Part shown: piece by piece, positions 1-64,000 of the stretch
Layout: every line of letters starts with the position of its first letter
Position numbering within the stretch: position 1 is the first letter of the stretch
Source: Hyphomicrobiaceae bacterium
GTDB taxonomy: Bacteria; Pseudomonadota; Alphaproteobacteria; Rhizobiales; Hyphomicrobiaceae
Assembly (NCBI GenBank): GCA_022844275.1
Contig: JALHMB010000006.1
Location: forward strand, 1-64,000
Direction of reading: 5' to 3'
Length of the DNA: 64,000 nt
Position numbers and translations under genes: made by a program
The notes under the pieces: generated by a model
Database searches by the model: none
Seen by the model: only the letters and a program-made list of their open reading frames with translations
What the model was told of the DNA's origin: nothing

Positions 1-363
1 GTCGCCGACGCCATCAAGATGCACGAGTCGACGGTGAGCCGCGTCACCTCGTCGAAATACATGGCGACGAACCGCGGCATCTTCGAGATGAAGTATTTCT
101 TCAACTCGGCGATCGCCTCAGTCGACAACGGCCTCGCGCATTCCTCCGTGTCAGTGCGCCATCGCATCAAGCTGCTCATCGATGCGGAGCCTTCGAGCGC
201 CGTGCTCTCCGACGACCAGATCGTCGATATTCTCCAGCGCGAGGGCATCGACATCGCGCGGCGAACCGTTGCCAAGTACCGGGAGGCCATGGGGATCGCG
301 TCGTCCGTCCAGCGCCGCCGCGAGAAGCGCACCCATGCCCAGACCGCACGGGCCGCGGGTTAG
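1..363 (+). CDS. rpoN: RNA polymerase sigma-54 factor, C-terminal fragment
   Basis: This is the last 120 codons of sigma-54; the start lies left of the window. Sigma-54 directs RNA polymerase to -24/-12 promoters and needs an AAA+ activator. The visible part holds the DNA-binding region: a helix-turn-helix stretch (ADAIKMHESTVSRVTSSKY), the aromatic segment EMKYFF, and the diagnostic RpoN box ARRTVAKYRE at residues about 87-96 of the fragment, which reads the -24 element. The C-terminal tail after the box is short and basic. The gene usually followed by hpf/ptsN elsewhere is here followed by a tRNA gene instead. Identification is near certain from the RpoN box. Confidence 0.97.
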   Translation, partial: VADAIKMHESTVSRVTSSKYMATNRGIFEMKYFFNSAIASVDNGLAHSSVSVRHRIKLLIDAEPSSAVLSDDQIVDILQREGIDIARRTVAKYREAMGIASSVQRRREKRTHAQTARAAG

Positions 364-449
364 GTGCCACCACCATCGCGGCGCGACGGTTTGGGCACCG
401 CTCAGGCGTTGCTATCCCCGCCAAAGCCCTGTAATCACGGCCCCGGAGA

Positions 450-524
450 GGGCGGGTAGCTCAGTGGTAGAGCATTTGACTTTTAATCAAATGGTCGTGG
501 GTTCGATCCCCACCCCGCTCACCA
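450..524 (+). tRNA. tRNA-Lys (anticodon TTT)
   Basis: A complete cloverleaf can be drawn. The acceptor arm is GGGCGGG (450-456) against CCCGCTC, with one G-U pair. The D arm is GCTC/GAGC. The anticodon stem is TTTGA/TCAAA around the loop CTTTTAA, which gives anticodon TTT (Lys). The T arm is GTGGG-TTCGATC-CCCAC. Discriminator A and an encoded CCA end at 524. It lies 86 bp after rpoN on the same strand. No attachment-site duplicate or integrase was seen next to it. Confidence 0.95.
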
Positions 525-625
525 GGTAAATCGAATGCTTAATTTTCCCAGTTGATCGGGCGCCACTGGTAACGTCACGAGTAGCGGAGACGGCGGCGTA
601 GCATTTCAGCCAGATCCCGGCCGCC

Positions 626-1705
626 ATGAGGCCATCCAAAATGACATCGATCCGGCAGTCGACGCTCAACTATGAATCGTGGCTGCGAGAGCAGCTCAAG
701 GGCGATCTGGACAAGGCTGCAATCGCCAAGAAGCACAAGAAAATGGAAGAGAGCGCGTTCGCGTTCCTTCGCGCTACTTACTGGCGCTGGGCCGAGTCGA
801 TCCTGGAAGTCTGCCCGGATCTGGCCGGCGCACCCGCGGTGCTTGCAGTGGGCGACATTCATGTCGAGAACTTTGGCACGTGGCGGGATGTCGACGGACG
901 TCTAGTCTGGGGTGTCAACGATTTCGATGAAGCCGCCGAAATGCCCTTCGCTCTCGACCTCGTGCGACTGACAGTCAGCGCTCTGCTAGTTCGCGGCAGG
1001 AAGCCAATAACGGATCAGAGCATCGCAGCGGCAATTCTCACCGGATACCGCCGCGGCTTGCAATCTCCGGCTCCTATCGTCTTGGAACGTGACTGGCAGT
1101 GGCTTCGACAATCGGTCGAGGTTCCTGAAAAAGATCGAGCCAAGTTCTGGAAGAAGATATCTGCCGCAAGATCGAAGTCCGCTCCGCAGGCCTACGCAAA
1201 AGCACTGGAAGCGTCCATGCCTGCTCGTGGCCTGACAATAAAGACCGCTGCAAGGAGCGCGGGCACCGGAAGTCTCGGTCGACCGCGCTGGATTGCTATC
1301 GCCGATTGGCGCGGAGCCCCTGTCGTTCGCGAAGCGAAGGCAATTGTTCACTCCGCGTGGTTGTTGGCGAACAATTGCGCCGATACCAGAATTCACGCCG
1401 ATGCGGTAGCCATGGGGCAATTTCGCGCAATCGACCCTTGGCTCCGCCGCGATGGCAATATCATCGTGCGACGGCTGTCGCCGAACAATCGCAAAATTGA
1501 AATCGATGATCGAGTGAACGCCATCTCGCCGGAGATGCTCGAGGCAATGGGCGCTGATCTTGCCAATGTGCACGTGGGCTTAGTCGACCGCCGTACCGCG
1601 ATAAAGCGCGATTTGGACAAGAGACGAAAAGGCTGGCTAGCCGAGAACGCTCGTCAGGCGGCGGATGCCGTCAACTCAGACTACAAAGCCTGGAAGGCGA
1701 GATAG
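626..1705 (+). CDS. DUF2252 family protein
   Basis: A 359-residue protein of the DUF2252 family. The family motif is visible: AVGDIHVENFGTW (about residues 75-87) followed by VNDFDEA (about 97-103). This resembles the Brenner-type HxxN...DFD catalytic layout of kinase-like (aminoglycoside phosphotransferase fold) proteins, so an ATP-dependent phosphotransferase activity is possible, but no substrate is known to me. No signal peptide or membrane segment is seen. The start at 626 could instead be the ATG at 641. It stands alone, convergent with the GST gene 46 bp downstream. The family call is firm; the biochemical role is unknown. Confidence 0.82.
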   Translation: MRPSKMTSIRQSTLNYESWLREQLKGDLDKAAIAKKHKKMEESAFAFLRATYWRWAESILEVCPDLAGAPAVLAVGDIHVENFGTWRDVDGRLVWGVNDFDEAAEMPFALDLVRLTVSALLVRGRKPITDQSIAAAILTGYRRGLQSPAPIVLERDWQWLRQSVEVPEKDRAKFWKKISAARSKSAPQAYAKALEASMPARGLTIKTAARSAGTGSLGRPRWIAIADWRGAPVVREAKAIVHSAWLLANNCADTRIHADAVAMGQFRAIDPWLRRDGNIIVRRLSPNNRKIEIDDRVNAISPEMLEAMGADLANVHVGLVDRRTAIKRDLDKRRKGWLAENARQAADAVNSDYKAWKAR

Positions 1706-1751
1706 GTATCGCGACGCGCCTGCAAGCTACGGCGAGCTTTCGCAGCGATTG

Positions 1752-2324
1752 CTACGCCTCGTAGCTCTTCTCGATCGCAAGCGCCTTCTGCACGGCCGGT
1801 CGGGCGAGCATTCTCTCGTGATGCGCTTCGAGAGCAGGATACGTCCCGAGAGGCGCATCCATGCCGGGCCGGAAGCGCCAGTAGACCCGGAACAGATGAA
1901 TGTCAGCGATCGAGTAGCGTCCGATCGCCCATGTGCGGTCACCGAGCCTAATGTTTGCAACCTCCATGGCCTTGGCAACGTGCTCTGGACCCTTCGAGCG
2001 CGACGGGTGCATGGTGGAGGCGACGAAGGACATCCACGAGATGACTTGCGCCTCATCCTCGAGATTGCCTTCGGGCCAGAGCCCCGCAGCCGGATACGTG
2101 CGCGCGATGTAGTAGAGCGTTGCGGCAACCTCGGTGAGGATGCGGCCGCCCTCGGTGACCAACGCCGGCACTTTGCCATCGGGATTGATGGTCAGGTACG
2201 CGGGAGCACGCGTCTCCTGCTTCGACATGAGCGTCGGTATGAGCTCATGAGGCGCGCCGCATTCGATCAGGGCGATGTGGGTCGCGAGAGAGCTGGTCGA
2301 CGGCGAGAAGTAGAGCTTGAGCAT
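1752..2324 (-). CDS. Glutathione S-transferase family protein
   Basis: A 190-residue two-domain GST. The N-terminal thioredoxin-like domain starts MLKLYFSPSTSS with Ser residues at 8-12 in the catalytic position of beta/theta-type bacterial GSTs. It continues to the conserved cis-Pro/gamma-Glu contact region NPDGKVPALV and the LTEVAATLYYIA helix. The C-terminal all-helical domain carries the SIADIHLFRV capping box. Length is normal for bacterial GSTs (about 200). The ATG at 2324 was chosen because the canonical N-terminal strand begins there, although the frame stays open far upstream. The gene is divergent from the hydroxy-acid oxidase gene starting 145 bp away. Substrate unknown. Confidence 0.85.
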   Translation of the reverse strand: MLKLYFSPSTSSLATHIALIECGAPHELIPTLMSKQETRAPAYLTINPDGKVPALVTEGGRILTEVAATLYYIARTYPAAGLWPEGNLEDEAQVISWMSFVASTMHPSRSKGPEHVAKAMEVANIRLGDRTWAIGRYSIADIHLFRVYWRFRPGMDAPLGTYPALEAHHERMLARPAVQKALAIEKSYEA

Positions 2325-2468
2325 GACTTGACCTCGTGGGGGCGCGTGATGCTGGAGCATCGCCCCTTGCGGTTCCGCGCGCAAGCTCTTGCGCCCTGCC
2401 CGCGGCTCACCCATGGCTGCGGCTTTGGGGCCTTTGCGAAGAGGGCTTACGCGTGCAAGGCTGGTTCT

Positions 2469-3572
2469 ATGACCGCGCCGCGCAACCCACGCCCCGTCTC
2501 GCTTGCCGATTACGAAGTACTGGCCGCGCAGCAGCTCGCACCAGGTGCATGGGCTTACGTCTCCGGTGGCGCCGCTGACGAGTTGACCGTCCGCTGGAAC
2601 CGCGAGGCATTCGACAATCTGGCGCTCATCCCGCGCGTACTCAATGGTGGTCCCGGTGGCAGTGCGCGCCTGGATCTCTTCGGACGCTCCTACGCGCATC
2701 CCATTTTCGTCGCACCGGTCGCGCATCAGGGCCTCGCGCACCCGGATGGCGAACGCGCCACAGCAATGGCCGCAGCCGCGCAGGGTGCCGGGATGGTGCT
2801 GAGCACGCTCGCCAGCATCAGCATGGAGGCTGCGGCAGCAGCCGGCGCGACGTGCCGCTGGTTCCAGCTCTATATGCAGCCCGATCGCGAGGACACTTTG
2901 CGGCTCATACGGCGTGCGGAAAGTGCCGGCTACGAAGTTCTCGTCGTCACGGTCGATGCACCCGTGAGCGGCGTACGCAATCGCGAGCATCGCGCAGGAT
3001 TTCACCTGCCGCCAGAGCTGACGCCCGAGAACCTGCGCGGGCTGGCGCGTCCCACGCCGACACCGAAGCCCGGCCTCGAGAGCGTCATCTTCGAGCACTT
3101 CATGGCCATTGCGCCGAGCTGGCGCGATATCGAATGGCTGCGCGGGATCACCGCACTCCCGATCGTTCTCAAGGGAATCATGGCTGCCGACGACGCCGTC
3201 CGCGCACTCGATGCCGGCGCCTCGGGAATCGCTATTTCGAACCACGGAGGCCGCACGCTCGACACGCTGCCCGCAACCATCGATGTGCTGCCCAAAATCG
3301 CGAAGCAGGTCGCTGGCCGCGTACCACTCCTTGTCGATGGCGGCATACGGCGCGGCACGGATGTTCTGAAAGCGCTCGCCACCGGCGCAACGGCGGTGAT
3401 GGTCGGGCGCCCGATCGTCTACGGCCTTGCGGTCGACGGTGCCATGGGCGTCGCGCATGTACTGCGACTGCTCCGCGACGAGTTCGAAGCGGCGATGGCG
3501 CTGGCGGGCTGCAGGACCTTGAGCGATATCGGGCCGCACTTACTGCGCAGGCGCACGGCGCGTCCTATTTGA
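2469..3572 (+). CDS. FMN-dependent alpha-hydroxy-acid dehydrogenase/oxidase
   Basis: A 367-residue TIM-barrel flavoenzyme of the glycolate oxidase / LldD / mandelate dehydrogenase family, which oxidises 2-hydroxy acids to 2-oxo acids. Visible family features in order are the N-terminal AWAYVSGGAADE flavin-contact region (residues about 28-39), FVAPVAHQGLAHPDGE, the WFQLYMQPD strand, VVTVDAPVSGVRNRE, LKGIMAADDAV with the active-site Lys, the ISNHGGRTLD segment with the catalytic His and substrate Arg, and the VDGGIRRGTDVLKALATGA phosphate-binding loop. The ATG at 2469 fits the family N-terminus. It converges with and overlaps the tonB-like gene by 8 bp. Cytosolic. Exact substrate is not evident. 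Confidence 0.9.
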   Translation: MTAPRNPRPVSLADYEVLAAQQLAPGAWAYVSGGAADELTVRWNREAFDNLALIPRVLNGGPGGSARLDLFGRSYAHPIFVAPVAHQGLAHPDGERATAMAAAAQGAGMVLSTLASISMEAAAAAGATCRWFQLYMQPDREDTLRLIRRAESAGYEVLVVTVDAPVSGVRNREHRAGFHLPPELTPENLRGLARPTPTPKPGLESVIFEHFMAIAPSWRDIEWLRGITALPIVLKGIMAADDAVRALDAGASGIAISNHGGRTLDTLPATIDVLPKIAKQVAGRVPLLVDGGIRRGTDVLKALATGATAVMVGRPIVYGLAVDGAMGVAHVLRLLRDEFEAAMALAGCRTLSDIGPHLLRRRTARPI

Positions 3573-4416
3573 TCGTGAATTCGATGGGAATGACAAGTTC
3601 GACGATCTCGCCGCCCACATCGCTTGGCGGCTGTGGCAGAGGCGATGCACGCTTCAGCATGGCAATCGCCTCCGCGTCGAGATGCGTGCTGCGCGAGGCC
3701 TTCGCAACTTGAGCCGCCAATACCTGGCCCTTGCGGTCGATCGTGAAGCGGACTTGGACCGCGCCCTGGTGGCCGGCATCACGTGCCGCGGTCGGGTAGC
3801 GACGATGGCGACTGAGATGGTTCATCAGCGCCTTGGACCACGATAAGGTCTCATCAGACTGACGGTCGGTCGTACCCTGGCGGCGCGCTGCGGTCTGCGG
3901 CGCCGGTGTCGAAGACGGAGCGGGTGGCCCACCCGCATTGATCATGGCCTCCTGCGGCTTGGCCTCCTCGGTCTCGGGCTTTTCTTCCTTGGTCTCTTCC
4001 TTGACCTCGACTTTCTCGACCGGCTTTTCCTCTTCTTCTTTTTCTTCCTTGACCTCTTCGATCGGCTTCTGGATCGGCACCGCGAGCTCGGGCTCATCCG
4101 CCACGGGTAGCGGCACCTCCTTCGGCGGCGTGACCTCGGGCGCTTCCTCCGTCGGCTTCTTCTCGTCGACCTGAGACTGCGTGACAGGCGCCGTCGGGCC
4201 CGGCATATCGGCCGCATCGGCCGTCACTGCAACCGGCAACGGCGCCAGCTCGAGCATGAAAGCGCCCTCGGCCTCCTCCACCACCTCCTCTTCCGGTGGC
4301 ATCAGATAGGCATAGGCGACAATCCCGGCGTGGAGGCTCGTGACAATCAAAGCGGCCGCGACCACGCGCGCCCACCACCGCCACCGGGGCTCAAATGCAT
4401 TGCCGTCCAACGTCAT
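3565..4416 (-). CDS. TonB-family energy transducer
   Basis: A 283-residue TonB-like protein that would link proton motive force from ExbB/ExbD to outer-membrane receptors. A single N-terminal anchor (VVAAALIVTSLHAGIVAYAYL) carries the SxxxH pattern (SLHAG) that TonB needs for contact with ExbB. A long periplasmic linker rich in Pro, Glu and Lys follows (roughly residues 45-165). The C-terminal domain has the conserved RHRRYPTAARDAGHQGAVQV region and ends VELVIPIEFTIK. The ATG at 4416 starts just before the anchor; the frame is open for 24 more codons. No exbBD or receptor gene is adjacent. The PiuC-like gene lies 155 bp upstream on the same strand, consistent with iron uptake. Confidence 0.87.
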   Translation of the reverse strand: MTLDGNAFEPRWRWWARVVAAALIVTSLHAGIVAYAYLMPPEEEVVEEAEGAFMLELAPLPVAVTADAADMPGPTAPVTQSQVDEKKPTEEAPEVTPPKEVPLPVADEPELAVPIQKPIEEVKEEKEEEEKPVEKVEVKEETKEEKPETEEAKPQEAMINAGGPPAPSSTPAPQTAARRQGTTDRQSDETLSWSKALMNHLSRHRRYPTAARDAGHQGAVQVRFTIDRKGQVLAAQVAKASRSTHLDAEAIAMLKRASPLPQPPSDVGGEIVELVIPIEFTIK

Positions 4417-4571
4417 CAGGTAGCTCGGTCCCTCAGGAGCGCCGATGCGCTTCCTAAGAGCGCAAAGGGGCATCCGCGCCCCGTCCATTCCGAGCTATCT
4501 TTACTCCCATGGCATAGAAATGCCAACCCGTCAGGCACGCCGCGACTTTTGGGCGCCGGTCAGAGCGTGGG

Positions 4572-5252
4572 CTACATCTCGGCCCAGTGCCGAAGCAGGT
4601 TGTGATAGTGCGCCGTCAGCGTCGTGACGGCTGGATCGTCGTCCGGCAGTCGCGCCCTGGTCTGCATGATGGCCATGTCGAGATCGTAGAGCATGTGCCG
4701 GCGCCAATCGTCCCGGACCATGGACTGCGACCAGAAAACCGCGCTCCAGCGGCTGCCGCGCGTCACCGGCGTCACGCTGTGCAGGCTCGTTGCGGGATAG
4801 ACGACCATATGCCCAGGCGGCAGCTTGACCTTGTGCGCGCCATAGGTGTCGTGCACGACCAGCTCCCCGCCGTCATAGTCCTCGGGCGGTGTCAGGAATA
4901 GCGTCGAGGAGACGTCGGTCCTGATGCGCTGGCCCGTGGGCAGCGCGCGGATCGAATTGTCGACGTGCGCGCCGAACGTCATACCGACGTCGTAGCGATT
5001 GAACATCGGCGGCATGACGCGCAAGGGCAGCGCGGCTGTGGTGAACGATGGATTGCGCCCGAGTGCGCGCAGAATGATCTGGCCGAGGTCCTGCGCTTCC
5101 GGCGCGTCGAGAGGCACCTGCAGGTTCTTCTTCACCGCGGCTGCCTGGTCGCCGGCAGTGGCGCGTCCGTCCTGCCAACGCGTGGTCTCGAGGACGCGGC
5201 GGATGTGCGTGACCTCCTCCGCGGTGAGGACGTCTGGAATAGTTACAAGCAT
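4572..5252 (-). CDS. Fe(II)/2-oxoglutarate-dependent dioxygenase, PiuC/PKHD-type
   Basis: A 226-residue PKHD-type hydroxylase (PiuC/YbiX family), members of which are often encoded beside TonB-dependent siderophore receptors and are iron-regulated. The 2-His-1-carboxylate iron site is visible as H96-x-D98 (FGAHVDN) and H158 (TSLHSVTP). R168 (GSRWS) is the 2-oxoglutarate anchor. The end [12 protein letters not shown] matches the family C-terminal helix. Start choice is decided by a GGAGGG Shine-Dalgarno 3 bases before ATG 5252; an earlier in-frame codon at 5288 lacks one. An IRO-like palindrome lies 46-66 bp upstream. The biological substrate of this family is not established. Confidence 0.9.
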
Positions 5253-5297
5253 CGGCCCTCCGGCGGCGGGATGATTTCGCTGGGCCAAGTAGGATAT

Positions 5298-5318
5298 ACT
5301 TGACTTTGCGTGTCAAGT
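5298..5318 (-). promoter_or_regulatory. Candidate iron-responsive operator (IRO/RirA-like palindrome)
   Basis: ACTTGAC-N7-GTCAAGT is a perfect 7-bp inverted repeat. Its core fits the TGA-N9-TCA iron-responsive operator described for RirA in rhizobia. It sits 46 bp upstream of the PiuC-like dioxygenase start, in the intergenic space where that gene's promoter must be. The link to iron rests on the downstream gene family and the motif; no rirA gene is in this window. Confidence 0.5.
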
Positions 5319-5369
5319 TATCATGCCCGCGACCGGAAAGCCTACGGCCCGAAGCCGCACGCCAACCTT

Positions 5370-6260
5370 TCAGCTCGCCGCGACGAGCTCCGGATTGTCC
5401 TGAACGGAGTCCATGTCCTGCGTGGTGACGCGCCTCAGATCGCGGCGATACTTTGCATCATTGTACCGTGTGCCGCGATGGAGCGTGCATCGGTTGTCCC
5501 AGAGCACGAGGTCGCCCACCTGCCACTTGTGCGCATGGACAAAGCGCTGTTGCGTCGCGTGCTCCATTAGATCGCGCAGCAGCAAGCGACCTTCCGGTTG
5601 TGGCCAGCCGATAATGTGCGAAGCATGAGAGCCCATATAGAGCGTCTTGCGCTTCGAGCCGGAATGCACGCGCACGAGCGGGTGGCGCACCGAGGGCAGT
5701 GCCGCGCGCTCGGCATCGGTATAGTCGGTGTGACCGAGCTGGCCGCGCGAGTTGAAGATCGAGTGCTCGGTAATCAGCCCCTCGATCAGTTCCTTCGTCT
5801 CGTCGTCGAGTTCGTCGTAAGCGGCGCGAAGGTCGGCGAAGAGCGTGTCGCCGCCCGAAGGTGGCACGACGTGCGCGTGCAGCATCGAGAGCGCGCCAGA
5901 GATCGGGCGGAATGAAGCGTCCGAGTGCCAGAGCTGATTGCCGAGCGAGTCGAGCCGGCGACTGTCGTCACGCGCGCGCACCTCGTTCTTGACATTGAGG
6001 TTCGAGATGTCGGCGATCTCGGCGTGCTGAAGACGATGCCCGGCGCGGTGATTGCGCGGCGGCGCGACACTACCGAACGTGCGGCCGAGCGCCAGAAGCT
6101 GATCGTCGTCAAGGGACTGCCCGTGGAAGACCAGCACGGAATAGCGGTTGATCGCATCATTGAGCGTTTTGATCGTCTCGGCGCCGAGCGGACGCGAAAG
6201 ATCGACGCCGTCGACCTCGGCAACGAAATGCGGATGTAGCTGACGAATGTTGATGGCCAT
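5370..6260 (-). CDS. TauD/TfdA family 2-oxoglutarate dioxygenase
   Basis: A 296-residue cytosolic Fe(II)/2-oxoglutarate oxygenase of the TauD/TfdA group, which includes taurine, 2,4-D and alkyl sulfate dioxygenases. The iron ligands are visible: H112-x-D114 (LWHSDASF) and distal H261 (TLHRGTRY), followed by the 2-oxoglutarate-binding Arg cluster YRRDLRRVT (271-279). The length is typical of TfdA-type proteins (about 280-300). It starts at ATG 6260, 115 bp downstream of the SDR gene on the same strand. Substrate cannot be read from sequence. The neighbouring SDR and molybdoenzyme leave a sulfonate/sulfoxide or aromatic-ether role open. Confidence 0.88.
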   Translation of the reverse strand: MAINIRQLHPHFVAEVDGVDLSRPLGAETIKTLNDAINRYSVLVFHGQSLDDDQLLALGRTFGSVAPPRNHRAGHRLQHAEIADISNLNVKNEVRARDDSRRLDSLGNQLWHSDASFRPISGALSMLHAHVVPPSGGDTLFADLRAAYDELDDETKELIEGLITEHSIFNSRGQLGHTDYTDAERAALPSVRHPLVRVHSGSKRKTLYMGSHASHIIGWPQPEGRLLLRDLMEHATQQRFVHAHKWQVGDLVLWDNRCTLHRGTRYNDAKYRRDLRRVTTQDMDSVQDNPELVAAS

Positions 6261-6375
6261 GGTTGCTTCCTCACCCGTTTGCTTTTTTGAGTATTTTGGA
6301 AGCTCGATCTAATCACCTCGCCGGCTATTCCGCCAGCCAGTGACTGTATCGCCATGCGCCATCCAGGTATGGCCC

Positions 6376-7149
6376 TCAGTCGGCCGTCCAGCCGCCATCG
6401 ATGATCATGGACGTACCCGTCATGAGCGAGGACGCATCCGAGGCGAGATAGACGATCGCGCCCGTGAGATCACCGACTTGGCCAAGCCGGCCGAACTTGA
6501 TCTTGGTCAGTACCTCGCTGCGGAATTTCTCGTTCTCCAGCATACGGCGCGCCAGCGGGGTTTCGACGAACGTCGGACAAATCGTGTTCACGCGGATCCC
6601 GTGCGGTGCGAGATCGACGGCCATGGCGCGTGTCATACCTTCCATGGCCCACTTCGAGGCACAGTAGACCGTGCGCGTCGCGGCGCCGACGTGCCCCATC
6701 TGCGACGACACATTGATGATTGAACCGGATTTGCCAGCCGCGACGAGCCGTTGCGCCACGGCCTGCGCGACGAAGTAGGCCGCGCGCACGTTGAGTGTCA
6801 TGATCGTGTCGTACTGGGCCTCGGTGACATCGAGAAACGTCACCGGCTGATTGGTGCCGGCATTGTTGAGGAGAACATCGTAGGGGGCACAAGCCGCGAT
6901 GGCCGATCGCACGCCTGCTGTATCGTTCACGTCGATCTCGAGCGCGTCCGCGCTGCGGCCCACAGCCTTCAGCCGCTCGACGGCCGAATTCAGATCCGCC
7001 GAGGGCCGCGCGGCGAGTGTCACGTGCGCGCCGAACGCAGCCAGCGCCTCCGCCGCAGCGAGGCCGATGCCGCGGCTGCCGCCGGTTATCAAGGCACGCT
7101 TCCCCGCGAGATCGAAGGATGGAATGGTCGGATTGTTAGTGGCTATCAT
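6376..7149 (-). CDS. Short-chain dehydrogenase/reductase (SDR)
   Basis: A 257-residue classical SDR. The Rossmann cofactor motif is TGGSRGIG (22-29), NNAG is at 95-98, and the catalytic triad is S148 or S149, Y162 and K166 (YCASK). The glycine-rich C-terminal IDGGWTAD is typical of FabG-like members. An Arg at R48 in the loop after beta-2 (LAARPSAD) suggests NADP preference. It begins 6 bp after the stop of the upstream molybdopterin oxidoreductase, so the two are probably one transcript. Substrate unknown; FabG-type names would be over-specific. Confidence 0.88.
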   Translation of the reverse strand: MIATNNPTIPSFDLAGKRALITGGSRGIGLAAAEALAAFGAHVTLAARPSADLNSAVERLKAVGRSADALEIDVNDTAGVRSAIAACAPYDVLLNNAGTNQPVTFLDVTEAQYDTIMTLNVRAAYFVAQAVAQRLVAAGKSGSIINVSSQMGHVGAATRTVYCASKWAMEGMTRAMAVDLAPHGIRVNTICPTFVETPLARRMLENEKFRSEVLTKIKFGRLGQVGDLTGAIVYLASDASSLMTGTSMIIDGGWTAD

Positions 7150-7155
7150 CGCGGC

Positions 7156-9462
7156 CTACCTCGACCGCTCGAGCGGCGGCGGCGCGAAGGCCGTGACCTC
7201 GCCCGGATCACCCACGAAGCGCTCGATCTCGACGAGTGCCGTATGCGCGATCGGCCCCTGGCCGAGCTTCGACGTGCCCTTGTCGGGCGTGAGCATGTTC
7301 GGGTTGCCGTGCTTGTCGAGCGCGCCAATACGGCCAGGCTCCTTGGGGTCGTACCAGGCACCCGTGGAAAGGCGGATCACTCCGGGCATGAGAGCATCGG
7401 AGACCACCGCCGTCGCCAGCGTCGCACCGCGCTGATTGAACACGCGCACCATGTCGTGCTCGGCAATGCCGCGCTGCTTGGCATCCTCGGGATTGATCAG
7501 CACGGGCTCGCGACCATTGATCTTGAGCGCCAAGCTCTCGCCCGCAAAGTCCATCTGCGAGTGGAGCTTTCCTGCCGGCTGGTTTGAAATCATGTGCAGC
7601 GGATAGGTCTTTGCCTTCTCGGAGCCGAGCCATTCGAGCGGCTCCATCCACACGGGATGGCCGGGGCAGTCGTCATAACCGAAGCTCGCAATGCGCTCGC
7701 TATAGATCTCGATCTTGCCGGACGGCGTCTTCAGCTTCTTTGCCGTCGGCTCGGCGCGGAAATCCGCGAGCACGGTGTGCGGTTTTACCGGCACGGGACT
7801 TTCGGCGTGACCCTGCTCCCAGAAGATATCGAAGTTCGGCAACTCCACGCCGGCACGCGATGCGTCCTGGCGCGCGACCTCGTATATGTGGCGCAGCCAG
7901 TCCATTTCCTCGCGACCTTCCGTGAAGGCCTTTTCCACGCCGACCTTGCGCGCGAGCGCGCGGAAGATGTCGAAGTCATTGCGGGCCTCGCCGACGGGAT
8001 CGACGGCCTTCTTCATGGCGATGATGAAGCGATCGCGCGAGCTTGCACCGATGTCATTGCGCTCGAGAGTCGTCGTCGCCGGCAGCACGATGTCGGCAAA
8101 GCGCGCCGTCGACGTCCACCAGGGCTCGTTGACGATGACTGTCTCCGGCCGCCGCCAGGCTTCGATGAGACGATTGAGGTCCTGATGGTGGTGGAAGGGA
8201 TTGCCGCCGCACCAATAGATCATGCGCGTTTCGGGATAGACGCGATCCTCACCATCGAAGGTGTAGGGCTCGCCGGGCTTGAGCAGCAGGTCCGAAATGC
8301 GCGCGACCGGAATGAAGCTGCCCGTCGGGTTGCTGCCTGCCGAGAGCGCCGGCGCGGAATAGACGGTCACCGGATTTCCCTGGCCGTGCATGGAGCCATA
8401 GCCGAAGCCGAAACCGCCGCCGGGGAGGCCCACCTGCCCCAGGATGGCGCCGAGCACGGCCGTCATCCAGAAGGTCTGCTCGCCGTGATCGCCGCGCTGG
8501 AGGGAGTAGCTGGTCGCGATCATGGTGCGTACGGCGGCCATGCGGCGCGCGAGATTGCGGATGGTATCGGCGTCGATGCCTGTGATCGCGGATGCCCATT
8601 CGGCCGACTTGGGCGTGCCGTCATCCGCGCCGACCAGATAGCGCTCGAAGCGCTCGAAACCGACCGAGTAGCGCGCGAGGAAATCCTTGTCGTGCAGGTT
8701 CTCGCTCACGAGCGTGTGCGCGAGGCCGATCATCATCGCGACATCGGTGTTCGGGCGGATAGGCAGCCATGTCGCCTTGGCGATGTCGGGCGTATCCTCG
8801 CGCACGGGCGTGATCGAGATGATCTCGACGCCCTTCTCCGCGAGGCGTCCGAGCCACGGCCCGGCCGTATGCTCGCCGGAACCGCCCGGCTCGACCTGCG
8901 CATTCTTCGTCCCGCAGCCACCGAAGGCAAGGAAGAGCTTCGTGTGCTCGGCAATGCCGTCCCACGAGGAGAGATTTCTCAGCGTGCGGTGATCGCCGAG
9001 AATATGCGGCAGGATCGCGAGGCCGGCGGCGAGCGAGTAGCTGTGCTTCTGTCCTGTGAAGCCACCGAAGCAGTTCATGAAGCGCTGGAGCTGCGTCTTG
9101 GCATGATGAAAACGACCGGCACTCGCCCAGCCATATGAGCCGGCGAAGATCGCCTCGTTGCCATACGCCGCCTTGATGCGTTTGAGCTCGCCCGTGATGA
9201 TGTCGATAGCCTCGTCCCAGGGCACTTCGACGAACGGCTCGGCACCGCGGCCATCGCCGCCCGCCTTGTAGCCCTTGGCGAGCCAGCTCTTGCGGATGGA
9301 CGGCCGCGCGACGCGCACGCCATGATAGAGCGCTTCCGGCATCCCGCGCAGGATCGGGGAGGGGTCCGTATCGCGTGCCGCGGGCTCGACATCGACGAGC
9401 CTGCCGTTCTCGACGACGGCAGTAAAGGCGCCCCAGTGCGATCCGTGCGTGATCTTGTTCAT
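7156..9462 (-). CDS. Molybdopterin-dependent oxidoreductase, BisC/TorA/DMSO-reductase type
   Basis: A 768-residue type-III DMSO-reductase-family enzyme. The N-terminus lacks the 4Fe-4S cysteine cluster of formate dehydrogenase-type relatives. The Mo-ligand serine is seen in SYGWASAGRFHH (about residue 118), as in TorA, DorA and BisC. Typical segments are QVGLPGGGFGFGYGSMHGQGN, VNEPWWTSTARFADIVLPATTTLERND and SNQPAGKLHSQMD. No Tat signal peptide is present from ATG 9462, so it is probably cytosolic like biotin/methionine sulfoxide reductase BisC. The frame opens 31 codons earlier, without a signal. It is co-directional and 6 bp from the SDR gene. Substrate is inferred only at the level of S- or N-oxides. 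Confidence 0.87.
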   Translation of the reverse strand: MNKITHGSHWGAFTAVVENGRLVDVEPAARDTDPSPILRGMPEALYHGVRVARPSIRKSWLAKGYKAGGDGRGAEPFVEVPWDEAIDIITGELKRIKAAYGNEAIFAGSYGWASAGRFHHAKTQLQRFMNCFGGFTGQKHSYSLAAGLAILPHILGDHRTLRNLSSWDGIAEHTKLFLAFGGCGTKNAQVEPGGSGEHTAGPWLGRLAEKGVEIISITPVREDTPDIAKATWLPIRPNTDVAMMIGLAHTLVSENLHDKDFLARYSVGFERFERYLVGADDGTPKSAEWASAITGIDADTIRNLARRMAAVRTMIATSYSLQRGDHGEQTFWMTAVLGAILGQVGLPGGGFGFGYGSMHGQGNPVTVYSAPALSAGSNPTGSFIPVARISDLLLKPGEPYTFDGEDRVYPETRMIYWCGGNPFHHHQDLNRLIEAWRRPETVIVNEPWWTSTARFADIVLPATTTLERNDIGASSRDRFIIAMKKAVDPVGEARNDFDIFRALARKVGVEKAFTEGREEMDWLRHIYEVARQDASRAGVELPNFDIFWEQGHAESPVPVKPHTVLADFRAEPTAKKLKTPSGKIEIYSERIASFGYDDCPGHPVWMEPLEWLGSEKAKTYPLHMISNQPAGKLHSQMDFAGESLALKINGREPVLINPEDAKQRGIAEHDMVRVFNQRGATLATAVVSDALMPGVIRLSTGAWYDPKEPGRIGALDKHGNPNMLTPDKGTSKLGQGPIAHTALVEIERFVGDPGEVTAFAPPPLERSR

Positions 9463-9773
9463 TGTACGATGCTCGTGTCCGTCGGCCTGTAGGCCCCTTT
9501 GCTCATCAGCTATTGTCGCGATTGCAACGCTTCTGTCGAGGCTCAGCATACGCATAGGCCTCCACGCCAGCGGTGCGGAGGAGGGTCGAGTTGGCCCTGC
9601 AGCGATGGTCAGCTCAGGGATTAGATACGGCCGGCCTCACATCATTGTGTTCTGATAGTGAAGCGCTGGCCATACTTGGCGTCATATGATGTTGTTACAG
9701 AATTAACTTCCAGGCCGTGCCATTTCACTGGGCCATAGTCGCCCCTAAGTAAGGATGCAGGATCATCGCGCGC
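9463..9773. other. Divergent intergenic region without a gene
   Basis: A 311-bp space between the divergent molybdoenzyme and ScsB-like genes. Base composition is more AT-rich toward 9650-9720. It should hold both promoters. The best right-facing guess is TTGGCG near 9677 followed by CAGAAT, which is weak. No RNA gene, palindrome or conserved ORF was recognised. Confidence 0.5.
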
Positions 9774-11948
9774 ATGAGCGGAATGTTCGATCGCAAGTGC
9801 TGGCTGCAGACCGTCCTGTGGATGTCGACGTTACTCGCTCTCGCATGGGGCGCGCCTGCCGCGATAGCCCTCGAGAGCGCAGCTACCACCAGTCCCCGCG
9901 TTACTGCGACGCTGATCAGCGACGCGGCCACCGTGGCCCCCGGTCAGACCTTCCGTGTCGGACTGCGCCAGAAGCTCGCTCCCAAGTGGCATACATATTG
10001 GAAGAACTCCGGCGATGCGGGTGCGCCGCCCGAGATCCGGCTGGGCCTGCCCGCTGGCGCGACGGTCAGCGGCATCATCTGGCCGGGACCTGATCGCATT
10101 GCGGCTGCCGGTCCGGTCATGAGCTACGGCTACGAGACCGAGATCGTCTTTCCCATCAACGTGACCGTGCCCCGCGATGCCACGCCGGGACAGAATATGG
10201 CCATTACCGCGGACGCCGAATGGATCGTCTGCGAGAGAGAGTGCATTCCCGAACAGGGCAGCTTCCAACTCGACATTCCGATTGCCGAAACCACGGCACC
10301 GGCCAGCGATGACGTGAAGGCAGCGTTCGCCATTGCCGATGCGCGCAAACCCATGACGGGGCCGTGGTCGTCACGCCTTGTCAGCGAAGGCGATGCGCTC
10401 GCACTGACCGTGGTCGGCGCAGACCTCACGCAGGCCGCGGTGAAAGCTGCGTACTTCTACCCGGCTTCGTGGGGCGTGACGGATCACGCGGCCCCGCAGC
10501 AGCTATCCCTTACCGACGGCACGCTCACACTCGCGCTGGCCAAAGGTCAGACGTTCAACCCCGCGGCCAAGGCCGATGGGCTGCTCGCCGTGACCGATGG
10601 CGGTGGCGTGACGCGCTGGTTTGAGATCACCCCCACGATCGGTGGAGCCCCCGCCGGCGCGGCGCCGACCGCCTCACTCATCGAGAACCTGCCGCTCTGG
10701 CAGACCGCACTCTTCGCATTCCTGGGCGGCCTGATCCTGAACCTCATGCCGTGCGTCTTTCCGGTGCTCGCCATCAAGGCTACGGCCATCGCGAAGCTCT
10801 CGGGGGGCGAACTGCGTGAGGTGCGGCTCGCGAGCGCGTTCTATACGCTCGGCGTGCTCGTCGCCTTCACGGCCCTCGCCGCCGCACTGCTTGCCATGCG
10901 CGCGGGCGGCACGGCAGTCGGGTGGGGCTTCCAGTTCCAGTCGCCGCTCTTCGTCGCCGGTATGAGCTGGCTGCTGCTCGCCATCGGCCTCAATCTCTCT
11001 GGCGTCTTCGAGATCGGCCTTGGCGTCGGCGGCACCGGGCAGTCTCTCGCACAGAAGTCCGGCCATGCCGGCAGCTTCTTCACCGGCCTGCTCGCCGTCG
11101 TCGTGGCGACGCCCTGCACGGCGCCTTTCATGGGCGCCGCGATCGGCACCGCGCTGACGGCACCCGTCTATATCTGCCTCCTCATTTTTCTTGCCATGGG
11201 GCTCGGCCTTGCCGCGCCCTATGCGCTGCTTGGCATCTTCCCAAGTCTCGCCCGCGCCCTGCCGCGACCGGGCCTGTGGATGGTGCGTCTCCGCCAGGCC
11301 ATGGCATTCCCGATGTATGCCTCGGCGGCGTGGCTCGTCTGGGTGCTCTCGCAGCAGGCCGGAGACTTCGGCGTGCTCATCGCACTCTCGGGCGCACTGC
11401 TCGTGGCGCTCGCCGCATGGATGTACGGCATTGCCCAGCATGACACCGGACGCGGTCTCCTCTCGCGCGGCTTTGCGGCTGCGGCGATCGTCGGCACGCT
11501 CGGCCTGCTCATGCAGCTCGATGGCGCGACGACGCCGGGCGCTGCAGCGCGCACGGAGGCGAGCCCAGGTTCGGCCAACTATGAGCCTTTCAGCAATGCG
11601 CGCCTCGCGGCCTTGCGCAAGGAAGGCAAGCCCGTGTTCGTGAACATGACGGCGGCGTGGTGCATCACATGCCTCGTCAACGAGCGCACGACGCTTTCGA
11701 CGGACACCATTCAGCAGGCTTTCCGCGAGCGCGGCATCACATATCTCAAGGGCGACTGGACGAACCGCGATCCCGAGATCGGCGCCTACCTGCGCAGCTT
11801 CAATCGCGACGGCCTGCCCTTCTATGCCTACTATCCCGCCGGGGGGCGCGACCCGGTGGTTCTTCCGCCCGTGCTTACCGAAGCCATCGTGGTCGGCGAA
11901 CTCGAACGCGCCAATACATCAGCTTCAGCATCCCCATCATCCAACTAA
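9774..11948 (+). CDS. ScsB/DsbD-like thiol:disulfide interchange protein
   Basis: A 724-residue membrane electron-transfer protein that would carry reducing power from cytosolic thioredoxin to the periplasm. The order is: signal peptide (about 1-32); a DsbD-type immunoglobulin-like N-terminal domain with Cys153 and Cys157 (WIVCERECIPE); a CcdA-like block of eight or so membrane helices with the two conserved Pro-Cys motifs LMPCVFP (Cys327) and ATPCTAPFMG (Cys447); and a C-terminal thioredoxin-like domain with WCITC (Cys630, Cys633). The Cys-containing N-terminal domain and the arrangement fit ScsB better than classical DsbD. It is followed after 16 bp by a Tat-type redoxin gene, its likely partner. 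An alternative start is ATG 9783. Confidence 0.9.
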   Translation: MSGMFDRKCWLQTVLWMSTLLALAWGAPAAIALESAATTSPRVTATLISDAATVAPGQTFRVGLRQKLAPKWHTYWKNSGDAGAPPEIRLGLPAGATVSGIIWPGPDRIAAAGPVMSYGYETEIVFPINVTVPRDATPGQNMAITADAEWIVCERECIPEQGSFQLDIPIAETTAPASDDVKAAFAIADARKPMTGPWSSRLVSEGDALALTVVGADLTQAAVKAAYFYPASWGVTDHAAPQQLSLTDGTLTLALAKGQTFNPAAKADGLLAVTDGGGVTRWFEITPTIGGAPAGAAPTASLIENLPLWQTALFAFLGGLILNLMPCVFPVLAIKATAIAKLSGGELREVRLASAFYTLGVLVAFTALAAALLAMRAGGTAVGWGFQFQSPLFVAGMSWLLLAIGLNLSGVFEIGLGVGGTGQSLAQKSGHAGSFFTGLLAVVVATPCTAPFMGAAIGTALTAPVYICLLIFLAMGLGLAAPYALLGIFPSLARALPRPGLWMVRLRQAMAFPMYASAAWLVWVLSQQAGDFGVLIALSGALLVALAAWMYGIAQHDTGRGLLSRGFAAAAIVGTLGLLMQLDGATTPGAAARTEASPGSANYEPFSNARLAALRKEGKPVFVNMTAAWCITCLVNERTTLSTDTIQQAFRERGITYLKGDWTNRDPEIGAYLRSFNRDGLPFYAYYPAGGRDPVVLPPVLTEAIVVGELERANTSASASPSSN

Positions 11949-11964
11949 TGACCAGGAGACCCGA

Positions 11965-12648
11965 ATGACTGACATTCGATCCAAAGTGCTTGCCGATTTG
12001 GCCTTCGACCGCCGCACACTGATGCTTGGCACGACAGCCGGCCTGACCGCGGTGGCAGCCGGCGGTCTCACGATGCTCTCGAGCCGCCCGGCATTTGCCT
12101 CGCCGCAGATCAACAAGCCCGCGCCGGACTTCTCGGCCATCGACAGCAACGGCAAGACGGTGAGCCTCGCGTCGCTCCGCGGCAAGATCGTCGCGCTCGA
12201 GTGGACGAACCATGACTGCCCGTACGTGCGCAAGCACTACAACACCGGCAACATGCAGTCGCTTCAGAAGCAGGCTGCCGATGCAGGCATCGTGTGGCTG
12301 AGCGTCATTTCCTCGCCGCCGGGCGAGCAGGGCAATGTCACACCGGAGAAGGCCAACGAGCTCACCCAGACGCGGAAAGCCGCTCCGGCTGCCGTTCTTC
12401 TCGATCCGAAGGGCCAGGTCGGCCGCGCCTATGACGCGCGCACGACCCCGCAGATGTTCCTCATCAATGCCGAGGGCACGCTGGTCTATATGGGCGGTAT
12501 CGACTCCATTCCCTCGACCCGCGCCGATGATATCGAGAAGGCGACGCCTTACTTCAAGGACGCGATCGTTGCCGTAACCAAGGGCGAGCCCGTGCAGAAC
12601 GCCGTGACGCGTCCTTATGGCTGCACGGTCAAGTACACGACGTCCTAA
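11965..12648 (+). CDS. Exported thioredoxin-fold (redoxin/AhpC-TSA) protein
   Basis: A 227-residue redoxin. The N-terminus reads FDRRTLMLGTTAG with an RR pair before a hydrophobic stretch and an AFA cleavage site, so a Tat signal is likely. The fold core follows: INKPAPDFSAIDSNGKTVSLASLRGK, then NHDCPYVRKHY with a single active-site Cys in place of the CxxC of TlpA-type proteins, and a TTPQMFLIN cis-Pro strand. A second Cys sits near the C-terminus (RPYGCTVKY). An AGGAG Shine-Dalgarno precedes ATG 11965, and the 16-bp gap to the ScsB-like gene indicates one operon. It is plausibly the periplasmic partner of that protein. Peroxidase activity is possible but not proven by sequence. Confidence 0.85.
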   Translation: MTDIRSKVLADLAFDRRTLMLGTTAGLTAVAAGGLTMLSSRPAFASPQINKPAPDFSAIDSNGKTVSLASLRGKIVALEWTNHDCPYVRKHYNTGNMQSLQKQAADAGIVWLSVISSPPGEQGNVTPEKANELTQTRKAAPAAVLLDPKGQVGRAYDARTTPQMFLINAEGTLVYMGGIDSIPSTRADDIEKATPYFKDAIVAVTKGEPVQNAVTRPYGCTVKYTTS

Positions 12649-12735
12649 CGCGCCAGATACGCGCCAGACATGGGGGAGCGGGAACCAATCTCCGCTCCCT
12701 ATACTTCAGAGTGCAAGCACTCGAAGGGCGTCACC

Positions 12736-13794
12736 ATGAGCGCACCGCATCTGAGCCGCCGCCAATTAGCCGCGCTGATTGCCGGAGCTGCGCTTCCCGG
12801 TAGTATCTCCATGCCGACCCATGCTCAGACCTCAGAGAGCAGCACGGGCAGCGCGATGCGCCTCGCGGCAAGCGTGCTACTCACAGGTGGTCGCCCGAAA
12901 GCACGCGATCAGCTCTCATTCCCCTTCGCCGCCCCCGAGCGTCATCGCTGGACGTATGTGCCGGGACGGCGCAACGGTTTTTCGCTGGATGACATGGAGC
13001 CTGACGAGCGCAAGCTCGCCATGAACCTGCTCGCCGTGTCCCTGAGCTCTTCGGGACTTGAGAAGGCCACGGGCGTTATGAAGCTCGCCGCTGTGCTGAA
13101 AGAGACGCGCGGCTTTGGCCGCGGCCCCGGCGCCTACTATTTTGCGGTTTACGGAGAGCCCGTTCCGGATGGCCTGTGGGGCTGGCGCGTCGAAGGTCAT
13201 CATCTCTCGCTCAACTATACGGTATTTCGAGATCGCGTGATCTCTGCGACCCCGCACTGCGTCTGCGCCGATCCCATGGAAGTCGCGACGGGGCTGTACG
13301 CCGGTCTCGCGCCGATCCATCGCGAGGACTATATCGGCCGCGATCTCGTGCGCAATCTCGATGCCGGGCAGCTCGCGCGGACCCGTCGCGCCGGCGACGT
13401 ACCGAACGACGTGCGCGCCGGCCCGCGCCGTGCCGAGGTCGCAACGGAAGCCGGCGGCATCGCTTTTGCTGCGCTCAGCGACGAGACGCAGCGTCACCTG
13501 ATGCTCGGCATTGCCGAGACCTACATTTCAAACCTGCCGCACGATCTGGCGAAGGCGCAGATGGGTCGTCTCGAGGGCGCAGCGCGCGACACCCTGCACT
13601 TCGAGTGGTCTGGCGGCTTCGAGACGAGCGACCTGCACTACTATCGCCTGCATGGCCCGAGGCTCTCGATCGAGTACGCGACGCGCGAGAGTGCGCGCCA
13701 CGTGCACACGCTTTGGCGGGAGCCGGGGAATGACTTCGGTCGCGCCGCACTGGCGGCTGCCGGTCAGGAGACGCTGCCGCCCGAAAGCGCCTGA
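12736..13794 (+). CDS. DUF3500 family protein with Tat signal
   Basis: A 352-residue secreted protein of the DUF3500 family. The twin-arginine start LSRRQLAALIAGAAL ends near THAQT, so Tat export is expected. The body shows the family stretches DQLSFPFAAPERHRWTYVPGRRNGF and GWRVEGHHLSLNYT, and near the end FEWSGGFETSDLHYYRLHGPRLSIEY, rich in conserved His and Trp residues. ATG 12736 was chosen because it opens directly on the signal peptide. It lies 87 bp after the redoxin gene on the same strand, so all three products are export-linked. The family's activity is not known to me. Confidence 0.83.
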   Translation: MSAPHLSRRQLAALIAGAALPGSISMPTHAQTSESSTGSAMRLAASVLLTGGRPKARDQLSFPFAAPERHRWTYVPGRRNGFSLDDMEPDERKLAMNLLAVSLSSSGLEKATGVMKLAAVLKETRGFGRGPGAYYFAVYGEPVPDGLWGWRVEGHHLSLNYTVFRDRVISATPHCVCADPMEVATGLYAGLAPIHREDYIGRDLVRNLDAGQLARTRRAGDVPNDVRAGPRRAEVATEAGGIAFAALSDETQRHLMLGIAETYISNLPHDLAKAQMGRLEGAARDTLHFEWSGGFETSDLHYYRLHGPRLSIEYATRESARHVHTLWREPGNDFGRAALAAAGQETLPPESA

Positions 13795-13805
13795 GCGCGG
13801 ACAGC

Positions 13806-14585
13806 TCAGCTCCGATTGTCGCGTGAGGTGCCGATCTCGATCAAATCGCGCGCAGCCATCTCGGCTTCCACGAGAATGAGATAACGGCGCAGGTCGCGGA
13901 TGTCGTCCAGCAGGGGCTCCGCGCGGGTGTCGGCGACAATGTGCTGGAAAAGATTGTGCTTCTGTGCACCAGGCATCTCCGACGAAACACGCTGCTCGAT
14001 GCGATCGAATTTGCGTGCGAGCATCATGAACGCGCCGATCCCGCCGCGCCGCTTCCAACTGCTGCCGTACGCGCGCTCCTTCTCCTCGATGTTCGCGACA
14101 TCGCCATCAGCGAGCGGCTGAAGCTGATCCAGATAACCACGCCCGCTGTCCTCGACATTACCAGCTTCGCGCGCGGCGATCTCGGCCTCGGCGAGCATGA
14201 GGTAGCGGCGCAAGTCGCGCACATCGTCGATGAAACCGTCGCTCTTCGTATCGGCCGCGATGTGCTCGAAGATGTCGTAGGGCGAGGCTCCATCACCCGT
14301 CGTCGCGAGGCGCTTCTCGACGCGGTCCCACTTGCGCGCAAGCATGTTGAACGTGTCGACGCCGCCGCGCCGCTTCCAGCTATCTCCGTAGGACTTCTCC
14401 GCATTGCGTAAGCCACGCACATCACTGTCGGCAACCGCGCGGAGATGGTCGAGATAGGAGGGACCGCTGTCGGCGCCGCTCTCGCCGGCATCATCGAGCA
14501 GCGCCGCGAGCCGCTTCAGCGTCGCCGTATCGCTGGCGGCGAGCCGCTCGAGCAGTGTCTTGCGCTGCGCATCTTCTCCCGTCAC
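13806..14585 (-). CDS. Tandem-repeat protein, nucleotide-modification-associated domain (DUF1599/Nmad1)-like
   Basis: A 259-residue protein made of two copies of one all-helical domain (residues about 40-142 and 147-249). Each copy has YGxSWKRRGG (66-75 and 173-182), then MLARKxDR[VI]E, a gap, and a final acidic helix DD[VI]RDLRRYL (120-129 and 227-236). The pattern Y-G-x-x-W ... K-x-D-R ... D-x-x-D-L-x-x-Y resembles phage proteins annotated as nucleotide modification associated domain 1 (DUF1599). That assignment is from memory of the family and is moderate. Translation starts at GTG 14585, 10 bp after the TS-like stop and behind AAGAGG. It is the third gene of the operon with the TS-like and HMUDK-like genes. 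Function of the domain is unknown; it may act on modified dNTPs. Confidence 0.62.
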   Translation of the reverse strand: MTGEDAQRKTLLERLAASDTATLKRLAALLDDAGESGADSGPSYLDHLRAVADSDVRGLRNAEKSYGDSWKRRGGVDTFNMLARKWDRVEKRLATTGDGASPYDIFEHIAADTKSDGFIDDVRDLRRYLMLAEAEIAAREAGNVEDSGRGYLDQLQPLADGDVANIEEKERAYGSSWKRRGGIGAFMMLARKFDRIEQRVSSEMPGAQKHNLFQHIVADTRAEPLLDDIRDLRRYLILVEAEMAARDLIEIGTSRDNRS

Positions 14586-14595
14586 GATTGGCCTC

Positions 14596-15648
14596 TTACT
14601 CCGCGGCGACGCTCGCGCGCGGCTGCCAGCGGCGCTCGAACCACTCGAGCGCGGCGCGCCGCCAGTCGGTCGCGGCACAGCGCTCGACCCAGGCCAGGGC
14701 CGTCGCACGATCCTTGCGCTTGTAGGCGAACCAGCCGTTGTAGATCGGCGTCGCAACACGCAGGAAATAGGGATTGCGCGCTTCTCCCGACGCAACCGCG
14801 GCATCCCACTGGGCGAGGCTCATCTCGTCCGGCGGATTGTCGAGCCAATGGAAGAGATCCGCATCGAAGTTTTCGGGATCGCCGACCAGGGGATAGACGG
14901 CTACCTCGTCGAGCGCATAGGGATCGCCCTCAAAGCGGTCGGCAATACCGCTGATCTTGGACCAGGTGTCCTCGTAGGCGTGATAGCTGTCGCTCATCTG
15001 GCGGTAGACACCGGCCTCGACGCCAATCCGCGCGGCCATGTACTCGAGCAGGATCGAGAAGTGCACGGCATTAGCGCCGTAGCAGCCCCAGATGATGTCG
15101 TTCGAGCGGTTCGAGACGGTCATGTTCAGGCGGCCGTTGCGCACCTTGAACATGGCTTGGGTGTTGCAGGCGAGATCCTTGCTCGCGACGCCGAGATCGG
15201 CTTCCGCATCCCAGATCTGGAGGACGGCGCGGCGGCTGTCCGGATCATTGCGCAGGAGATCGACAATAGTCGTGAGCTGATCGCGGAACGGACGGCCGTG
15301 CGCCTTGGAGAGATCGAACTGCTGGCGCCAGCGATAGCCGTAGGCGGCATTGAAGACGATGCCGTCATCCGAGTAGGTCGCCATGCGCTGGTTGAAGCGC
15401 GCGAGCCAAGCGACGTCGTTGCGGCCGGCGAGCATCCACAGCGCTTCCAGCAGATGGAAGAAGGGATTCGCATCGCGCACGCCGTCGAAAAGCACGCGCT
15501 CCAGCGGACGCTCGTAAACCGTGCAGACGGGCTCGGGATATTCGATGGTGCTACCGGCGCGGCTTGCCTGCACGAGCCCACCTTGCTTCATGAGCTCGGC
15601 ACCCTTGACGACAGCGTCATTTACGTTGCGAGCTTGGACGACCTTCAT
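14596..15648 (-). CDS. Divergent thymidylate synthase / dUMP-hydroxymethylase-like protein
   Basis: A 350-residue protein of the thymidylate synthase superfamily. Recognisable landmarks are LEALWMLAGRNDVAWL (68-82), AYGYRWR (102-108), the phosphate-binding pair SRRAVLQIWD (138-147), the nucleophile Cys161 in ACNTQAMF instead of the usual PPCH, and RSNDIIWG (181-188). The region after about residue 230 does not resemble the usual C-terminal folate-closing segment of ThyA and is longer. The divergence and the operon suggest it makes a modified pyrimidine nucleotide such as 5-hydroxymethyl-dUMP rather than dTMP. Its ATG overlaps the stop of the upstream gene by 4 bp. It could still be a plain thymidylate synthase; this window alone does not decide it. 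Confidence 0.72.
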   Translation of the reverse strand: MKVVQARNVNDAVVKGAELMKQGGLVQASRAGSTIEYPEPVCTVYERPLERVLFDGVRDANPFFHLLEALWMLAGRNDVAWLARFNQRMATYSDDGIVFNAAYGYRWRQQFDLSKAHGRPFRDQLTTIVDLLRNDPDSRRAVLQIWDAEADLGVASKDLACNTQAMFKVRNGRLNMTVSNRSNDIIWGCYGANAVHFSILLEYMAARIGVEAGVYRQMSDSYHAYEDTWSKISGIADRFEGDPYALDEVAVYPLVGDPENFDADLFHWLDNPPDEMSLAQWDAAVASGEARNPYFLRVATPIYNGWFAYKRKDRATALAWVERCAATDWRRAALEWFERRWQPRASVAAE

Positions 15649-16511
15649 GCGGCTACACCCTCATATTTGGCCCTGGGGCGGCCCTCTCCGTTGGCGACGC
15701 GGAGATACTTGTCCGTCTCGCAGAGCGAATGCTCGACCTCGCGGAGCTCCAGAGGCGGCACGAAATCCGGCAGGCTCGTCTTCGACAGCTCGAGCAGCTC
15801 GCGCATTTCCTCGAGCGCCTGCGTCTGCGTCAGTGATTTCTTATATGGGCGCCCGTGCAGGCGGTGCAATCCGCGGATCGCACCCGGCCCTGCCACGGCC
15901 CAGGTGTTGATGTCGGGCGCATTGCGCAGATAGCGCGTGTGACGGAGGTCCGTCACGACCTCGTAGGCCATGAAATCACCCCAGCCGCGGAACTGGCGCA
16001 GCCACGTGTGCACTTCCTGCATGGTGGGCTGGCGGCCGTTCGCGAACATGGCGTCGAACTCGTGGCGTGCGTCCCAGAGCGCGCCGACGACGACATGCGC
16101 CGTATATTCCGGCTTCGCCATGCCGGCGAACTCGCCCGAGGGGGCGCTGATCATGTAGGCGCCCGTGTACACTTTTTCGCCACGCGCCTTGCGCGCTTCG
16201 AGCGCGGCGCGGATCGCCTTGGCGTCGTAAGTACGCTCGGGAAACCCGACTTCCTCGAGTGTCTCCGGCCAGTTCACCTGACGCGCGAGACACATGGCAA
16301 TCCAGAGCTGCGGATTGTCGGCATAGGGCTCCCGCCACTTCTCGCGCACCCACACGGTGACCTTGTCGAGCTCGCGGAAGACATTACAGAAGCTGTACGT
16401 CTGCAGGATCTCGTCATTCGTCCAGGGTGCAGGTTCGCCTGCGGCCTTCTTGAGATAAATGCGATGGCGTTCGGTGATCCAATCCCAGAAGGGCTGTGCG
16501 TTCAGAGCCAC
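15645..16511 (-). CDS. 5-hmdU DNA kinase helical domain / alpha-glutamyl-putrescinyl-thymine pyrophosphorylase-like protein
   Basis: A 288-residue protein that matches, from memory, the helical HMUDK/aGPT-PPlase group described in phage thymine-hypermodification systems. The N-terminal signature is visible: FWDWITERHRIYLKK (8-22), WTNDEILQTYSF (31-42), NVFRELDKVT (44-53). A second block has FRGWGDFMAYEVVTDLRHTRYL, and the C-terminus carries EVEHSLCETDKY with GEGRPR. No P-loop is seen, so only the helical partner domain is present. The start is GTG 16511 with a weak Shine-Dalgarno; no better upstream start was found. It is the first gene of a three-gene operon and overlaps the TS-like gene by 4 bp. 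Role inferred: DNA-level processing of 5-hydroxymethyluracil. Confidence 0.68.
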   Translation of the reverse strand: MALNAQPFWDWITERHRIYLKKAAGEPAPWTNDEILQTYSFCNVFRELDKVTVWVREKWREPYADNPQLWIAMCLARQVNWPETLEEVGFPERTYDAKAIRAALEARKARGEKVYTGAYMISAPSGEFAGMAKPEYTAHVVVGALWDARHEFDAMFANGRQPTMQEVHTWLRQFRGWGDFMAYEVVTDLRHTRYLRNAPDINTWAVAGPGAIRGLHRLHGRPYKKSLTQTQALEEMRELLELSKTSLPDFVPPLELREVEHSLCETDKYLRVANGEGRPRAKYEGVAA

Positions 16512-16708
16512 GATGCACTCGCTGTTGAGAGTTGTGGGCGATCACCGCCGACCCCGAACGCAACCATTGGTCAGCGGCAAACAGACTCGCTTGCGTGACC
16601 GTAGGCGGTGCTCAGGGCATTGGCCACATGCCTCGGGAGCTTATGCACCTTTAGCATCGAGCACTTACTGAACGGCCGCACGATAGGCGCCTGATATTGT
16701 GGGCCAAG

Positions 16709-17353
16709 TTACGCATTTGGCGTGTCCGCAGCTTCCTCGGCGAGCTCGCGTACACGCCGCAGGTCGACCAGCGCATTGTCCTTCAACCTCGGGCTGCGCA
16801 GGATGGCGGCCGGATGGTAGGTCGCGATCGTCGGTATGCCCTTGTACTCCAGAACCTGCCCACGCAGCTTCGCCATGGGCTCCTTGCCCGGCAGCAACCA
16901 GCGCGTTGCATGAAGGCCAAGGGCACAGAGAACGCGGGGCTTCAGCACATCGAGCTGCGCGCGGAGGAAGGGTGCGCATGTCACAACTTCCTCGGGGCGC
17001 GGATCTCGGTTTTGCGGCGGCCGGCATTTCACGACATTGCAGATATACAGGTCACTGCGCGCAATTCCCGTCTCGGCGAGCAGGCGATCGAGGAGCTGCC
17101 CCGAGCGGCCGACGAACGGCAGGCCCTGAACGTCCTCGTTCGCTCCGGGCGCTTCGCCGATGAGGACAATACCCGAGCGCGTGCTACCCGAGCCGAACAC
17201 CACTTTCGTGCGCGTCTCGGCCAGAACGCAGGCCGTGCACTGTGCGGCCTGCGCCGCATATGGCGACAAGGCAATTTCGACCGCAGCCACGACATCGTCC
17301 GAACGGAACGCGGCGAATGGGGGCGGCGGTCGCTCTTGCACGTGGCCTGGCAC
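16709..17353 (-). CDS. Family 4 uracil-DNA glycosylase (Fe-S type)
   Basis: A 214-residue UDG that removes uracil from DNA. The four iron-sulfur cysteines are visible at C39, C42 (CTAC), C110 and C126, the spacing of family 4 (UDGa). The catalytic motif A is GEAPG (66-70), and motif B HPAAILRSP (180-188) is the DNA-intercalation loop. The KRRIH insertion of UdgX is absent, so it is an ordinary glycosylase. The start is GTG 17353, 11 bp after recA, so recA and this gene are probably cotranscribed. The next gene downstream on the strand is the hmdU-kinase-like gene after 197 bp. Confidence 0.9.
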   Translation of the reverse strand: MPGHVQERPPPPFAAFRSDDVVAAVEIALSPYAAQAAQCTACVLAETRTKVVFGSGSTRSGIVLIGEAPGANEDVQGLPFVGRSGQLLDRLLAETGIARSDLYICNVVKCRPPQNRDPRPEEVVTCAPFLRAQLDVLKPRVLCALGLHATRWLLPGKEPMAKLRGQVLEYKGIPTIATYHPAAILRSPRLKDNALVDLRRVRELAEEAADTPNA

Positions 17354-17364
17354 GTGTCTCGAGC

Positions 17365-18531
17365 CTAGCGCCGACCCGCGCGCGCACCCTTGCGCGCCGT
17401 CGTATCCTCCGGTTCCGGATCCGGCAGCACACCATCGGCATCCGGCACCTCGGTCAGTCCATCCGGATCGGGATCGTCGCTCGGCTCAGCCTGGAGCATC
17501 TTGTCGACGATCAGCCCTGCGTTCTGACGGATCGCAGCCTCGATCTCGGCAGCGATCTTGGGATTGTCCTTGAGGAACGTCTTGGCGTTCTCACGGCCCT
17601 GGCCGATCCGAGTGCCTTTGAAGGAGATCCAGGCGCCCGACTTCTCAACGATCCCGGCCTTGACGCCGAGGTCGACTAGCTCGCCGGTCTTCGAGATGCC
17701 CTCGCCGTACATGATGTCGAATTCGACCTGCTTGAAGGGCGGCGCGACCTTGTTCTTGACGACCTTGACGCGCGTCTGGTTGCCGACCGGCTCGTCGCGT
17801 TCCTTGATCTGGCCAATACGGCGGATGTCGAGGCGGACGGACGAGTAGAACTTGAGCGCATTGCCACCCGTCGTCGTCTCGGGATTGCCGAACATGATGC
17901 CGATCTTCATGCGGATCTGATTGATGAAGATCACCGTGCAGTGTGACTTGGAGATGGTGCCGGTGAGCTTGCGCAGCGCCTGGCTCATAAGACGCGCTTG
18001 CAAGCCGGGGAGGCTATCCCCCATCTCGCCTTCGAGCTCCGCCTTGGGCGTCAACGCCGCAACCGAGTCGACCACCAGCACGTCGACGGCGCCCGAGCGG
18101 ACCAGCGTGTCGACGATCTCCAGAGCCTGCTCGCCCGAGTCGGGCTGCGAAATAAGCAGATCCTCGACCTTGACGCCGAGCTTCCTCGCATAGACCGGGT
18201 CGACGGCGTGCTCGGCATCGACGAAAGCGCAGATGCCACCCTTCTTCTGGGCTTCCGCCACGCACTGAAGGGCGAGCGTGGTCTTGCCCGAGCTTTCCGG
18301 GCCGAAGATCTCGACCACGCGCCCGCGCGGCAAGCCACCGATCCCGAGCGCGATATCGAGCCCGAGCGATCCGGTCGAGACCGCCTCGACGTCAATGGTC
18401 CGATCATTGGCACCGAGCCGCATGATCGAGCCTTTGCCGAACTGTTTCTCGATGTGCGCAAGCGCTGCATCCAGCGCCTTGTGCTTGTCCATATCGTCCC
18501 CCTCGACGACGCGTAGATGCGCAGCAGCCAT
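17365..18531 (-). CDS. recA: Recombinase RecA
   Basis: A 388-residue RecA, the ATP-dependent strand-exchange protein that also triggers LexA self-cleavage. Walker A is GPESSGKT (77-84). Walker B is the [12 protein letters not shown] strand. The [28 protein letters not shown] stretch covers loop L2. The C-terminal tail is acidic then basic ([16 protein letters not shown]). The start at ATG 18531 fits the alphaproteobacterial N-terminus ([19 protein letters not shown]...); the frame is open for 47 codons upstream, where the SOS box sits, so those codons are not coding. The family-4 UDG follows after 11 bp. Confidence 0.99.
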
Positions 18532-18897
18532 GATGCGAGTTTCCTTATTCCATGAGTTGCAGATTCTAGCAATTAACCGTTCATGTACCATTTTTGTTCT
18601 CATCGCACAAGAGGTGCTCAATATCCTGAAAGGAAAAGCGGAACAGTAGAGTGTTCTAGGAATGTTTTGCACCCGCGGTTTCGTTCACCGTAGTGCAGTT
18701 CCGTGCGCTTCGATTCGTCACCAAAGCAACGTGGCCGCAAAACTGACCGAGGGGTTAAGCGCACTTGGAAGATTTGAGACAAATGCGCCGGCTCGCCTTT
18801 GCGGTGATTTCGCCTCTGCAAGGTAAACATGGAGGCCTGAGAACAGTGACTGGGACTCGCGGTTGCACCAGCGGCCGAGCCCGAGAGGTTGTGAGCC
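18532..18897. other. recA upstream region
   Basis: A 366-bp space between recA and the divergent DUF5330 gene. The first 70 bp hold the SOS-box-like site and the recA promoter. The rest is GC-rich and has no recognised gene. Small frames here lack Shine-Dalgarno sequences and family signatures. Confidence 0.5.
18585..18599 (-). promoter_or_regulatory. SOS (LexA) box-like site upstream of recA
   Basis: GTAC-CATTTTT-GTTC matches the alphaproteobacterial LexA site GTTC-N7-GTTC at 7 of 8 defined bases, with exact 7-base spacing. It ends 54 bp before the recA ATG, the usual place for LexA control of recA. The downstream UDG gene would share this control. Confidence 0.68.
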
Positions 18898-19218
18898 ATG
18901 TTTTTGATCCGGATGGCGTTCTGGGTGGGGCTAATCGTGTTTCTGCTCCCCTCGGACAAGGAGCGCCAAGCCCAACTCTACAAGACCGCCACGGAAACCG
19001 TGCACCGTGCCATGACTTTCTGCGACCGCAATGCCGCGCTTTGCGAGCAGGGCGCGAAGCACTGGGCGGTCTTCCGTACGAAGCTGGAATTCGGCACCAA
19101 GCTCGTGTTCGACATGGCGAGCGAGCGCCTGCTCGGCGTTCAGCCCACAGTTCATAAGCCAAGCGAAGATGCCGCGCCTGGGCAGACTCCGCGCGGCAAT
19201 GGACGCGTCGGCGCCTGA
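18898..19218 (+). CDS. DUF5330 family small protein
   Basis: A 106-residue protein with one N-terminal hydrophobic segment (FLIRMAFWVGLIVFLLP) followed by a soluble helical part with two Cys residues (FCDRNAALCEQG, about residues 42-49). The MFLIRMAFWxG opening matches the alphaproteobacterial DUF5330 family. The segment may be an uncleaved anchor or a signal peptide. It is a single gene, convergent with the lipoprotein gene 21 bp downstream. Function unknown. Confidence 0.72.
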   Translation: MFLIRMAFWVGLIVFLLPSDKERQAQLYKTATETVHRAMTFCDRNAALCEQGAKHWAVFRTKLEFGTKLVFDMASERLLGVQPTVHKPSEDAAPGQTPRGNGRVGA

Positions 19219-19239
19219 GCTTGGCGGTAGGCGCCGACC

Positions 19240-19743
19240 TTAGCGCGGCGCCAGCGGGTCGAAGATCGCTTCCCGATCCATGGGCTTTTGTGAGCCCGGC
19301 TCGCCCCACCAGCCATAGGCGTCCGCCGGCTTCCTTGGCGGCGCCCGGAAATCGCCCGCGAGCTGCTTGTTCAGATCGAGGCTGACCTGGCGCGTACGAT
19401 CGGGAGAGCAATACTCCTCCGGATTGGAGATTTGCTTGCTGACGGTCGTGCGCGTGAAGTCATAGGACTGGGTGAGCTTCGCCATCTGCTCCGGCGACGC
19501 TCCGGCTGATGCCTCGTAGGCCAGATAGGAGTCACGCAATTTGTTGGGATTGAAGTTGTAACCGCATTTGCTCGCGCGGACGGAAACCGCAGCAGCATTG
19601 AGTGCGCGCTCGGTGGGCTCGTCGACTGGCGGCTTTTCGGCAGGCGTGCCGAGCAAAGATGCCGTCGTCAGTCCGCCGCCGCCCGAGCAGGCGGAAAGTG
19701 CTCCGGCCAAAAGCACTGCGCCGAACACGCGAATTCGGATCAT
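19240..19743 (-). CDS. Putative lipoprotein
   Basis: A 167-residue predicted lipoprotein. The signal peptide MIRIRVFGAVLLAGALSAC ends in a good lipobox (LSAC, Cys19). The mature part is soluble, with Cys residues in SKCGYNFNP and EEYCSPDR that could pair, and the segment KLRDSYLAYEASAGASPEQMAKL. The start at ATG 19743 has a strong GGGGGAAG Shine-Dalgarno. The 20-codon extension upstream lacks one. I do not recognise a named family. It is convergent with DUF5330 and separate from the ABC gene. Confidence 0.8.
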   Translation of the reverse strand: MIRIRVFGAVLLAGALSACSGGGGLTTASLLGTPAEKPPVDEPTERALNAAAVSVRASKCGYNFNPNKLRDSYLAYEASAGASPEQMAKLTQSYDFTRTTVSKQISNPEEYCSPDRTRQVSLDLNKQLAGDFRAPPRKPADAYGWWGEPGSQKPMDREAIFDPLAPR

Positions 19744-20010
19744 GGCGTCTTCCCCCACGGAATCGTCCCGTGCCTGTTTAGCATGGGCCGCCGATGCAGC
19801 CAAATCGTGGCATGCCTTAAGTGCCGCGGGGTGCTGCGAAGAGGTGCTGTCGCCTCATTCGGTAGCGCAATGCCCGCAGCGGCCACAGCGACTGGGCAGA
19901 GCTTGGGGAAGCGAATTGCTCGGATGAATGCTAGCGCCTCCTTCGAGGCGCAAAGTCAAAAGGCGGGAGGGTTCGGGAGGGTGTACCTCCCGATTGGGGC
20001 CGGGGGCGGT

Positions 20011-20062
20011 CGCGCCGGAGGCGCGCGGCTATCAAGCAGCCCCGTCGCGCCAAAGGCGCGAG
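20011..20062. repeat. GC-rich palindrome pair (copy 1), probable terminator
   Basis: Two adjacent hairpins: CGCGCC-GGA-GGCGCG (20011-20025) and TCGCGCC-AAA-GGCGCGA (20046-20062). They sit just before the 3' end of the ABC transporter gene. The TCGCGCC-GGA-GGCGCGA unit with a similar G-rich left flank recurs at 41901-41917, so this is a dispersed repeat as well as a probable transcript end. Confidence 0.6.
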
Positions 20063-20065
20063 CGA

Positions 20066-21907
20066 TTACTCCGCCGCCTCCTTGGCGAGGAATCCGCCGG
20101 ACTGGCGCGCCCAGAGCTCGGCATAGAGCCCGCCACGCTCGAGCAGCGTCTGATGCGGCCCCTCCTCGACGATCCGCCCCTCGTCCATGATCACGAGCCG
20201 GTCCATGGCCGCGATAGTCGAGAGGCGATGCGCGATGGCGATCACCGTTTTGCCCTGCATGAGGTTGTTGAGCTGCTCCTGGATGGCGGCCTCGACCTCG
20301 CTGTCGAGCGCGCTCGTCGCCTCGTCGAGGATCAGGATCGGTGCGTTCTTCAGCAGCACGCGCGCGATCGCAACCCGCTGGCGCTGGCCGCCGGAGAGCT
20401 TCACGCCCCGCTCGCCCACGTGCGCATCGTACCCCGCCCGCTCGCGCAGATCCCTGAGCTGCGGAATGAATTCATGCGCCGCCGCCATGCGCGCGGCCAC
20501 GATCGCCGCGTCGCGGCCGGCATCGGGCCGCCCGTAGAGAATGTTGTCGAGCACCGAGCGGTGCAGGAGCGATGTATCCTGCGTCACCATGCCGATGTTG
20601 GCGCGCAGACTGTCCTGCGTGACATGTGCGATGTCCTGGCCATCGATGAGAATGCGTCCGCGCTCCAGGTCGTAGAAGCGCAGCAGCAGATTGACGAGCG
20701 TCGACTTGCCCGCGCCCGACCGGCCGACAAGTCCGACTTTTTCACCCGGCGCGACGGTGAGCGACAGATCGTCGATGATCCCAGACTTCCTGCCATAGTG
20801 GAAACGGATGTGATCGAAGCGGATCTCACCACGCTTGACGACGAGAGGCTTCGCATCCGGCGCATCGACGACCTCCTGATCCCGCGAGATCGTCTCCATG
20901 CCTTCCTGCACGACGCCGATGTTCTCGAAGATGCCGGCAACAGTGAACAGCACCCAGCCCGACATGGCGACGATGCGGATCACCAGCCCCGTCACGACGG
21001 CGATATCACCGATCGTGACCAGGCCAAGGCTCCACAGCCATATCGCGAGCCCACTGGCACCGACGATGAGAAAGCCGTTCAGCGTGTAGAGCGTGAACTC
21101 CATGCTGGTCAGCAGGCGCAGCGACGCCTGCCACTTCGACATCTGCTCGTCGATCGCGGCTTTGGCGTAGGAATCCTCGCGGTCGGCGTGGGCGAACAGC
21201 TTGACCGTCAGGATGTTTGTGTAGCTGTCGACGATGCGGCCGGTGAGCATCGAGCGCGCTTCGGCCGCTGCCGTCGATCGCTCACGGATCTTCGGCACGA
21301 AGTAGACCATCGCCAAGATGTACGCCGCGAGCCACACGAACAGCGGCACCAGCAGCCATACGTCGGCGCTCGCGAACAGTATGACCGCACCGACCCACTG
21401 GATGCCGGCGAACCAGATTGCGTCGATGACCTGAACCACCGACTCGCGCAGCGCCGGCGCGGTCTGCATGATCTTGTTGGCGACGCGGCCGGCAAAGTCA
21501 TTCTGGTAGAACGACAGGCTCTGGCGCAGCACATAGCGATGTGTCAGCCAGCGTACGCGCGTCGTCACCGGCCCTGCGATCACCTGGTTTTTGATCAGGT
21601 CGTGCAGCGTCGAGACGAGCGGCCGCGCGATCAGCGCGACGAATGCCATGAACAACAGCCAGGACGCGTGATCAGACAGGAACGTCTCGGGCGATCCCGA
21701 CGTCCGCATCAGATCGACGATGCTGCCGATGAAGGCCATCAGCGACACCTCGATCACCGAGCCGATGAACCCGACGACGAGCAGAACGATGAACACTGGC
21801 CACACCGGCCGGATGAAATAGAGATAGAATGCCGCAAGCGTCACCGGCGGGCGCTCAGGCGCTCGCTCAGGATAGGGATCGATGCGGGTCTCGAACCAGC
21901 GGTACAT
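20066..21907 (-). CDS. ABC transporter, fused permease and ATPase (exporter half-transporter)
   Basis: A 613-residue half-transporter of the ABCB/MsbA type. An N-terminal cytosolic part is followed by six predicted membrane helices (about residues 30-330), with the coupling region DFAGRVANKIMQ. The nucleotide-binding domain carries Walker A GRSGAGKST (about 394-402), signature LSGGQRQR, Walker B ILILDEATSALD and the switch His in IAHRL. It would work as a homodimer or heterodimer; no partner gene is adjacent. It is divergent from hemF. The substrate (lipid, peptide or drug) cannot be told from sequence. Confidence 0.92.
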   Translation of the reverse strand: MYRWFETRIDPYPERAPERPPVTLAAFYLYFIRPVWPVFIVLLVVGFIGSVIEVSLMAFIGSIVDLMRTSGSPETFLSDHASWLLFMAFVALIARPLVSTLHDLIKNQVIAGPVTTRVRWLTHRYVLRQSLSFYQNDFAGRVANKIMQTAPALRESVVQVIDAIWFAGIQWVGAVILFASADVWLLVPLFVWLAAYILAMVYFVPKIRERSTAAAEARSMLTGRIVDSYTNILTVKLFAHADREDSYAKAAIDEQMSKWQASLRLLTSMEFTLYTLNGFLIVGASGLAIWLWSLGLVTIGDIAVVTGLVIRIVAMSGWVLFTVAGIFENIGVVQEGMETISRDQEVVDAPDAKPLVVKRGEIRFDHIRFHYGRKSGIIDDLSLTVAPGEKVGLVGRSGAGKSTLVNLLLRFYDLERGRILIDGQDIAHVTQDSLRANIGMVTQDTSLLHRSVLDNILYGRPDAGRDAAIVAARMAAAHEFIPQLRDLRERAGYDAHVGERGVKLSGGQRQRVAIARVLLKNAPILILDEATSALDSEVEAAIQEQLNNLMQGKTVIAIAHRLSTIAAMDRLVIMDEGRIVEEGPHQTLLERGGLYAELWARQSGGFLAKEAAE

Positions 21908-22220
21908 GACCAGAGCTCTTGGTTACTGCGTGCCATGGGCCGGGCGCGATCATGCTCGGCTACTTGCCGGCAACGCCGCGCTTACGGACAGAATTTCTCA
22001 CGCCCCTGCACATTCCCGACTTGTCGGGGATTGATTCCGGTCAATGTGACGACCAGCTCCCTTGACGTATCAAAGATAGGGCTGAGAATGCCCCTATACC
22101 AAGGGATCGGCTGCGGCGCGGGCGGGGCTCTCTACGTGCCAGTCGTGACGATATCATGTCCAGATATGAAACGCCGTCTGGCCGGCCGGAGGAAACGGCG
22201 TTCGCGCCATAACTCAGCGA
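21908..22220. other. hemF / ABC exporter intergenic region
   Basis: A 313-bp divergent promoter region. It contains the FNR/FixK-like site at 22031-22044 and, at 22062, a TTGACG hexamer inside the shorter palindrome TTGACGTATCAA. The hexamer could be a -35 element, but the matching -10 (near 22085) is poor. No gene was recognised. Confidence 0.5.
22031..22044 (+). promoter_or_regulatory. FNR/FixK-like box upstream of hemF
   Basis: TTGAT-TCCG-GTCAA matches the FNR/FixK consensus TTGAT-N4-ATCAA with one mismatch and exact spacing. It lies about 190 bp upstream of hemF, far for a simple activator site at -41.5 unless the 5' UTR is long. Oxygen control of haem synthesis makes it sensible. Confidence 0.42.
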
Positions 22221-23132
22221 GTGAATAGCATGGCGCCTGATGAATTGCAGCATCGCAAAGCCACAGCGCGCGCTTGGTTCGAGCAGCTTAGGGACGAAAT
22301 CTGCGCCACATTTGAACAAGTCGAGGATGAACTACCAGCCAGCGTGCAGTTTGCGGACCGGCCAGCCGGCCGCTTCGCGCGCCAGCAGTGGCGGCGCACG
22401 GACCATGCCGGGGGCGACGGCGGCGGCGGGCTGATGAGCCTGATGCGTGGCCGGGTTTTCGAGAAGGTCGGTGTGCACACGTCGACCGTCCACGGCGAGT
22501 TTGCGCCCGAGTTCCGGAGCCAGATCCCCGGCGCCACCGAGGACCCTCATTTCTGGGCTTCCGGCATTTCGCTGATCGCGCACCTTCAGAACCCGCATGT
22601 GCCGGCCGTGCACATGAACACGCGCTTCGTCGTGACCTCGAAATGGTGGTTCGGCGGCGGCTCTGACCTCACGCCTGTCCTCGGCACGCGCCGCACGCAG
22701 GGGGATCCGGACACGCGCGCTTTCCATGCGGCCATGCAGGAAGCCTGCGCACCGCACCCGATCGTGGACTATGCCCGCCTCAAGGCGTGGTGTGACGAAT
22801 ACTTCTACCTGCCGCACCGCAAGGAGCCACGAGGCGTCGGCGGCATCTTCTACGACTACCTGACACCCGACGATGCCGTCGGCGGGTGGGATGCCGCATT
22901 CGCTTTCACACAGAGTGTCGGCCGCGCCTTCAAGGCCATCTATCCGGAGCTCGTGCGCAGCAACTTCGCCAAGTCGTGGAGCGACGCCGAGCGTGACGAG
23001 CAACTCGTGCGGCGTGGTCGCTACGTCGAGTTCAACCTGCTCCACGATCGCGGTACGGTGTTCGGGCTCAAGACCGGCGGCAACGTGGATTCGATCCTCT
23101 CGTCGATGCCGCCCGTGGTGAAGTGGCCCTGA
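22221..23132 (+). CDS. hemF: Oxygen-dependent coproporphyrinogen III oxidase
   Basis: A 303-residue HemF, which converts coproporphyrinogen III to protoporphyrinogen IX with O2 in haem synthesis. Family stretches are clear: [61 protein letters not shown], the [16 protein letters not shown] region, [14 protein letters not shown] and the C-terminal [13 protein letters not shown]. The start is uncertain between GTG 22221 and ATG 22230; neither has a strong Shine-Dalgarno. A palindromic repeat acting as a bidirectional terminator separates it from hslO. Cytosolic homodimer in the family. Confidence 0.97.
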
Positions 23133-23169
23133 ACTGAGAACCGCTGTACTCGCGACGGGCACTATATGT

Positions 23170-23286
23170 CCCTTCTCCCGTGCTTACGGGGAGAAGGTCA
23201 GGATGAGGGGCGGCGGCACACGCTCACGTCGAACAAGCTTCCGCCCCTCACCCTAACCCTCTCCCCGCGAAAAGCGGGGAGAGGGG
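23170..23286. repeat. Palindromic intergenic repeat element between convergent genes
   Basis: A compound palindrome of about 117 bp. The left half (23170-23212) includes a hairpin CCTTCTCCC...GGGGAGAAGG. The right half (23241-23286) ends in a 12-bp stem CCCTCTCCCCGC-GAAAA-GCGGGGAGAGGG. The two halves are an inverted copy of each other with a few mismatches (GGTCAGGATGAGGGGCGG against CCGCCCCTCACCCTAACC). This form is familiar from rhizobial intergenic elements. A half-size copy is at 38627-38657. The right stem followed by TTTT probably ends both hemF and hslO transcripts. Confidence 0.72.
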
Positions 23287-23296
23287 ATTTTCCTCA

Positions 23297-24292
23297 TCAC
23301 CCGATCGCGTCATCCCGCTCGAAGCGGTAGCTTTTCGAGCAAAACTCGCACTTCACCGTGATCGCGCCATCGGCTTCGCGCAGCGTCTCGCGCTCGGCTT
23401 CGGGAAAACCGTCCAGAAATGCGCCAATGCGATCGCGTGAGCAGCGGCACTTGGCTTCGAGCGGCACTATGGGCGCAACACGCACGCCCTCCTCGTGGAA
23501 CAAGCGCAGCAACAGGCGCTCCGATGCCAGCAGCGGATCGATCAATTCGTGATCCTCGACCGTTGCGGCAAGAATCTCGACGCGATTCCAATCGTCGTCG
23601 TGCTCGCCTTCGAGACTTGCGTCGCGCTCCTCGCCGGACATCGTCGGCTTGACTTCGTTCTCGCCGCCGGCTGCCGGTACGTGCTGGACGATGAGCCCGC
23701 CCGCCCGCCAATGCCAGCGCGAGGGCGTATCGCCGCTACGGCCAATGAAGTGCCGCACCGCCGTCAGCCGGATGAATGTCGGAAGCTGCTCCGATTGGCG
23801 AAAATACGTGATCGCCGCCTCAGCGAGGCTACTGCCGTCGAGCGGCACGACGCCCTGATGGCTCTCCTGCTCGCCGCCCGGATCGATCGTCATAGCGAGC
23901 CGACCATGACCGAGCAGCGTGCCATCGCTGAGCTCACCCGACTTCTGCAAGGCCTCCAGGCGCTCGCGGTCGTAGCTCGCATAGCCACGAAGCTTGCCAG
24001 GAACCTCGTACTGCACGACGAGAAAGCCCAGCGGACCATCCGTCTTGGTCTGCAGAATGAGGCGTCCACCCTCCTGCAACTGCTGGCCGAGGAGCGCCGT
24101 CAGCGCGATGGCCTGACCGAGAACAACGCTGATGGGCTCGGGATAGTCGTGCCCCGAAAGGATCTCGTCGATGACGTGACCGAGGCGGACAATGCGGCCA
24201 GCAACGCGCGAGCGTACGGTACCGAACGGCAGTACGACATCATCGCGCACCGGCGGCACGCCGACTTCCGTACGGCCCGCTCTGATCACCAT
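23297..24292 (-). CDS. hslO: Redox-regulated chaperone Hsp33
   Basis: A 331-residue Hsp33 homologue, a holdase activated by oxidation. The C-terminal zinc switch is intact: C282-x-C284 (KCRCSRDR) and C315-x2-C318 (KCEFCSKSY). The N-terminal domain shows VLGQAIALTALLGQQLQEGGRLILQTKTDGPL, and the middle has YFRQSEQLPTFIRL. ATG 24292 follows a GGAAGAAG Shine-Dalgarno and lies 16 bp after argF, so it is the third gene of the argD-argF-hslO transcript, as in several alphaproteobacteria. The frame remains open upstream into argF and is not used. Confidence 0.96.
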   Translation of the reverse strand: MVIRAGRTEVGVPPVRDDVVLPFGTVRSRVAGRIVRLGHVIDEILSGHDYPEPISVVLGQAIALTALLGQQLQEGGRLILQTKTDGPLGFLVVQYEVPGKLRGYASYDRERLEALQKSGELSDGTLLGHGRLAMTIDPGGEQESHQGVVPLDGSSLAEAAITYFRQSEQLPTFIRLTAVRHFIGRSGDTPSRWHWRAGGLIVQHVPAAGGENEVKPTMSGEERDASLEGEHDDDWNRVEILAATVEDHELIDPLLASERLLLRLFHEEGVRVAPIVPLEAKCRCSRDRIGAFLDGFPEAERETLREADGAITVKCEFCSKSYRFERDDAIG

Positions 24293-24308
24293 CTTTTCTT
24301 CTTCCACT

Positions 24309-25259
24309 TCAGTCGACGCCCAGGCACCAGGCGAGAATTGCCTTCTGGGCGTGCAGCCGGTTCTCGGCCTCATCGAAGACGACCGATTGCGGCCCGTCGA
24401 TGACCTCGGCCGATACCTCGTGACCACGGTACGCCGGGAGGCAGTGCATGAAGATCGCGTCCTTGGCCGCGCCCTTCATGAGAGCTCCATCGACGGCATA
24501 CGCCCCGAGCAACTGCTTGCGGCGCGGCGCATCGCTCTGCCCCATAGAGACCCACGTATCCGTCACGACGCATTCGGCGCCTTTGACGGCTTCGGCTGGA
24601 TCATCGGTGAGAAGAATGCTGTCGCTCGCACCTTCGGCCTTCACCCAATCGATGACTGCTTGCTCGGGCTTGAGCTGCGCCGGCGTCGCAACGCGCAGCT
24701 TGAAGCCGAATTTCACCGCGGCGTGCATCCAGGACGAGGCTACGTTGTTGCCGTCGCCGACCCAAGCCACTGTCTTGCCGCCGATCGTGCCGCGCGTTTC
24801 CTCGAAGGTCACGATATCGGCGATGATCTGGCAGGGATGGCTCAGATCCGTCAGACCGTTGATCACCGGTATCGAGGCGTGCTCGGCGAGCTCGACGAGC
24901 GTCTGATGTGCATTAGCGCGCACCATGAGCGCGTCCGCATAGCGCGAGAGTACCCTGGCCGTATCGGAGATCGGCTCGCCGCGACCGAGCTGAGTGTCCG
25001 TGTGATTGAGGCCGATGGTCTGCCCACCGAGCTGACGCATGGCGACATCGAACGATACGCGCGTACGCGTCGACGGCTTCTCGAAGACCATGACGAGGAT
25101 CATGTCCTCGACGTCCTTGGGCCTCAGGTGCTTGGGCACAGGCCTGCCCGCCCGTTTCATCTCGTGCGCCATGTCGACGATCCGGCGGAGGACGCGTGCG
25201 TCGATCTGGTCGAGATCGAGAAAATGGCGGGGCGGCTTCAAGCCGATGCGGGCATCCAT
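24309..25259 (-). CDS. argF: Ornithine carbamoyltransferase
   Basis: A 316-residue OTCase that forms citrulline from ornithine and carbamoyl phosphate in arginine synthesis. Motifs seen are FEKPSTRTR (59-67, carbamoyl phosphate), HPCQ (141-144) and the ornithine-binding DTWVSMGQSD, with MHCLPAYRGHEVS near the end. The ATG at 25259 gives the usual family length; a GTG at 25307 would add 16 residues. It follows argD closely on the same strand and precedes hslO by 16 bp. The arginine-rich leader and terminator upstream of argD would control it too. Confidence 0.97.
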   Translation of the reverse strand: MDARIGLKPPRHFLDLDQIDARVLRRIVDMAHEMKRAGRPVPKHLRPKDVEDMILVMVFEKPSTRTRVSFDVAMRQLGGQTIGLNHTDTQLGRGEPISDTARVLSRYADALMVRANAHQTLVELAEHASIPVINGLTDLSHPCQIIADIVTFEETRGTIGGKTVAWVGDGNNVASSWMHAAVKFGFKLRVATPAQLKPEQAVIDWVKAEGASDSILLTDDPAEAVKGAECVVTDTWVSMGQSDAPRRKQLLGAYAVDGALMKGAAKDAIFMHCLPAYRGHEVSAEVIDGPQSVVFDEAENRLHAQKAILAWCLGVD

Positions 25260-25344
25260 GGCAGTCTCGAGTTCGGAATGAAAGGTCGTCGGCGCCACCG
25301 CTTCCACCTTTCCATGGAAGCGGCAACGCCGGCGACGCGGTTTT

Positions 25345-26595
25345 CTACTTCACCTGCTTCTTCACGCTCGAAAGCGCACGCGAGAGCCGGGCAACGCCCT
25401 CGGCAATCTCGTCGTCCGGCGTCGTCAGCGGCGGGATCATGCGGACGACGTTATCGCCAGCGCCGACCGTCAGCAGGTGCTCGGCGAGGCAGGCCTTCAC
25501 CACGTCGCCAGCCGGGAACTTGTCCTTGATCTTGACGCCGATCAGGAGCCCTTCACCGCGGACACCCTCGACGATATCGGCGTGCTCGTCCTTGAGGCCG
25601 GCGAGGAGCTGCTTGAAGCGTAGGGTCTTCCTCTGCACGTCCTCGAGAAAGCCCGGCTCCAGCACGGCCTCGAGCACGGCATTGCCGACCGCCATGGCGA
25701 GCGGATTGCCGCCGAAGGTCGAACCATGCGTGCCGGGCACCATGCCCTTCGCGGCTTCGGCCGTCGCGAGGAATGCACCCATCGGGAAGCCGCCGCCGAT
25801 GCCCTTGGCGATCGCCATGGCATCCGGCTTGATGCCGGCGGACTCGTAGGCGAAGAGCTTGCCCGTGCGACCGACGCCGGTCTGTACTTCGTCGAGAATG
25901 AGCAAGAGGCCGTTCTTGTCGGCGAGCGCGCGTAGGCCTTGCATGAATTCCTTCGTGCAGGCGCGGATGCCGCCTTCGCCCTGGATGGGCTCGACCATGA
26001 TCGCCGCCGTCGCCGGCCCGATGGCCTTCTCGACGAGCGCGAGATCATTGACCGTTTCAAGCACATCGAAGCCGGGCGCCGGCTCGCCGAAACCCTCAAG
26101 ATACTTCTCATTGCCGGCGGCCGCGATCGTGCCGAGCGTGCGGCCGTGGAAGGAGCCCTTGAAGGTGATGATGCGCCAGCGCTCGGGATGGCCGCTCACG
26201 AACTGGTAGCGCCGCGCGAGCTTGATGATGCCCTCGCAAGCCTCCGCACCCGAGTTGCAGAAGAAGACCTTATCGGCGAACGTCGAAGCGACGAGCTTCT
26301 CGGCGAGCTTTTCCTGGCCCGCGACGCGATAGAGGTTCGAGGTGTGCCAGAGCTTCTGCGCCTGCTCGGCGAGCGCGGCGGTGAGCTTTGGGTTCGCGTG
26401 ACCCAGCGCGTTCACGGCAATGCCGGAACCGAAATCGAGATAGCGCTCGCCCTTGGTGTCGATGAGCCAGGAGCCCTCGCCCCGGTCGAAGACGACATCA
26501 TAACGGCCGTAGGTCCCCATGACCGCGGGAGAGGGTCCCGAGGAGGCGACGACGGCGGGCTTGCCGGAAGATTGGGCGGAGGTTGCAGCGGACAT
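25345..26595 (-). CDS. argD: Acetylornithine aminotransferase
   Basis: A 416-residue class-III PLP aminotransferase that makes N-acetylornithine (and possibly succinyl-diaminopimelate). The PLP lysine is K264 in [14 protein letters not shown]. Other landmarks are [37 protein letters not shown] and [15 protein letters not shown]. The start ATG 26595 has a GGAAAGAG Shine-Dalgarno 8 bases upstream; an earlier TTG (26613) is less likely. It is the first structural gene of argD-argF-hslO, and the adjacency to argF supports argD over related aminotransferases. Preceded by an apparent attenuator (26681-26799). Confidence 0.95.
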
Positions 26596-26687
26596 CGGTG
26601 GTTCTCTTTCCAATGCTGAAATAGGTCGAGAGTGGCGGCGACTTCAGGAGAGAGAGGGGCTTTGGCAGGCGCGTCAAAACGAAAAAG

Positions 26688-26705
26688 GCCGCGCGGGTGC
26701 GCGGC
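26688..26705 (-). terminator. Intrinsic terminator in the argD leader (attenuator)
   Basis: GCCGCGC-ACCC-GCGCGGC is a perfect 7-bp GC stem on the minus strand, followed directly by CTTTTTCGTTTT. It sits between the leader peptide and argD rather than after a gene, which is why it reads as an attenuator. A competing pairing of leader GCGGC (near 26746-26750) with the terminator's 5' arm is possible by eye. Confidence 0.8.
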
Positions 26706-26714
26706 GCTGGCAAC

Positions 26715-26738
26715 AACGGCTGGTCTCACCAAGCCGTT
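26715..26738 (-). promoter_or_regulatory. Pause/antiterminator hairpin at the leader stop codon
   Basis: AACGGCT...AGCCGTT with an inner GGT-GAG-ACC forms a strong stem-loop that begins inside the leader TAA codon. A ribosome that finishes the leader would cover its 5' arm. One stalled at the Arg cluster 20-30 bases upstream would not. That position is what an attenuation switch needs. Folding was done by eye only. Confidence 0.55.
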
Positions 26739-26799
26739 ATCGCTGCCGCGGGCCGCAGCCCCGACGACGTCGCTCACGGATGTTCGCTTCGATCGACAT
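26737..26799 (-). CDS. Arginine-rich leader peptide of the argD operon
   Basis: A 20-codon ORF: MSIEANIRERRRRGCGPRQR then TAA. Seven of 20 codons are Arg, four of them consecutive (codons 10-13: CGA CGT CGT CGG), plus codons 8, 18 and 20. It ends 32 bases before an intrinsic terminator and is followed by the arginine biosynthesis genes argD and argF. This is the classical organisation of an amino-acid attenuator leader (compare trpL and hisL), here for arginine. The ORF has little upstream Shine-Dalgarno, which fits a leaderless transcript. The alternative is chance: CGN codons are common in GC-rich DNA, but four in a row beside a terminator before arg genes is hard to dismiss. Confidence 0.72.
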   Translation of the reverse strand: MSIEANIRERRRRGCGPRQR

Positions 26800-26918
26800 G
26801 GGGCCTATATGGGGCAGAGGGGCCGGCAGTGTCAATAATCCTGACTATTGGCCGAGCGCCCGATTAGCCGAGGCTGACCGGGCCCTCCAAGACATCGGGC
26901 ATTGAGGCCGGAATCAGC

Positions 26919-27443
26919 TTATGGCCGCCGCCAGCCACCCGGAGGCGGCGGCATGCCTGGCGGTGCCTGATAGCCCGAGCGCCACCAGCCCGGCGTACGC
27001 GGCCCCGGGGGTGGCGGACGCCAGCCCGGACGCGGCCGGGGCGCGTGCCGGACCCAGCGATCCCGCTCGCCGTACCAGGGTCGTCCGACGTAGTGCCGGC
27101 GCCAGTACGTCGGCGCGTAGAAGGTCACGACGGGCACGCCCGCAACGCCGAGGCCGACGTCGGGTAGCGGCGCGTAACGGCCGCGATAGCTGTAGGCGAG
27201 ATACTCGCTGAACACCCAGCCGCGGTTGCCCCCCGCGATCACGTCACACCAGGATTCATCCCGGAGGCAGCCGCGAATCTCGATCGGCGTGCTCTCGGGA
27301 ATGACGCCCATGCTCGGGAATTCCGTATCTGGGCCTGTTCGGTGATTGACGTTTGCCGTCGTATAGCCAGGTGCAGCCTGTGCTGCCATTGTACCGCTCA
27401 TCGACAGCGCAAGCACGGCCGCGAACAGCTTCAGCATCTTCAT
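26919..27443 (-). CDS. Secreted SH3-domain protein with Pro/Gly/Trp-rich tail
   Basis: A 174-residue exported protein. The signal peptide is MMKMLKLFAAVLALSMSGTMAAQAA-like (about 24 residues, ending AQAA). A bacterial SH3 domain follows (about 25-85): YTTANVNHRTGPDTEFP, then IPESTPIEIRGCLRDESWCDV with a probable disulfide, and NRGWVFSEYL. The C-terminal third is rich in Pro, Arg, Gly and Trp and looks unstructured. This form, with YxTANVNxRxGP, is common in Hyphomicrobiales and is thought to bind the cell wall. The start has a GGGGAA Shine-Dalgarno. It lies downstream of a CACTAGAA...TTCTAGTG palindrome. Confidence 0.85.
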   Translation of the reverse strand: MKMLKLFAAVLALSMSGTMAAQAAPGYTTANVNHRTGPDTEFPSMGVIPESTPIEIRGCLRDESWCDVIAGGNRGWVFSEYLAYSYRGRYAPLPDVGLGVAGVPVVTFYAPTYWRRHYVGRPWYGERDRWVRHAPRPRPGWRPPPPGPRTPGWWRSGYQAPPGMPPPPGGWRRP

Positions 27444-27529
27444 GATGTCGTTCCCCGCTAGTGTCCCGATTCCGAAACTCGCTTGACCTCGATGCTTGTG
27501 TCCCAAGCAACCTTCGGATTCAAAGGAGA

Positions 27530-27554
27530 CACTAGAATTATGGATTTTCTAGTG
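27530..27554 (-). promoter_or_regulatory. Perfect palindrome upstream of the SH3 gene
   Basis: CACTAGAA-N9-TTCTAGTG is a perfect 8-bp inverted repeat with a 9-base spacer in an AT-richer stretch, 87 bp before the SH3-domain gene. A partial third CTAGAA copy is at about 27646. It looks like a two-site operator. No regulator is suggested by the neighbours. Confidence 0.45.
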
Positions 27555-27709
27555 TGACTGAGATCAAGAAATTAGCTCGGCCCATGCTGCGAGCTCTGGC
27601 GAATTTCTCGATCATCACACTAGGTGAGCCTCACCATGCGCACACCTAGAATGAACGCTGCCTGACCGTAAATCCGTCGTGCGACCGCAGGCGCAGTAGC
27701 TTCAATGAA

Positions 27710-28438
27710 TTAGCTGTGAGCGGAGACCAGCAGGAACATCGGTCTCTCGCGTTCCTTGACGAGGTCCGGATTGTCGGCGATCTGGGCGGGTGTAGGTCCA
27801 AATTCCTCGACATGCGTGATCGTGAAGCCGGCGCCGATCAGCGCGTTGAGCGTCGTGCCCAACGTGCGGTGATATTTGACGACGCCGGGAGTGAACCACT
27901 CGGTCGTACGCGGACCTTCAGCGAGATAGCTATCGACGGGCCATGTCGGCCGTCCATCCGCATCGCTCAACCATCTGGCGTTGTGCGACGCCATGAAAAT
28001 CGGATGCTCGGTCGAGAAGACGAAATTACCGCCGGGGACGAGCGCGGCGCGCACTTTGGCGAAGAACCGCGTGACATCCTCGAGATAGTGGATGGCAAGC
28101 GAGCTGTAGGCGAGATCGAAGCTCCTGGCTGAAAGCTCGAGCGTCGCGAGATCGGCCTGAAGATACGTGATCGCGGTATCCGGCGTGGCCGGTCGAGCGC
28201 GTGCGAGCATCTTCTCGGAGAGGTCGATGCCGAGCACTTCGGATGCACCATTCTCGTGCGCCCAGCGGCAGAACCAACCGAAGCCACAGCCGAGATCGAC
28301 GATCCTGAGCCCTCGCACATCCGGCATCATGGCGCGCAGCACGGGCCACTCCGGCGCCGACGCCAATCCGCCGACTGAACGCGGCAAACGGCTGTAGCCC
28401 GCAAAGAACTCGGGATCGTCGTAGATGTTCTGGCTCAT
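27710..28438 (-). CDS. Class I SAM-dependent methyltransferase
   Basis: A 242-residue methyltransferase with the Rossmann core: motif I VDLGCGFGWFC (about 47-57), acidic end of beta-2 LGIDLSEKML (about 69-78), motif II region ITYLQADLATL, and motif IV FDLAYSSLAIHYLED. The C-terminal part (TPGVVKYHRTLGTTLNALIGAGFTI) resembles small-molecule methyltransferases of the Methyltransf_11/25 group. It starts 12 bp after serA on the same strand, so it is probably the third gene of serC-serA. The substrate is unknown. Confidence 0.88.
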   Translation of the reverse strand: MSQNIYDDPEFFAGYSRLPRSVGGLASAPEWPVLRAMMPDVRGLRIVDLGCGFGWFCRWAHENGASEVLGIDLSEKMLARARPATPDTAITYLQADLATLELSARSFDLAYSSLAIHYLEDVTRFFAKVRAALVPGGNFVFSTEHPIFMASHNARWLSDADGRPTWPVDSYLAEGPRTTEWFTPGVVKYHRTLGTTLNALIGAGFTITHVEEFGPTPAQIADNPDLVKERERPMFLLVSAHS

Positions 28439-28450
28439 CGACCCCGATTA

Positions 28451-30040
28451 TCAGAACGCCAGCCGGTTCGCACGGACCACCTGCGGCAGCGCGCGCACCT
28501 GCTCCATGACCGCTTCCGGCATGGGCTCATCGAGGGACACGATGCAGATGGCATCGCCGCCTGGCTTGTCGCGGCCAAGATTGAAAGTCGCGATGTTGAG
28601 CCCGGCCTCGCCCATGAGCATACCGAAGCGGCCGATGAAGCCCGGCTTGTCGGCATTGCGCACGAACAGCATGTGCGGTGCCGTCTCGAACTCCATGTTG
28701 ATGTCGCGCACCTGAATGATACGCGGGCGGCCATCGCCGAAGACCGTGCCAGCGACCGAGCGGTCGTACTTGTCGGTCTTGACCGTCAGACGCATGTAGC
28801 CCTCGAACGCGCCGTCCTGTGTGCGCACGACCTCTTCGACGATGATGCCGCGATCCCTAGCCGTGGCTGCAGCCGAAACCATGTTGACGGCATCCGACAG
28901 CAGCGGCCGCAGAATGCCCGCGACAGCAGCCGCCGAAAGTGGCTTCACGTTGAGCTCGGCGACGGTGCCCGAGTATTCGAGGCGGATGCCCTTGATGCTC
29001 GTCTCGGTGAGCTGACCGGCGAAGAGGCCGAGCTGCTCGGCGAGCTTGACCCATGGTCGCAGACGCGGGGCTTCCTCGGCCGTGATCGATGGGAAGTTCA
29101 CCGCATTGGAGATGGCGCCCTTGAGCAGGTAGTCAGACATCTGCTCGGCAATCTGTAGTGCGACATTCTCCTGCGCTTCCGAGGTCGCGGCACCGAGATG
29201 CGGCGTGCAGATTACGTTCGGCATGCCGAAGAGGATGTTCTCCTTGGCCGGCTCGGTCTCGAAGACGTCGAGCGCCGCGCCGGCGACCTTGCCCGACTTG
29301 AGTGCCGCTGCCAGCGCCTTCTCATCAACGAGACCGCCACGCGCGCAGTTGATGATGCGCACGCCGGTCCTCATCTTCTCGAAGGCGGCTGCGTTGAGGA
29401 CATTGCGCGTGCGGTCGGTCAGCGGCGTGTGCAGTGTGATGAAATCCGCGCGTTCGAGAAGTACCGGCAGCTCGACCTTCTCGACGCCGATTTCGACGGC
29501 CCGCTCCTCCGAGAGGAACGGGTCGAATGCAATGACGCGCATCTTGAGTCCGATCGCGCGGTCGGCGACGATCGATCCGATATTGCCGCAGCCGATCACG
29601 CCGAGCGTCTTGCCAAAGAGCTCGACGCCCAGGAAGCGCGATTTCTCCCACTTGCCGGCCTGCGTGGAGCGGTCGGCCTCCGGAATCTGGCGGGCGAGGG
29701 CCATCATCAGCGAGATGGCATGCTCGGCGGTGGTGATCGAATTGCCGAAGGGCGTGTTCATCACGATGATGCCCTTGGCCGTCGCGGCCTTGATATCGAC
29801 GTTGTCGACGCCGATGCCGGCGCGGCCGATCACCTTGAGGTTCTTCGCTGCAGCAATGATCTTCTCGGTCGCCTTGGTCGCCGAGCGGACGGCGAGACCG
29901 TCGTACTTGCCGATGATTTCGGCGAGCTTCTCCTTGTCCTTGCCGAGTGTCGGCTCGAAGGTCACGTCGATGCCGCGATCCTTAAAAATCTGCACGGCGG
30001 TCGGAGAAAGCTCGTCGGAAATGAGGACTTTGGGAGCCAT
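28451..30040 (-). CDS. serA: D-3-phosphoglycerate dehydrogenase
   Basis: A 529-residue type-I PGDH, the first enzyme of phosphoserine-pathway serine synthesis. It has the N-terminal substrate part with RSATKATEKII, the NAD-binding GxGxxG region VIGCGNIGSIVADRA, NCARGGLVDEKAL, and the catalytic His region TPHLGAATSEAQENV. An intervening domain (about 320-445) is followed by a C-terminal ACT domain (LFVRNADKPGFIGRFGMLMGEAGLNIATFNL), which gives feedback control in the family. ATG 30040 gives the canonical MAPKVLISDEL start. It lies 116 bp after serC; that gap holds a strong hairpin GAGGGGCA-CGCGC-TGCCCCTC (30121-30141) without a T-run. Confidence 0.97.
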   Translation of the reverse strand: MAPKVLISDELSPTAVQIFKDRGIDVTFEPTLGKDKEKLAEIIGKYDGLAVRSATKATEKIIAAAKNLKVIGRAGIGVDNVDIKAATAKGIIVMNTPFGNSITTAEHAISLMMALARQIPEADRSTQAGKWEKSRFLGVELFGKTLGVIGCGNIGSIVADRAIGLKMRVIAFDPFLSEERAVEIGVEKVELPVLLERADFITLHTPLTDRTRNVLNAAAFEKMRTGVRIINCARGGLVDEKALAAALKSGKVAGAALDVFETEPAKENILFGMPNVICTPHLGAATSEAQENVALQIAEQMSDYLLKGAISNAVNFPSITAEEAPRLRPWVKLAEQLGLFAGQLTETSIKGIRLEYSGTVAELNVKPLSAAAVAGILRPLLSDAVNMVSAAATARDRGIIVEEVVRTQDGAFEGYMRLTVKTDKYDRSVAGTVFGDGRPRIIQVRDINMEFETAPHMLFVRNADKPGFIGRFGMLMGEAGLNIATFNLGRDKPGGDAICIVSLDEPMPEAVMEQVRALPQVVRANRLAF

Positions 30041-30156
30041 GGCTTCATGATCCTGATGTGCGGGCGCTCGCAAGCCCGTTCGCGTGATCGAGGCACCAGT
30101 GAATTCTCGAATGCGGGAGACGAGGGGCAGCGCGTGCCCCTCGGAATGCGGCGCCC

Positions 30157-31332
30157 TCAGGCGGCCTTGGCAAGGCCCGAGCGCGCTTCTGCGTAGGCCC
30201 ACTCGATCCAGGGCAGCAGCCGTTCGACGTCGCTCACTTCGACTGTCGAGCCCGTCCAGATCCTGAGACCCGGCGGTGCATCGCGATAGTAGCCGGCATC
30301 GAGGCCGACGCCTTCCTTTTCGAGAAGGCCCGAGACGCTCTTCGCGAACGCTGCCTGCGCCTCGATCGGCAGTGCCGTCACGGCCGGATCGACGAACTTG
30401 AGACAGACGCTCGTATTCGAGCGCGTATTGGGATCAACCGCGAGGGGCGCGATCCAGGGTGTGCGGTCGACCCAACCGTAGATGGCCTTGGCATTGGCAT
30501 CGGCCCGCGCCATGAGCGCCTTGGCACCGCCGATCCGCTCGGCCCACGTCAACGCATCGAGGTAGTCCTCCAGCGCCAGCATCGACGGGGTGTTGATCGT
30601 CTCGCCCTCGAAGATGCCATTCTGGATCTTGCCGCCCTTGGTCAAACGGAAGATCTTCGGCAGCGGCCAGGGTGGGCTGTACGTCTCCAGCCGCTCGACG
30701 GCGCGTGGCGAGAGCACGAGCATGCCATGCGCGGCCTCGCTTCCGAGCACCTTCTGCCAGGAGAACGTGAACACATCGACCTTCGACCAGTCGACGGGCT
30801 GCGCGAAGGCAGCCGAGGTCGCGTCGGCGAATGTGAGGCCGGCGCGGTTCGCGGGGATCCAGTCATAGTTCGGCACGCGCACACCGGATGTCGTGCCGTT
30901 GGCCGTGAAGAGTATGTCGCGCGCGAAGTCGACCTTCGACAGATCGGGCAACTCGCCATACGGCGCCTTCGTGACGCGGATGTCGGAAAGCTTGAGCTGC
31001 TTGGTCACGTCGGTGACCCAGCCCTCGCCGAAGCTCTCCCAGGCGAGTGCTTCCACACCGCGGGCGCCGAGCATCGACCACATGGCGAGCTCGAAGGCGC
31101 CTGTATCGGAGGCCGGAACGATGGCGCAGATGTAGTCGGCAGGAAGCCCGAGCAGCGCCTTTGTCTTGTCGATGGCGAGCTTCAGGCGCGCTTTGCCTTC
31201 CTTCGCCCGGTGCGACCGGCCGAGGAACGCTTTGCTGAGGTTTTCAGGGGACCAGCCGGGGCGCTTTGCGCAGGGGCCGGAAGAAAAATGCGCGCAGTCT
31301 GGCCGCTGCTGCGGCCGCGTCGTCGTCGTCAT
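30157..31332 (-). CDS. serC: Phosphoserine aminotransferase
   Basis: A 391-residue class-V PLP aminotransferase of the alphaproteobacterial/methanosarcinal SerC clade, converting 3-phosphohydroxypyruvate to phosphoserine. The PLP lysine is K194 in [15 protein letters not shown]. Substrate-loop features include [14 protein letters not shown] at the N-terminus and [10 protein letters not shown] (38-47). [10 protein letters not shown] and [18 protein letters not shown] are also typical. It precedes serA in the same direction. The 5' leader folds into two small hairpins, the second holding the Shine-Dalgarno (see the adjoining regulatory entry). Confidence 0.96.
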
Positions 31333-31338
31333 GAGAGC

Positions 31339-31376
31339 CTATCCTTCCAGATAGAAGCCCCTCGTTGGGGAGGGGT
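31339..31376 (-). promoter_or_regulatory. serC-motif-like structured leader with sequestered Shine-Dalgarno
   Basis: On the serC strand a CCCCTC-CCCAAC-GAGGGG hairpin (31375-31358) is followed two to three bases later by CTATC-TGGAAG-GATAG (31354-31339), whose loop carries the GGAAG Shine-Dalgarno. The serC ATG follows after 6 bases. A serC RNA motif is known upstream of serC-serA operons only in alphaproteobacteria. Gene context and two-hairpin layout fit, but I matched it from memory, not with a covariance model. Confidence 0.55.
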
Positions 31377-31388
31377 GTCCCACGGCGG

Positions 31389-31417
31389 GGAATACGCTCG
31401 CTCGCGCGGCGCGTCAA
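31389..31417 (-). promoter_or_regulatory. Sigma-70-like promoter of serC
   Basis: TTGACG (31417-31412), a 17-base spacer, then TATTCC (31394-31389). This would place the transcription start about 50 bases before the serC ATG, just upstream of the two-hairpin leader. Confidence 0.5.
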
Positions 31418-31478
31418 TCCCGGCGAGGTCGCAGCCGGTGCGCAGGCTTACTGGAAGGACGAGGACGCGAGGAGCCGC

Positions 31479-32381
31479 CTAGGCGCGGCTCGCCCGGGAC
31501 GCGGCCTCCGCATGGTGTTCGACGCGCGCGGCCTTGCTGCGGTCGCGGGCTGCCGATTTTCCTGCCTCGATTTCGGCCGCGACATTGCTCATGAAGGAAA
31601 CCGTGCGGTCGACGACCACCTGACGCTGCCGGTCGATCGTGATGATGTGATAGCTGTCGTCGAGCACACAGAGCTCCACGCGGCCGCCGAGCGATCTCTG
31701 CAGGAACTCGGAGTTGTTGATGTCGGCGTGGTCATCCTCGCGCGGATGGAGGATCAGCGAAGGCTGCGTGACCTTGCCAGCCTCGCGCATGAAAGTCTTG
31801 ACCATCCAGCGGTGCTCGAGGACGGCACCGCCCGGCGTGTACGGGAGACCCGATACCGAGTTGTCGGTGCTTTTGAGCGCATTGGCGATGAGATCGCGCA
31901 CGCGCGGGTCCTTGATGCCATGCGGCTCGGCATCCTCGAACTTGAGCTTGTTGGCGAACCACTTGTGGTGCACCAGGCCGAAGAGCCGCGCGTACCACGG
32001 CATGACCCAGCCATTGAGCCACATGATGGGAGCGTAGGAGACCGTGCCCTGCACCAGCTTCGGATTGCGGGCGGCGAGCAAAAGCGCCGTGATGGCGCCA
32101 ACCGAGAGACCGCCGACAAAGACGATATCGCAGTCCTGGCGCATGCGGTGGAGCGCGGCTTCCGCGCTCGCGTACCAGTCCTGCCAGGTGGTGTTCGCGA
32201 CTTCCTCGACGCCACCGCCATGACCCGCGACGAGCGGGCAATGGACTGTGTAGCCGGCGCGCGCCACGCCATAGGCGACATAGCGCAGCTCCATCGGCGT
32301 CCCGCCGAGGCCGTGCAATAGCAACAGTCCAACGCGGTTGCCGGGGATGATGAGGCTCAGATCTTTTTCTTTGTCAGTCAT
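31479..32381 (-). CDS. Alpha/beta-hydrolase (carboxylesterase/lipase-like)
   Basis: A 300-residue serine hydrolase. The oxyanion loop is LLLHGLGGTPMEL, and the nucleophile elbow is GGLSVGA (Ser near residue 92). The acid lies in LHPREDDHADI, and the histidine in LDDSYHIITID. This GLSVG-type arrangement and the YAPIM strand resemble Est30-like carboxylesterases and monoacylglycerol lipases. The C-terminal tail is Ala/Arg-rich and probably disordered. ATG 32381 was preferred over TTG 32387. It is followed by the serC promoter region after 147 bp. No pathway context. Confidence 0.84.
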   Translation of the reverse strand: MTDKEKDLSLIIPGNRVGLLLLHGLGGTPMELRYVAYGVARAGYTVHCPLVAGHGGGVEEVANTTWQDWYASAEAALHRMRQDCDIVFVGGLSVGAITALLLAARNPKLVQGTVSYAPIMWLNGWVMPWYARLFGLVHHKWFANKLKFEDAEPHGIKDPRVRDLIANALKSTDNSVSGLPYTPGGAVLEHRWMVKTFMREAGKVTQPSLILHPREDDHADINNSEFLQRSLGGRVELCVLDDSYHIITIDRQRQVVVDRTVSFMSNVAAEIEAGKSAARDRSKAARVEHHAEAASRASRA

Positions 32382-32696
32382 TCTCAAGATACAGGTGCGT
32401 GTTGTTCTTAAACGCAGGTTGGCTCATGCCGGTCATACTCTCTTAGGTATGCGGCGTGCTCCTGGTCGGACATTATGGTTAAATTCGGCCAACCGCTTCC
32501 CGCTTAAGTCTGGTGTGGGAATACTGGTCGAAAGACGGAGATAGACTTCCCGCAGGCGCGCCCCGCCCACACCGCCAACCCACGCCCTTGAAAGCGCCGA
32601 CTGCCTTGACCGTCAACGGCGGTACTAAGGTTTGGTTCCCCGAACCCTTGCAGACGAGCCGGACCCCGCTGATATAGGTGCCACGAGGGCAATTGC
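32382..32696. other. Intergenic region between nuoD and the hydrolase gene
   Basis: About 315 bp between two co-directional minus-strand genes. I see no gene, convincing terminator or RNA. It should carry the hydrolase promoter. The space shows that nuoD is not followed by another nuo gene. Confidence 0.45.
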
Positions 32697-33887
32697 CTAC
32701 CTGTCGATCTCGCCGAACACGATGTCAAACGAGCCGAGGATGGCCGAAACGTCCGCCAGGAGGTGCTTCTTGCCGAACGGATCGAGCGCCTGCAGGTGCG
32801 GGAAACCCGGCGCGCGGATCTTGCAGCGGTAGGGCTTGTTCGAGCCATCGGCCACGAGATAGACGCCGAATTCGCCCTTAGGCGCCTCGACGGCCGCGTA
32901 AACCTCGCCCGGGGGTACGTGGAAGCCCTCAGTGTAGAGCTTGAAGTGATGGATCAGCGCTTCCATGGAGCGCTTCATCTCGGCCCGCTTCGGCGGCACG
33001 ACCTTCTTGTCGTCCGACACGTGCGGCCCCTGGCCCTCGGCCGAGGCGAGCTTCTCGCAGCACTGCTTCATGATGCGCGCGGACTCGCGCATTTCGATCA
33101 TGCGCATCACGTAGCGATCGTAGCAATCGCCGTTCTTGCCGATCGGAATGTCGAACTCGAGCTCGGAATAGCACTCGTAGGGTTGGGCGCGGCGCAGGTC
33201 CCAGGCAACGCCCGTGCTGCGCAGCATCACGCCCGACATGCCCCAGGCAAAGGCATCCGCCATGCTGAACGTGCCGATGTCGACATTGCGCTGCTTGAAG
33301 ATGCGGTTATCCGTGAGCAAACCCTCGATGTCGTCACAGACCTTGAGGAAAGGATCGCACCAGGCGTGGATGTCGGCAATCAGCTCGGGCGGCAGGTCCT
33401 GATGGACACCGCCCATGCGGAAGTATTTCGCGTGCATGCGCGAGCCCGACGCGCGCTCATAGAAGACCATGAGCTTCTCGCGCTCCTCGAAGCCCCAGAG
33501 CGGGGGCGTCAGCGCGCCGACGTCCATGGCCTGCGTCGTGACATTCAGGAGATGGGAGAGGATGCGGCCGATCTCGGAATAGAGCACGCGGATGAGCTGG
33601 GCGCGCTTCGGGATCGCAAGTTCCAGGAGCTTCTCCGCCGCCATGCAGAAGGCGTGCTCCTGGTTCATGGGTGCGACGTAATCGAGGCGGTCGAAGTAGC
33701 CGATGGCCTGGAGGTAGGACTTCTGCTCGATCAGCTTCTCGGTGCCCCGATGGAGGAGACCGATATGCGGATCGACTCGCTCGACAACCTCGCCATCCAG
33801 CTCCAGTACCAGTCGGAGCACACCGTGCGCGGCGGGATGCTGCGGGCCGAAGTTGATGTTGAACGGGCGGATCTCGGTCTCGGGCAC
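32697..33887 (-). CDS. nuoD: NADH-quinone oxidoreductase subunit D (isolated copy)
   Basis: A 396-residue NuoD (49-kDa subunit), which forms the quinone site of complex I. Full-length landmarks are [15 protein letters not shown] (about 12-26) with the quinone-binding [60 protein letters not shown] and the C-terminal [19 protein letters not shown]. Translation starts at GTG 33887 with GAGGA upstream. No truncation is visible. The oddity is position: nuoC, nuoE or other complex-I genes are absent on both sides. It may be a second copy or the only nuoD separated from its operon. Confidence 0.96.
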
Positions 33888-33982
33888 GGCGCGTGTCCTC
33901 TACGATGCTCTTGGCGCTCGATACCTCAGACCGGACCAATCTGGCAACGCGGCAATTGGCGGATCTGCCCAGCCAGAAACAG

Positions 33983-34009
33983 AAAAGCCGGGCACTGGAC
34001 CCGGCTTTT
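33983..34009 (-). terminator. Bidirectional-looking terminator after purC
   Basis: AAAAGCCGGG-(7)-CCCGGCTTTT is a perfect 10-bp stem with A/T ends on both sides. It lies 24 bp after the purC stop and 96 bp before the nuoD start, so it separates the two co-directional genes. Confidence 0.9.
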
Positions 34010-34032
34010 CGATTTCATCGGACAATCACCAG

Positions 34033-34821
34033 TCAATTGGGCTTCATGCCGTTGGTCGAGACGAGCACCGGGCCCGATCCCTTGGGCCGCGGGTTCTCTG
34101 TCAGCACACCGAGGCGCCGCGCGACTTCCTGATAAGCCTCGATCAGGCCGCCGAGATCCTGGCGGAAGCGGTCCTTGTCCATCTTGTCGCCGCTCGAGAC
34201 ATCCCAGAGACGGCAGCAGTCCGGGCTGATCTCGTCGGCCAGCACGATGCGCATATTGTCGTTCTGCTCCCAGAGGCGACCGAACTCGATCTTGAAGTCC
34301 ACGAGCCGGATGCCGATGCCGAGGAACAGGCCAACGAGGAAGTCGTTGATGCGCAGCGCCATCTGCATGACTTCATCGATCTCGGCGGGCGTGGCCCAGC
34401 CAAAGGCCGTGATGTGCTCCTCGGAGACCATGGGATCGTTCAGCTTGTCGTTCTTGTAATAGAACTCGACGATTGAGCGGGGCAGCGCGCTGCCCTCGTC
34501 GAGCCCGAGGCGCGTCGACAGCGAGCCCGCCGCCACATTGCGCACGACCACCTCGAGCGGGATGATCTCCACCTCGCGGATGAGCTGCTCGCGCATGTTG
34601 AGCCGCTTGATGAAGTGCGTCGGCACGCCGATCTCTCCGAGACGCTGGAAGATGTACTCGGAGATGCGGTTGTTAAGCACACCTTTGCCGTCGATCAACG
34701 CGTGCTTCTTGGCGTTGAATGCCGTGGCGTCATCCTTGAAATGCTGGATCAGGGTCCCGGGCTCCGGACCCTCGTAGAGCACCTTTGCCTTGCCCTCGTA
34801 GATGCGACGCCGCCTGTTCAT
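34033..34821 (-). CDS. purC: SAICAR synthetase (phosphoribosylaminoimidazole-succinocarboxamide synthase)
   Basis: A 262-residue PurC, which joins aspartate to CAIR in purine synthesis. Landmarks are [16 protein letters not shown], the [13 protein letters not shown]-binding part, [29 protein letters not shown] and [10 protein letters not shown], with [12 protein letters not shown]. The second of two nearby ATGs (34821) was chosen because GAAGGA then lies 9 bases upstream, whereas the first ATG (34827) is only 3 bases from it. A clear terminator follows. The usual downstream purS/purQ are not here. Confidence 0.97.
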
Positions 34822-35162
34822 TTTCATCAGTCCTTCGTGGTATCGCCTCAGTGTCCCGGGTCTTCGGCAGCGGTGCCGCTGCACTGCCAAATGCCCAAGC
34901 CAGTGTGCCTGGCTCGGCTTGGCCTGCGCAATGCGCCGCAGCCTCTTTCGCTCATGTCAGCCCGTAGCCCGGACAGTATCCGAACCGCCCAGCGGAAACA
35001 ACGACGACCCCGGGCCGCCCACAGTGTACGACGTTCACAAAGGCTACATGGTTGATTTGGTCGGGCGGCTCACGATATTCCTGCTACCAGCAACGCGCGC
35101 GTCGGGGTACACGCCGCCAAGCCGGCCCGCCGCGACTATTCCGACTTCAACTGGAGATCTTC
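34822..35162. other. Divergent purC / DUF1476 intergenic region
   Basis: 341 bp holding both promoters. A possible right-facing promoter is TTGATT (35052-35057), a 16-base spacer and GATATT (35074-35079), about 80 bp before the DUF1476 start. No purine riboswitch-like fold or gene was recognised. Confidence 0.4.
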
Positions 35163-35489
35163 ATGACGACGTTCGATGAACGGGAAAAGGCGTTCGAGAA
35201 GAGATTCGCGCTGGATCAGGATCTCAAGTTCAGGTCTGAGTCTCGGCGCAATAAAATGATAGCAGAATGGGCCGCTGAGAAGCTCGGCCTAAGCGGGACC
35301 GCCGTCGAAGATTATATCAAAGCTGTCAGAAAAGCCGATCTTCAGGAGAAGGGCGACGAAGACGTCTTCCGGAAGATCCGCGGAGACTTCGATGCGAAGG
35401 GCATCTCGGTAAGCGATACCGAGATCCGCGACGCCATGTTCAAGTTCCTCGGACAGGCTGTGGACCAGATCCAGAAGGAAACGAAGTAA
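35163..35489 (+). CDS. F1-ATPase zeta-subunit inhibitor (DUF1476)
   Basis: A 108-residue all-helical protein of the DUF1476 family. In Paracoccus and relatives the family member is the zeta subunit that binds F1-ATPase and blocks ATP hydrolysis. The N-terminal inhibitory stretch MTTFDEREKAFEKRFALDQD and the following FRSESRRNKMIAEWAAEKLGL are clearly conserved. The four-helix body ends MFKFLGQAVDQIQKETK. GGAG precedes ATG 35163. It is a single gene. The family is essentially confined to alphaproteobacteria, which supports the lineage call. How strongly it inhibits varies between species. Confidence 0.93.
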   Translation: MTTFDEREKAFEKRFALDQDLKFRSESRRNKMIAEWAAEKLGLSGTAVEDYIKAVRKADLQEKGDEDVFRKIRGDFDAKGISVSDTEIRDAMFKFLGQAVDQIQKETK

Positions 35490-35564
35490 GCCATAGCCTG
35501 TTGCGTTGCAGGCGCACCTCGCCACATCCTACTGACCGGCCGGCGCTGTCGTCGGGCGGCTTTT

Positions 35565-37024
<1,460 letters not shown>

Positions 37025-37942
37025 ATGGATCTCTTCTCCGACATTCTAACCCGGGTCACCCTCCCCATCATCACGCTCGTCGCGCTCGGCTGGGTGCTCC
37101 AGGGGCGCCTGAAGCTCGACGTGCCGACGCTCAACCGGATCCAGGTCTACGTCGTCATGCCGGCGTTCCTGATCCACTTTCTTTCGTCGGGTAAGCAGCC
37201 GCTCTCGGTCGTCTGGCCAGTCGTCTACTTCGGCCTCGTCCAGTTCCTCATTCTCATTCCGCTCGGCTGGCTGCTGGTGATCCTCTTCCGCCAGCGCGCA
37301 TCGCTTGGCCCCGTCATGGGCCTTGGCACTGCCTACGCCAATGTCGGCTTCTTCGGCATTCCGGTGACCCAGCTAGCCTTCGGCTCCGAATACCTCATCT
37401 ATCAGTCGGTGCTAACGGCGCTCATGGCCGTGCTCGTCTGCACGCTCGGTGTCGCGCTGATGGCACCGGCGGGCGGCAGCAAGCTCGCCAAGTTCAAGAC
37501 GGTCTTCGAAACACCGCTCATACCATCGGTCGTCATCGGACTTGCGCTGCGCGGCTTCCAGATCGAGCTGCCGACCGTCGTCTCGCAGCCCATGCAGTTC
37601 CTCGGCTCGATCTTCACGCCGCTCGCGCTCTACACGCTCGGCGCACAGATCGCGGCGGCGAAATCCATCCGTCTGGAGTTCATCCCGCAGACACTGATCG
37701 TCTTTCTCAAGTTCATCGCGGCGCCGGTCATCACGTGGTTCATCTGCCAGGCCATGGGATTGCCGCGCGATGTCCAGGATGTGATCGTGGTCGCCGCCGC
37801 CACACCCGTCGGCGTGCTGATCGCGATCTTCGCAGCCGAGTACAAGCGCGAGAGCGAGTTCATCTCGACCGCCGTCGTCGTCACGACCGCACTCTCACCG
37901 ATCTTCGTGACGGGTTGGATTATTGCCACACGCCTGTTCTGA
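37025..37942 (+). CDS. AEC-family (auxin efflux carrier-like) transporter
   Basis: A 305-residue integral membrane protein with about ten hydrophobic segments in two inverted halves, as in the AEC family. Each half has a broken helix: YVVMPAFLIHFLSS and AYANVGFFGIPVTQLAFG in the first, and AAATPVGVLIAIFAAEY in the second. Bacterial members move malate, malonate or other organic acids. The gene stands alone and is divergent from ccrM, so the substrate is open. Confidence 0.87.
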   Translation: MDLFSDILTRVTLPIITLVALGWVLQGRLKLDVPTLNRIQVYVVMPAFLIHFLSSGKQPLSVVWPVVYFGLVQFLILIPLGWLLVILFRQRASLGPVMGLGTAYANVGFFGIPVTQLAFGSEYLIYQSVLTALMAVLVCTLGVALMAPAGGSKLAKFKTVFETPLIPSVVIGLALRGFQIELPTVVSQPMQFLGSIFTPLALYTLGAQIAAAKSIRLEFIPQTLIVFLKFIAAPVITWFICQAMGLPRDVQDVIVVAAATPVGVLIAIFAAEYKRESEFISTAVVVTTALSPIFVTGWIIATRLF

Positions 37943-38037
37943 CATGGCGGGTGGCGCTGCTCTGACCCGTTGACTTTGACAGAGTCTCGGCGCTGAAGTC
38001 CCGCCCCGCCGACCAGATCCAGCGCCGAGTGCACCCC

Positions 38038-38619
38038 ATGAGCGAACCGAAATCACCCGACGCGCCACCCGAGACCCCTTATGTGCAGCCGGAATCACAG
38101 AGGATCATCGCCGCCCTCATCTTCGGCTCACGCTGGCTACAGCTCCCGCTCTATGTGGGGCTGATCTTCGCGCAGGGGATCTATGTCGTCGTCTTCCTGA
38201 AGGAGCTGTGGCACCTCATGACGCACGCCGGCTCGTTCGGCGAACAGCAGATCATGCTCGGCGTGCTCGCGCTCATAGATGTGGTGATGATCTCGAACCT
38301 GCTCGTGATGGTGATCGTCGGCGGCTATGAGACCTTCGTCTCCCGGCTCAGACTAGAAGGGCATCCCGACCAGCCCGAATGGCTCGATCACGTGAATGCC
38401 AGCGTGCTCAAGATCAAGCTCGCCATGGCCATCGTCGGCATCTCGTCCATCCACCTCCTGAAGACGTTCATCGAGGCGCGCAGCATCGGCTTGCCCGGCG
38501 CCACGGTGACGGCCGACGGCGTGCTTTGGCAGACGATCATCCATGTCGTCTTCATCCTGTCGGCCATCGGCATCGCCTGGGTCGACAAACTCGGACTCTC
38601 ATCCCATCCGGGGCATTGA
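38038..38619 (+). CDS. UPF0114 (YqhA) family membrane protein
   Basis: A 193-residue membrane protein with four predicted helices (about residues 30-55, 70-100, 125-150 and 165-185). The segment DVVMISNLLVMVIVGGYETFVSRL and the helix KIKLAMAIVGISSIHLLKTFIE are characteristic of UPF0114/YqhA. ATG 38038 was chosen over the GTG at 38029. It converges with the M81 gene; a half-size palindromic repeat lies in the 42-bp gap. Function unknown. Confidence 0.88.
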   Translation: MSEPKSPDAPPETPYVQPESQRIIAALIFGSRWLQLPLYVGLIFAQGIYVVVFLKELWHLMTHAGSFGEQQIMLGVLALIDVVMISNLLVMVIVGGYETFVSRLRLEGHPDQPEWLDHVNASVLKIKLAMAIVGISSIHLLKTFIEARSIGLPGATVTADGVLWQTIIHVVFILSAIGIAWVDKLGLSSHPGH

Positions 38620-38626
38620 CGTACTT

Positions 38627-38657
38627 CCCCTTCTCCCGGTGCTTACGGGGAGAGGGG
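38627..38657. repeat. Half-size copy of the palindromic intergenic repeat
   Basis: CCCCTTCTCCC-GGTGCTTAC-GGGGAGAGGGG shares the left-half hairpin of the element at 23170-23286, including the TGCTTACGGGGAGA core. It sits between two convergent genes and probably ends both transcripts. Confidence 0.65.
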
Positions 38658-38661
38658 ATGA

Positions 38662-40149
38662 TTAGCTGAGATCCAACGGGAAAATAGGTCGCGGCACGCG
38701 TGAGAACGGCAGCTTCGTCAGGTCGTTCGACATGACGCCGCCGCCCTCGTCCACGATGATCACCTCGGAGGCGATCGGCGCGTAGGCGGCACGGAAATGC
38801 TGTGAGGACTTCACGGCGAGGTACGCCCGCTCGCTCGGCTCGATACCGCCGGCGCGGAAGAAGTTGCGGTCATAGTTCTGGAAGCGGCGCGAGTTGATCA
38901 CCACTTCGACGCCACCGATCTTGAAAGTCGCCGTCGGCCCCATGGCCACACCAACACCGCGCAGCATCGGCCCCTCGATGATGAAGTTCCCATCGCTCAG
39001 GTGCGTGACCGTGCCCGTTGCCTCGATCGGCTGGCTGAAGCGCTCATCGATCTTGCCGCCGAGCTTCAACGTGATGGTCGCGCCGACGCCGGCCTTGTGG
39101 CACGCCGCGGCTGCCGCCGGATCGTAGAAAGCCGCCATGGCGGCATTCTCTAGGCCCGCATCGATCATGCCGCGCAGAAGCCCCGTCGACTCGCCGTATC
39201 CGCCGCCGCCAGGATTGTCGGCAGCATCCGAGAGCACGGCCGGCTTGCCGACGCTGGCCACAGCCTTCGCCCGCGCCAACGCGTCCGCCACCGTGAAATA
39301 CTTGACGGTACGGAAGTCGCGGGTCTCCCAGATATAGTCCGCGAGGCTTTCGACATAGGCCTGGAAGCGCGGATTGCTGCCATCGCCGACGATCACCGCC
39401 GTCGGCCCCACCTCCGGAATATCCGCCCAGGCAAAGCCGGCATTGATGGATGCCGACAGAACGCCTTTGTCCTCCGCCCGGATCTTCGCACAACGATCGA
39501 GCAGCTCGGTCATGGGACCAGGGCTCGTCGTCCGGCCATGATCGGCACCGTCGATCATCGGACGACGCGCGAGATAGATCTTCGGCTTCACCTCACCATC
39601 AAGCGCACGCTTCACAATCTCCACGGCCTCGGCGGCAATGTCGTACATGTCGATGTGAGGATACGTGCGATAGCTGACCAGGACATCAGCGTATTGCGCC
39701 ATGGCCTTCGTCACATTTGCATGCAGATCGAGCGTTGCCGCGATGATCACGCCCGGACCAACCTTGGCACGAAGACGCTCAAGCAACGTACCCTCGCCGT
39801 CGTCCGTGTGCTCGGCGACCATGGCGCCGTGGAGATTGAGCAGGATGGCATCGAGCTTGCCCGCCTTCTCGATGTCACCGAGGATGGTGCCGACGATGGT
39901 TTCGTAGCAATCCCGGGTGAGTTTGCCGGAAGGCGTCGCGTCGGCCGCGAGCGAGAGCACCGGCTCCCAGCCATGCTTCGCGCAACCATCCAGGAAGGCC
40001 GCAATCTCCGTGTTCGTCCCCTTGAAGTACGGAACGATGGCCTCGCCCACTTTGAAACCGCGCGCCTCGTAGGACTGCATGGTCGTTGGTTGGATCGAGA
40101 ACGTGTTGGTCTCGTGCTTGAATCCGGCAATCAACACGCGCTGCGTCAT
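38662..40149 (-). CDS. M81 family metallopeptidase (MlrC-like)
   Basis: A 495-residue MlrC homologue. MlrC hydrolyses the linear tetrapeptide of microcystin, but most relatives act on unknown peptides or amides. The N-terminal domain has IAGFKHETNTFS (zinc-binding His/Glu region) and LNLHGAMVAEHTDDGEG, followed by ATLDLHANVTKAM with a second metal His. The glycine-rich NPGGGGYGESTGLLRGMID and the C-terminal RRFQNYDRNFFRAGGIEP stretch mark the MlrC C-terminal domain. ATG 40149 has a GGAGAT Shine-Dalgarno. It is divergent from the aldo/keto reductase gene. No microcystin context is implied. Confidence 0.88.
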   Translation of the reverse strand: MTQRVLIAGFKHETNTFSIQPTTMQSYEARGFKVGEAIVPYFKGTNTEIAAFLDGCAKHGWEPVLSLAADATPSGKLTRDCYETIVGTILGDIEKAGKLDAILLNLHGAMVAEHTDDGEGTLLERLRAKVGPGVIIAATLDLHANVTKAMAQYADVLVSYRTYPHIDMYDIAAEAVEIVKRALDGEVKPKIYLARRPMIDGADHGRTTSPGPMTELLDRCAKIRAEDKGVLSASINAGFAWADIPEVGPTAVIVGDGSNPRFQAYVESLADYIWETRDFRTVKYFTVADALARAKAVASVGKPAVLSDAADNPGGGGYGESTGLLRGMIDAGLENAAMAAFYDPAAAAACHKAGVGATITLKLGGKIDERFSQPIEATGTVTHLSDGNFIIEGPMLRGVGVAMGPTATFKIGGVEVVINSRRFQNYDRNFFRAGGIEPSERAYLAVKSSQHFRAAYAPIASEVIIVDEGGGVMSNDLTKLPFSRVPRPIFPLDLS

Positions 40150-40275
40150 CGAGGATCTCCCAACCTTCGGCCATGATGTGCCCTGCGGATGCATGGTCCC
40201 ATGAAAAATGCAATGGTGTCACGCGGCGCGAGGACGCGGAAATTCGAACAACCAACAAACCGGCTGGAGGCGCTC

Positions 40276-41109
40276 ATGCGACAGGTCACACTCAGAACCG
40301 GCGAGACAATCCCGCAGCTCGGCCTCGGCACGTGGCACATGGGCGAGCAGCGCGCCAATCGCGCCGCGGAAGCCGATGCGCTCAAGCTCGGCCTCGACCT
40401 CGGCATGACACTCATTGATACGGCCGAGATGTACGGCGAGGGCGGCGCCGAGGAAGTCGTGGCGGAGGCCGTCAAGGGCCGCCGCGACGAGACATTCATC
40501 GTCTCGAAGGTCTACCCGCACAATGCCTCGCGCACGGGCGCGATCGCCGCGTGTGAGCGCAGCCTCAAGCGGCTCAAGACGGACCGCATCGACCTCTACC
40601 TGCTGCACTGGCGCGGCTCATATCCGCTCGCGGAGACGGTCGGCGCCTTCGAGCGGCTGAAGGCCGACGGCAAGATCCGCCACTGGGGCGTCTCGAACTT
40701 CGATACCGATGACCTCGACGAGCTGGCCGGCGTTCCGAACGGCCGGAACTGCATCTCGAACCAAGTGCTCTATCACCTCGGCTCGCGCGGCATCGACTTC
40801 GATCTCATCGAGCAGTGCGCCGACGAGAAGATCGTGGTCATGGCCTATTCGCCGCTCGGGCAGGGCCGCATTCTGCGCAATGCCGCGCTCGCGAAGGTCG
40901 CGGGACGTCACGGCGTGAGCCCTGCGGCGATCGCGCTCGCCTGGACCATGCGTCATCCGCACGTCGTCGCAATACCAAAGGCCTCACGGGCCGAGCACGT
41001 GCGCGAAAACCTCGTCGCGGCCGACTTGGTGCTGACGGCCGCCGATCTTGCCGATCTCGATGCGGCTTTCCCGCCGCCCAAGCGCTCGACCCCGCTCGGG
41101 ATGCTGTAG
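40276..41109 (+). CDS. Aldo/keto reductase
   Basis: A 277-residue TIM-barrel NADPH-dependent reductase. The catalytic tetrad is D48, Y53, K78 and H111 (DTAEMYG, VSKVYP, LLHWRG). The cofactor-binding C-terminal part has IPKASRAEHVRENLVA. The GLGTWHMGE start is typical of the AKR5/YeaE-like group. GGAGG 6 bases before ATG 40276 decides the start; the frame opens 29 codons earlier. The MBL-fold gene follows after 77 bp. Substrate unknown (methylglyoxal and other aldehydes are common in relatives). Confidence 0.92.
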   Translation: MRQVTLRTGETIPQLGLGTWHMGEQRANRAAEADALKLGLDLGMTLIDTAEMYGEGGAEEVVAEAVKGRRDETFIVSKVYPHNASRTGAIAACERSLKRLKTDRIDLYLLHWRGSYPLAETVGAFERLKADGKIRHWGVSNFDTDDLDELAGVPNGRNCISNQVLYHLGSRGIDFDLIEQCADEKIVVMAYSPLGQGRILRNAALAKVAGRHGVSPAAIALAWTMRHPHVVAIPKASRAEHVRENLVAADLVLTAADLADLDAAFPPPKRSTPLGML

Positions 41110-41186
41110 CGCCAAGCGGAACAGGCTGGACGCATTGGCGGTTTCAGCTATGCAGGAGTTGGAGCCCGCGACACGAAGGAGAATGC

Positions 41187-41849
41187 ATGAGCGCCGCCCC
41201 CGAAGATCGCCTCAAGGCCGCCATCGTCCATGTGACGCCCTTCGAGCAGAACTGCTCGCTCGTCTGGGACGAGGCGACGAAGCGCGGTGCAGTCATCGAT
41301 CCGGGCGGAGATGTCGAGCGCATCGAGCAGGCCATCGCGCAGGTCGGGCTCACCGTCGAGAAGATCGTGTTGACGCACGGCCATCTCGATCATGTCGGTG
41401 GTGCTGTGGAGCTGAAAGCAAAGCTCGGCGTCCAGATCGAGGGACCGCACATTGCCGACAAGTTCCTCATGGACGGCGTCGAGGATCAGGCAGCACGCTA
41501 CGGTCTCTCCGGACTTCGCAATGCCACCTCCGACCGCTGGATGGAGGAAGGGCAGACTCTCACCATCGGCGGCCACGACTTCGAGATCTTCCACTGCCCC
41601 GGCCACTCGCCGGGCTCGCTCGTGTACGTGAACCGGCCGAACCGCTTCGCGCTCGTCGGCGACGTGATCTTCCGCGGCTCGATCGGGCGTACAGACTTCC
41701 CCTACGGCGACCACGACGCGCTGATCAGCTCGATAAGGACCAAGCTCTTCCCACTCGGTGACGAGATCGCCTTCATCTGCGGCCACGGCCCGATGGGCCA
41801 GTTCGGCATGGAGCGGCAGAGCAATCCTTTCCTGGTCGAGAAGTCATAA
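41187..41849 (+). CDS. MBL-fold metallo-hydrolase (GloB-like)
   Basis: A 220-residue metallo-beta-lactamase-fold hydrolase. The binuclear metal site is visible as THGHLDH (63-69), HCPGHSPGS, GDVIFRGSIGRTDF and CGHGP. The short form without the glyoxalase II C-terminal domain is like YcbL-type enzymes. GAAGGAG precedes ATG 41187. Together with the upstream aldo/keto reductase it might serve methylglyoxal or thioester detoxification, which is inference only. Confidence 0.92.
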   Translation: MSAAPEDRLKAAIVHVTPFEQNCSLVWDEATKRGAVIDPGGDVERIEQAIAQVGLTVEKIVLTHGHLDHVGGAVELKAKLGVQIEGPHIADKFLMDGVEDQAARYGLSGLRNATSDRWMEEGQTLTIGGHDFEIFHCPGHSPGSLVYVNRPNRFALVGDVIFRGSIGRTDFPYGDHDALISSIRTKLFPLGDEIAFICGHGPMGQFGMERQSNPFLVEKS

Positions 41850-41883
41850 AAGACGGGGGTTCCGGGGGTGTCCCGGGCGGGGG

Positions 41884-41917
41884 GTGGGCCTGCGGCCCAC
41901 TCGCGCCGGAGGCGCGA
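41884..41917. repeat. GC-rich palindrome pair (copy 2), probable terminator
   Basis: Two back-to-back perfect hairpins, GTGGGCC-TGC-GGCCCAC (41884-41900) and TCGCGCC-GGA-GGCGCGA (41901-41917), preceded by a G-rich tract. The second hairpin is the same unit as at 20011-20062. It separates the MBL and acyl-CoA dehydrogenase genes. Confidence 0.62.
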
Positions 41918-41971
41918 ACGCGCTATGCCTTCCTGCTAACGATCAGGAAACGCACCTCACGAGGTTGCCCC

Positions 41972-43123
41972 ATGAATTTCGCCCTGACTGAAGAGCAGCA
42001 GGCCATCCAGGAAACGGCGCTGGCCTTTGCCCGCGAGCGGATCGCGCCGGATGCCGCCCAATGGGACGAGACCTCGCACTTTCCCGTCGACGTGATCCGC
42101 GAGTCCGCGGCGCTCGGCATGGCCGCAATCTACGTCCCAGAGGATAAGGGCGGCACCGGCCTCTCGCGCCTCGATGGCGCACTGATCATGGAGGCGCTCG
42201 CCACGGGCTGCCCCGCCATCTCGGCCTATATCTCCATTCACAACATGGTCGCGTGGATGATCTCGAAGGCCAGCACGCCCGAGCAGATCGAACGCTGGAT
42301 GCCGAAGCTCGCATCGATGGAATGGCTCGCGAGCTATTGCCTGACGGAGCCCGGCGCCGGCTCCGACGCTGCAGCCCTGCAGACGCGCGCGGAGAAGTCC
42401 GGCGACCATTACATTCTGAACGGCACGAAGCAGTTCATCTCCGGCGCCGGCGCGACCGACTTCTATTTCGTCTTCGCGCGTACGGGCGACGGCAGCTCGA
42501 ACGGCGTCTCGGCGTTTGTGATACTGAAGGATACGCCCGGCCTCTCCTTCGGCGCCAACGAGCGCAAGATGGGCTGGAATGCGCAGCCGACCGCACAGGT
42601 CATCATGGAGAATGTGAAAGTGCCGGCGGCGAACCTCGTCGGCGGCGTCGAGGGGCAGGGCTTCCGGCTCGCCATGTCCGGCCTCGATGGCGGACGTATC
42701 AACATTGGCGCCTGCTCGCTCGGTGCGGCCTGGACGGCGCTCGATAAGGCCAAGGCGTACGTCTTCGAGCGGCGCGCCTTCGGCAAGCACATCGGCGAGT
42801 TCCAGGCCCTCCAGTTCAAAATCGCCGACATGGCGACCGATCTTGAAGCGGCGCGCCTGATGATCTACCGCGCTGCGAACTCGCTCGACCGCGCCGATCC
42901 GCAGGCATCCATGCATTCAGCCATGGCCAAGCGCTATGCGACCGACCTCGGCTTCAAAGTGTGCAACGAAGCCCTCCAGCTCCACGGCGGCTATGGCTAT
43001 CTGAAGGACTACGGTCTCGAGAAACTTGTGCGCGATCTGCGTGTTCACCAGATCCTGGAAGGAACGAACGAGATCATGCGTGTCGTCATTTCGCGAAAAA
43101 TCCTGGGCGGCAACCGCGCGTAA
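41972..43123 (+). CDS. Acyl-CoA dehydrogenase (isobutyryl-CoA-type)
   Basis: A 383-residue FAD enzyme. It shows the N-terminal helical domain, the FAD-binding YCLTEPGAGSDAAAL and GTKQFISGAGATDFYF, a middle beta domain, and the C-terminal ALQLHGGYGYLKDYGLEKLVRDLRVHQILEGTNEIMR with the catalytic Glu region. The WNAQPTAQV and RAFGKHIGEFQALQFKIADM stretches look most like ACAD8/isobutyryl-CoA dehydrogenase of valine breakdown. No partner genes for valine catabolism are adjacent, so the exact chain preference is tentative. It is a homotetramer in the family, cytosolic, passing electrons to ETF. Confidence 0.93.
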   Translation: MNFALTEEQQAIQETALAFARERIAPDAAQWDETSHFPVDVIRESAALGMAAIYVPEDKGGTGLSRLDGALIMEALATGCPAISAYISIHNMVAWMISKASTPEQIERWMPKLASMEWLASYCLTEPGAGSDAAALQTRAEKSGDHYILNGTKQFISGAGATDFYFVFARTGDGSSNGVSAFVILKDTPGLSFGANERKMGWNAQPTAQVIMENVKVPAANLVGGVEGQGFRLAMSGLDGGRINIGACSLGAAWTALDKAKAYVFERRAFGKHIGEFQALQFKIADMATDLEAARLMIYRAANSLDRADPQASMHSAMAKRYATDLGFKVCNEALQLHGGYGYLKDYGLEKLVRDLRVHQILEGTNEIMRVVISRKILGGNRA

Positions 43124-43299
43124 AGACCCGCAATCGGCGATGTGGCATTCGTGCTGATTGCGTATTTGTTTTGCATTCAGCCCGCGTCCGCGGCTTGCGC
43201 GTGCTGATCTCCCCTGTCATCTTTAGATCAATTCCAGGACTTACACCGACGCCACGAGCTCGGCAGAGTCCCGATGTGCCGCGAACCCGGAGGCCGAAA

Positions 43300-43860
43300 A
43301 TGGAAGCCGAGCGCAGCTATTCGCCCATCCAACGCACGTTGCATTGGATCATTGCTTTGGGCGTGATCATCATGATCCCGGTCGGCCTCTACATGGTGCA
43401 GCGCGGCGCCTGGTCGAACTTCGATGCCCTGACGAATACGCTTTACAGCTGGCACAAGTTGATCGGCTTCTGCATTCTCTGGCTTGTCGTGCTGCGCATC
43501 ATCGTGCGCCTCGTGCGGGGCGCGCCCCCACCCGAGCCGCTGCATCCACTGCAACAATTCGCAGCCAGCGCCACGCATTTCGGTCTCTATGTGCTGATCC
43601 TGGTCGTGCCTCTCCTCGGCTGGGTCGGCCTTTCAGCGTACGGCGCGATGGGCGCCGCACTCGGCATCACGCTGCCGCAGATCATTCCCAAGAACGAAGC
43701 GCTCTCAGAGACGATCCTCGCTTACCACGGCTGGGCGGCGATCCTGCTCGGACTTCTCGTGCTCATGCACATCGGCGCGGCGCTCATGCATCGCTTCATC
43801 CTGAAGGACGGCGTGTTCGCGCGCATGTGGCCGGGCGCAGGCGGCAAGGGCAAAGCCTAA
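43300..43860 (+). CDS. Cytochrome b561
   Basis: A 186-residue membrane di-haem cytochrome b561 of the bacterial CybB type. There are four helices, with haem-ligand histidines visible in RTLHWIIALG (about 16), YSWHKLIGF (about 51), ILAYHGWAAILL and VLMHIGAALMHRF. It passes electrons between quinol and superoxide or other partners in relatives. GGAGG precedes ATG 43300. Its stop overlaps the convergent methyltransferase stop by 4 bp. Confidence 0.93.
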   Translation: MEAERSYSPIQRTLHWIIALGVIIMIPVGLYMVQRGAWSNFDALTNTLYSWHKLIGFCILWLVVLRIIVRLVRGAPPPEPLHPLQQFAASATHFGLYVLILVVPLLGWVGLSAYGAMGAALGITLPQIIPKNEALSETILAYHGWAAILLGLLVLMHIGAALMHRFILKDGVFARMWPGAGGKGKA

Positions 43861-44693
43861 GCCGGCGGCAGCGCCAGCGTATCCGTGTGGCCGACCACCG
43901 AGACTGTCCGGCGCGCGGACAGCCAATTGGCAATGATGTCGGGCGGCACGCGGCCGATCTCTGCGACGGCAGCCGCAAAGCCGTCCGCCAGCATGTCGAT
44001 GAGCCCCTGCTCCGAGCTGTCGATGCGCCAGGGACTTGGTGCCTCCCGGACGGCATAGCCTTGGCCTCGGAAAGCCAGCGCCAAAGCCTCGGGCGCAGCG
44101 GGACCTGCGGCGCTACCAAAGCCCTTGTCGGTGCCCTGATGCGCGTTGAAGGCTGCCGTCATGTCGGCATCGGCCGGATGCGCCGGGCTCCACGTCTGCA
44201 TGCCGTCATAGGTCAGGACGGTGTAGAACGCAGCACCCTCCGAAGCCACGGCACGAGCCGTGCGCCGGATGAAATCCACCGAACAGAGATCGAAGAGCGC
44301 CGACGCGGCTACGAGGTCCGGCCGCCCGCCGACGACGCCCTCGAGGTTCTGCATAAGATCGGCCTGCCGGAAACGGACGCTGATGGCGCGCCCATCCTTC
44401 TTGAGCTTGATCGCCTCGCCATTCTCCGAGGCCTCGTCGGCCCAAGTGAAGAGAGCCGCGCGCGCCGCCTCGAGCAGCACCGGATCATAGTCGACGAGCG
44501 TCCAGGCCTGCATCGGGCCGAGCGCCGGCGCGGTCGAGCGGATGTTGGAGCCGGTACCGCAACCGAGATCGACAACGTCGATCTCCCCACGTCCATCGAG
44601 ATGGGTCGCGAGCGCAGCCAGCAGACCCGGATCGCGTGCGCGCACATCCGCTGGCTCGCGTAGCGCCAGCCATTCAGGTGAGAAGCCGCTCAT
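43857..44693 (-). CDS. Class I SAM-dependent methyltransferase of the PTPS-glycosyltransferase operon
   Basis: A 278-residue methyltransferase. Motif I is VVDLGCGTGSNIRS (about 40-53), with LVDYDPVLLEAAR for the acidic loop, FRQADLMQNL for motif II/III and LVAASALFDLCS for motif IV. Its ATG (44693) overlaps the glycosyltransferase stop in an ATGA, so translation is coupled. The position as third gene after the divergent PTPS and glycosyltransferase suggests it decorates the same product. The substrate is not evident. A start further upstream, inside the glycosyltransferase frame, is unlikely. Confidence 0.87.
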   Translation of the reverse strand: MSGFSPEWLALREPADVRARDPGLLAALATHLDGRGEIDVVDLGCGTGSNIRSTAPALGPMQAWTLVDYDPVLLEAARAALFTWADEASENGEAIKLKKDGRAISVRFRQADLMQNLEGVVGGRPDLVAASALFDLCSVDFIRRTARAVASEGAAFYTVLTYDGMQTWSPAHPADADMTAAFNAHQGTDKGFGSAAGPAAPEALALAFRGQGYAVREAPSPWRIDSSEQGLIDMLADGFAAAVAEIGRVPPDIIANWLSARRTVSVVGHTDTLALPPA

Positions 44694-45748
44694 ACTCGGG
44701 CCTCCTCGATGACCTTGGAAATCGTCGCCGCGGTGTGCGACCAGCGCGGCAGGTTCTGGCCTGCGGACCATGCCGCATCGGCGAGCCTTCCGCGCAGCGC
44801 CGCGTCGTCCATGATGCGGCGCAGTGCCTGCTGAAGAATGTGCGGCTCACCGGGCGGCACCTTCAGTGCGGCGGCATCGGGCACGGTCTCGGCGGCCGCA
44901 CCGCCCGTCGTCGTCACGATCGGCAGACCACGCGCCAGGGCCTCGGCGAGCACCATGCCATATCCTTCGTAGTGTGATGCAAGGACGAAAATATCAGCGC
45001 AATCGTAGAATGCGTCCAGCTCCGCGCGCGATTTCGGTCCGGCGATCTCGATGCGCGCATCGAGACCAGCCCGAGCAATCTGAGCGCGCAGTGCCTCGAC
45101 CGTCGGCGGACTCCGATCAACCGCACCAACGATGGTCAGATGCCAACCCGGATCATGCTCGCCCGCATCGATCTCCAGCGCACGTACCAGAACATCATAG
45201 CCTTTGCGCGGCACGATCGAGCCGACAGCCAGCAATGCACCGCCGCCACTGCGTGCGCTGCCCTTTGCGCGCGGTGCGGCATCGGTTCCGGGCTCGGCGA
45301 CCGTTATACGGCCTGTTGGCACACCGAAGTCAACCGCGAGCGTGCGCGCCGTCATGGGACTCGTCACGATGACACGTCGCGCCATGGACAATGCCCTCGT
45401 TTCGAGCGCGCGCAACTCTTCGGCGCGAGCGGGTGCGACACCCGCCTCGAGACACAGCGGATGATGCACGAGCGCGATGATCGGTCGATCGAAGCGCGCG
45501 ATCAGCTCGGCCGGCATGGCGCCATAGGCGAGGCCGTCGATGAGCAGAACGGCGCCGGGCGGTGTTGCAGCAATCTGCTCAGCTGTACGCGCGAGGTCTT
45601 CGGGCGATGGCTCGGGATAGCCGCCGGGCAGCACGAGATGCGCGACGTCGACACCGGCTGCGGGAAGGCGCGCCAGCACTTCCCGATCATAGGCGTAACC
45701 GCCGGTCGGCAGCGTGATGTCACCCGGAATCGCGAATACGGCTGTCAT
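44690..45748 (-). CDS. Glycosyltransferase family 4 protein
   Basis: A 352-residue GT-B glycosyltransferase. The N-terminal part has GGYAYDREVLARL and LIDGLAYGAMP. The C-terminal part holds the donor-binding signature: AVGSIVPRKGYDVLVRAL, IEIAGPKSRAELDAFYDCADIFVLASHYEGYGMVLAEALARGLPIV-type residues with the E-x7-E motif (HYEGYGMVLAEAL), and GGAAAETV. The start is uncertain between ATG 45748 and ATG 45763; the latter is 1 base after the upstream stop. It is coupled to the methyltransferase. An acceptor of pterin type is inferred from the neighbour. Confidence 0.88.
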   Translation of the reverse strand: MTAVFAIPGDITLPTGGYAYDREVLARLPAAGVDVAHLVLPGGYPEPSPEDLARTAEQIAATPPGAVLLIDGLAYGAMPAELIARFDRPIIALVHHPLCLEAGVAPARAEELRALETRALSMARRVIVTSPMTARTLAVDFGVPTGRITVAEPGTDAAPRAKGSARSGGGALLAVGSIVPRKGYDVLVRALEIDAGEHDPGWHLTIVGAVDRSPPTVEALRAQIARAGLDARIEIAGPKSRAELDAFYDCADIFVLASHYEGYGMVLAEALARGLPIVTTTGGAAAETVPDAAALKVPPGEPHILQQALRRIMDDAALRGRLADAAWSAGQNLPRWSHTAATISKVIEEARV

Positions 45749-45764
45749 AATCTCAGCCGACATC

Positions 45765-46166
45765 TCAGCCCACTGGGCCTTCGAACCACGCCCGCGCAAG
45801 GTCGGTCTCGTGCAGCGTGACGCGAACTTTGGCGAGGCCCTTACCGTCAGCGCCAAGCGCCCCGGATTTCGCCGCTGCGACGATGGCATCGAAGATGTGC
45901 CGGCAGAGAAACTCGGTGGTCGTCAGCTTGCCCTTGAAGGCGGCGATTTCATCGAGGTTCTTGTACGCAAGGGGCTTCAGCGTCTTGCCGAGCACGTCGA
46001 GCGCCGCACCGATGTCGACGACGACATTCTGCGCCGTGAGCTGCTCACGAAAGAAGGCGACGTCGACGACAAACGTCGCGCCATGCATGTTCTGAGCCGG
46101 GCCGAAGAAGGGATCGGGCAGACTGTGGGCGATCATGATGCGATCGCGCACCTCGACGGCATACAT
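45765..46166 (-). CDS. Divergent 6-pyruvoyl-tetrahydropterin synthase / QueD-family protein
   Basis: A 133-residue T-fold protein related to PTPS and 6-carboxytetrahydropterin synthase. The N-terminal IMIAHSLP keeps the first zinc His. The signature HGHNY is replaced by MHGATFVVD, losing one metal His, and the catalytic Cys a few residues before it is replaced by Ala (GPAQN). The VVVDIGAALDVLGKTL and NLDEIAAF stretches and the C-terminal VRVTLHETDLARAWFEG remain family-like. ATG 46166 is preferred because GGAG lies 7 bases upstream. It leads an operon with a glycosyltransferase and methyltransferase. It is probably a changed or non-canonical pterin enzyme. Confidence 0.82.
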   Translation of the reverse strand: MYAVEVRDRIMIAHSLPDPFFGPAQNMHGATFVVDVAFFREQLTAQNVVVDIGAALDVLGKTLKPLAYKNLDEIAAFKGKLTTTEFLCRHIFDAIVAAAKSGALGADGKGLAKVRVTLHETDLARAWFEGPVG

Positions 46167-46254
46167 CGTGTGGCTCCATTCCATACAGACATTAGACAAA
46201 TGAACGCGCGGCCTGCGTGCGCCCGTTCAGCGCGCCTGCCCCGCGCGGGCGCCC

Positions 46255-47190
46255 TCAGCTTTCGCCGACGAAGTGCCGCAACAGGAAATTGGCAATCGCG
46301 TGGCGGCCGGGCGCCGTCAGACCCGCAGGATGGCGGTTCTCCAGCATAGACCGCACTTCCTCGCGCGAGAACCAGCGGGCATCGGCAAGCTCGGTCGTAT
46401 CGACCTTGAGGTCGATCGTCTCGGCGTGAGCAATGCAACCGATCATCAACGAGTGTGGGAAGGGCCACGGCTGGCTCGCGTGGTACTCGACCCGGCCGAC
46501 GCGGATCCCCGTCTCCTCGCCGACTTCGCGACGCACGGCGTGCTCGATGTCCTCACCGTGCTCGATGAAGCCCGCGAGCGTCGAGTACATGTTGGCGACG
46601 TAGCGGTGTTCGTGCGCAAGGATGCAGCGTTCGCCGTCAGTGACGAGCATGATCACGACCGGATCCGTGCGCGGGAACCACTCCGTGCCGCACGCCCAGC
46701 ACTTGCGGCGCCACCCGCCATCCTTGACTTTGGTCGCTGAGCCGCACTTGCCGCAGCAGCGCGCATTCTCGTGCCATTGCCCAAGCGCCCGCGCCTGCCC
46801 CGCAAGGGACTGATCCTCCGGCGTGAGCACACCCTGCATCGCAAGCGTTCTGAGATCCGCTGCAGGACGGAAGTATTGCACGGCCCCGGGCGTGGCGCGG
46901 GCAAGATGATCCGTGATTGGAATTGCGAAATGCGCCCTCCCTCCGCCATCGAGCCCGAGGAACAGCGCATCGTCCGTGGAGAGGGCAAGCGCCTCGACCT
47001 CGCGCGTGCTGAGCCAGCGTATCTCGCCGCTGTTTCGCTCAGGCCCCGGCGCAATCACCAGCTTCAGATCGACGAGGATCATGAAGCGCGAGGCCTCGCT
47101 CGTACGCTGCGCGCGCATCCATTCCACGTCCGCCCTCTTGGCGCTCGCACGGTCGAGAAGCTGCGTCGTCCCGAGCGTCGGCTTCGGCAT
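46255..47190 (-). CDS. nudC: NAD+ diphosphatase (Nudix)
   Basis: A 311-residue NudC that hydrolyses NAD(H) to NMN(H) and AMP and, in E. coli, removes NAD caps from RNA. The zinc ribbon cysteines are C146, C149, C164 and C167. The Nudix box runs from G207 to E226 or so (GFIEHGEDIEHAVRREVGEE). The family-specific SQPWPFPHS is at 239-247. An AGGAGGG Shine-Dalgarno precedes ATG 47190, deciding it over the longer frame. Upstream is a TRAP transporter gene in the opposite direction. Confidence 0.95.
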   Translation of the reverse strand: MPKPTLGTTQLLDRASAKRADVEWMRAQRTSEASRFMILVDLKLVIAPGPERNSGEIRWLSTREVEALALSTDDALFLGLDGGGRAHFAIPITDHLARATPGAVQYFRPAADLRTLAMQGVLTPEDQSLAGQARALGQWHENARCCGKCGSATKVKDGGWRRKCWACGTEWFPRTDPVVIMLVTDGERCILAHEHRYVANMYSTLAGFIEHGEDIEHAVRREVGEETGIRVGRVEYHASQPWPFPHSLMIGCIAHAETIDLKVDTTELADARWFSREEVRSMLENRHPAGLTAPGRHAIANFLLRHFVGES

Positions 47191-47399
47191 GGTAAAACCC
47201 TCCTGCTCGCGAGATAGAGCATATGCGCACGAGCCGCGCAACGCGACTGCCATGGCGCCAAAACGGGCATAGCGCCCGTGGCCTTACGGCGCTTGACCAA
47301 CATCAGATTTACACGATTGACGCACCGCACTGTGCCGTGCTCTCTATGGCGCAACAACAGGTTCTAAAACCGTCAAATACCGTCAAGGGAGGAAGTTTA

Positions 47400-48509
47400 A
47401 TGCTAAGACTGGACTCGAAGTGCGTCCTAGCCGGCATTGCGCTCGGTGCGGCAGTGGCCCTCAGTGGCCCCGCAACTGCCCAGACCCGGACGCTGAATAT
47501 GCAGGCCACGTGGCCTGCCTCTCTCACCCTCTACGAAAACTTCACATACTGGGCCGAACGCGTCGACAAGCTCTCCGGCGGCACGCTCAAGGTCAACACC
47601 ATGCCCGCGGGCCAGGTCGTTCCCGCCTTCGAGGTGCTCGATGCGACGCACAAGAAGGTGCTCGACGGCGCTCACGCCTGGGGTGGCTACTGGACCGGCA
47701 AGAACAAGACGGCGGTGCTTTTCACGGGTGGTCCCGGCGGCACCTTCGGCATGGACTACACCGACTTCATGGGCTGGATGTATTTCGGCGGGGGCTGGGA
47801 GCTCTATCAGGACTTCTTCCAGAAAGAGCTGAAGATGAACGTCGTGGCCTATTCGGTGCTGCCTTCGGGTCCGCAGGCCTTCGGTTGGTTCAACAAGCCC
47901 ATCACGTCGGTCGCCGACATGAAGGGCATGAAGTGCCGCCAGACCGGCATCGCGGGTGAGGTCTGGAAAGAGCTCGGCTTCACCGTCGTCAACATGCCCG
48001 GCGGCGAAATCATTCCCTCGGCCCAGCGCGGCGTGATCGACTGCGCCGAGTGGGTTGGCGGCGTCGAGGATTTGCGCCTCGGCTTCCACAACGTCTGGAA
48101 GTTCCACTACACGCCCGGCGTGCACGAGAATACCACCGTCGGCGAATTGCTTTTCAATAAGGATGTCTACGACTCGCTCAAGCCCCAGGAGCATGAGTGG
48201 ATCAAGTCGGCGGCCAATGAGGCTTACGTGATCTGGCACGCCAAGTGGCAGCGCCAGAACGCCGATGCGCTGAAGGAGATGCAGGAGAAGCACGGCGTGC
48301 AGGTCCTGCAGACACCGCGCGACATCCTGCTCGAGTTCATCAAGGGCTGGGACAAGATCGCGGCGGAAGAATCGGCGAAGAATCCCTTCTTCAAGAAGGT
48401 TCTCGAGAGCCAGAAGGCTTACGCCTCGGTCGTCGTGCCTTATAAGCGGTTCTACTTCCCGCCGTATTCCTTCATGGCGAACTACTACTTCCCGCCGAAG
48501 GCGAACTGA
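47400..48509 (+). CDS. TRAP transporter substrate-binding protein, DctP family
   Basis: A 369-residue periplasmic binding protein. The signal peptide is about 27 residues (ending ATAQ). The mature part starts TRTLNMQATWPASLTLYENF, with the DctP signature segment MKGMKCRQTGIAGEVWKELGFTVVNMPGGE and the Arg that binds carboxylates within KCRQTG. The PGGEIIPSAQRGVIDCAEWVGG and FHYTPGVHE stretches recall the TakP/2-oxo acid or lactate-type binding proteins. GGGAGG precedes ATG 47400. An internal terminator separates it from the two permease genes, a layout that raises binding-protein levels. The ligand is inferred only as a carboxylate. Confidence 0.92.
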   Translation: MLRLDSKCVLAGIALGAAVALSGPATAQTRTLNMQATWPASLTLYENFTYWAERVDKLSGGTLKVNTMPAGQVVPAFEVLDATHKKVLDGAHAWGGYWTGKNKTAVLFTGGPGGTFGMDYTDFMGWMYFGGGWELYQDFFQKELKMNVVAYSVLPSGPQAFGWFNKPITSVADMKGMKCRQTGIAGEVWKELGFTVVNMPGGEIIPSAQRGVIDCAEWVGGVEDLRLGFHNVWKFHYTPGVHENTTVGELLFNKDVYDSLKPQEHEWIKSAANEAYVIWHAKWQRQNADALKEMQEKHGVQVLQTPRDILLEFIKGWDKIAAEESAKNPFFKKVLESQKAYASVVVPYKRFYFPPYSFMANYYFPPKAN

Positions 48510-48528
48510 GCCGGATAACGGCCTAGCG

Positions 48529-48564
48529 AAAAGCGGGGCGAGCCTCATGACTCGCCCCGCTTTT
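48529..48564 (+). terminator. Strong intercistronic terminator between TRAP binding protein and permeases
   Basis: AAAAGCGGGGCGAG-(8)-CTCGCCCCGCTTTT, a perfect 14-bp stem ending in TTTT, starts 20 bp after the binding-protein stop. Partial read-through would give more binding protein than permease. Confidence 0.88.
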
Positions 48565-48647
48565 CATGATCTATCCCACCTGCGCATTGCGCCGACTAAG
48601 GTCTGGCCGACGTTAAGCTGCGGGTACCGTGGCCCAAGGATTTCCTT

Positions 48648-49199
48648 ATGTCTGAACCCCCGCAGTCGTTGCTGACGATCATTCGCGTAATCGACCGGTT
48701 CACTGATACCACCGGCTTCATCATTTCGCTGCTTGCCTTGCCGCTTGTCGGAGCCGTCGCAATCGAAGTCGTGTCGCGCTACGTGTTCCACGCACCGACA
48801 ACCTGGGCCTACGATCTGACCTACATGCTCTATGGCACCCTGTTCATGCTCGGTGCCGCCTACGCCCTGCACAAAGGCGCGCACGTCAGGACCGACTTCT
48901 TCTGGGAAAAGTTCTCGACGCGCACGAAGGGCGTCATCGACGCCATCTCGTATGTCGTGTTCTTCTTTCCGGCGCTCGCGATCCTCGGCTACATCGGGTT
49001 CGGCGAGGCACTTTACTCCTTCAACCTTGGCGAGGAGTCGGATCAGTCGCCATGGCGGCCCATCCTCTGGCCCTTCAAGGCGGTCATTCCGCTGGCCTGC
49101 CTGTTGTTGCTGATCCAGGGCATCTCTGAGCTCATCAAAAGCATCTATGCCGCCCGCACGGGGATTGAACTCGAGCAAAAAGAAAAGGTCGAGGTATGA
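48648..49199 (+). CDS. TRAP transporter small permease, DctQ family
   Basis: A 183-residue protein with four membrane helices, the small TRAP subunit. It shows VDRFTDTTGFIIS-type entry, then VVSRYVFHAPTTWAYDLTYMLYGTLFMLGAAYALHKGAHVRTDFF-like residues: the family motif with Trp-x-x-Glu/Asp and HVRTD. The C-terminal tail is charged (ELEQKEKVEV). It overlaps the large permease start in an ATGA, so the pair is translationally coupled. Confidence 0.92.
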   Translation: MSEPPQSLLTIIRVIDRFTDTTGFIISLLALPLVGAVAIEVVSRYVFHAPTTWAYDLTYMLYGTLFMLGAAYALHKGAHVRTDFFWEKFSTRTKGVIDAISYVVFFFPALAILGYIGFGEALYSFNLGEESDQSPWRPILWPFKAVIPLACLLLLIQGISELIKSIYAARTGIELEQKEKVEV

Positions 49200-50617
49200 C
49201 CGGGGAAGCCCTCATTGGCCTGATCATGCTCAGCGTTCTGATCGGCGCCATCTTCATCGGCGTGCCGATCTCGTTCACGCTCCTTTTTCTCGCGCTTACG
49301 TTCGGCTATTTCGGAATGGGGCACACGGTCTTTGACCTAGCCTACTTCCAGACCATCGGCATGATGAAGGAGGAGTTGCTCGCCGCGGTACCACTGTTCG
49401 TGCTGATGGGGTTCATCACCGAGCAGGCCGGCCTGATGGAACGTCTCTTTACGGCGTTCCGGCTGCTCCTCTCGCGTGTCCGAGGTGCGCTCTTTCTCGT
49501 CGTGATCCTGACATCGACCGTCTTCGCGATGGCGACCGGCATTGTCGGCGCTGCGGTCACAGTGCTCGGCATCATGGCATCGCCGATCATGAACAAGTCC
49601 GGATACGACGCCGAACTTTCCGCAGGGGCCATCACGGCCGGCGGCACACTCGGCATTCTGATCCCGCCGTCGGTCATGCTGATCGTGATGGGTCCCGTGC
49701 TCGGCGTGTCGGTCGCGGATCTCTATGCCGCGGCTTTCGGCCCCGGCTTCATGCTGGCCAGCATTTATCTCCTCTATCTGATGGGCCGGTCGATCATAAA
49801 TCCGAAACTCGGACCGCCGGTGCCAATTGAGGAGCGCGTGCATTCCTCGGGCGTCATCCTCAAGGAGGTCTTCCTGGGTGTCGTTCCGCTTGTCGCCCTT
49901 ATCACCGCAACGCTTGGATCGATCCTCGGAGGCCTCGCGACGCCGACAGAAGCCTCGGCCGTGGGTGCCGTCGGTGCGCTCTTTCTATCGATCGTATACG
50001 GGAGGTTCACGTTTGCGGGGCTCAAGCGCGCGCTGCTGAGCACGATGGCGACATCGAGCATGGTGCTGCTGTTGGCGGTGACATCCAACGTCTTCGGTGC
50101 AGTATTCGCGCGCCTTGGTACGGCGAGCTGGATTACCGAAAACCTGCTTGCCCTTCAGCTTCCCCCAACGATGATGCTGATCGTGATCCTCTTCCTGATC
50201 TTCATCCTCGGCTGGCCTTTCGAGTGGCCGGCGATCGTGCTTGTCTTCCTGCCGATCTTCTACCCGGTCGTGAAGGCCATGGGCATCGACCTCATCTGGT
50301 TCGGCGCTCTGGTCGCTGTCGTCCTTCAGACGGCATTCCTCTCGCCGCCAGTGGCGATGTCCGCCTATTACTTGAAGCAGGTAGCGGACAGTTGGAGCTT
50401 GATAACGATCTATAGGGGCATGTTCCAGTTCATGATGCTCCAGGTGCTGGCTATTGCCCTTCTGGTGGCGTTCCCGTCCATCGCTACCTGGCTGCCAAAT
50501 ACACTCAACGAGGCTGCGCGGACTAGGCCGATGTCGGACGAGCACCAGAAGATCATCGAACAGCAGAGAAAGCAGCAGTCGCTCGAGGACGACGACTACG
50601 GGGTGAAGAAGAAGTAA
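49196..50617 (+). CDS. TRAP transporter large permease, DctM family
   Basis: A 473-residue Na+-coupled TRAP permease with about 12 helices. Family segments are LAAVPLFVLMGFITEQAGLMERLF, the glycine-rich AITAGGTLGILIPPSVMLIVMG, TPTEASAVGAVGALF and the ending LQTAFLSPPVAMSAYYLKQ. An extra charged tail of about 35 residues (MSDEHQKIIEQQRKQQSLEDDDYG) extends past the last helix. It is coupled to the small permease. A terminator follows at 50639. Confidence 0.94.
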   Translation: MTGEALIGLIMLSVLIGAIFIGVPISFTLLFLALTFGYFGMGHTVFDLAYFQTIGMMKEELLAAVPLFVLMGFITEQAGLMERLFTAFRLLLSRVRGALFLVVILTSTVFAMATGIVGAAVTVLGIMASPIMNKSGYDAELSAGAITAGGTLGILIPPSVMLIVMGPVLGVSVADLYAAAFGPGFMLASIYLLYLMGRSIINPKLGPPVPIEERVHSSGVILKEVFLGVVPLVALITATLGSILGGLATPTEASAVGAVGALFLSIVYGRFTFAGLKRALLSTMATSSMVLLLAVTSNVFGAVFARLGTASWITENLLALQLPPTMMLIVILFLIFILGWPFEWPAIVLVFLPIFYPVVKAMGIDLIWFGALVAVVLQTAFLSPPVAMSAYYLKQVADSWSLITIYRGMFQFMMLQVLAIALLVAFPSIATWLPNTLNEAARTRPMSDEHQKIIEQQRKQQSLEDDDYGVKKK

Positions 50618-50638
50618 GGGCTCGCCCTAGCCGACACC

Positions 50639-50684
50639 AGAACTGCGCGGTGCATCTGCTGATGCGCTGCGCAGTTCTCGTTTT
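50639..50684 (+). terminator. Terminator after the TRAP operon
   Basis: AGAACTGCGC...GCGCAGTTCT (stem 10 bp, with an inner GCATC-TGCT-GATGC hairpin) followed by CGTTTT. It lies 21 bp after the large permease stop and just before the convergent gene at 50700. Confidence 0.82.
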
Positions 50685-50699
50685 GGGGATGGCTTGGGG

Positions 50700-51710
50700 C
50701 TACCTCATCACCACTTCGATCTGCGCCGTCTCGCCGGCCTGGACCGTGAAACCGTGGCGGAACACGCGCCCGGAATGGCGCGCCGTAACAACGTAGCTGC
50801 CGGCCGCCAGAACATGCGTCGGCAGCGCGCCGGCGCTCTCTTTGATAACTTCGCCGTCCGGATCGAGGATGGCCCATTGCGCGCCGCTTTGGGCTTCGCC
50901 GCCCGGCCGCGTGACGAGCTTGAAGGTCACCGAGGCACCCGGATGCGCGATGGCAACCTCGGTGAGCTTGCCGGCCTCCACCGTCACATCGGCATTGACG
51001 ACCGCATTGGCATCCCCATAGCGGCTGACGATATGAAAGATGCCTGCATTGAGCCGCATGATGAGCCCGGGCCGCGCGCCGCTCATAATGCGCTGGCGAT
51101 TGCCGAGCTGATCCGTCTCGCCGGAGAAGATGTCGTAGTTGACGGCCGTCTCGGGGGCAGGCGTGCCATCGCCGAGCTGCGCGCTCACGCGAAGCCCGCC
51201 TGCATTGAGCACGAACCGCTCGTTGAGCGCGGCCCCCGCTTCTACCACGATCGTGCGCGTCAGGTTTGCGCGACCAAACGAAACATTCACGAGATAACGC
51301 CCAGGCGCCAGCCGGATCATTGGATTTGGATCACGCAGCGTCCGGTGATGGCGCGCGTTCGCACCCTCCCGGTCGCTGTCCTGGAAGATGTGCCAGACAA
51401 GACCCTGATCAATGGGCGGCCCATCATCGGTCAGAAAGGCGGTGAGCTGCACTTCCTGCGCGCTGCCAGTTGGCGCCGAGCGCGGCACTACCGTCACGTT
51501 CGGAGGCTGCAGGAAGCCGCCGCCGGTGGGAGGGGCTCCCCGCGTGTCCGGCCTCCAGGGGTCCTGCGCTTGCTGCGCAGATGCCGGTACTGACGCCGAC
51601 GCGGCAAGCGCGAGCATCATAGCGAGCCGTGTGGCGAACGCACGGGCGCGGACAGCGCTACCAGGCGCCCCGGCAGACCCAGTATGGCGGGATCGGCCCC
51701 CGTCCACCAC
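50700..51710 (-). CDS. Secreted beta-sandwich repeat protein (hypothetical)
   Basis: A protein of about 336 residues with an N-terminal export signal (RARAFATRLAMMLALAASASVPASAQ). The rest is made of repeated carboxypeptidase-regulatory/PEGA-like beta sandwiches, each with the pattern APGRYLVNVSFGRANLTRTIVVEAG, NAGIFHIVSRYGDANAVVNADVTVEAGKLTE-like residues, and AAGSYVVTARHSGRVFRHGFTVQAGETAQIEV. The same pattern occurs in the neighbouring VWA protein upstream, 139 bp away, on the same strand. The GTG start at 51710 is uncertain; an internal Met at the signal core is possible. I do not recognise a named family. Confidence 0.72.
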   Translation of the reverse strand: MVDGGRSRHTGSAGAPGSAVRARAFATRLAMMLALAASASVPASAQQAQDPWRPDTRGAPPTGGGFLQPPNVTVVPRSAPTGSAQEVQLTAFLTDDGPPIDQGLVWHIFQDSDREGANARHHRTLRDPNPMIRLAPGRYLVNVSFGRANLTRTIVVEAGAALNERFVLNAGGLRVSAQLGDGTPAPETAVNYDIFSGETDQLGNRQRIMSGARPGLIMRLNAGIFHIVSRYGDANAVVNADVTVEAGKLTEVAIAHPGASVTFKLVTRPGGEAQSGAQWAILDPDGEVIKESAGALPTHVLAAGSYVVTARHSGRVFRHGFTVQAGETAQIEVVMR

Positions 51711-51849
51711 GTTTTCCCGCTCCTCGATCAGACTGAACCGGCTGCTTCCGCGAGCGCGCCCACGAATCGGCGACCCCGTAGAGCCCTAATGCCGCTTAGC
51801 CCTATGACTTTGGCGTCAGGATGGCCAGTACCTGCCAGCTCAACCCGCC

Positions 51850-53910
51850 TCAGTTCTCCCCGATGATCAGCACCCGGTCTGCACCGGCCCGGATATCCGC
51901 CGAGCGCTCATGACGCGCCTGGCGTGTCTGCACCTCGATCACGTAGCTGCCCTGCTGCAGCAGCCCCACGGGCTCGCTCTCGGTCGAGCTCCACACGATC
52001 TGCCCGTTCTGCAGCCTCACTTTCCAGAAGATGTCGCTTACGGGTTCGCCGGGCGCGGATGTGAGCCGCAACCGCACACGGGCCGCCGGCGGGGTGAGGG
52101 TCACGGTCTCGCGTGCCCCGGCGCCGACACCAATCTCGCGGCTCGCCTCGGCGTTGAGCGGGCCGAAGCGGCCTTCGATGCGGTACCTGCCAGCGGCCAG
52201 CACGACGCGCGCATTCTCCCCATAGGCGCGCAGTGTTTTTCCGTCGCGGCGATCGAGTGGCACGATCCGCCATTGCACCTCATCGGGTGAATTCGCGATG
52301 CGTGACACGACTCCCGAGGCGAGATTGAGCTCTGCCGCGTTGAGAAGCAGATCGCGACGCACGACTTCGCCGGCTCCGATCGCGACGCGATCGCGCACTT
52401 CGATGGCGCCGTGGCTGGCGATGACGTGATACGTGCCGGCCGGCAGCGCGAACACGGGCCGTGACGCAGCCGAGCGCGCGACCTCGCGGCGTCCCTGCGG
52501 CGCGTCGGGATCATCCTCCTGAATGACGTAGGTGACCTGCTCGATCCGATTGCTGCCTTCGTGAGGGATGGCTGCAAGCTCGAGTTCTCCCACGGGTAGG
52601 CGCACTTCGACGGCGCGCCGCTCGCCCGCGATGACGGTCGCCTCCTGCACAGTGCGGATGCTGCCGAGCATCGCCACGATCTCGTAGCGCCCCGCCGGCA
52701 GCGCGACCTCACTGCGCGGACCACGCGCAATCCAATTTGACGCCGCAGTCCCCGACTTACTCTCCCCAGCTGCGGGAGGAAGCGCGCGGACGATGAAGCG
52801 CGTACCGTCGAGTGGCTTGTTCGCGCGGCCGGCGATCGCAGCGATCTGCAGCGTGCCGCCCTGCAGCGCGATCTGCATCCGGCTGGAGGCGACATCCGTC
52901 ACCTCGATTTCATTGCGGGCCGAGAGCGTGTCCATCTCGGCCGTGACGGCGTAGCGCCCGGCATCGAGCGGCAGTGTCACGGCACCACCTTCCCGGCGCT
53001 GTACAGCCGCTGAATTTCCGCTGCCGAGCCGCTCGATGCGCCAGCGCACCGGAAGATCCGGCACGGGCAGGGCAGCACCGAGTGTCGCGACGAGTTGCAC
53101 GCCGGGGCCGCCCGGCTCAGGAATTTCCGGTGCGCGTGCAGGCCCTCGCGCAATCGGTGAGGCCGGTCGCGGCATGCGCGATGCAATCTCCACCACCTCG
53201 GCAATGGCATTGATGATCTGTGGACCTGAGGTGACGAGATAGTGCTGGCCGTTCGTCGGCACGGTCAGGCATTGCATCTGGCGCGCATCGGCATGGCTGA
53301 GGCCGATCGACAGCACATGGATGATCAGCCGCGGGTACTGCGCGCGGATCGTATCGATCAGTGCGCAGGGGTTCTGCTGGCAGTTATCGAGATCGTCGTG
53401 GACGAGGAGGATGGTGCCGTGGCTATCCTTCGGCACCGTCTCGAGCGCGATCTGGAGCGCCGCCGCTATGGGCCCGCGGCCCTTCGGATTGAAGTCATTC
53501 AAAAGGTCGGCAACGCGCGCCGGCTCGCCGGCTTCAGGCGCGCGCAGGACCTCGACGTCCTGGCAGCCCGCGCGGCGATGGCCATAGGCGATGAGCCCGA
53601 TCCGCGTACTGGCGGGGAACTTCGGCAAAGCCTCGGCCAGACCTTGGCGGACAACCTGGAACTTCGCGAGCTTCTCGACGCCGAGCTTGCCCCACATGGA
53701 GCCCGAACCGTCTATCACGACCGTGAGCGCCGGCCCCTCGGCTGCCTGGGCCCGCCCGACGGGCAGCACCAGCGCGAGCCCCGCCAGCGCGACCGCGATC
53801 GACCACAAGGCCGCACTCCAGCCGGGGCGGGATCGGGTCGTGCCAAGCACTGGGCCAAGCATTGGGCCATGCATCAAGGCGGGGTTCTCCGCGGGTCGCA
53901 TTCGCACCAT
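51850..53910 (-). CDS. VWA-domain protein with tandem beta-sandwich repeats
   Basis: A 686-residue exported protein. A signal-anchor follows a basic start (AALWSIAVALAGLALVLPVGRAQA, about 33-56). The von Willebrand A domain (about 60-245) has an intact MIDAS: D67-G-S69-G-S71 (VIDGSGSMWG), with LLVHDDLDNC for later metal contacts. After it come about five Ig/PEGA-like repeats, for example LPAGRYEIVAMLGSIRTVQEATV and LAAGRYRIEGRFGPLNAEASREIGV. This points to periplasmic metal-dependent binding to a partner. It lies upstream of the smaller repeat protein on the same strand. The role is unknown. Confidence 0.84.
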   Translation of the reverse strand: MVRMRPAENPALMHGPMLGPVLGTTRSRPGWSAALWSIAVALAGLALVLPVGRAQAAEGPALTVVIDGSGSMWGKLGVEKLAKFQVVRQGLAEALPKFPASTRIGLIAYGHRRAGCQDVEVLRAPEAGEPARVADLLNDFNPKGRGPIAAALQIALETVPKDSHGTILLVHDDLDNCQQNPCALIDTIRAQYPRLIIHVLSIGLSHADARQMQCLTVPTNGQHYLVTSGPQIINAIAEVVEIASRMPRPASPIARGPARAPEIPEPGGPGVQLVATLGAALPVPDLPVRWRIERLGSGNSAAVQRREGGAVTLPLDAGRYAVTAEMDTLSARNEIEVTDVASSRMQIALQGGTLQIAAIAGRANKPLDGTRFIVRALPPAAGESKSGTAASNWIARGPRSEVALPAGRYEIVAMLGSIRTVQEATVIAGERRAVEVRLPVGELELAAIPHEGSNRIEQVTYVIQEDDPDAPQGRREVARSAASRPVFALPAGTYHVIASHGAIEVRDRVAIGAGEVVRRDLLLNAAELNLASGVVSRIANSPDEVQWRIVPLDRRDGKTLRAYGENARVVLAAGRYRIEGRFGPLNAEASREIGVGAGARETVTLTPPAARVRLRLTSAPGEPVSDIFWKVRLQNGQIVWSSTESEPVGLLQQGSYVIEVQTRQARHERSADIRAGADRVLIIGEN

Positions 53911-54006
53911 TGTACCCCAAGGTGATATGCATTAGCGAGTTTGCGTGGGCCTGGATGGGGCCGCCCGCGCATCACGCCACTATCCGCACGCTAGTTTGGA
54001 AAGAGC

Positions 54007-54582
54007 ATGACCAACCCGACGCTCGAGTTGCTGCTGAAGCGCCGATCGGCCAAGGCCGCGCTGCTGACGGCCCCCGGCCCGACCGCGGCAGAGCTCGAAA
54101 CCATCCTGACCTGCGCCGCCCGCGTACCCGATCACAAGAAGCTCGTGCCCTGGCGCTTCATCATCTTCGAGGGTGAGGCCCGCGCCAAATTCGGCGAGCT
54201 CCTAGCACGCACCGTGGCTGCAGAGGAGAAGGAGGCGCCATCGGCCGTGCGCCTCGATGCCGAGCGCGGCCGTCTCACGCGAGCGCCGACCGTCGTTGCC
54301 GTCATCTCCCGGGTCGTTCCCAATCCGGGCGCGCCTGAGATCGAGCAGCTTCTCTCCTGCGGCGCGGCCGCCTTCAATCTCTGCCTCGCTGCCAATGCAC
54401 TTGGTTACGGCACCTGCTGGATTACCGAGTGGTACAGCTTCAGCGCGACCGTCAGCAAAGCCCTCGGCCTCGCCGCCAACGAACGCGTCGCCGGCTTCGT
54501 CTACATCGGTACGGACAGCGCCCCGCAGGAGGACCGCGAGCGCCCCGCCCTTGCCGATATCGTCACGCGCTGGCAGGCCTGA
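54007..54582 (+). CDS. Nitroreductase family protein (YdjA-like)
   Basis: A 191-residue FMN-dependent oxidoreductase. The N-terminal LLLKRRSAKAALLTAPGP with RRS binds FMN phosphate. The middle has ARVPDHKKLVPWRFIIFEGEAR, typical of YdjA with its single-site dimer. The C-terminal part has SCGAAAFNLCLAANALGYGTCWITEW and VYIGT. It lies 35 bp before the flavin reductase gene, so the two are probably one transcript. Native substrate unknown. Confidence 0.92.
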   Translation: MTNPTLELLLKRRSAKAALLTAPGPTAAELETILTCAARVPDHKKLVPWRFIIFEGEARAKFGELLARTVAAEEKEAPSAVRLDAERGRLTRAPTVVAVISRVVPNPGAPEIEQLLSCGAAAFNLCLAANALGYGTCWITEWYSFSATVSKALGLAANERVAGFVYIGTDSAPQEDRERPALADIVTRWQA

Positions 54583-54617
54583 TCTGCCCCAACTAGAGAA
54601 GACCGGAGAAGAAGCGA

Positions 54618-55280
54618 ATGTTCTATGACGCCCTCGAGAACAAGCACGGCCTTAGGCACGATCCGTTCAAGGCGCTGTTGGCGCCTCGCCCCATCGGCTG
54701 GATCGGGACGGTCAGCAACGATGGCATCGCGAACGTCGCGCCCTACAGCTACTTCAATGCCGTCGGCGATCGGCCGCACTACGTCGTGTTCGGCACGGGT
54801 GGCGTGAAGGACTCGCTGCGCAACATCCAGGAGAACGGCGAGTTCACCTGCTCGATGTCCACTTGGGACTTGCGCGAGCACATGAACATGTCCTCCGCCG
54901 CCGTGCCGCCGAACGTCGACGAGTTCCCGCTCTCGGGCCTCACTGGCGTTCGCGGCAAGATCGTCAAAGCGCCGTACGTGAAGGAAGCCGCCGCCGTCTT
55001 CGAGTGCAAGGTCTGGAACACCTTCGAGCTGCCGGCCGTCGCGCCGCAAAAGGGTGGTTACATCATGGTGGTCGGCTACGTTGTCGGCATCCACATCGAC
55101 GACCGCTACATCAAGGACGGGATCGTCAATACCTCGGCTATGCGCCCGATCGGCCGCATGGGTTACATGGAGTACGCCGTCGTCACACCCGAGACGACCT
55201 TCTCCATGAATCGCCCCGAGGTCGACCAGGACGGCAAGGTCATCGGCATCCCCGAAGGCTGGGACGGGAAGTATAGGTAG
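54618..55280 (+). CDS. Flavin reductase-like (DIM6/NTAB) family protein
   Basis: A 220-residue split-barrel FMN-binding protein. FMN contact regions are LLAPRPIGWIGTVSNDGIANVAPYSYFNAVG, with PPHYVVFGTGG-like residues, KDSLRNIQENGEFTCSM and the EFPLSGLTG part. These proteins reduce free flavin or act as the oxygenase partner. GGAGAAG precedes ATG 54618. It follows the nitroreductase gene by 35 bp, so a shared redox role is likely. The substrate is not identifiable. Confidence 0.9.
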   Translation: MFYDALENKHGLRHDPFKALLAPRPIGWIGTVSNDGIANVAPYSYFNAVGDRPHYVVFGTGGVKDSLRNIQENGEFTCSMSTWDLREHMNMSSAAVPPNVDEFPLSGLTGVRGKIVKAPYVKEAAAVFECKVWNTFELPAVAPQKGGYIMVVGYVVGIHIDDRYIKDGIVNTSAMRPIGRMGYMEYAVVTPETTFSMNRPEVDQDGKVIGIPEGWDGKYR

Positions 55281-55283
55281 GGC

Positions 55284-55940
55284 TCACCACGCTGCCCCGC
55301 GCAGCTTCGCTTGGCGGAGTTCCCTTACGGCTTCCGTAATCTCGCGCTCAAGGAACCTGTGTTCGATCCGCTCAAGATGCCGATCATCGAACCAGAGATC
55401 AACGTGCGTGGCCGCACGGCCAATCGGTGCGGTCATCTTGGACATGCTCGCGTCGACTCGTTCGAATAGCAGCCGGCGGAGGTGCTCACGCTCTCGATGG
55501 ACATCAATGATCGGCTCACGATTTCCATCGGAGAACGAGAGAGTAGGTTCGATGCGATCGAAGGTTTGGTCTGCGATTGGGCGCCGCGTGCGCCACGCTT
55601 CGATAGACATGTAAACTAGTGTTCCCAGAACGGTCCACGTCCCCGTTGCTGCGAACCGCGCCGCATCTTTTGTGAGGTTGCGGAGATACTCATCCACAAA
55701 GAGGTCGATGAGGAAATGTGCTTCCCAGCTACCGTCTCGCTGCCGAATGTCGTGAAGGCGGAAATGGCGGGAGTGGTCATTTATATTTGTGGGTATGCGA
55801 CCTTCGGTGAGGAAGTAGGCGTGCGCACCTAGAAATTCTTGAGCTCCGGCAACAATCTGCTTTACCGAGCTGGTCGGCATTTGATGCCGGGAAGCGTCCA
55901 GACCGTCGTAAACGAGCCTTAGCGTATGCGATGCCATCAT
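55284..55940 (-). CDS. Hypothetical protein of unknown family
   Basis: A 218-residue protein I do not recognise. It starts SHTLRLVYDGLDASRHQMP, has a His-rich middle (NDHSRHFRLHDIRQRDGSWEAHF), and one moderately hydrophobic segment (ATGTWTVLGTLVYMSIEAW, about residues 105-123) that could be a membrane helix or buried core. The C-terminal half is highly charged and probably helical (HREREHLRRLLFERVD, RHLERIEHRFLEREITEAVREL). Codon use is less GC-biased than its neighbours, for example around 55780-55800. It is convergent with the flavin reductase gene and unrelated to it by family, so it may be a transferred single gene. The start is either of two adjacent ATGs. Confidence 0.62.
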   Translation of the reverse strand: MMASHTLRLVYDGLDASRHQMPTSSVKQIVAGAQEFLGAHAYFLTEGRIPTNINDHSRHFRLHDIRQRDGSWEAHFLIDLFVDEYLRNLTKDAARFAATGTWTVLGTLVYMSIEAWRTRRPIADQTFDRIEPTLSFSDGNREPIIDVHREREHLRRLLFERVDASMSKMTAPIGRAATHVDLWFDDRHLERIEHRFLEREITEAVRELRQAKLRGAAW

Positions 55941-56038
55941 GGCGCTCCGCGGCAATATTCTATTGCCAAGCTAGTGAACGCCATAAATGATTCGCTTAGC
56001 ACTGCAAAGCGCTGAGTGCCAATGCCTTGCGGGGCCCC

Positions 56039-57136
56039 CTATCCCCTCACCGCCGCTTCCGTCGTGCCGTCGAAGAAGTGCGCGCGCTTCGGGTTGAAGG
56101 CGAGGCGGATCTTCTCGCCGGGCTTCACGCGCACCGTCGGATCGACGCTCGCCACCATGCTGTTCGGGCCGCAGCTCACGTCGAGCAGAATCTCGGAGCC
56201 GAGCTGCTCGGCGACCTCGACCACGGCCTCGAAGGTCTGCGTCGACGGCTCCGAACCATCTGCAATACGCAGATCCTCAGGCCGGATGCCGAACGTCGCG
56301 GGCATGCCGACATGCGCGCCGAGCGGGGCCGTCAGATGCTCGGGCACGCCGATCTTGATTGCATTGTTCGCCGCGACGAGCCCGCTGCCGTTCTGAGCGA
56401 TGATGACATCTGCGAAATTCATCGCCGGCGAGCCGATGAACCCCGCGACATACTTGTTGGCCGGCGTGTTGTAGAGATCGAGTGGCTCGCCCACTTGCTG
56501 GATGAGGCCGTCCTTCATAACAACGACGCGATCGCCGAGCGTCATGGCCTCGACCTGATCGTGCGTGACGTAGATCGCGGTCGTACCGAGGCGCTGGTGG
56601 AGCTTCTTGAGCTCGACGCGCATCTGCACGCGCAGTTTGGCGTCGAGGTTCGACAGCGGCTCGTCGAACAGGAAGACCTGTGGATTGCGGACGATCGCGC
56701 GGCCGAGCGCGACGCGCTGGCGCTGACCGCCCGAGAGCTGGCGCGGCTTTCTGTGCAGGTGATCCTTGATGCCGAGGATATCCGCAGCGTTATCAACCCG
56801 CCGCTTGATCTCCGCCTTGTCGAACTTCCGCATTTTCAGTCCGAAGGCCATGTTGTCGTAGACGCTCATGTGCGGATAGAGCGCGTAGTTCTGGAAGACC
56901 ATGGCGATGTCACGGTCCATGGGTGGCAGCTCGTTCACGACCGTATCGCCGATCAGGACACGACCCTCGGTGATCGTCTCGAGGCCTGCCACCATCCTAA
57001 GCGTCGTCGTCTTGCCGCAGCCCGATGGGCCAACGAGGACCACGAACTCGTGGTCCTTGATTTCGAGACTGACGCCTTTCACCGCATGAAAGTCGTCATA
57101 GTGCTTATGAACCTCGCGGATGCTCACCGTTGCCAT
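56039..57136 (-). CDS. ABC importer ATPase, MalK/UgpC type
   Basis: A 365-residue ATPase of carbohydrate-type importers. Walker A is GPSGCGKTT (36-44), the signature LSGGQRQR is at about 135-142, Walker B is FLFDEPLSNLD, and the switch His is in YVTHDQVEA. The C-terminal part (about 235-365) is the OB/TOBE regulatory domain with FGIRPEDL. It is last in an operon with two permeases and a binding protein. MalK-type ATPases are sometimes shared between transporters, so the assignment to this system rests on position. Confidence 0.95.
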   Translation of the reverse strand: MATVSIREVHKHYDDFHAVKGVSLEIKDHEFVVLVGPSGCGKTTTLRMVAGLETITEGRVLIGDTVVNELPPMDRDIAMVFQNYALYPHMSVYDNMAFGLKMRKFDKAEIKRRVDNAADILGIKDHLHRKPRQLSGGQRQRVALGRAIVRNPQVFLFDEPLSNLDAKLRVQMRVELKKLHQRLGTTAIYVTHDQVEAMTLGDRVVVMKDGLIQQVGEPLDLYNTPANKYVAGFIGSPAMNFADVIIAQNGSGLVAANNAIKIGVPEHLTAPLGAHVGMPATFGIRPEDLRIADGSEPSTQTFEAVVEVAEQLGSEILLDVSCGPNSMVASVDPTVRVKPGEKIRLAFNPKRAHFFDGTTEAAVRG

Positions 57137-57143
57137 CGTGCGT

Positions 57144-57995
57144 CTATCCTTTGACCGAGCCCGTGAGGCCAGAAACGTAGTGTTCGACGAAGAAGGAGTA
57201 GGCGATCGCCACCGGGATCGACCCGAGCAGCGCGCCTGCCATCAGCGGTCCCCAGAAGAAGACGTCGCCGCGTATGAGCTCTGAGACGACGCCGACCGGC
57301 ACCGTCTTCTGCTCGGGACTCGAGAGGAACACGAGCGCGTAGATGAACTCGTTCCACGAGAGCGTGAACGCGAAGATGCCCGCCGAGAGAATGCCCGGAA
57401 CGGCTACGGGTATGATGATGTAGAGCATCGCCTGCCATCGCGACGCGCCGTCTATTCGGGCGCATTCCTCGAGTTCCTTCGGCACGGCCTTGAAGTAGCC
57501 CATCATGAGCCACGTACAGAAGGGTATGAGGAATGTCGGATAGGTCAGGATGAGCGACCACGGCGTGTCGCCGAGCTTGTAGTTGCGGATGATCTCCGAG
57601 AGCGGAATGAAGAGCAGCGTCTGCGGCACGAGGTAGGTGATGAAGATGCCGGTACCGAGGCTGCCGGCGAAGGGAAAGTTGAGTCGTGACAGCGCATAGC
57701 CGGCGAGCACGCCGCAGAACAGCGAGATCACCGTCGAAGCCAGCGCGATGAACATCGTGTTCCACATCCAGGTGGCGAACATCGTCTCCGAGAAAAGGTA
57801 CTTGATGTGATCGAGCGTCGGGTTCCACGTCCAGAACGGCGTGTAGTTCACCGCCCGCCAGGGCCGGTACAGCTCGCCGTCGGGCCGGAAGGTCGTGATC
57901 ACCATCCAGTAGAACGGGAACAGCAGGAAGATCAGGAACAGCGCGAGCGGAATGCGGAAGTACACCCATCGGCGCCAAGCTTCGCCTTCGATCAT
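57144..57995 (-). CDS. Carbohydrate-type ABC transporter permease (MalG-like)
   Basis: A 283-residue inner-membrane permease with six helices. The EAA loop that contacts the ATPase is visible as ELEECARIDGASRWQAMLYIIIP. ATG 57995 shares one base with the stop of the other permease (TGATG), which fixes the start although the frame runs open to 58670. The final part FVEHYVSGLTGSVKG is typical of MalG/UgpE. It ends 7 bp before the ATPase gene. Confidence 0.94.
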   Translation of the reverse strand: MIEGEAWRRWVYFRIPLALFLIFLLFPFYWMVITTFRPDGELYRPWRAVNYTPFWTWNPTLDHIKYLFSETMFATWMWNTMFIALASTVISLFCGVLAGYALSRLNFPFAGSLGTGIFITYLVPQTLLFIPLSEIIRNYKLGDTPWSLILTYPTFLIPFCTWLMMGYFKAVPKELEECARIDGASRWQAMLYIIIPVAVPGILSAGIFAFTLSWNEFIYALVFLSSPEQKTVPVGVVSELIRGDVFFWGPLMAGALLGSIPVAIAYSFFVEHYVSGLTGSVKG

Positions 57996-58930
57996 CAGCG
58001 GACCTCCACGCGGCGGATGTAGAGAAGCTGAGCAATCACGATCAGCAGCAGTATCGGAAACATTGCGAGCGACACAGCGGCGCCTTGACTCAGGAGGCCG
58101 GTGCCTACCCCGAGCTGGTAGGCGTATGTCGCGAACAAATGAGTCGCGTTGGCCGGGCCGCCACCAGTCATGACGTAGACGATCTGGAAATCGGCGAACG
58201 TCTGGATGACGGAAAACAGCACAACGACCATCGTCACGGGCAGCAGCAGCGGCCAGGTAATGTGCCAGAAGCGCTGCCACGGCCGCGCGCCATCGATCGC
58301 GGCGGCCTCGTTGAGATCGGGGCTGATGGTTTGCAGGCCGGCGAGCAGCGAGATCGCGAAGAACGGGACGCCGCGCCAGATATTGACGATGATAATCGAC
58401 AGCATCGCGAGGTCGCCGTCGCCGAGCCAGTTGATGGCCACGCGGATCATGCCCGTCTGATAGAGCATCCAGTTGAGGACGCTGAAGGTCGGGTCGAACA
58501 TCCATTTCCACGCAAACGTGGAAAGCACCGTCGGGATGATGAATGGGAGCAGGATGAAGGCGCGGGTAAACGCCTTGAACTTGAAGGTGCGATTGAGAAG
58601 CAGCGCCAGCCACAAGCCGAGCGCCAGCTTGAATATAGTCGTCACCAGTGTGTACAGGCACGTGTTCCACACCACCGCGTGGAAGATCGGATCCACCGCC
58701 AACTTTCGGAAGTTGTCGAGACCAACGAACTCGCCGGGCACGCCGACGCGCGAGTCCGTCACGGACAGCATGAGGCCACGCATGAACGGGTAGGCGATGA
58801 ACAGCCCCAGCAGGACCATCGTCGGCAGCAGAAGAAGCCAGGCGAGGTTACGTTCACTTTCGAGCGGCCGCCACTTGGGCTTTGGCACGATAACGCGTTC
58901 GGGAGTGGCAGTGGACGCCGCAACAGCCAT
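57995..58930 (-). CDS. Carbohydrate-type ABC transporter permease (MalF/UgpA-like)
   Basis: A 311-residue permease with about six helices and the EAA motif DLNEAAAIDGARPWQRFWHITWP. The N-terminal ERNLAWLLLLPTMVLLGLFIAYP and the LSVTDSRVG loop fit the sugar-importer MalF/UgpA group. AAGGAC lies before ATG 58930. Downstream it is coupled to the second permease. The 122-bp gap to the binding-protein gene contains a stem-loop (59006-59030) of the kind that protects binding-protein mRNA. Confidence 0.94.
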   Translation of the reverse strand: MAVAASTATPERVIVPKPKWRPLESERNLAWLLLLPTMVLLGLFIAYPFMRGLMLSVTDSRVGVPGEFVGLDNFRKLAVDPIFHAVVWNTCLYTLVTTIFKLALGLWLALLLNRTFKFKAFTRAFILLPFIIPTVLSTFAWKWMFDPTFSVLNWMLYQTGMIRVAINWLGDGDLAMLSIIIVNIWRGVPFFAISLLAGLQTISPDLNEAAAIDGARPWQRFWHITWPLLLPVTMVVVLFSVIQTFADFQIVYVMTGGGPANATHLFATYAYQLGVGTGLLSQGAAVSLAMFPILLLIVIAQLLYIRRVEVR

Positions 58931-59052
58931 CGGCGATTTGTCCTTTCGGAAGAGTTTGTGAGCCCAGTGGGCAGGCTTTGCCTACCAACACCATCTGTCG
59001 CAAATGACCGGAGCGCAGTGCGCCCCGGCCATGTCATTCCGATCAGAACGTC

Positions 59053-60378
59053 TCAGCTTCCGTAGATCGTTTTGAGCTGTGCCTCGCAGGCCGCGACAGC
59101 ATCCTCGGCCTTCTGGCCGCGAATGACGCCAGCGAACATGTTACCAATGAGGTACTTCGTGAGCACTTCGGCCGCCTTTGCATTGGGCTCGCCGGGATAG
59201 CCTGGCGTAAGGCCGAGCTTTCCGGCGACTGCGTACGGCGCCATCACCGGATCCTTCTTCCACAGGTCGTGGGTTTCCCAGCCGGTCGTGCCGGGCGTGT
59301 AGAAGCCGAGACCGGTCGAGAACCACTGGTCGTAGTTTTCCTTTTTGTGGATGAAGCGCAGCAGATCCTTCGTCGCGCTCACGTTCTTCGAATAGCTCGG
59401 AACAACGTGTGACGTGAACGTGTGGAACCCGAACTGCCCTGCCGGTCCGGCGGGCAACGGTGCATGAAGGATATCTTCCTTCAACGGATTACCGTTCTGT
59501 TGCTTGTACTGCTCTGGCTTACGTGAGGACTCGATATAGATCGAAGCTCCATTGAGCGTCGAACAAATGGTGCCGGCGAGGAACGCACGATTGTTGGATG
59601 CGTCATCCCAGGCGAGTCCGCCCTCGTCGAATGCCTCCGTCCAGGCCGAGGCCATCCACTTCGCCGCGTCGATGGTTGCTTTCGAGTTGATGACAACTTT
59701 CCCCTTGTCGTCGATCTCGGCGCCACCGAACGACCACAACAGCGGATAGGCAAATGTCGGTGGATCGCCAAAAGACTGGCCGAACGACTGCCCGATCGGG
59801 TAGCCCTTCGCCTTCAGCTTCTTGCCGGCGTCACGATACTGGTCCCACGTCTTCGGGAACTCGTTGTAGCCGACCTCGGCGAACCAGGATTTGCGGTACG
59901 CGTTCATGGCGCCGATGATCGCCATCGGCATCGAGAAGAACTTGCCGCCCGATGAGCAGTTGGCGCTGGCGAGCTTGTACCAGCCGCCCTGATCCTTGCC
60001 GATCTCGCCCGCGACATCGCTGACGTCGACAAGGCTCGCCTGATAGAGGTGCGGGTGGTTGTTGAACAGCATCAGCAGGTCGGGCCCGGCGCCCGACTGG
60101 ATGCCCGAGGTGATGCGCGGCTGGAGATCGTTGCCGTTCACCGTCTCGTAGCGGACCTTGATGCCGAGTGCCTTCTCCGCCTCGGGCAGCAGCTTCGTGC
60201 GGAGGAGCGCGTCGCAAGCGGGAACAAAGTCGTTCCACCTGAGCCAGTGAACAGTCGTCTGCTGTGCGTACGCGGGAGCCCGGCCGGTGGCCAGGATGCC
60301 TGCGAGGCCGCCCGAGGATGCGGCGAGTGCGCCGGCTCCCGTTGTCTTGAGGAATCTCCGACGTGATACACCCGTCAT
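59053..60378 (-). CDS. ABC transporter extracellular solute-binding protein, Tat-exported
   Basis: A 441-residue binding protein of the sugar (family 1) type. The Tat signal VSRRRFLKTTGAGALAASSGG ends near PAYAQ. The mature part starts TTVHWLRWNDFVPACD. Fold landmarks are RITSGIQSGAGPDLLMLFNNHPHLYQ, PMAIIGAMNAYRKSWF and TWDQYRDAGKKLKAKGYP. A GGGAGG Shine-Dalgarno precedes ATG 60378. It is first in the operon with two permeases and the ATPase. Export by Tat rather than Sec is noted in several Hyphomicrobiales binding proteins. The ligand is not determined; sugars, polyols and organic compounds are all possible. Confidence 0.94.
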   Translation of the reverse strand: MTGVSRRRFLKTTGAGALAASSGGLAGILATGRAPAYAQQTTVHWLRWNDFVPACDALLRTKLLPEAEKALGIKVRYETVNGNDLQPRITSGIQSGAGPDLLMLFNNHPHLYQASLVDVSDVAGEIGKDQGGWYKLASANCSSGGKFFSMPMAIIGAMNAYRKSWFAEVGYNEFPKTWDQYRDAGKKLKAKGYPIGQSFGQSFGDPPTFAYPLLWSFGGAEIDDKGKVVINSKATIDAAKWMASAWTEAFDEGGLAWDDASNNRAFLAGTICSTLNGASIYIESSRKPEQYKQQNGNPLKEDILHAPLPAGPAGQFGFHTFTSHVVPSYSKNVSATKDLLRFIHKKENYDQWFSTGLGFYTPGTTGWETHDLWKKDPVMAPYAVAGKLGLTPGYPGEPNAKAAEVLTKYLIGNMFAGVIRGQKAEDAVAACEAQLKTIYGS

Positions 60379-60563
60379 TCTAGTAACCTCCCTTGAAAGC
60401 ACCTTGTTTGTTGATGGCGCTGTTATTGGTTTTTGCTTTGAGCAGGCAGCAGCCTACGCGCACGCTGATATTTCAGCAAGCGTTTGGATGGGTGGACGCG
60501 CGCGATAATGCGGCCGAATTTCAGGCACGTCTTCGCAGTGCAGCAAATTACGAGAGAGCGAAC

Positions 60564-61364
60564 TCAACGTCCCTGGAAGTTGGGCTTCCGCTTCTCGAGG
60601 AATGCGGACATGCCCTCTTTGAAATCGGCGCTCGTGTAGACCATGCCGATCAAATCGTCGTCATCGACAGCCGGCTGGCGATGGCGGAGGCGGCGGAGCA
60701 GCTCCTTGGTCACCCGCATGGTCAGCGGTGCGTGGCCGGCGATCTGTCGGGCGAGCGCAGCAGCGCGCGCGACGACGGCATCATGGTCCTCGACGATCTC
60801 GTTGACGAGACCGATCCTGAAGGCCTCATCGGCCTCGATAAGCCGCGACGTATAGATAATATCGATGACCGTCGACTCGCCCATGACCCCGACAAGCCGC
60901 GCAAGCGTCGCCGCCGAAAGGCAGTTGCCGAGCGTGCGCGCGATCGGGAAACCGAACTTCAGTGAGCGCGTCGCAATGCGCATATCGCAGCAGGCCGCGA
61001 TGCCGGCCCCACCGCCGGTGCAGGCCCCGGTGATCGCGGCGATCGTCGGCACGGGGCAGCGCTCGAGTGCGGTGAACACTTTGTCGGCGTTCTTCTCGTA
61101 GGCAATGCCCTGCTCGGGCGTCTCGAAACTGCGGAACAGCGAGATATCCGTGCCCGCCGCGAACGCCTTGCCACCAGCACCGCGGAAAACGATGGCCTTA
61201 ATGGAGCCGTCAGTAGGGATGTTCGAGCATGTCGCCGCGATCTCGTCGTACATGCCAAACGTCAGAGCGTTGTACTTCTCTGGCCGATTCAGCGTGATCG
61301 TGAGCACGCCGCTATCGAGATCCTTCAAGATTTCCTGAGACACGCCGACGCTCCTTACGTTCAT
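60564..61364 (-). CDS. Enoyl-CoA hydratase/isomerase family protein
   Basis: A 266-residue crotonase-fold protein. The oxyanion-hole strands are FRGAGGKAFAAGTDISLF (about 61-78) and ITGACTGGGAGIAACCDMRIA (about 111-131). The usual hydratase Glu pair is not obvious: the position after GGG is Ala (AGIA), and the second region reads PIARTLGNCLSAATL. Activity may therefore be isomerase, dehalogenase or hydrolase-like rather than hydratase. It lies 11 bp downstream of glmM on the same strand, so it may be co-transcribed, without a clear link. The start ATG 61364 is normal. Confidence 0.88.
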   Translation of the reverse strand: MNVRSVGVSQEILKDLDSGVLTITLNRPEKYNALTFGMYDEIAATCSNIPTDGSIKAIVFRGAGGKAFAAGTDISLFRSFETPEQGIAYEKNADKVFTALERCPVPTIAAITGACTGGGAGIAACCDMRIATRSLKFGFPIARTLGNCLSAATLARLVGVMGESTVIDIIYTSRLIEADEAFRIGLVNEIVEDHDAVVARAAALARQIAGHAPLTMRVTKELLRRLRHRQPAVDDDDLIGMVYTSADFKEGMSAFLEKRKPNFQGR

Positions 61365-61375
61365 TCTATCTACGG

Positions 61376-62731
61376 TCAGGCGACCTGCGCCACATTCTGC
61401 ACGGCAGCGACGATATCACCAACGATCGCGGCGACGAGCCGCTCGTCCTCGCCTTCGGCCATGACGCGGATCAGCGGTTCCGTGCCCGATGGGCGGATCA
61501 GCAGGCGCCCTTTGTCGCCGAGCCTCGCTTTGGCGGCATCGATCGCGGCGATCACGCGCCCGTCCTCCAGCGGCGAACCGTTGGAATAGCGCACGTTGCG
61601 CAGGAGCTGCGGAATCTTCTCGAAACGGTTGCAGACCTCGCTCACCGGGCGCCCCGTCGCCACAACCGTGGCGAGGATCTGGAGCGCCGACACGAGACCA
61701 TCGCCGGTCGTGCCAAAGTCGGACAGGACGATATGGCCCGACTGCTCGCCGCCGACATTGTAGCCATTGCGCCGCATGTGCTCGACCACATGACGGTCGC
61801 CGACGGGCGTCCGGATCATGGTGAGCCCGAGCGAGCCGAGATAGCGCTCGAGCCCGAGGTTCGACATGACGGTCGCTACTACGCCGCCGCCCAGCAGGCG
61901 CCCGCGCCGCCGCCAGCTCTCCGCGATGACCGCCAGCAACTGATCGCCATCGACGAGCGCGCCCTTCTCGTCGATGACCACGACACGGTCGGCATCGCCA
62001 TCGAGCGCAATGCCGATGTCGGCCCGGAGCTCGCGCACCTTCGCCTGCAAGGACTCCGGCGCCGTCGAGCCGCACTTCTCGTTGATGTTGAATCCGTTCG
62101 GATCGACGCCAATGCGGATGACCTCGGCGCCAAGCTCCCACAAGGCCTGCGGCGCCACCTTGTAGCCGGCGCCATTCGCGCAATCGATCACGATCCTGAG
62201 CCCGTCGAGGCGCAGATTCTTCGGCAGCGTGCGCTTGGCGAACTCGATATAGCGCTCCTGGGCGCTTTCGATGCGCGTCGCACGGCCGATCTTCTCGGAC
62301 GGCACCAGCAGCTCGGCCCCTGGCGTATCGATCAACGCCTCGATCGCGATCTCGGCCTCGTCGGAGAGCTTGAAGCCGTTGGCATCGAAGAGCTTGATGC
62401 CGTTGTCCGCAAACTGGTTGTGCGAAGCCGAGATCATGACGCCGATATCGGCCCGGAGTGATCGCGTGAGCATCGCCACGGCCGGCGTCGGCATGGGCCC
62501 GAGCTGGAAGACGTCGACGCCCACGGCCGTAAAGCCCGACATCAGCGCATTCTCGATCATGTAGCCGGAAAGCCGCGTGTCCTTGCCGATCACCGCCCGA
62601 AGCCGGTGGCCGCCGGCCTGGGCGAGCACCTTGCCGGCCGCCATGCCGACCTTCAGCGCAATTTCGGCCGTCATAGGCGCCGTGTTGGCGAGCCCTCGGA
62701 TGCCGTCGGTGCCGAAATATTGGCGCACCAT
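61376..62731 (-). CDS. glmM: Phosphoglucosamine mutase
   Basis: A 451-residue GlmM that turns glucosamine-6-P into glucosamine-1-P for peptidoglycan and LPS. The N-terminal [12 protein letters not shown] is canonical. The phospho-Ser site is [13 protein letters not shown] with S103 catalytic, Mg binding is [10 protein letters not shown], and the sugar-binding GGEQSGHIV and phosphate loop [15 protein letters not shown] are also intact. ATG 62731 gives the conserved start; the frame opens 22 codons earlier. ftsH, often upstream in alphaproteobacteria, is absent here. Confidence 0.97.
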
Positions 62732-63050
62732 CTCTAGTCCCTCCGTTCCGGACGCGGCGCCACGAGGCCCAGGGCCTGCTGACCGCGTCGGGATCATTCC
62801 GCACCGGTAGTCGCGCCGCGCTCCGGTCGCAAGCGAGAACTCTCCATCGCAGGACTTCTATACGTCAATCCAGATCGGCAAAGCTGAAATACATTGTGAA
62901 AACTCAACAGCTTTCCTTACGCCGGCCGCGACGAGGCTGCCCGTTCAGCTCCTCCGCCGAGTACGACGTGCATGGCCTAATGCGCAGGCCTGGTGTATGC
63001 AGCAGACGCGCCCGCCCGGGCCTTTCGAACCGAATCCACGAGATCCCGCC
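62732..63050. other. Divergent glmM / dehydratase intergenic region
   Basis: 319 bp with both promoters. The stretch 62860-62920 is more AT-rich. I see no gene, terminator or known RNA. Confidence 0.45.
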
Positions 63051-64000
63051 ATGTCCAAGCTTCCCGTGACGATCGAGATGATCCGCGCCGCCGCCGAACG
63101 GCTCGCGCCGCACCTCGTCACGACACCCGTTCTCGAGCATCCGGCCCTCAACAAGCAGGTTCGCGGCCGCGTGTTCCTCAAATGCGAGAACCTCCAGCGG
63201 GTCGGCGCCTTCAAGTTCCGCGGCGCCTATAACAAGATCTCGCAGGTCGATCCGAAGGCCTATCCAGGGGGCGTCGTCGCTTCGTCCTCGGGCAATCACG
63301 CCCAGGGTGTCGCGGCAGCCGCCACGCTCTGCAGGCTCAAGTCCGCGATCGTCATGCCGAAGGACGCACCCCCGATCAAGGTTGCCCGGACCAAGGCCTT
63401 CGGCGGCGAAGTCATCCCCTACGACCGCGAGCGCGAGGACCGCGACGCCATTGCCCGCAAACTGTGCGAGGAGCGCAAGGCCATCTTCGTGCCGCCCTTC
63501 GACGACCCGGACGTCATCGCGGGGCAGGGTACCGCCGGCCTCGAGATGATGGCCGAGATCGCACACCGCGGCGTCAAGCTCGACGCGGTGCTCATCAACG
63601 TCTCGGGCGGCGGCCTCGCGAGCGGCATTGCCGTCGCCGTCAAGGATGCAAGCCCTGCTACGGATGTCTGGACTGTCGAGCCCGCGGGCTTCGACGACTT
63701 CGCCCGCTCGCTCGCCAGCGGCAAGCCCGAGCGCAATGACCGCCTCTCCGGCTCGATCTGTGATGCGCTCATGGCCGAGAGCCCCGGCAAGCACACCTTC
63801 GCCATCGGCAGTGCGCTCATGAAGGGCGGCGTCTCCGTGACGGACGACGAAGTGCGCGACGCCATGCGCTTTGCCTTCGAGGAATTGAAGCTCGTCGCCG
63901 AGCCGGGTGGCGCCGCGAGCCTCGCCGCCATCCTCACGGGCAAGATCCCCGTCGAAGGCCGGGCCGTCGCCGCGCTCATCTCCGGCGGTAACGCGGACCC
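63051..64000 (+). CDS. Threonine dehydratase-like PLP enzyme (3' end outside the window)
   Basis: The first 316 codons of a fold-type II PLP enzyme related to catabolic threonine/serine dehydratase (TdcB/IlvA). The PLP Lys lies in GAFKFRGAYNK (about residue 54). The SSSGNHAQGVA loop, the phosphate-binding SGGGLASGIA (about 185-194) and the EPGGAASLAAIL region are visible. The length reached already approaches the family's 320-330 residues, and ISGGN near the cut is the typical last strand, so only a few residues are missing. No ACT domain has appeared, which favours the short catabolic form. The ATG at 63051 lacks a strong Shine-Dalgarno. Confidence 0.9.
   Translation, partial: MSKLPVTIEMIRAAAERLAPHLVTTPVLEHPALNKQVRGRVFLKCENLQRVGAFKFRGAYNKISQVDPKAYPGGVVASSSGNHAQGVAAAATLCRLKSAIVMPKDAPPIKVARTKAFGGEVIPYDREREDRDAIARKLCEERKAIFVPPFDDPDVIAGQGTAGLEMMAEIAHRGVKLDAVLINVSGGGLASGIAVAVKDASPATDVWTVEPAGFDDFARSLASGKPERNDRLSGSICDALMAESPGKHTFAIGSALMKGGVSVTDDEVRDAMRFAFEELKLVAEPGGAASLAAILTGKIPVEGRAVAALISGGNAD

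Follow-up and report, generated by a model that had tools for sequence, protein, structure and literature searches.

A phage-descended operon that appears to have displaced thymidylate synthase in a lineage of Hyphomicrobiaceae

Introduction

To our knowledge, cells make thymidylate by ThyA or ThyX, or depend on salvage. The chromosome of a Hyphomicrobiaceae bacterium carries an operon that resembles the genes with which phages modify thymine, and thereby raises the question of what such genes do in a cell and from what source this cell draws the pyrimidine nucleotide that pairs with adenine.

Operon Structure

The three genes lie on the reverse strand of the window (the whole 64-kb stretch of DNA analyzed) and form a real operon, as the preliminary description had proposed. 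P0001, or HEL (15645..16511, 288 aa, GTG start), encodes an HMUDK_hel protein of aGPT-PPlase clade 1, P0002 (14596..15648, 350 aa) a divergent member of the thymidylate synthase (TS) superfamily of the deoxyuridylate-hydroxymethylase type, and P0003 (13806..14585, 259 aa, GTG start at 14585) a tandem “Nmad” repeat protein. The open reading frame of P0003 extends in frame up to 14804, into P0002; in the orthologous loci L017, L018, and L021 the gene starts about 10 bp past the TS gene. That phage-type thymine-modification genes had come to lie in a chromosome is likewise supported, as homologs of all three are found within one cluster of the Pseudanabaena phage Pam3, where Pam3_54 has a single repeat in contrast to the tandem repeat of P0003. 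The neighbors examined comprise recA, UDG, DUF3500, and redoxin/DsbD genes, with no defence genes among them.

P0001 was correctly assigned to HMUDK_hel (PF18723), which it matches with 190 bits against a gathering score of 25. It was also rightly described as lacking the P-loop kinase half, since it consists of the helical part alone and no PF18748-type kinase was detected in the 64-kb window. Its predicted fold resembles HhH DNA glycosylases, and the best structural match of the model is a phage 5-phosphomethyl-dU glycinyltransferase, with no match under E 0.001 in Foldseek for either of the two predicted models searched; a PDB sequence search with the P0001 profile returned a single, chance-like match (E 0.67). 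Across the class, 8 of 385 genomes contain a P0001 relative at 1e-8, and among these the cassette type is known for the genome studied here only, while the other seven encode canonical ThyA (two) or ThyX (five). Genome G032 carries HMUDK_hel (370 bits) together with canonical thyA, so that HMUDK_hel alone is not tied to the loss of ThyA.

P0003 had been described as a tandem DUF1599/Nmad1-like protein. The tandem Nmad repeat stands; membership in DUF1599/Nmad1 (PF07659) does not, as none of the 44 alignment members match at E ≤ 0.1. The modeled fold hints only weakly at the all-alpha NTP pyrophosphatases, and the P0003 profile found no relative in the PDB by sequence at E ≤ 1. The single sequence likewise found no relative among viral sequences, while the alignment detected at least 549 viral stretches encoding one, from which 80 loci were kept, one of them already in the locus set. 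P0003 also matches PHROG 22490, annotated as a “replication protein.”

The Thymidylate Synthase Homolog

The divergent TS homolog with Cys161 recognized at first sight is borne out, and it resembles deoxyuridylate hydroxymethylases (DUHMTs). P0002 matches phrog_5131 (1.1e-113), and the best phage TS/DUHMT proteins are 47–48% identical to it. Its match to PF00303 exceeds the cut-off but is partial (75 bits, whereas the full-length ThyA proteins of its relatives mostly score above 400), and all eight matching NCBIfam TS models remain under their cut-offs (best 81.7 versus 174.55); its identification as canonical ThyA is therefore rejected. The same identification fails at the level of residues, where P0002 has Asp158 rather than Leu at position -3 of the catalytic cysteine and Asn162 rather than His at position +1. 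Furthermore, the IWDEW stretch and the -PxAV C-terminal tail of ThyA are missing; P0002 has TYSDDG instead and a tail ending in SVAAE.

The DUHMT catalytic set (Glu68, Tyr103, Cys161, RSxD, Asn193, and His223-x-Tyr225) is complete in all six cassette enzymes and in 67 of 67 dereplicated viral DUHMTs. The Asp at position -3 is equally conserved (6/6 and 67/67) and is shared by SPO1 gp29, while five of five ThyA proteins have Leu. In the T4 enzyme this Asp is reported to activate water, the D145N variant being inactive, and TS has Leu at the site (PMC6400193). Asn193, aligned with Asn177 of E. coli, occupies a position where Asn is described as fitting a uracil substrate (PMC8670742). A deoxycytidylate hydroxymethylase such as T4 gp42 was rejected as a candidate because gp42 has Asp there. 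The T4 signature is only half present, as Ala101, two residues before Tyr103, stands in place of Ser/Thr; viral DUHMTs have Gly (64/67) or Ala (3/67) at this position, and SPO1 gp29 also has Ala. Directly beside the cysteine, all six cassette enzymes have Ala160 where 66 of the 67 viral enzymes have Pro, and this cassette-specific residue could mark an altered reaction.

The weight of position -3 was probed by scoring single-residue variants of a P0002 fragment against TS profile models. Replacing Asp with Leu raised the score by 1.7–4.2 bits in all six bacterial TS models listed. The methanogen model TIGR03283 scored Asp, Pro, Ser, and Asn alike (75.5–75.9) and Leu lower (73.8), and thus Leu is not universal in TS, nor is Asp the mark of the methanogen family. 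In a tree with many long branches, the cassette enzymes form a group (99/96) next to those of M6, CN1, Sonora, and Pam3 (88/87), with ThyA set apart (100/100). P0002 thus clusters with phage deoxyuridylate hydroxymethylases, and its sequence makes 5-hydroxymethyl-dUMP (hmdUMP) the most likely product. Such a product implies either 5-hydroxymethyluracil (hmU) in chromosomal DNA or a second step leading to thymine.

Thymidylate Supply in Carriers and Relatives

A search of the genome for a separate thyA or thyX, suggested at the outset as a check, found neither, leaving the TS-like gene as the sole TS-family gene detected: P0002 is the single PF00303 match, PF02511 (ThyX) has none, and no canonical ThyA, ThyX, or thymidine kinase was found in the assembly, which is 98.9% complete. 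The preliminary description had missed this main point. Among 60 genomes of the group, this one included, all four that carry the cassette lack canonical ThyA and ThyX, compared with two of the remaining 56 (G005, 78% complete, and G029, 96% complete); one further genome without the cassette, G020, has only a short fragment. Nearly all other members of the family that were sampled encode thyA. The association has a Fisher p of 3e-5, though the four cassette genomes represent one clade.

The former site of thyA can be located. A genus-mate lacking both HMUDK_hel and the operon (G001) keeps canonical thyA adjoining sspB and CPBP genes; in the four carriers (G000, G002, G003, and G004; 95–99% complete) the same sspB/CPBP block continues without thyA. 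The contig extends past the old place of thyA in all four, in G004 by 1.75 kb only. In addition, two metagenome-assembled genomes (MAGs) from other alphaproteobacterial lineages, G444 and G445, contain the cassette in different surroundings and have no further PF00303 match, while G444 encodes a ThyX-like gene below the cut-off (22.8 bits, E 1.4e-4). Because the genus carriers lack thyA at its old site and a cassette without canonical ThyA recurs in separate lineages, the cassette appears, from these genome comparisons, to have displaced thymidylate synthase. Hyphomicrobium sp. CS1BSMeth3 is a sequenced carrier whose record title has no MAG label, and it may therefore be in culture.

Two further enzymes bear on nucleotide supply. 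Thymidine kinase was found in none of 13 genomes tested (six carriers and seven non-carriers), and given that the seven non-carriers also lack it, its absence is usual in the group. The gene folA is present in five of five genus genomes and consequently does not discriminate between readings. Its retention is what a dTMP-forming TS would need; folate synthesis needs folA in any case.

Thymidylate kinase departs from that of relatives in carriers, which is suggestive. In the motif DRFxDST(R)xYQ, the Arg is replaced by Phe in all four Hyphomicrobium-clade carriers and retained in 22 of 22 non-carriers. The Phe represents one event in one clade. Of 38 invariant columns, two are broken in these carriers, compared with zero to two in non-carriers. 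In G444 the motif is degenerate, and no thymidylate kinase was found in G445. The absences in G444 and G445, above all that of thymidylate kinase in G445, may be assembly gaps.

Comparison With Known Systems

The thymine-hypermodification cluster of Yuaviruses (Pseudomonas M6, which makes 5-NedU; YuA; Sphaerotilus SN1) provides homologs of P0001 and P0002, those of M6 at 46–48% identity. Clusters of the 5-NedU type carry kinase, aGPT-PPlase2, PLP, and radical-SAM genes alongside HEL and DUHMT. Classification of the operon as such a cluster was rejected, since the 64-kb window yielded neither an hmU kinase nor genes for aGPT-PPlase2, a radical-SAM or PLP enzyme, or an HD nucleotidase. Unlike in the Yuavirus and Pam3 clusters, P0002 is moreover the only TS-family gene detected in its genome. 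Phages often have the triad of HEL, DUHMT, and Nmad without accessory genes: of 159 viral loci, 77 contain the triad, 52 of them free of accessory genes, and 40 of these 52 loci contain an HD/YfbR gene.

SPO1 gp29, whose database record names it dUMP hydroxymethylase, shares with P0002 the motifs KDxxCN, SDDG, NAxYG, and NRSND, the uracil-type Asn, and the lack of a ThyA-like C-terminal tail; the SP8 enzyme is 42% identical across two thirds of P0002. SPO1, however, is a phage rather than a cell, and the annotation of the 42 kb examined lists neither HEL nor aGPT-PPlase. A cellular parallel is the engineered thyA-minus E. coli of the Schultz group, in which a SPO1-like pathway is reported to have replaced about 75% of T with 5hmU (PMC7435384). 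Both this strain and the carriers lack thyA and have a dUMP hydroxymethylase of phage type, a putative one in the carriers; the engineered arrangement, in contrast to the natural one, is synthetic and incomplete, and its pathway was designed with a mononucleotide kinase. The phage Z-cluster (purZ, mazZ, and datZ), which exchanges A for 2-aminoadenine, is described as combining a synthase homolog, a MazG-like pyrophosphatase, and a triphosphohydrolase (PMC8342488). The likeness is one of logic, and an HD gene of that kind was not found in the window. For the role of ThyA or ThyX, the supply of the pyrimidine nucleotide that pairs with adenine, the genome offers no candidate other than P0002.

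Discussion

The explanation we favor, at about even confidence, is that a phage-descended three-gene cassette displaced TS and now constitutes the only recognizable de novo source of the A-pairing nucleotide, by way of hmdUMP. P0002 would join dUMP with methylene-tetrahydrofolate, and water activated by Asp158 would quench the methylene intermediate, so that the products would be hmdUMP and THF in place of dTMP and DHF. P0003, more speculatively, might be a nucleotide pyrophosphatase of the all-alpha type, providing dUMP or clearing dUTP/dTTP in the manner of MazZ, and P0001 might use its glycosylase-like fold to flip out hmU in DNA and act on it. Cellular kinases would phosphorylate hmdUMP for incorporation into DNA, where hmU would stand for some or all thymine; later conversion to thymine seems less likely. 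The fullest form of this proposal, a natural free-living lineage without thymidylate in which hmU replaces all or much of chromosomal thymine and thymidylate kinase has been adapted or bypassed, is put forward somewhat more tentatively. No bacterium whose DNA contains hmU throughout is known to us, and the best-ranked matches in the openly licensed literature included no natural bacterium with chromosomal 5hmU or with ThyA displaced by a hydroxymethylase.

The strongest competitor, less probable but to be taken seriously, holds that the cassette displaced ThyA and that its product is dTMP, either because P0002 regained hydride transfer or because P0001 and P0003 help convert hmdUMP to dTMP, leaving thymine alone in DNA. 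The evidence for displacement applies to it equally, the retained folA and the Ala160 adjoining the catalytic cysteine would suit it, and it demands the smallest change of the rest of the cell. Nevertheless, the Asp identified as water-activating in the T4 work (PMC6400193) is kept in every cassette enzyme, P0002 lacks the ThyA Trp stretch and C-terminal tail, and neither the joint travel of P0001 and P0003 with P0002 nor the change in thymidylate kinase is explained.

It is improbable that DNA is made with hmdUTP and that reduction within the polymer afterwards turns its hmU into thymine, as is reported for phage phiW-14, with P0001 acting on hmU in DNA. Cells infected with phiW-14 are reported to lack dTTP, with thymine replacing part of the hmU in DNA (PMC5977210), and the modeled glycosylase-like fold of P0001, with its glycinyltransferase match, would be compatible with such a route; however, the phiW-14 intermediate is given as pyrophosphorylated hmU (PMC5977210), the window contains no hmU kinase, and no reductase was identified. 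Still less credible is a TS that was present but missed, be it a third type, an assembly gap, or thymidine uptake: gaps do occur, as the two non-cassette relatives without both enzymes illustrate, and G444 has its sub-threshold ThyX-like gene, yet the four near-complete genus genomes agree, their contigs run past the old thyA place, and there is no thymidine kinase for salvage. Least credible of all is a phage-defence or self-marking operon unconnected with thymidylate supply, for although a TS domain and 5-hydroxymethyluracil kinase are listed among newly validated defence-unit domains and the figures of validated or predicted systems also show NMAD and aGPT-PPlase domains (PMC13092281), PADLOC (2023 library) returned no match for the three proteins at E ≤ 0.1, the examined neighbors are not defence genes, and the absence of canonical ThyA and over-cut-off ThyX from every tested carrier would go unexplained.

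The idea of a cellular system for a modified pyrimidine thus survives in part: hydroxymethylase-type phage genes do reside in the chromosome, but their use for optional self-marking or defence is unlikely, as P0002 is the sole TS-family gene detected in a genome without ThyX or thymidine kinase and thyA has been lost from its old site. A sole TS had been named beforehand as one half of a finding that would count against the idea; by itself it sharpens the idea rather than refuting it. Under the favored explanation, in which the displaced synthase gave way to an hmdUMP-forming cassette, and under its closest competitor alike, the carriers would possess either a third route to thymidylate or 5-hydroxymethyluracil in their own DNA. 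They may also reveal the first in-cell role for kinase-free HMUDK_hel and Nmad proteins, and, if hmU is indeed used, would be a natural counterpart of the engineered 5hmU E. coli. Either outcome, if true, would alter what counts as fixed in the DNA alphabet of cells.

The Operon and Its Surroundings

The three genes form a tight operon, encoded on the minus strand between 16511 and 13806, and show, as the preliminary description had it, an overlap of 4 bp followed by a gap of 10 bp. The first product, P0001 (HEL), matches the HMUDK_hel family in Pfam (PF18723; E 6.3e-56). P0002, a thymidylate synthase (TS) homologue of the deoxyuridylate-hydroxymethylase (DUHMT) type, gives a partial Pfam TS match and a phrog_5131 match spanning residues 1–343 (1.1e-113). 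P0003, a tandem “Nmad” repeat protein, has no sound match in Pfam. Five of the six neighbors scanned between 9774 and 19803 match Pfam families (recA, uracil-DNA-glycosylase superfamily, DUF3500, redoxin, and DsbD), none of these five being of phage type; the sixth is without a Pfam match.

A search for loci related to this cassette found five, of which L017, L018, and L021 belong to genus members G003, G004, and G002, respectively. The other two, L019 (AP_29 MAG) and L020 (Hyphomonadaceae MAG-151), hold the three genes in identical order without synteny to the window. Immediately upstream of the cassette, in the same orientation, is the uracil-DNA-glycosylase superfamily gene (16709–17353, minus strand; PF03167, 6e-37), which adjoins recA; L017, L018, and L021 each have a relative at the corresponding position, and none was matched in L019 or L020.

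Absence of Canonical Thymidylate Synthases

A separate thyA or thyX had been raised as a point to check. In profile searches of the genome (6.08 Mb, 98.93% complete), PF00303 matches P0002 alone and PF02511 (ThyX) matches nothing, leaving neither gene besides P0002. When PF18723, PF00303, and PF02511 were searched in 60 genomes (this one and 59 relatives), canonical ThyA and ThyX were absent from all four cassette genomes of one genus (G000, the genome of the window, with G002, G003, and G004). Both are missing in two of the 56 others, G005 (78% complete) and G029 (96%), in which HMUDK_hel was not found either and which may represent a draft gap or another TS replacement; furthermore, G020 has only a 31-position fragment and G008 carries ThyX in place of ThyA. 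Canonical thyA is present, and HMUDK_hel was not found, in the remaining genus member, G001 (87% complete); the position of folA is conserved in all five genus genomes.

The gene order in G001 is NYN-GNAT-cobW-SDR-sspB-CPBP-CPBP, then thyA. The block up to the first CPBP gene is kept in G000, G002, and G003 (from NYN) and in G004 (from part of cobW). Beyond it, thyA was not found over 9.7 to 10 kb in the first three, nor over 1.75 kb in G004, where the G001 gene would end at 1.7 kb. G001 therefore has a native thyA, and the lack of this gene in the four carriers looks like loss rather than a gap. It is very probable that the cassette has displaced ThyA.

HMUDK_hel by itself is not associated with ThyA loss, since G032, of the same family, has both HMUDK_hel (370 bits to PF18723; L002, a 4.4-kb contig) and canonical thyA. 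The protein of L002 differs from the cassette type. In a class sample, the P0001 alignment matches 8 of 385 genomes at 1e-8, and the seven besides our own have canonical ThyA (two) or ThyX (five). In two ThyX-bearing alphaproteobacteria with HMUDK_hel (G183, L083; G060, L084), tblastn found no DUHMT or kinase beside HEL, and these homologues perhaps have a different role.

In the genomes of L019 and L020 (G445 for the latter, G444 for the former; MAGs of unstated completeness), PF00303 matches only the cassette gene and no ThyX exceeds the cut-off. G444 contains a divergent ThyX-like open frame of 374 codons (L082, 686–1807, minus strand; 22.8 bits, below the Pfam cut-off), one stretch of which we take to resemble a ThyX motif, and is therefore not a clean ThyX-minus case. 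Thymidine kinase was found in none of 13 genomes, G444 and G445 among them; the gene is commonly missing here, since the seven non-carriers among them lack it too.

Thymidylate Kinase in Carriers

PF02223 detected the thymidylate kinase gene (tmk) in 27 of 28 genomes (alignment of 27 rows), the exception being G445, a MAG of unstated completeness. At the bracketed position of DRFxDST(R)xYQ, all 22 non-carriers have Arg and all four Hyphomicrobium-clade carriers Phe (L250, L254, L257, and L258 in G000, G002, G004, and G003). In G444 (L272), whose tmk has the same neighboring genes as that of G000, the motif is degenerate and reads ERFSDAARLSHG. Of 38 invariant columns, seven are broken in G444, two in the four Hyphomicrobium-clade carriers and zero to two in non-carriers. 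These changes would fit an altered nucleotide in carriers, with modest weight, because Phe represents one event and the Arg is not universal among other bacterial thymidylate kinases.

Phage Relatives

P0002 and P0001 have their best phage matches in Yuavirus and its kin (Pseudomonas M6 and YuA, Sphaerotilus SN1, Stenotrophomonas Sonora; 46–48% identity). In M6 and SN1 both homologues lie inside a thymine-hypermodification cluster in which the P-loop kinase is a separate gene, and M6 DNA is reported to contain 5-NedU (PMC6449724); one such cluster in Pseudanabaena phage Pam3 holds homologues of all three cassette genes. Searches of viral contigs with the P0001 and P0003 alignments gave at least 159 loci (at least 80 and at least 79 new, some contigs being in both sets). 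Among the matches listed, HEL, DUHMT, and Nmad occur together in 77 loci, with an HD/YfbR gene in 62 and PolA in 73. In 52 of these 77, tblastn revealed no kinase, aGPT-PPlase2, radical-SAM, or PLP gene, a count that may include misses because flanks spanned at most 6 kb and each accessory gene had only one or two queries. The accessory-free triad therefore seems to be an independent phage module. It occurs in many phages (L184–L195 and others), mostly near PolA.

The phage triad is perhaps a base-replacement module, of which no description was found in the literature searched. The phage Z-cluster, reported to combine a synthase homologue with a MazG-like pyrophosphatase and a triphosphohydrolase (PMC8342488), offers a parallel that would support this reading and would explain why the HD gene could be dispensable to a cell that lacks dTTP.

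The Reaction of P0002

P0002 was aligned in 27 rows (five cassette orthologues, phage and plasmid enzymes, T4 gp42, SPO1 gp29, and five ThyA-type enzymes), to which we added the 67 viral DUHMTs left after dereplication of 114 complete sequences. Glu68, Tyr103, Cys161, RSxD, Asn193, and His223-x-Tyr225 are kept, and Asn193 is compatible with a uracil substrate (PMC8670742). In T4 dCMP hydroxymethylase, the Asp at −3 relative to the Cys is reported to activate water, with Leu in TS and an inactive D145N mutant (PMC6400193). This Asp (Asp158 in P0002) is present in 6/6 cassette enzymes, 67/67 viral DUHMTs, and SPO1 gp29, and Leu in 5/5 ThyA-type enzymes (four bacterial, one phage td). Also named there as a hydroxymethylase feature is a Ser/Thr at −2 relative to the Tyr, where P0002 has Ala101. 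This Ser/Thr does not seem part of the dUMP-type signature, since it is absent from SPO1 gp29 (Ala) and the viral DUHMTs (Gly in 64/67, Ala in 3/67) as well.

TS homologues also occur on two plasmids. On the Rhizobium ruizarguesonis conjugative plasmid pRlX1 (L051), the TS homologue has Asp at −3 and lies near genes for an NTP pyrophosphohydrolase-family protein, a uracil-DNA glycosylase, and a metallophosphoesterase; this may be a mobile relative or a defense set. On Geobacillus plasmid pGeo12a (L059), one cluster of two divergent TS homologues with PqqD-family, NUDIX, AAA, and aminoglycoside-phosphotransferase-family genes looks like a set for biosynthesis or modification.

That P0002 is a normal dTMP maker is the less probable reading, although one to be taken seriously. 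An oddity against a plain hydroxymethylase is Ala160 beside the Cys in 6/6 cassette enzymes, versus Pro in 66/67 viral DUHMTs. On the other side, ThyA’s tryptophan-bearing IWDEW stretch and C-terminal tail are both missing from P0002, and the tree, in which several long rows are of unsure placement, puts the cassette enzymes in one group (99/96) beside the M6/CN1/Sonora/Pam3 group (88/87) and far from ThyA (100/100). Given displacement of ThyA, the kept hydroxymethylase signature suggests that 5-hydroxymethyl-dUMP is likely the first product of P0002. The cell would then either use 5-hydroxymethyluracil (hmU) in its DNA or convert it. For the former, engineered Escherichia coli is reported to tolerate hmU at about 75% of T (PMC7435384), and natural hmU has been reported in dinoflagellate and Leishmania DNA. 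For the latter, part of the hmU in phage phiW-14 DNA is reported to be swapped for thymine by an obscure mechanism (PMC5977210), an old hint that such conversion may occur.
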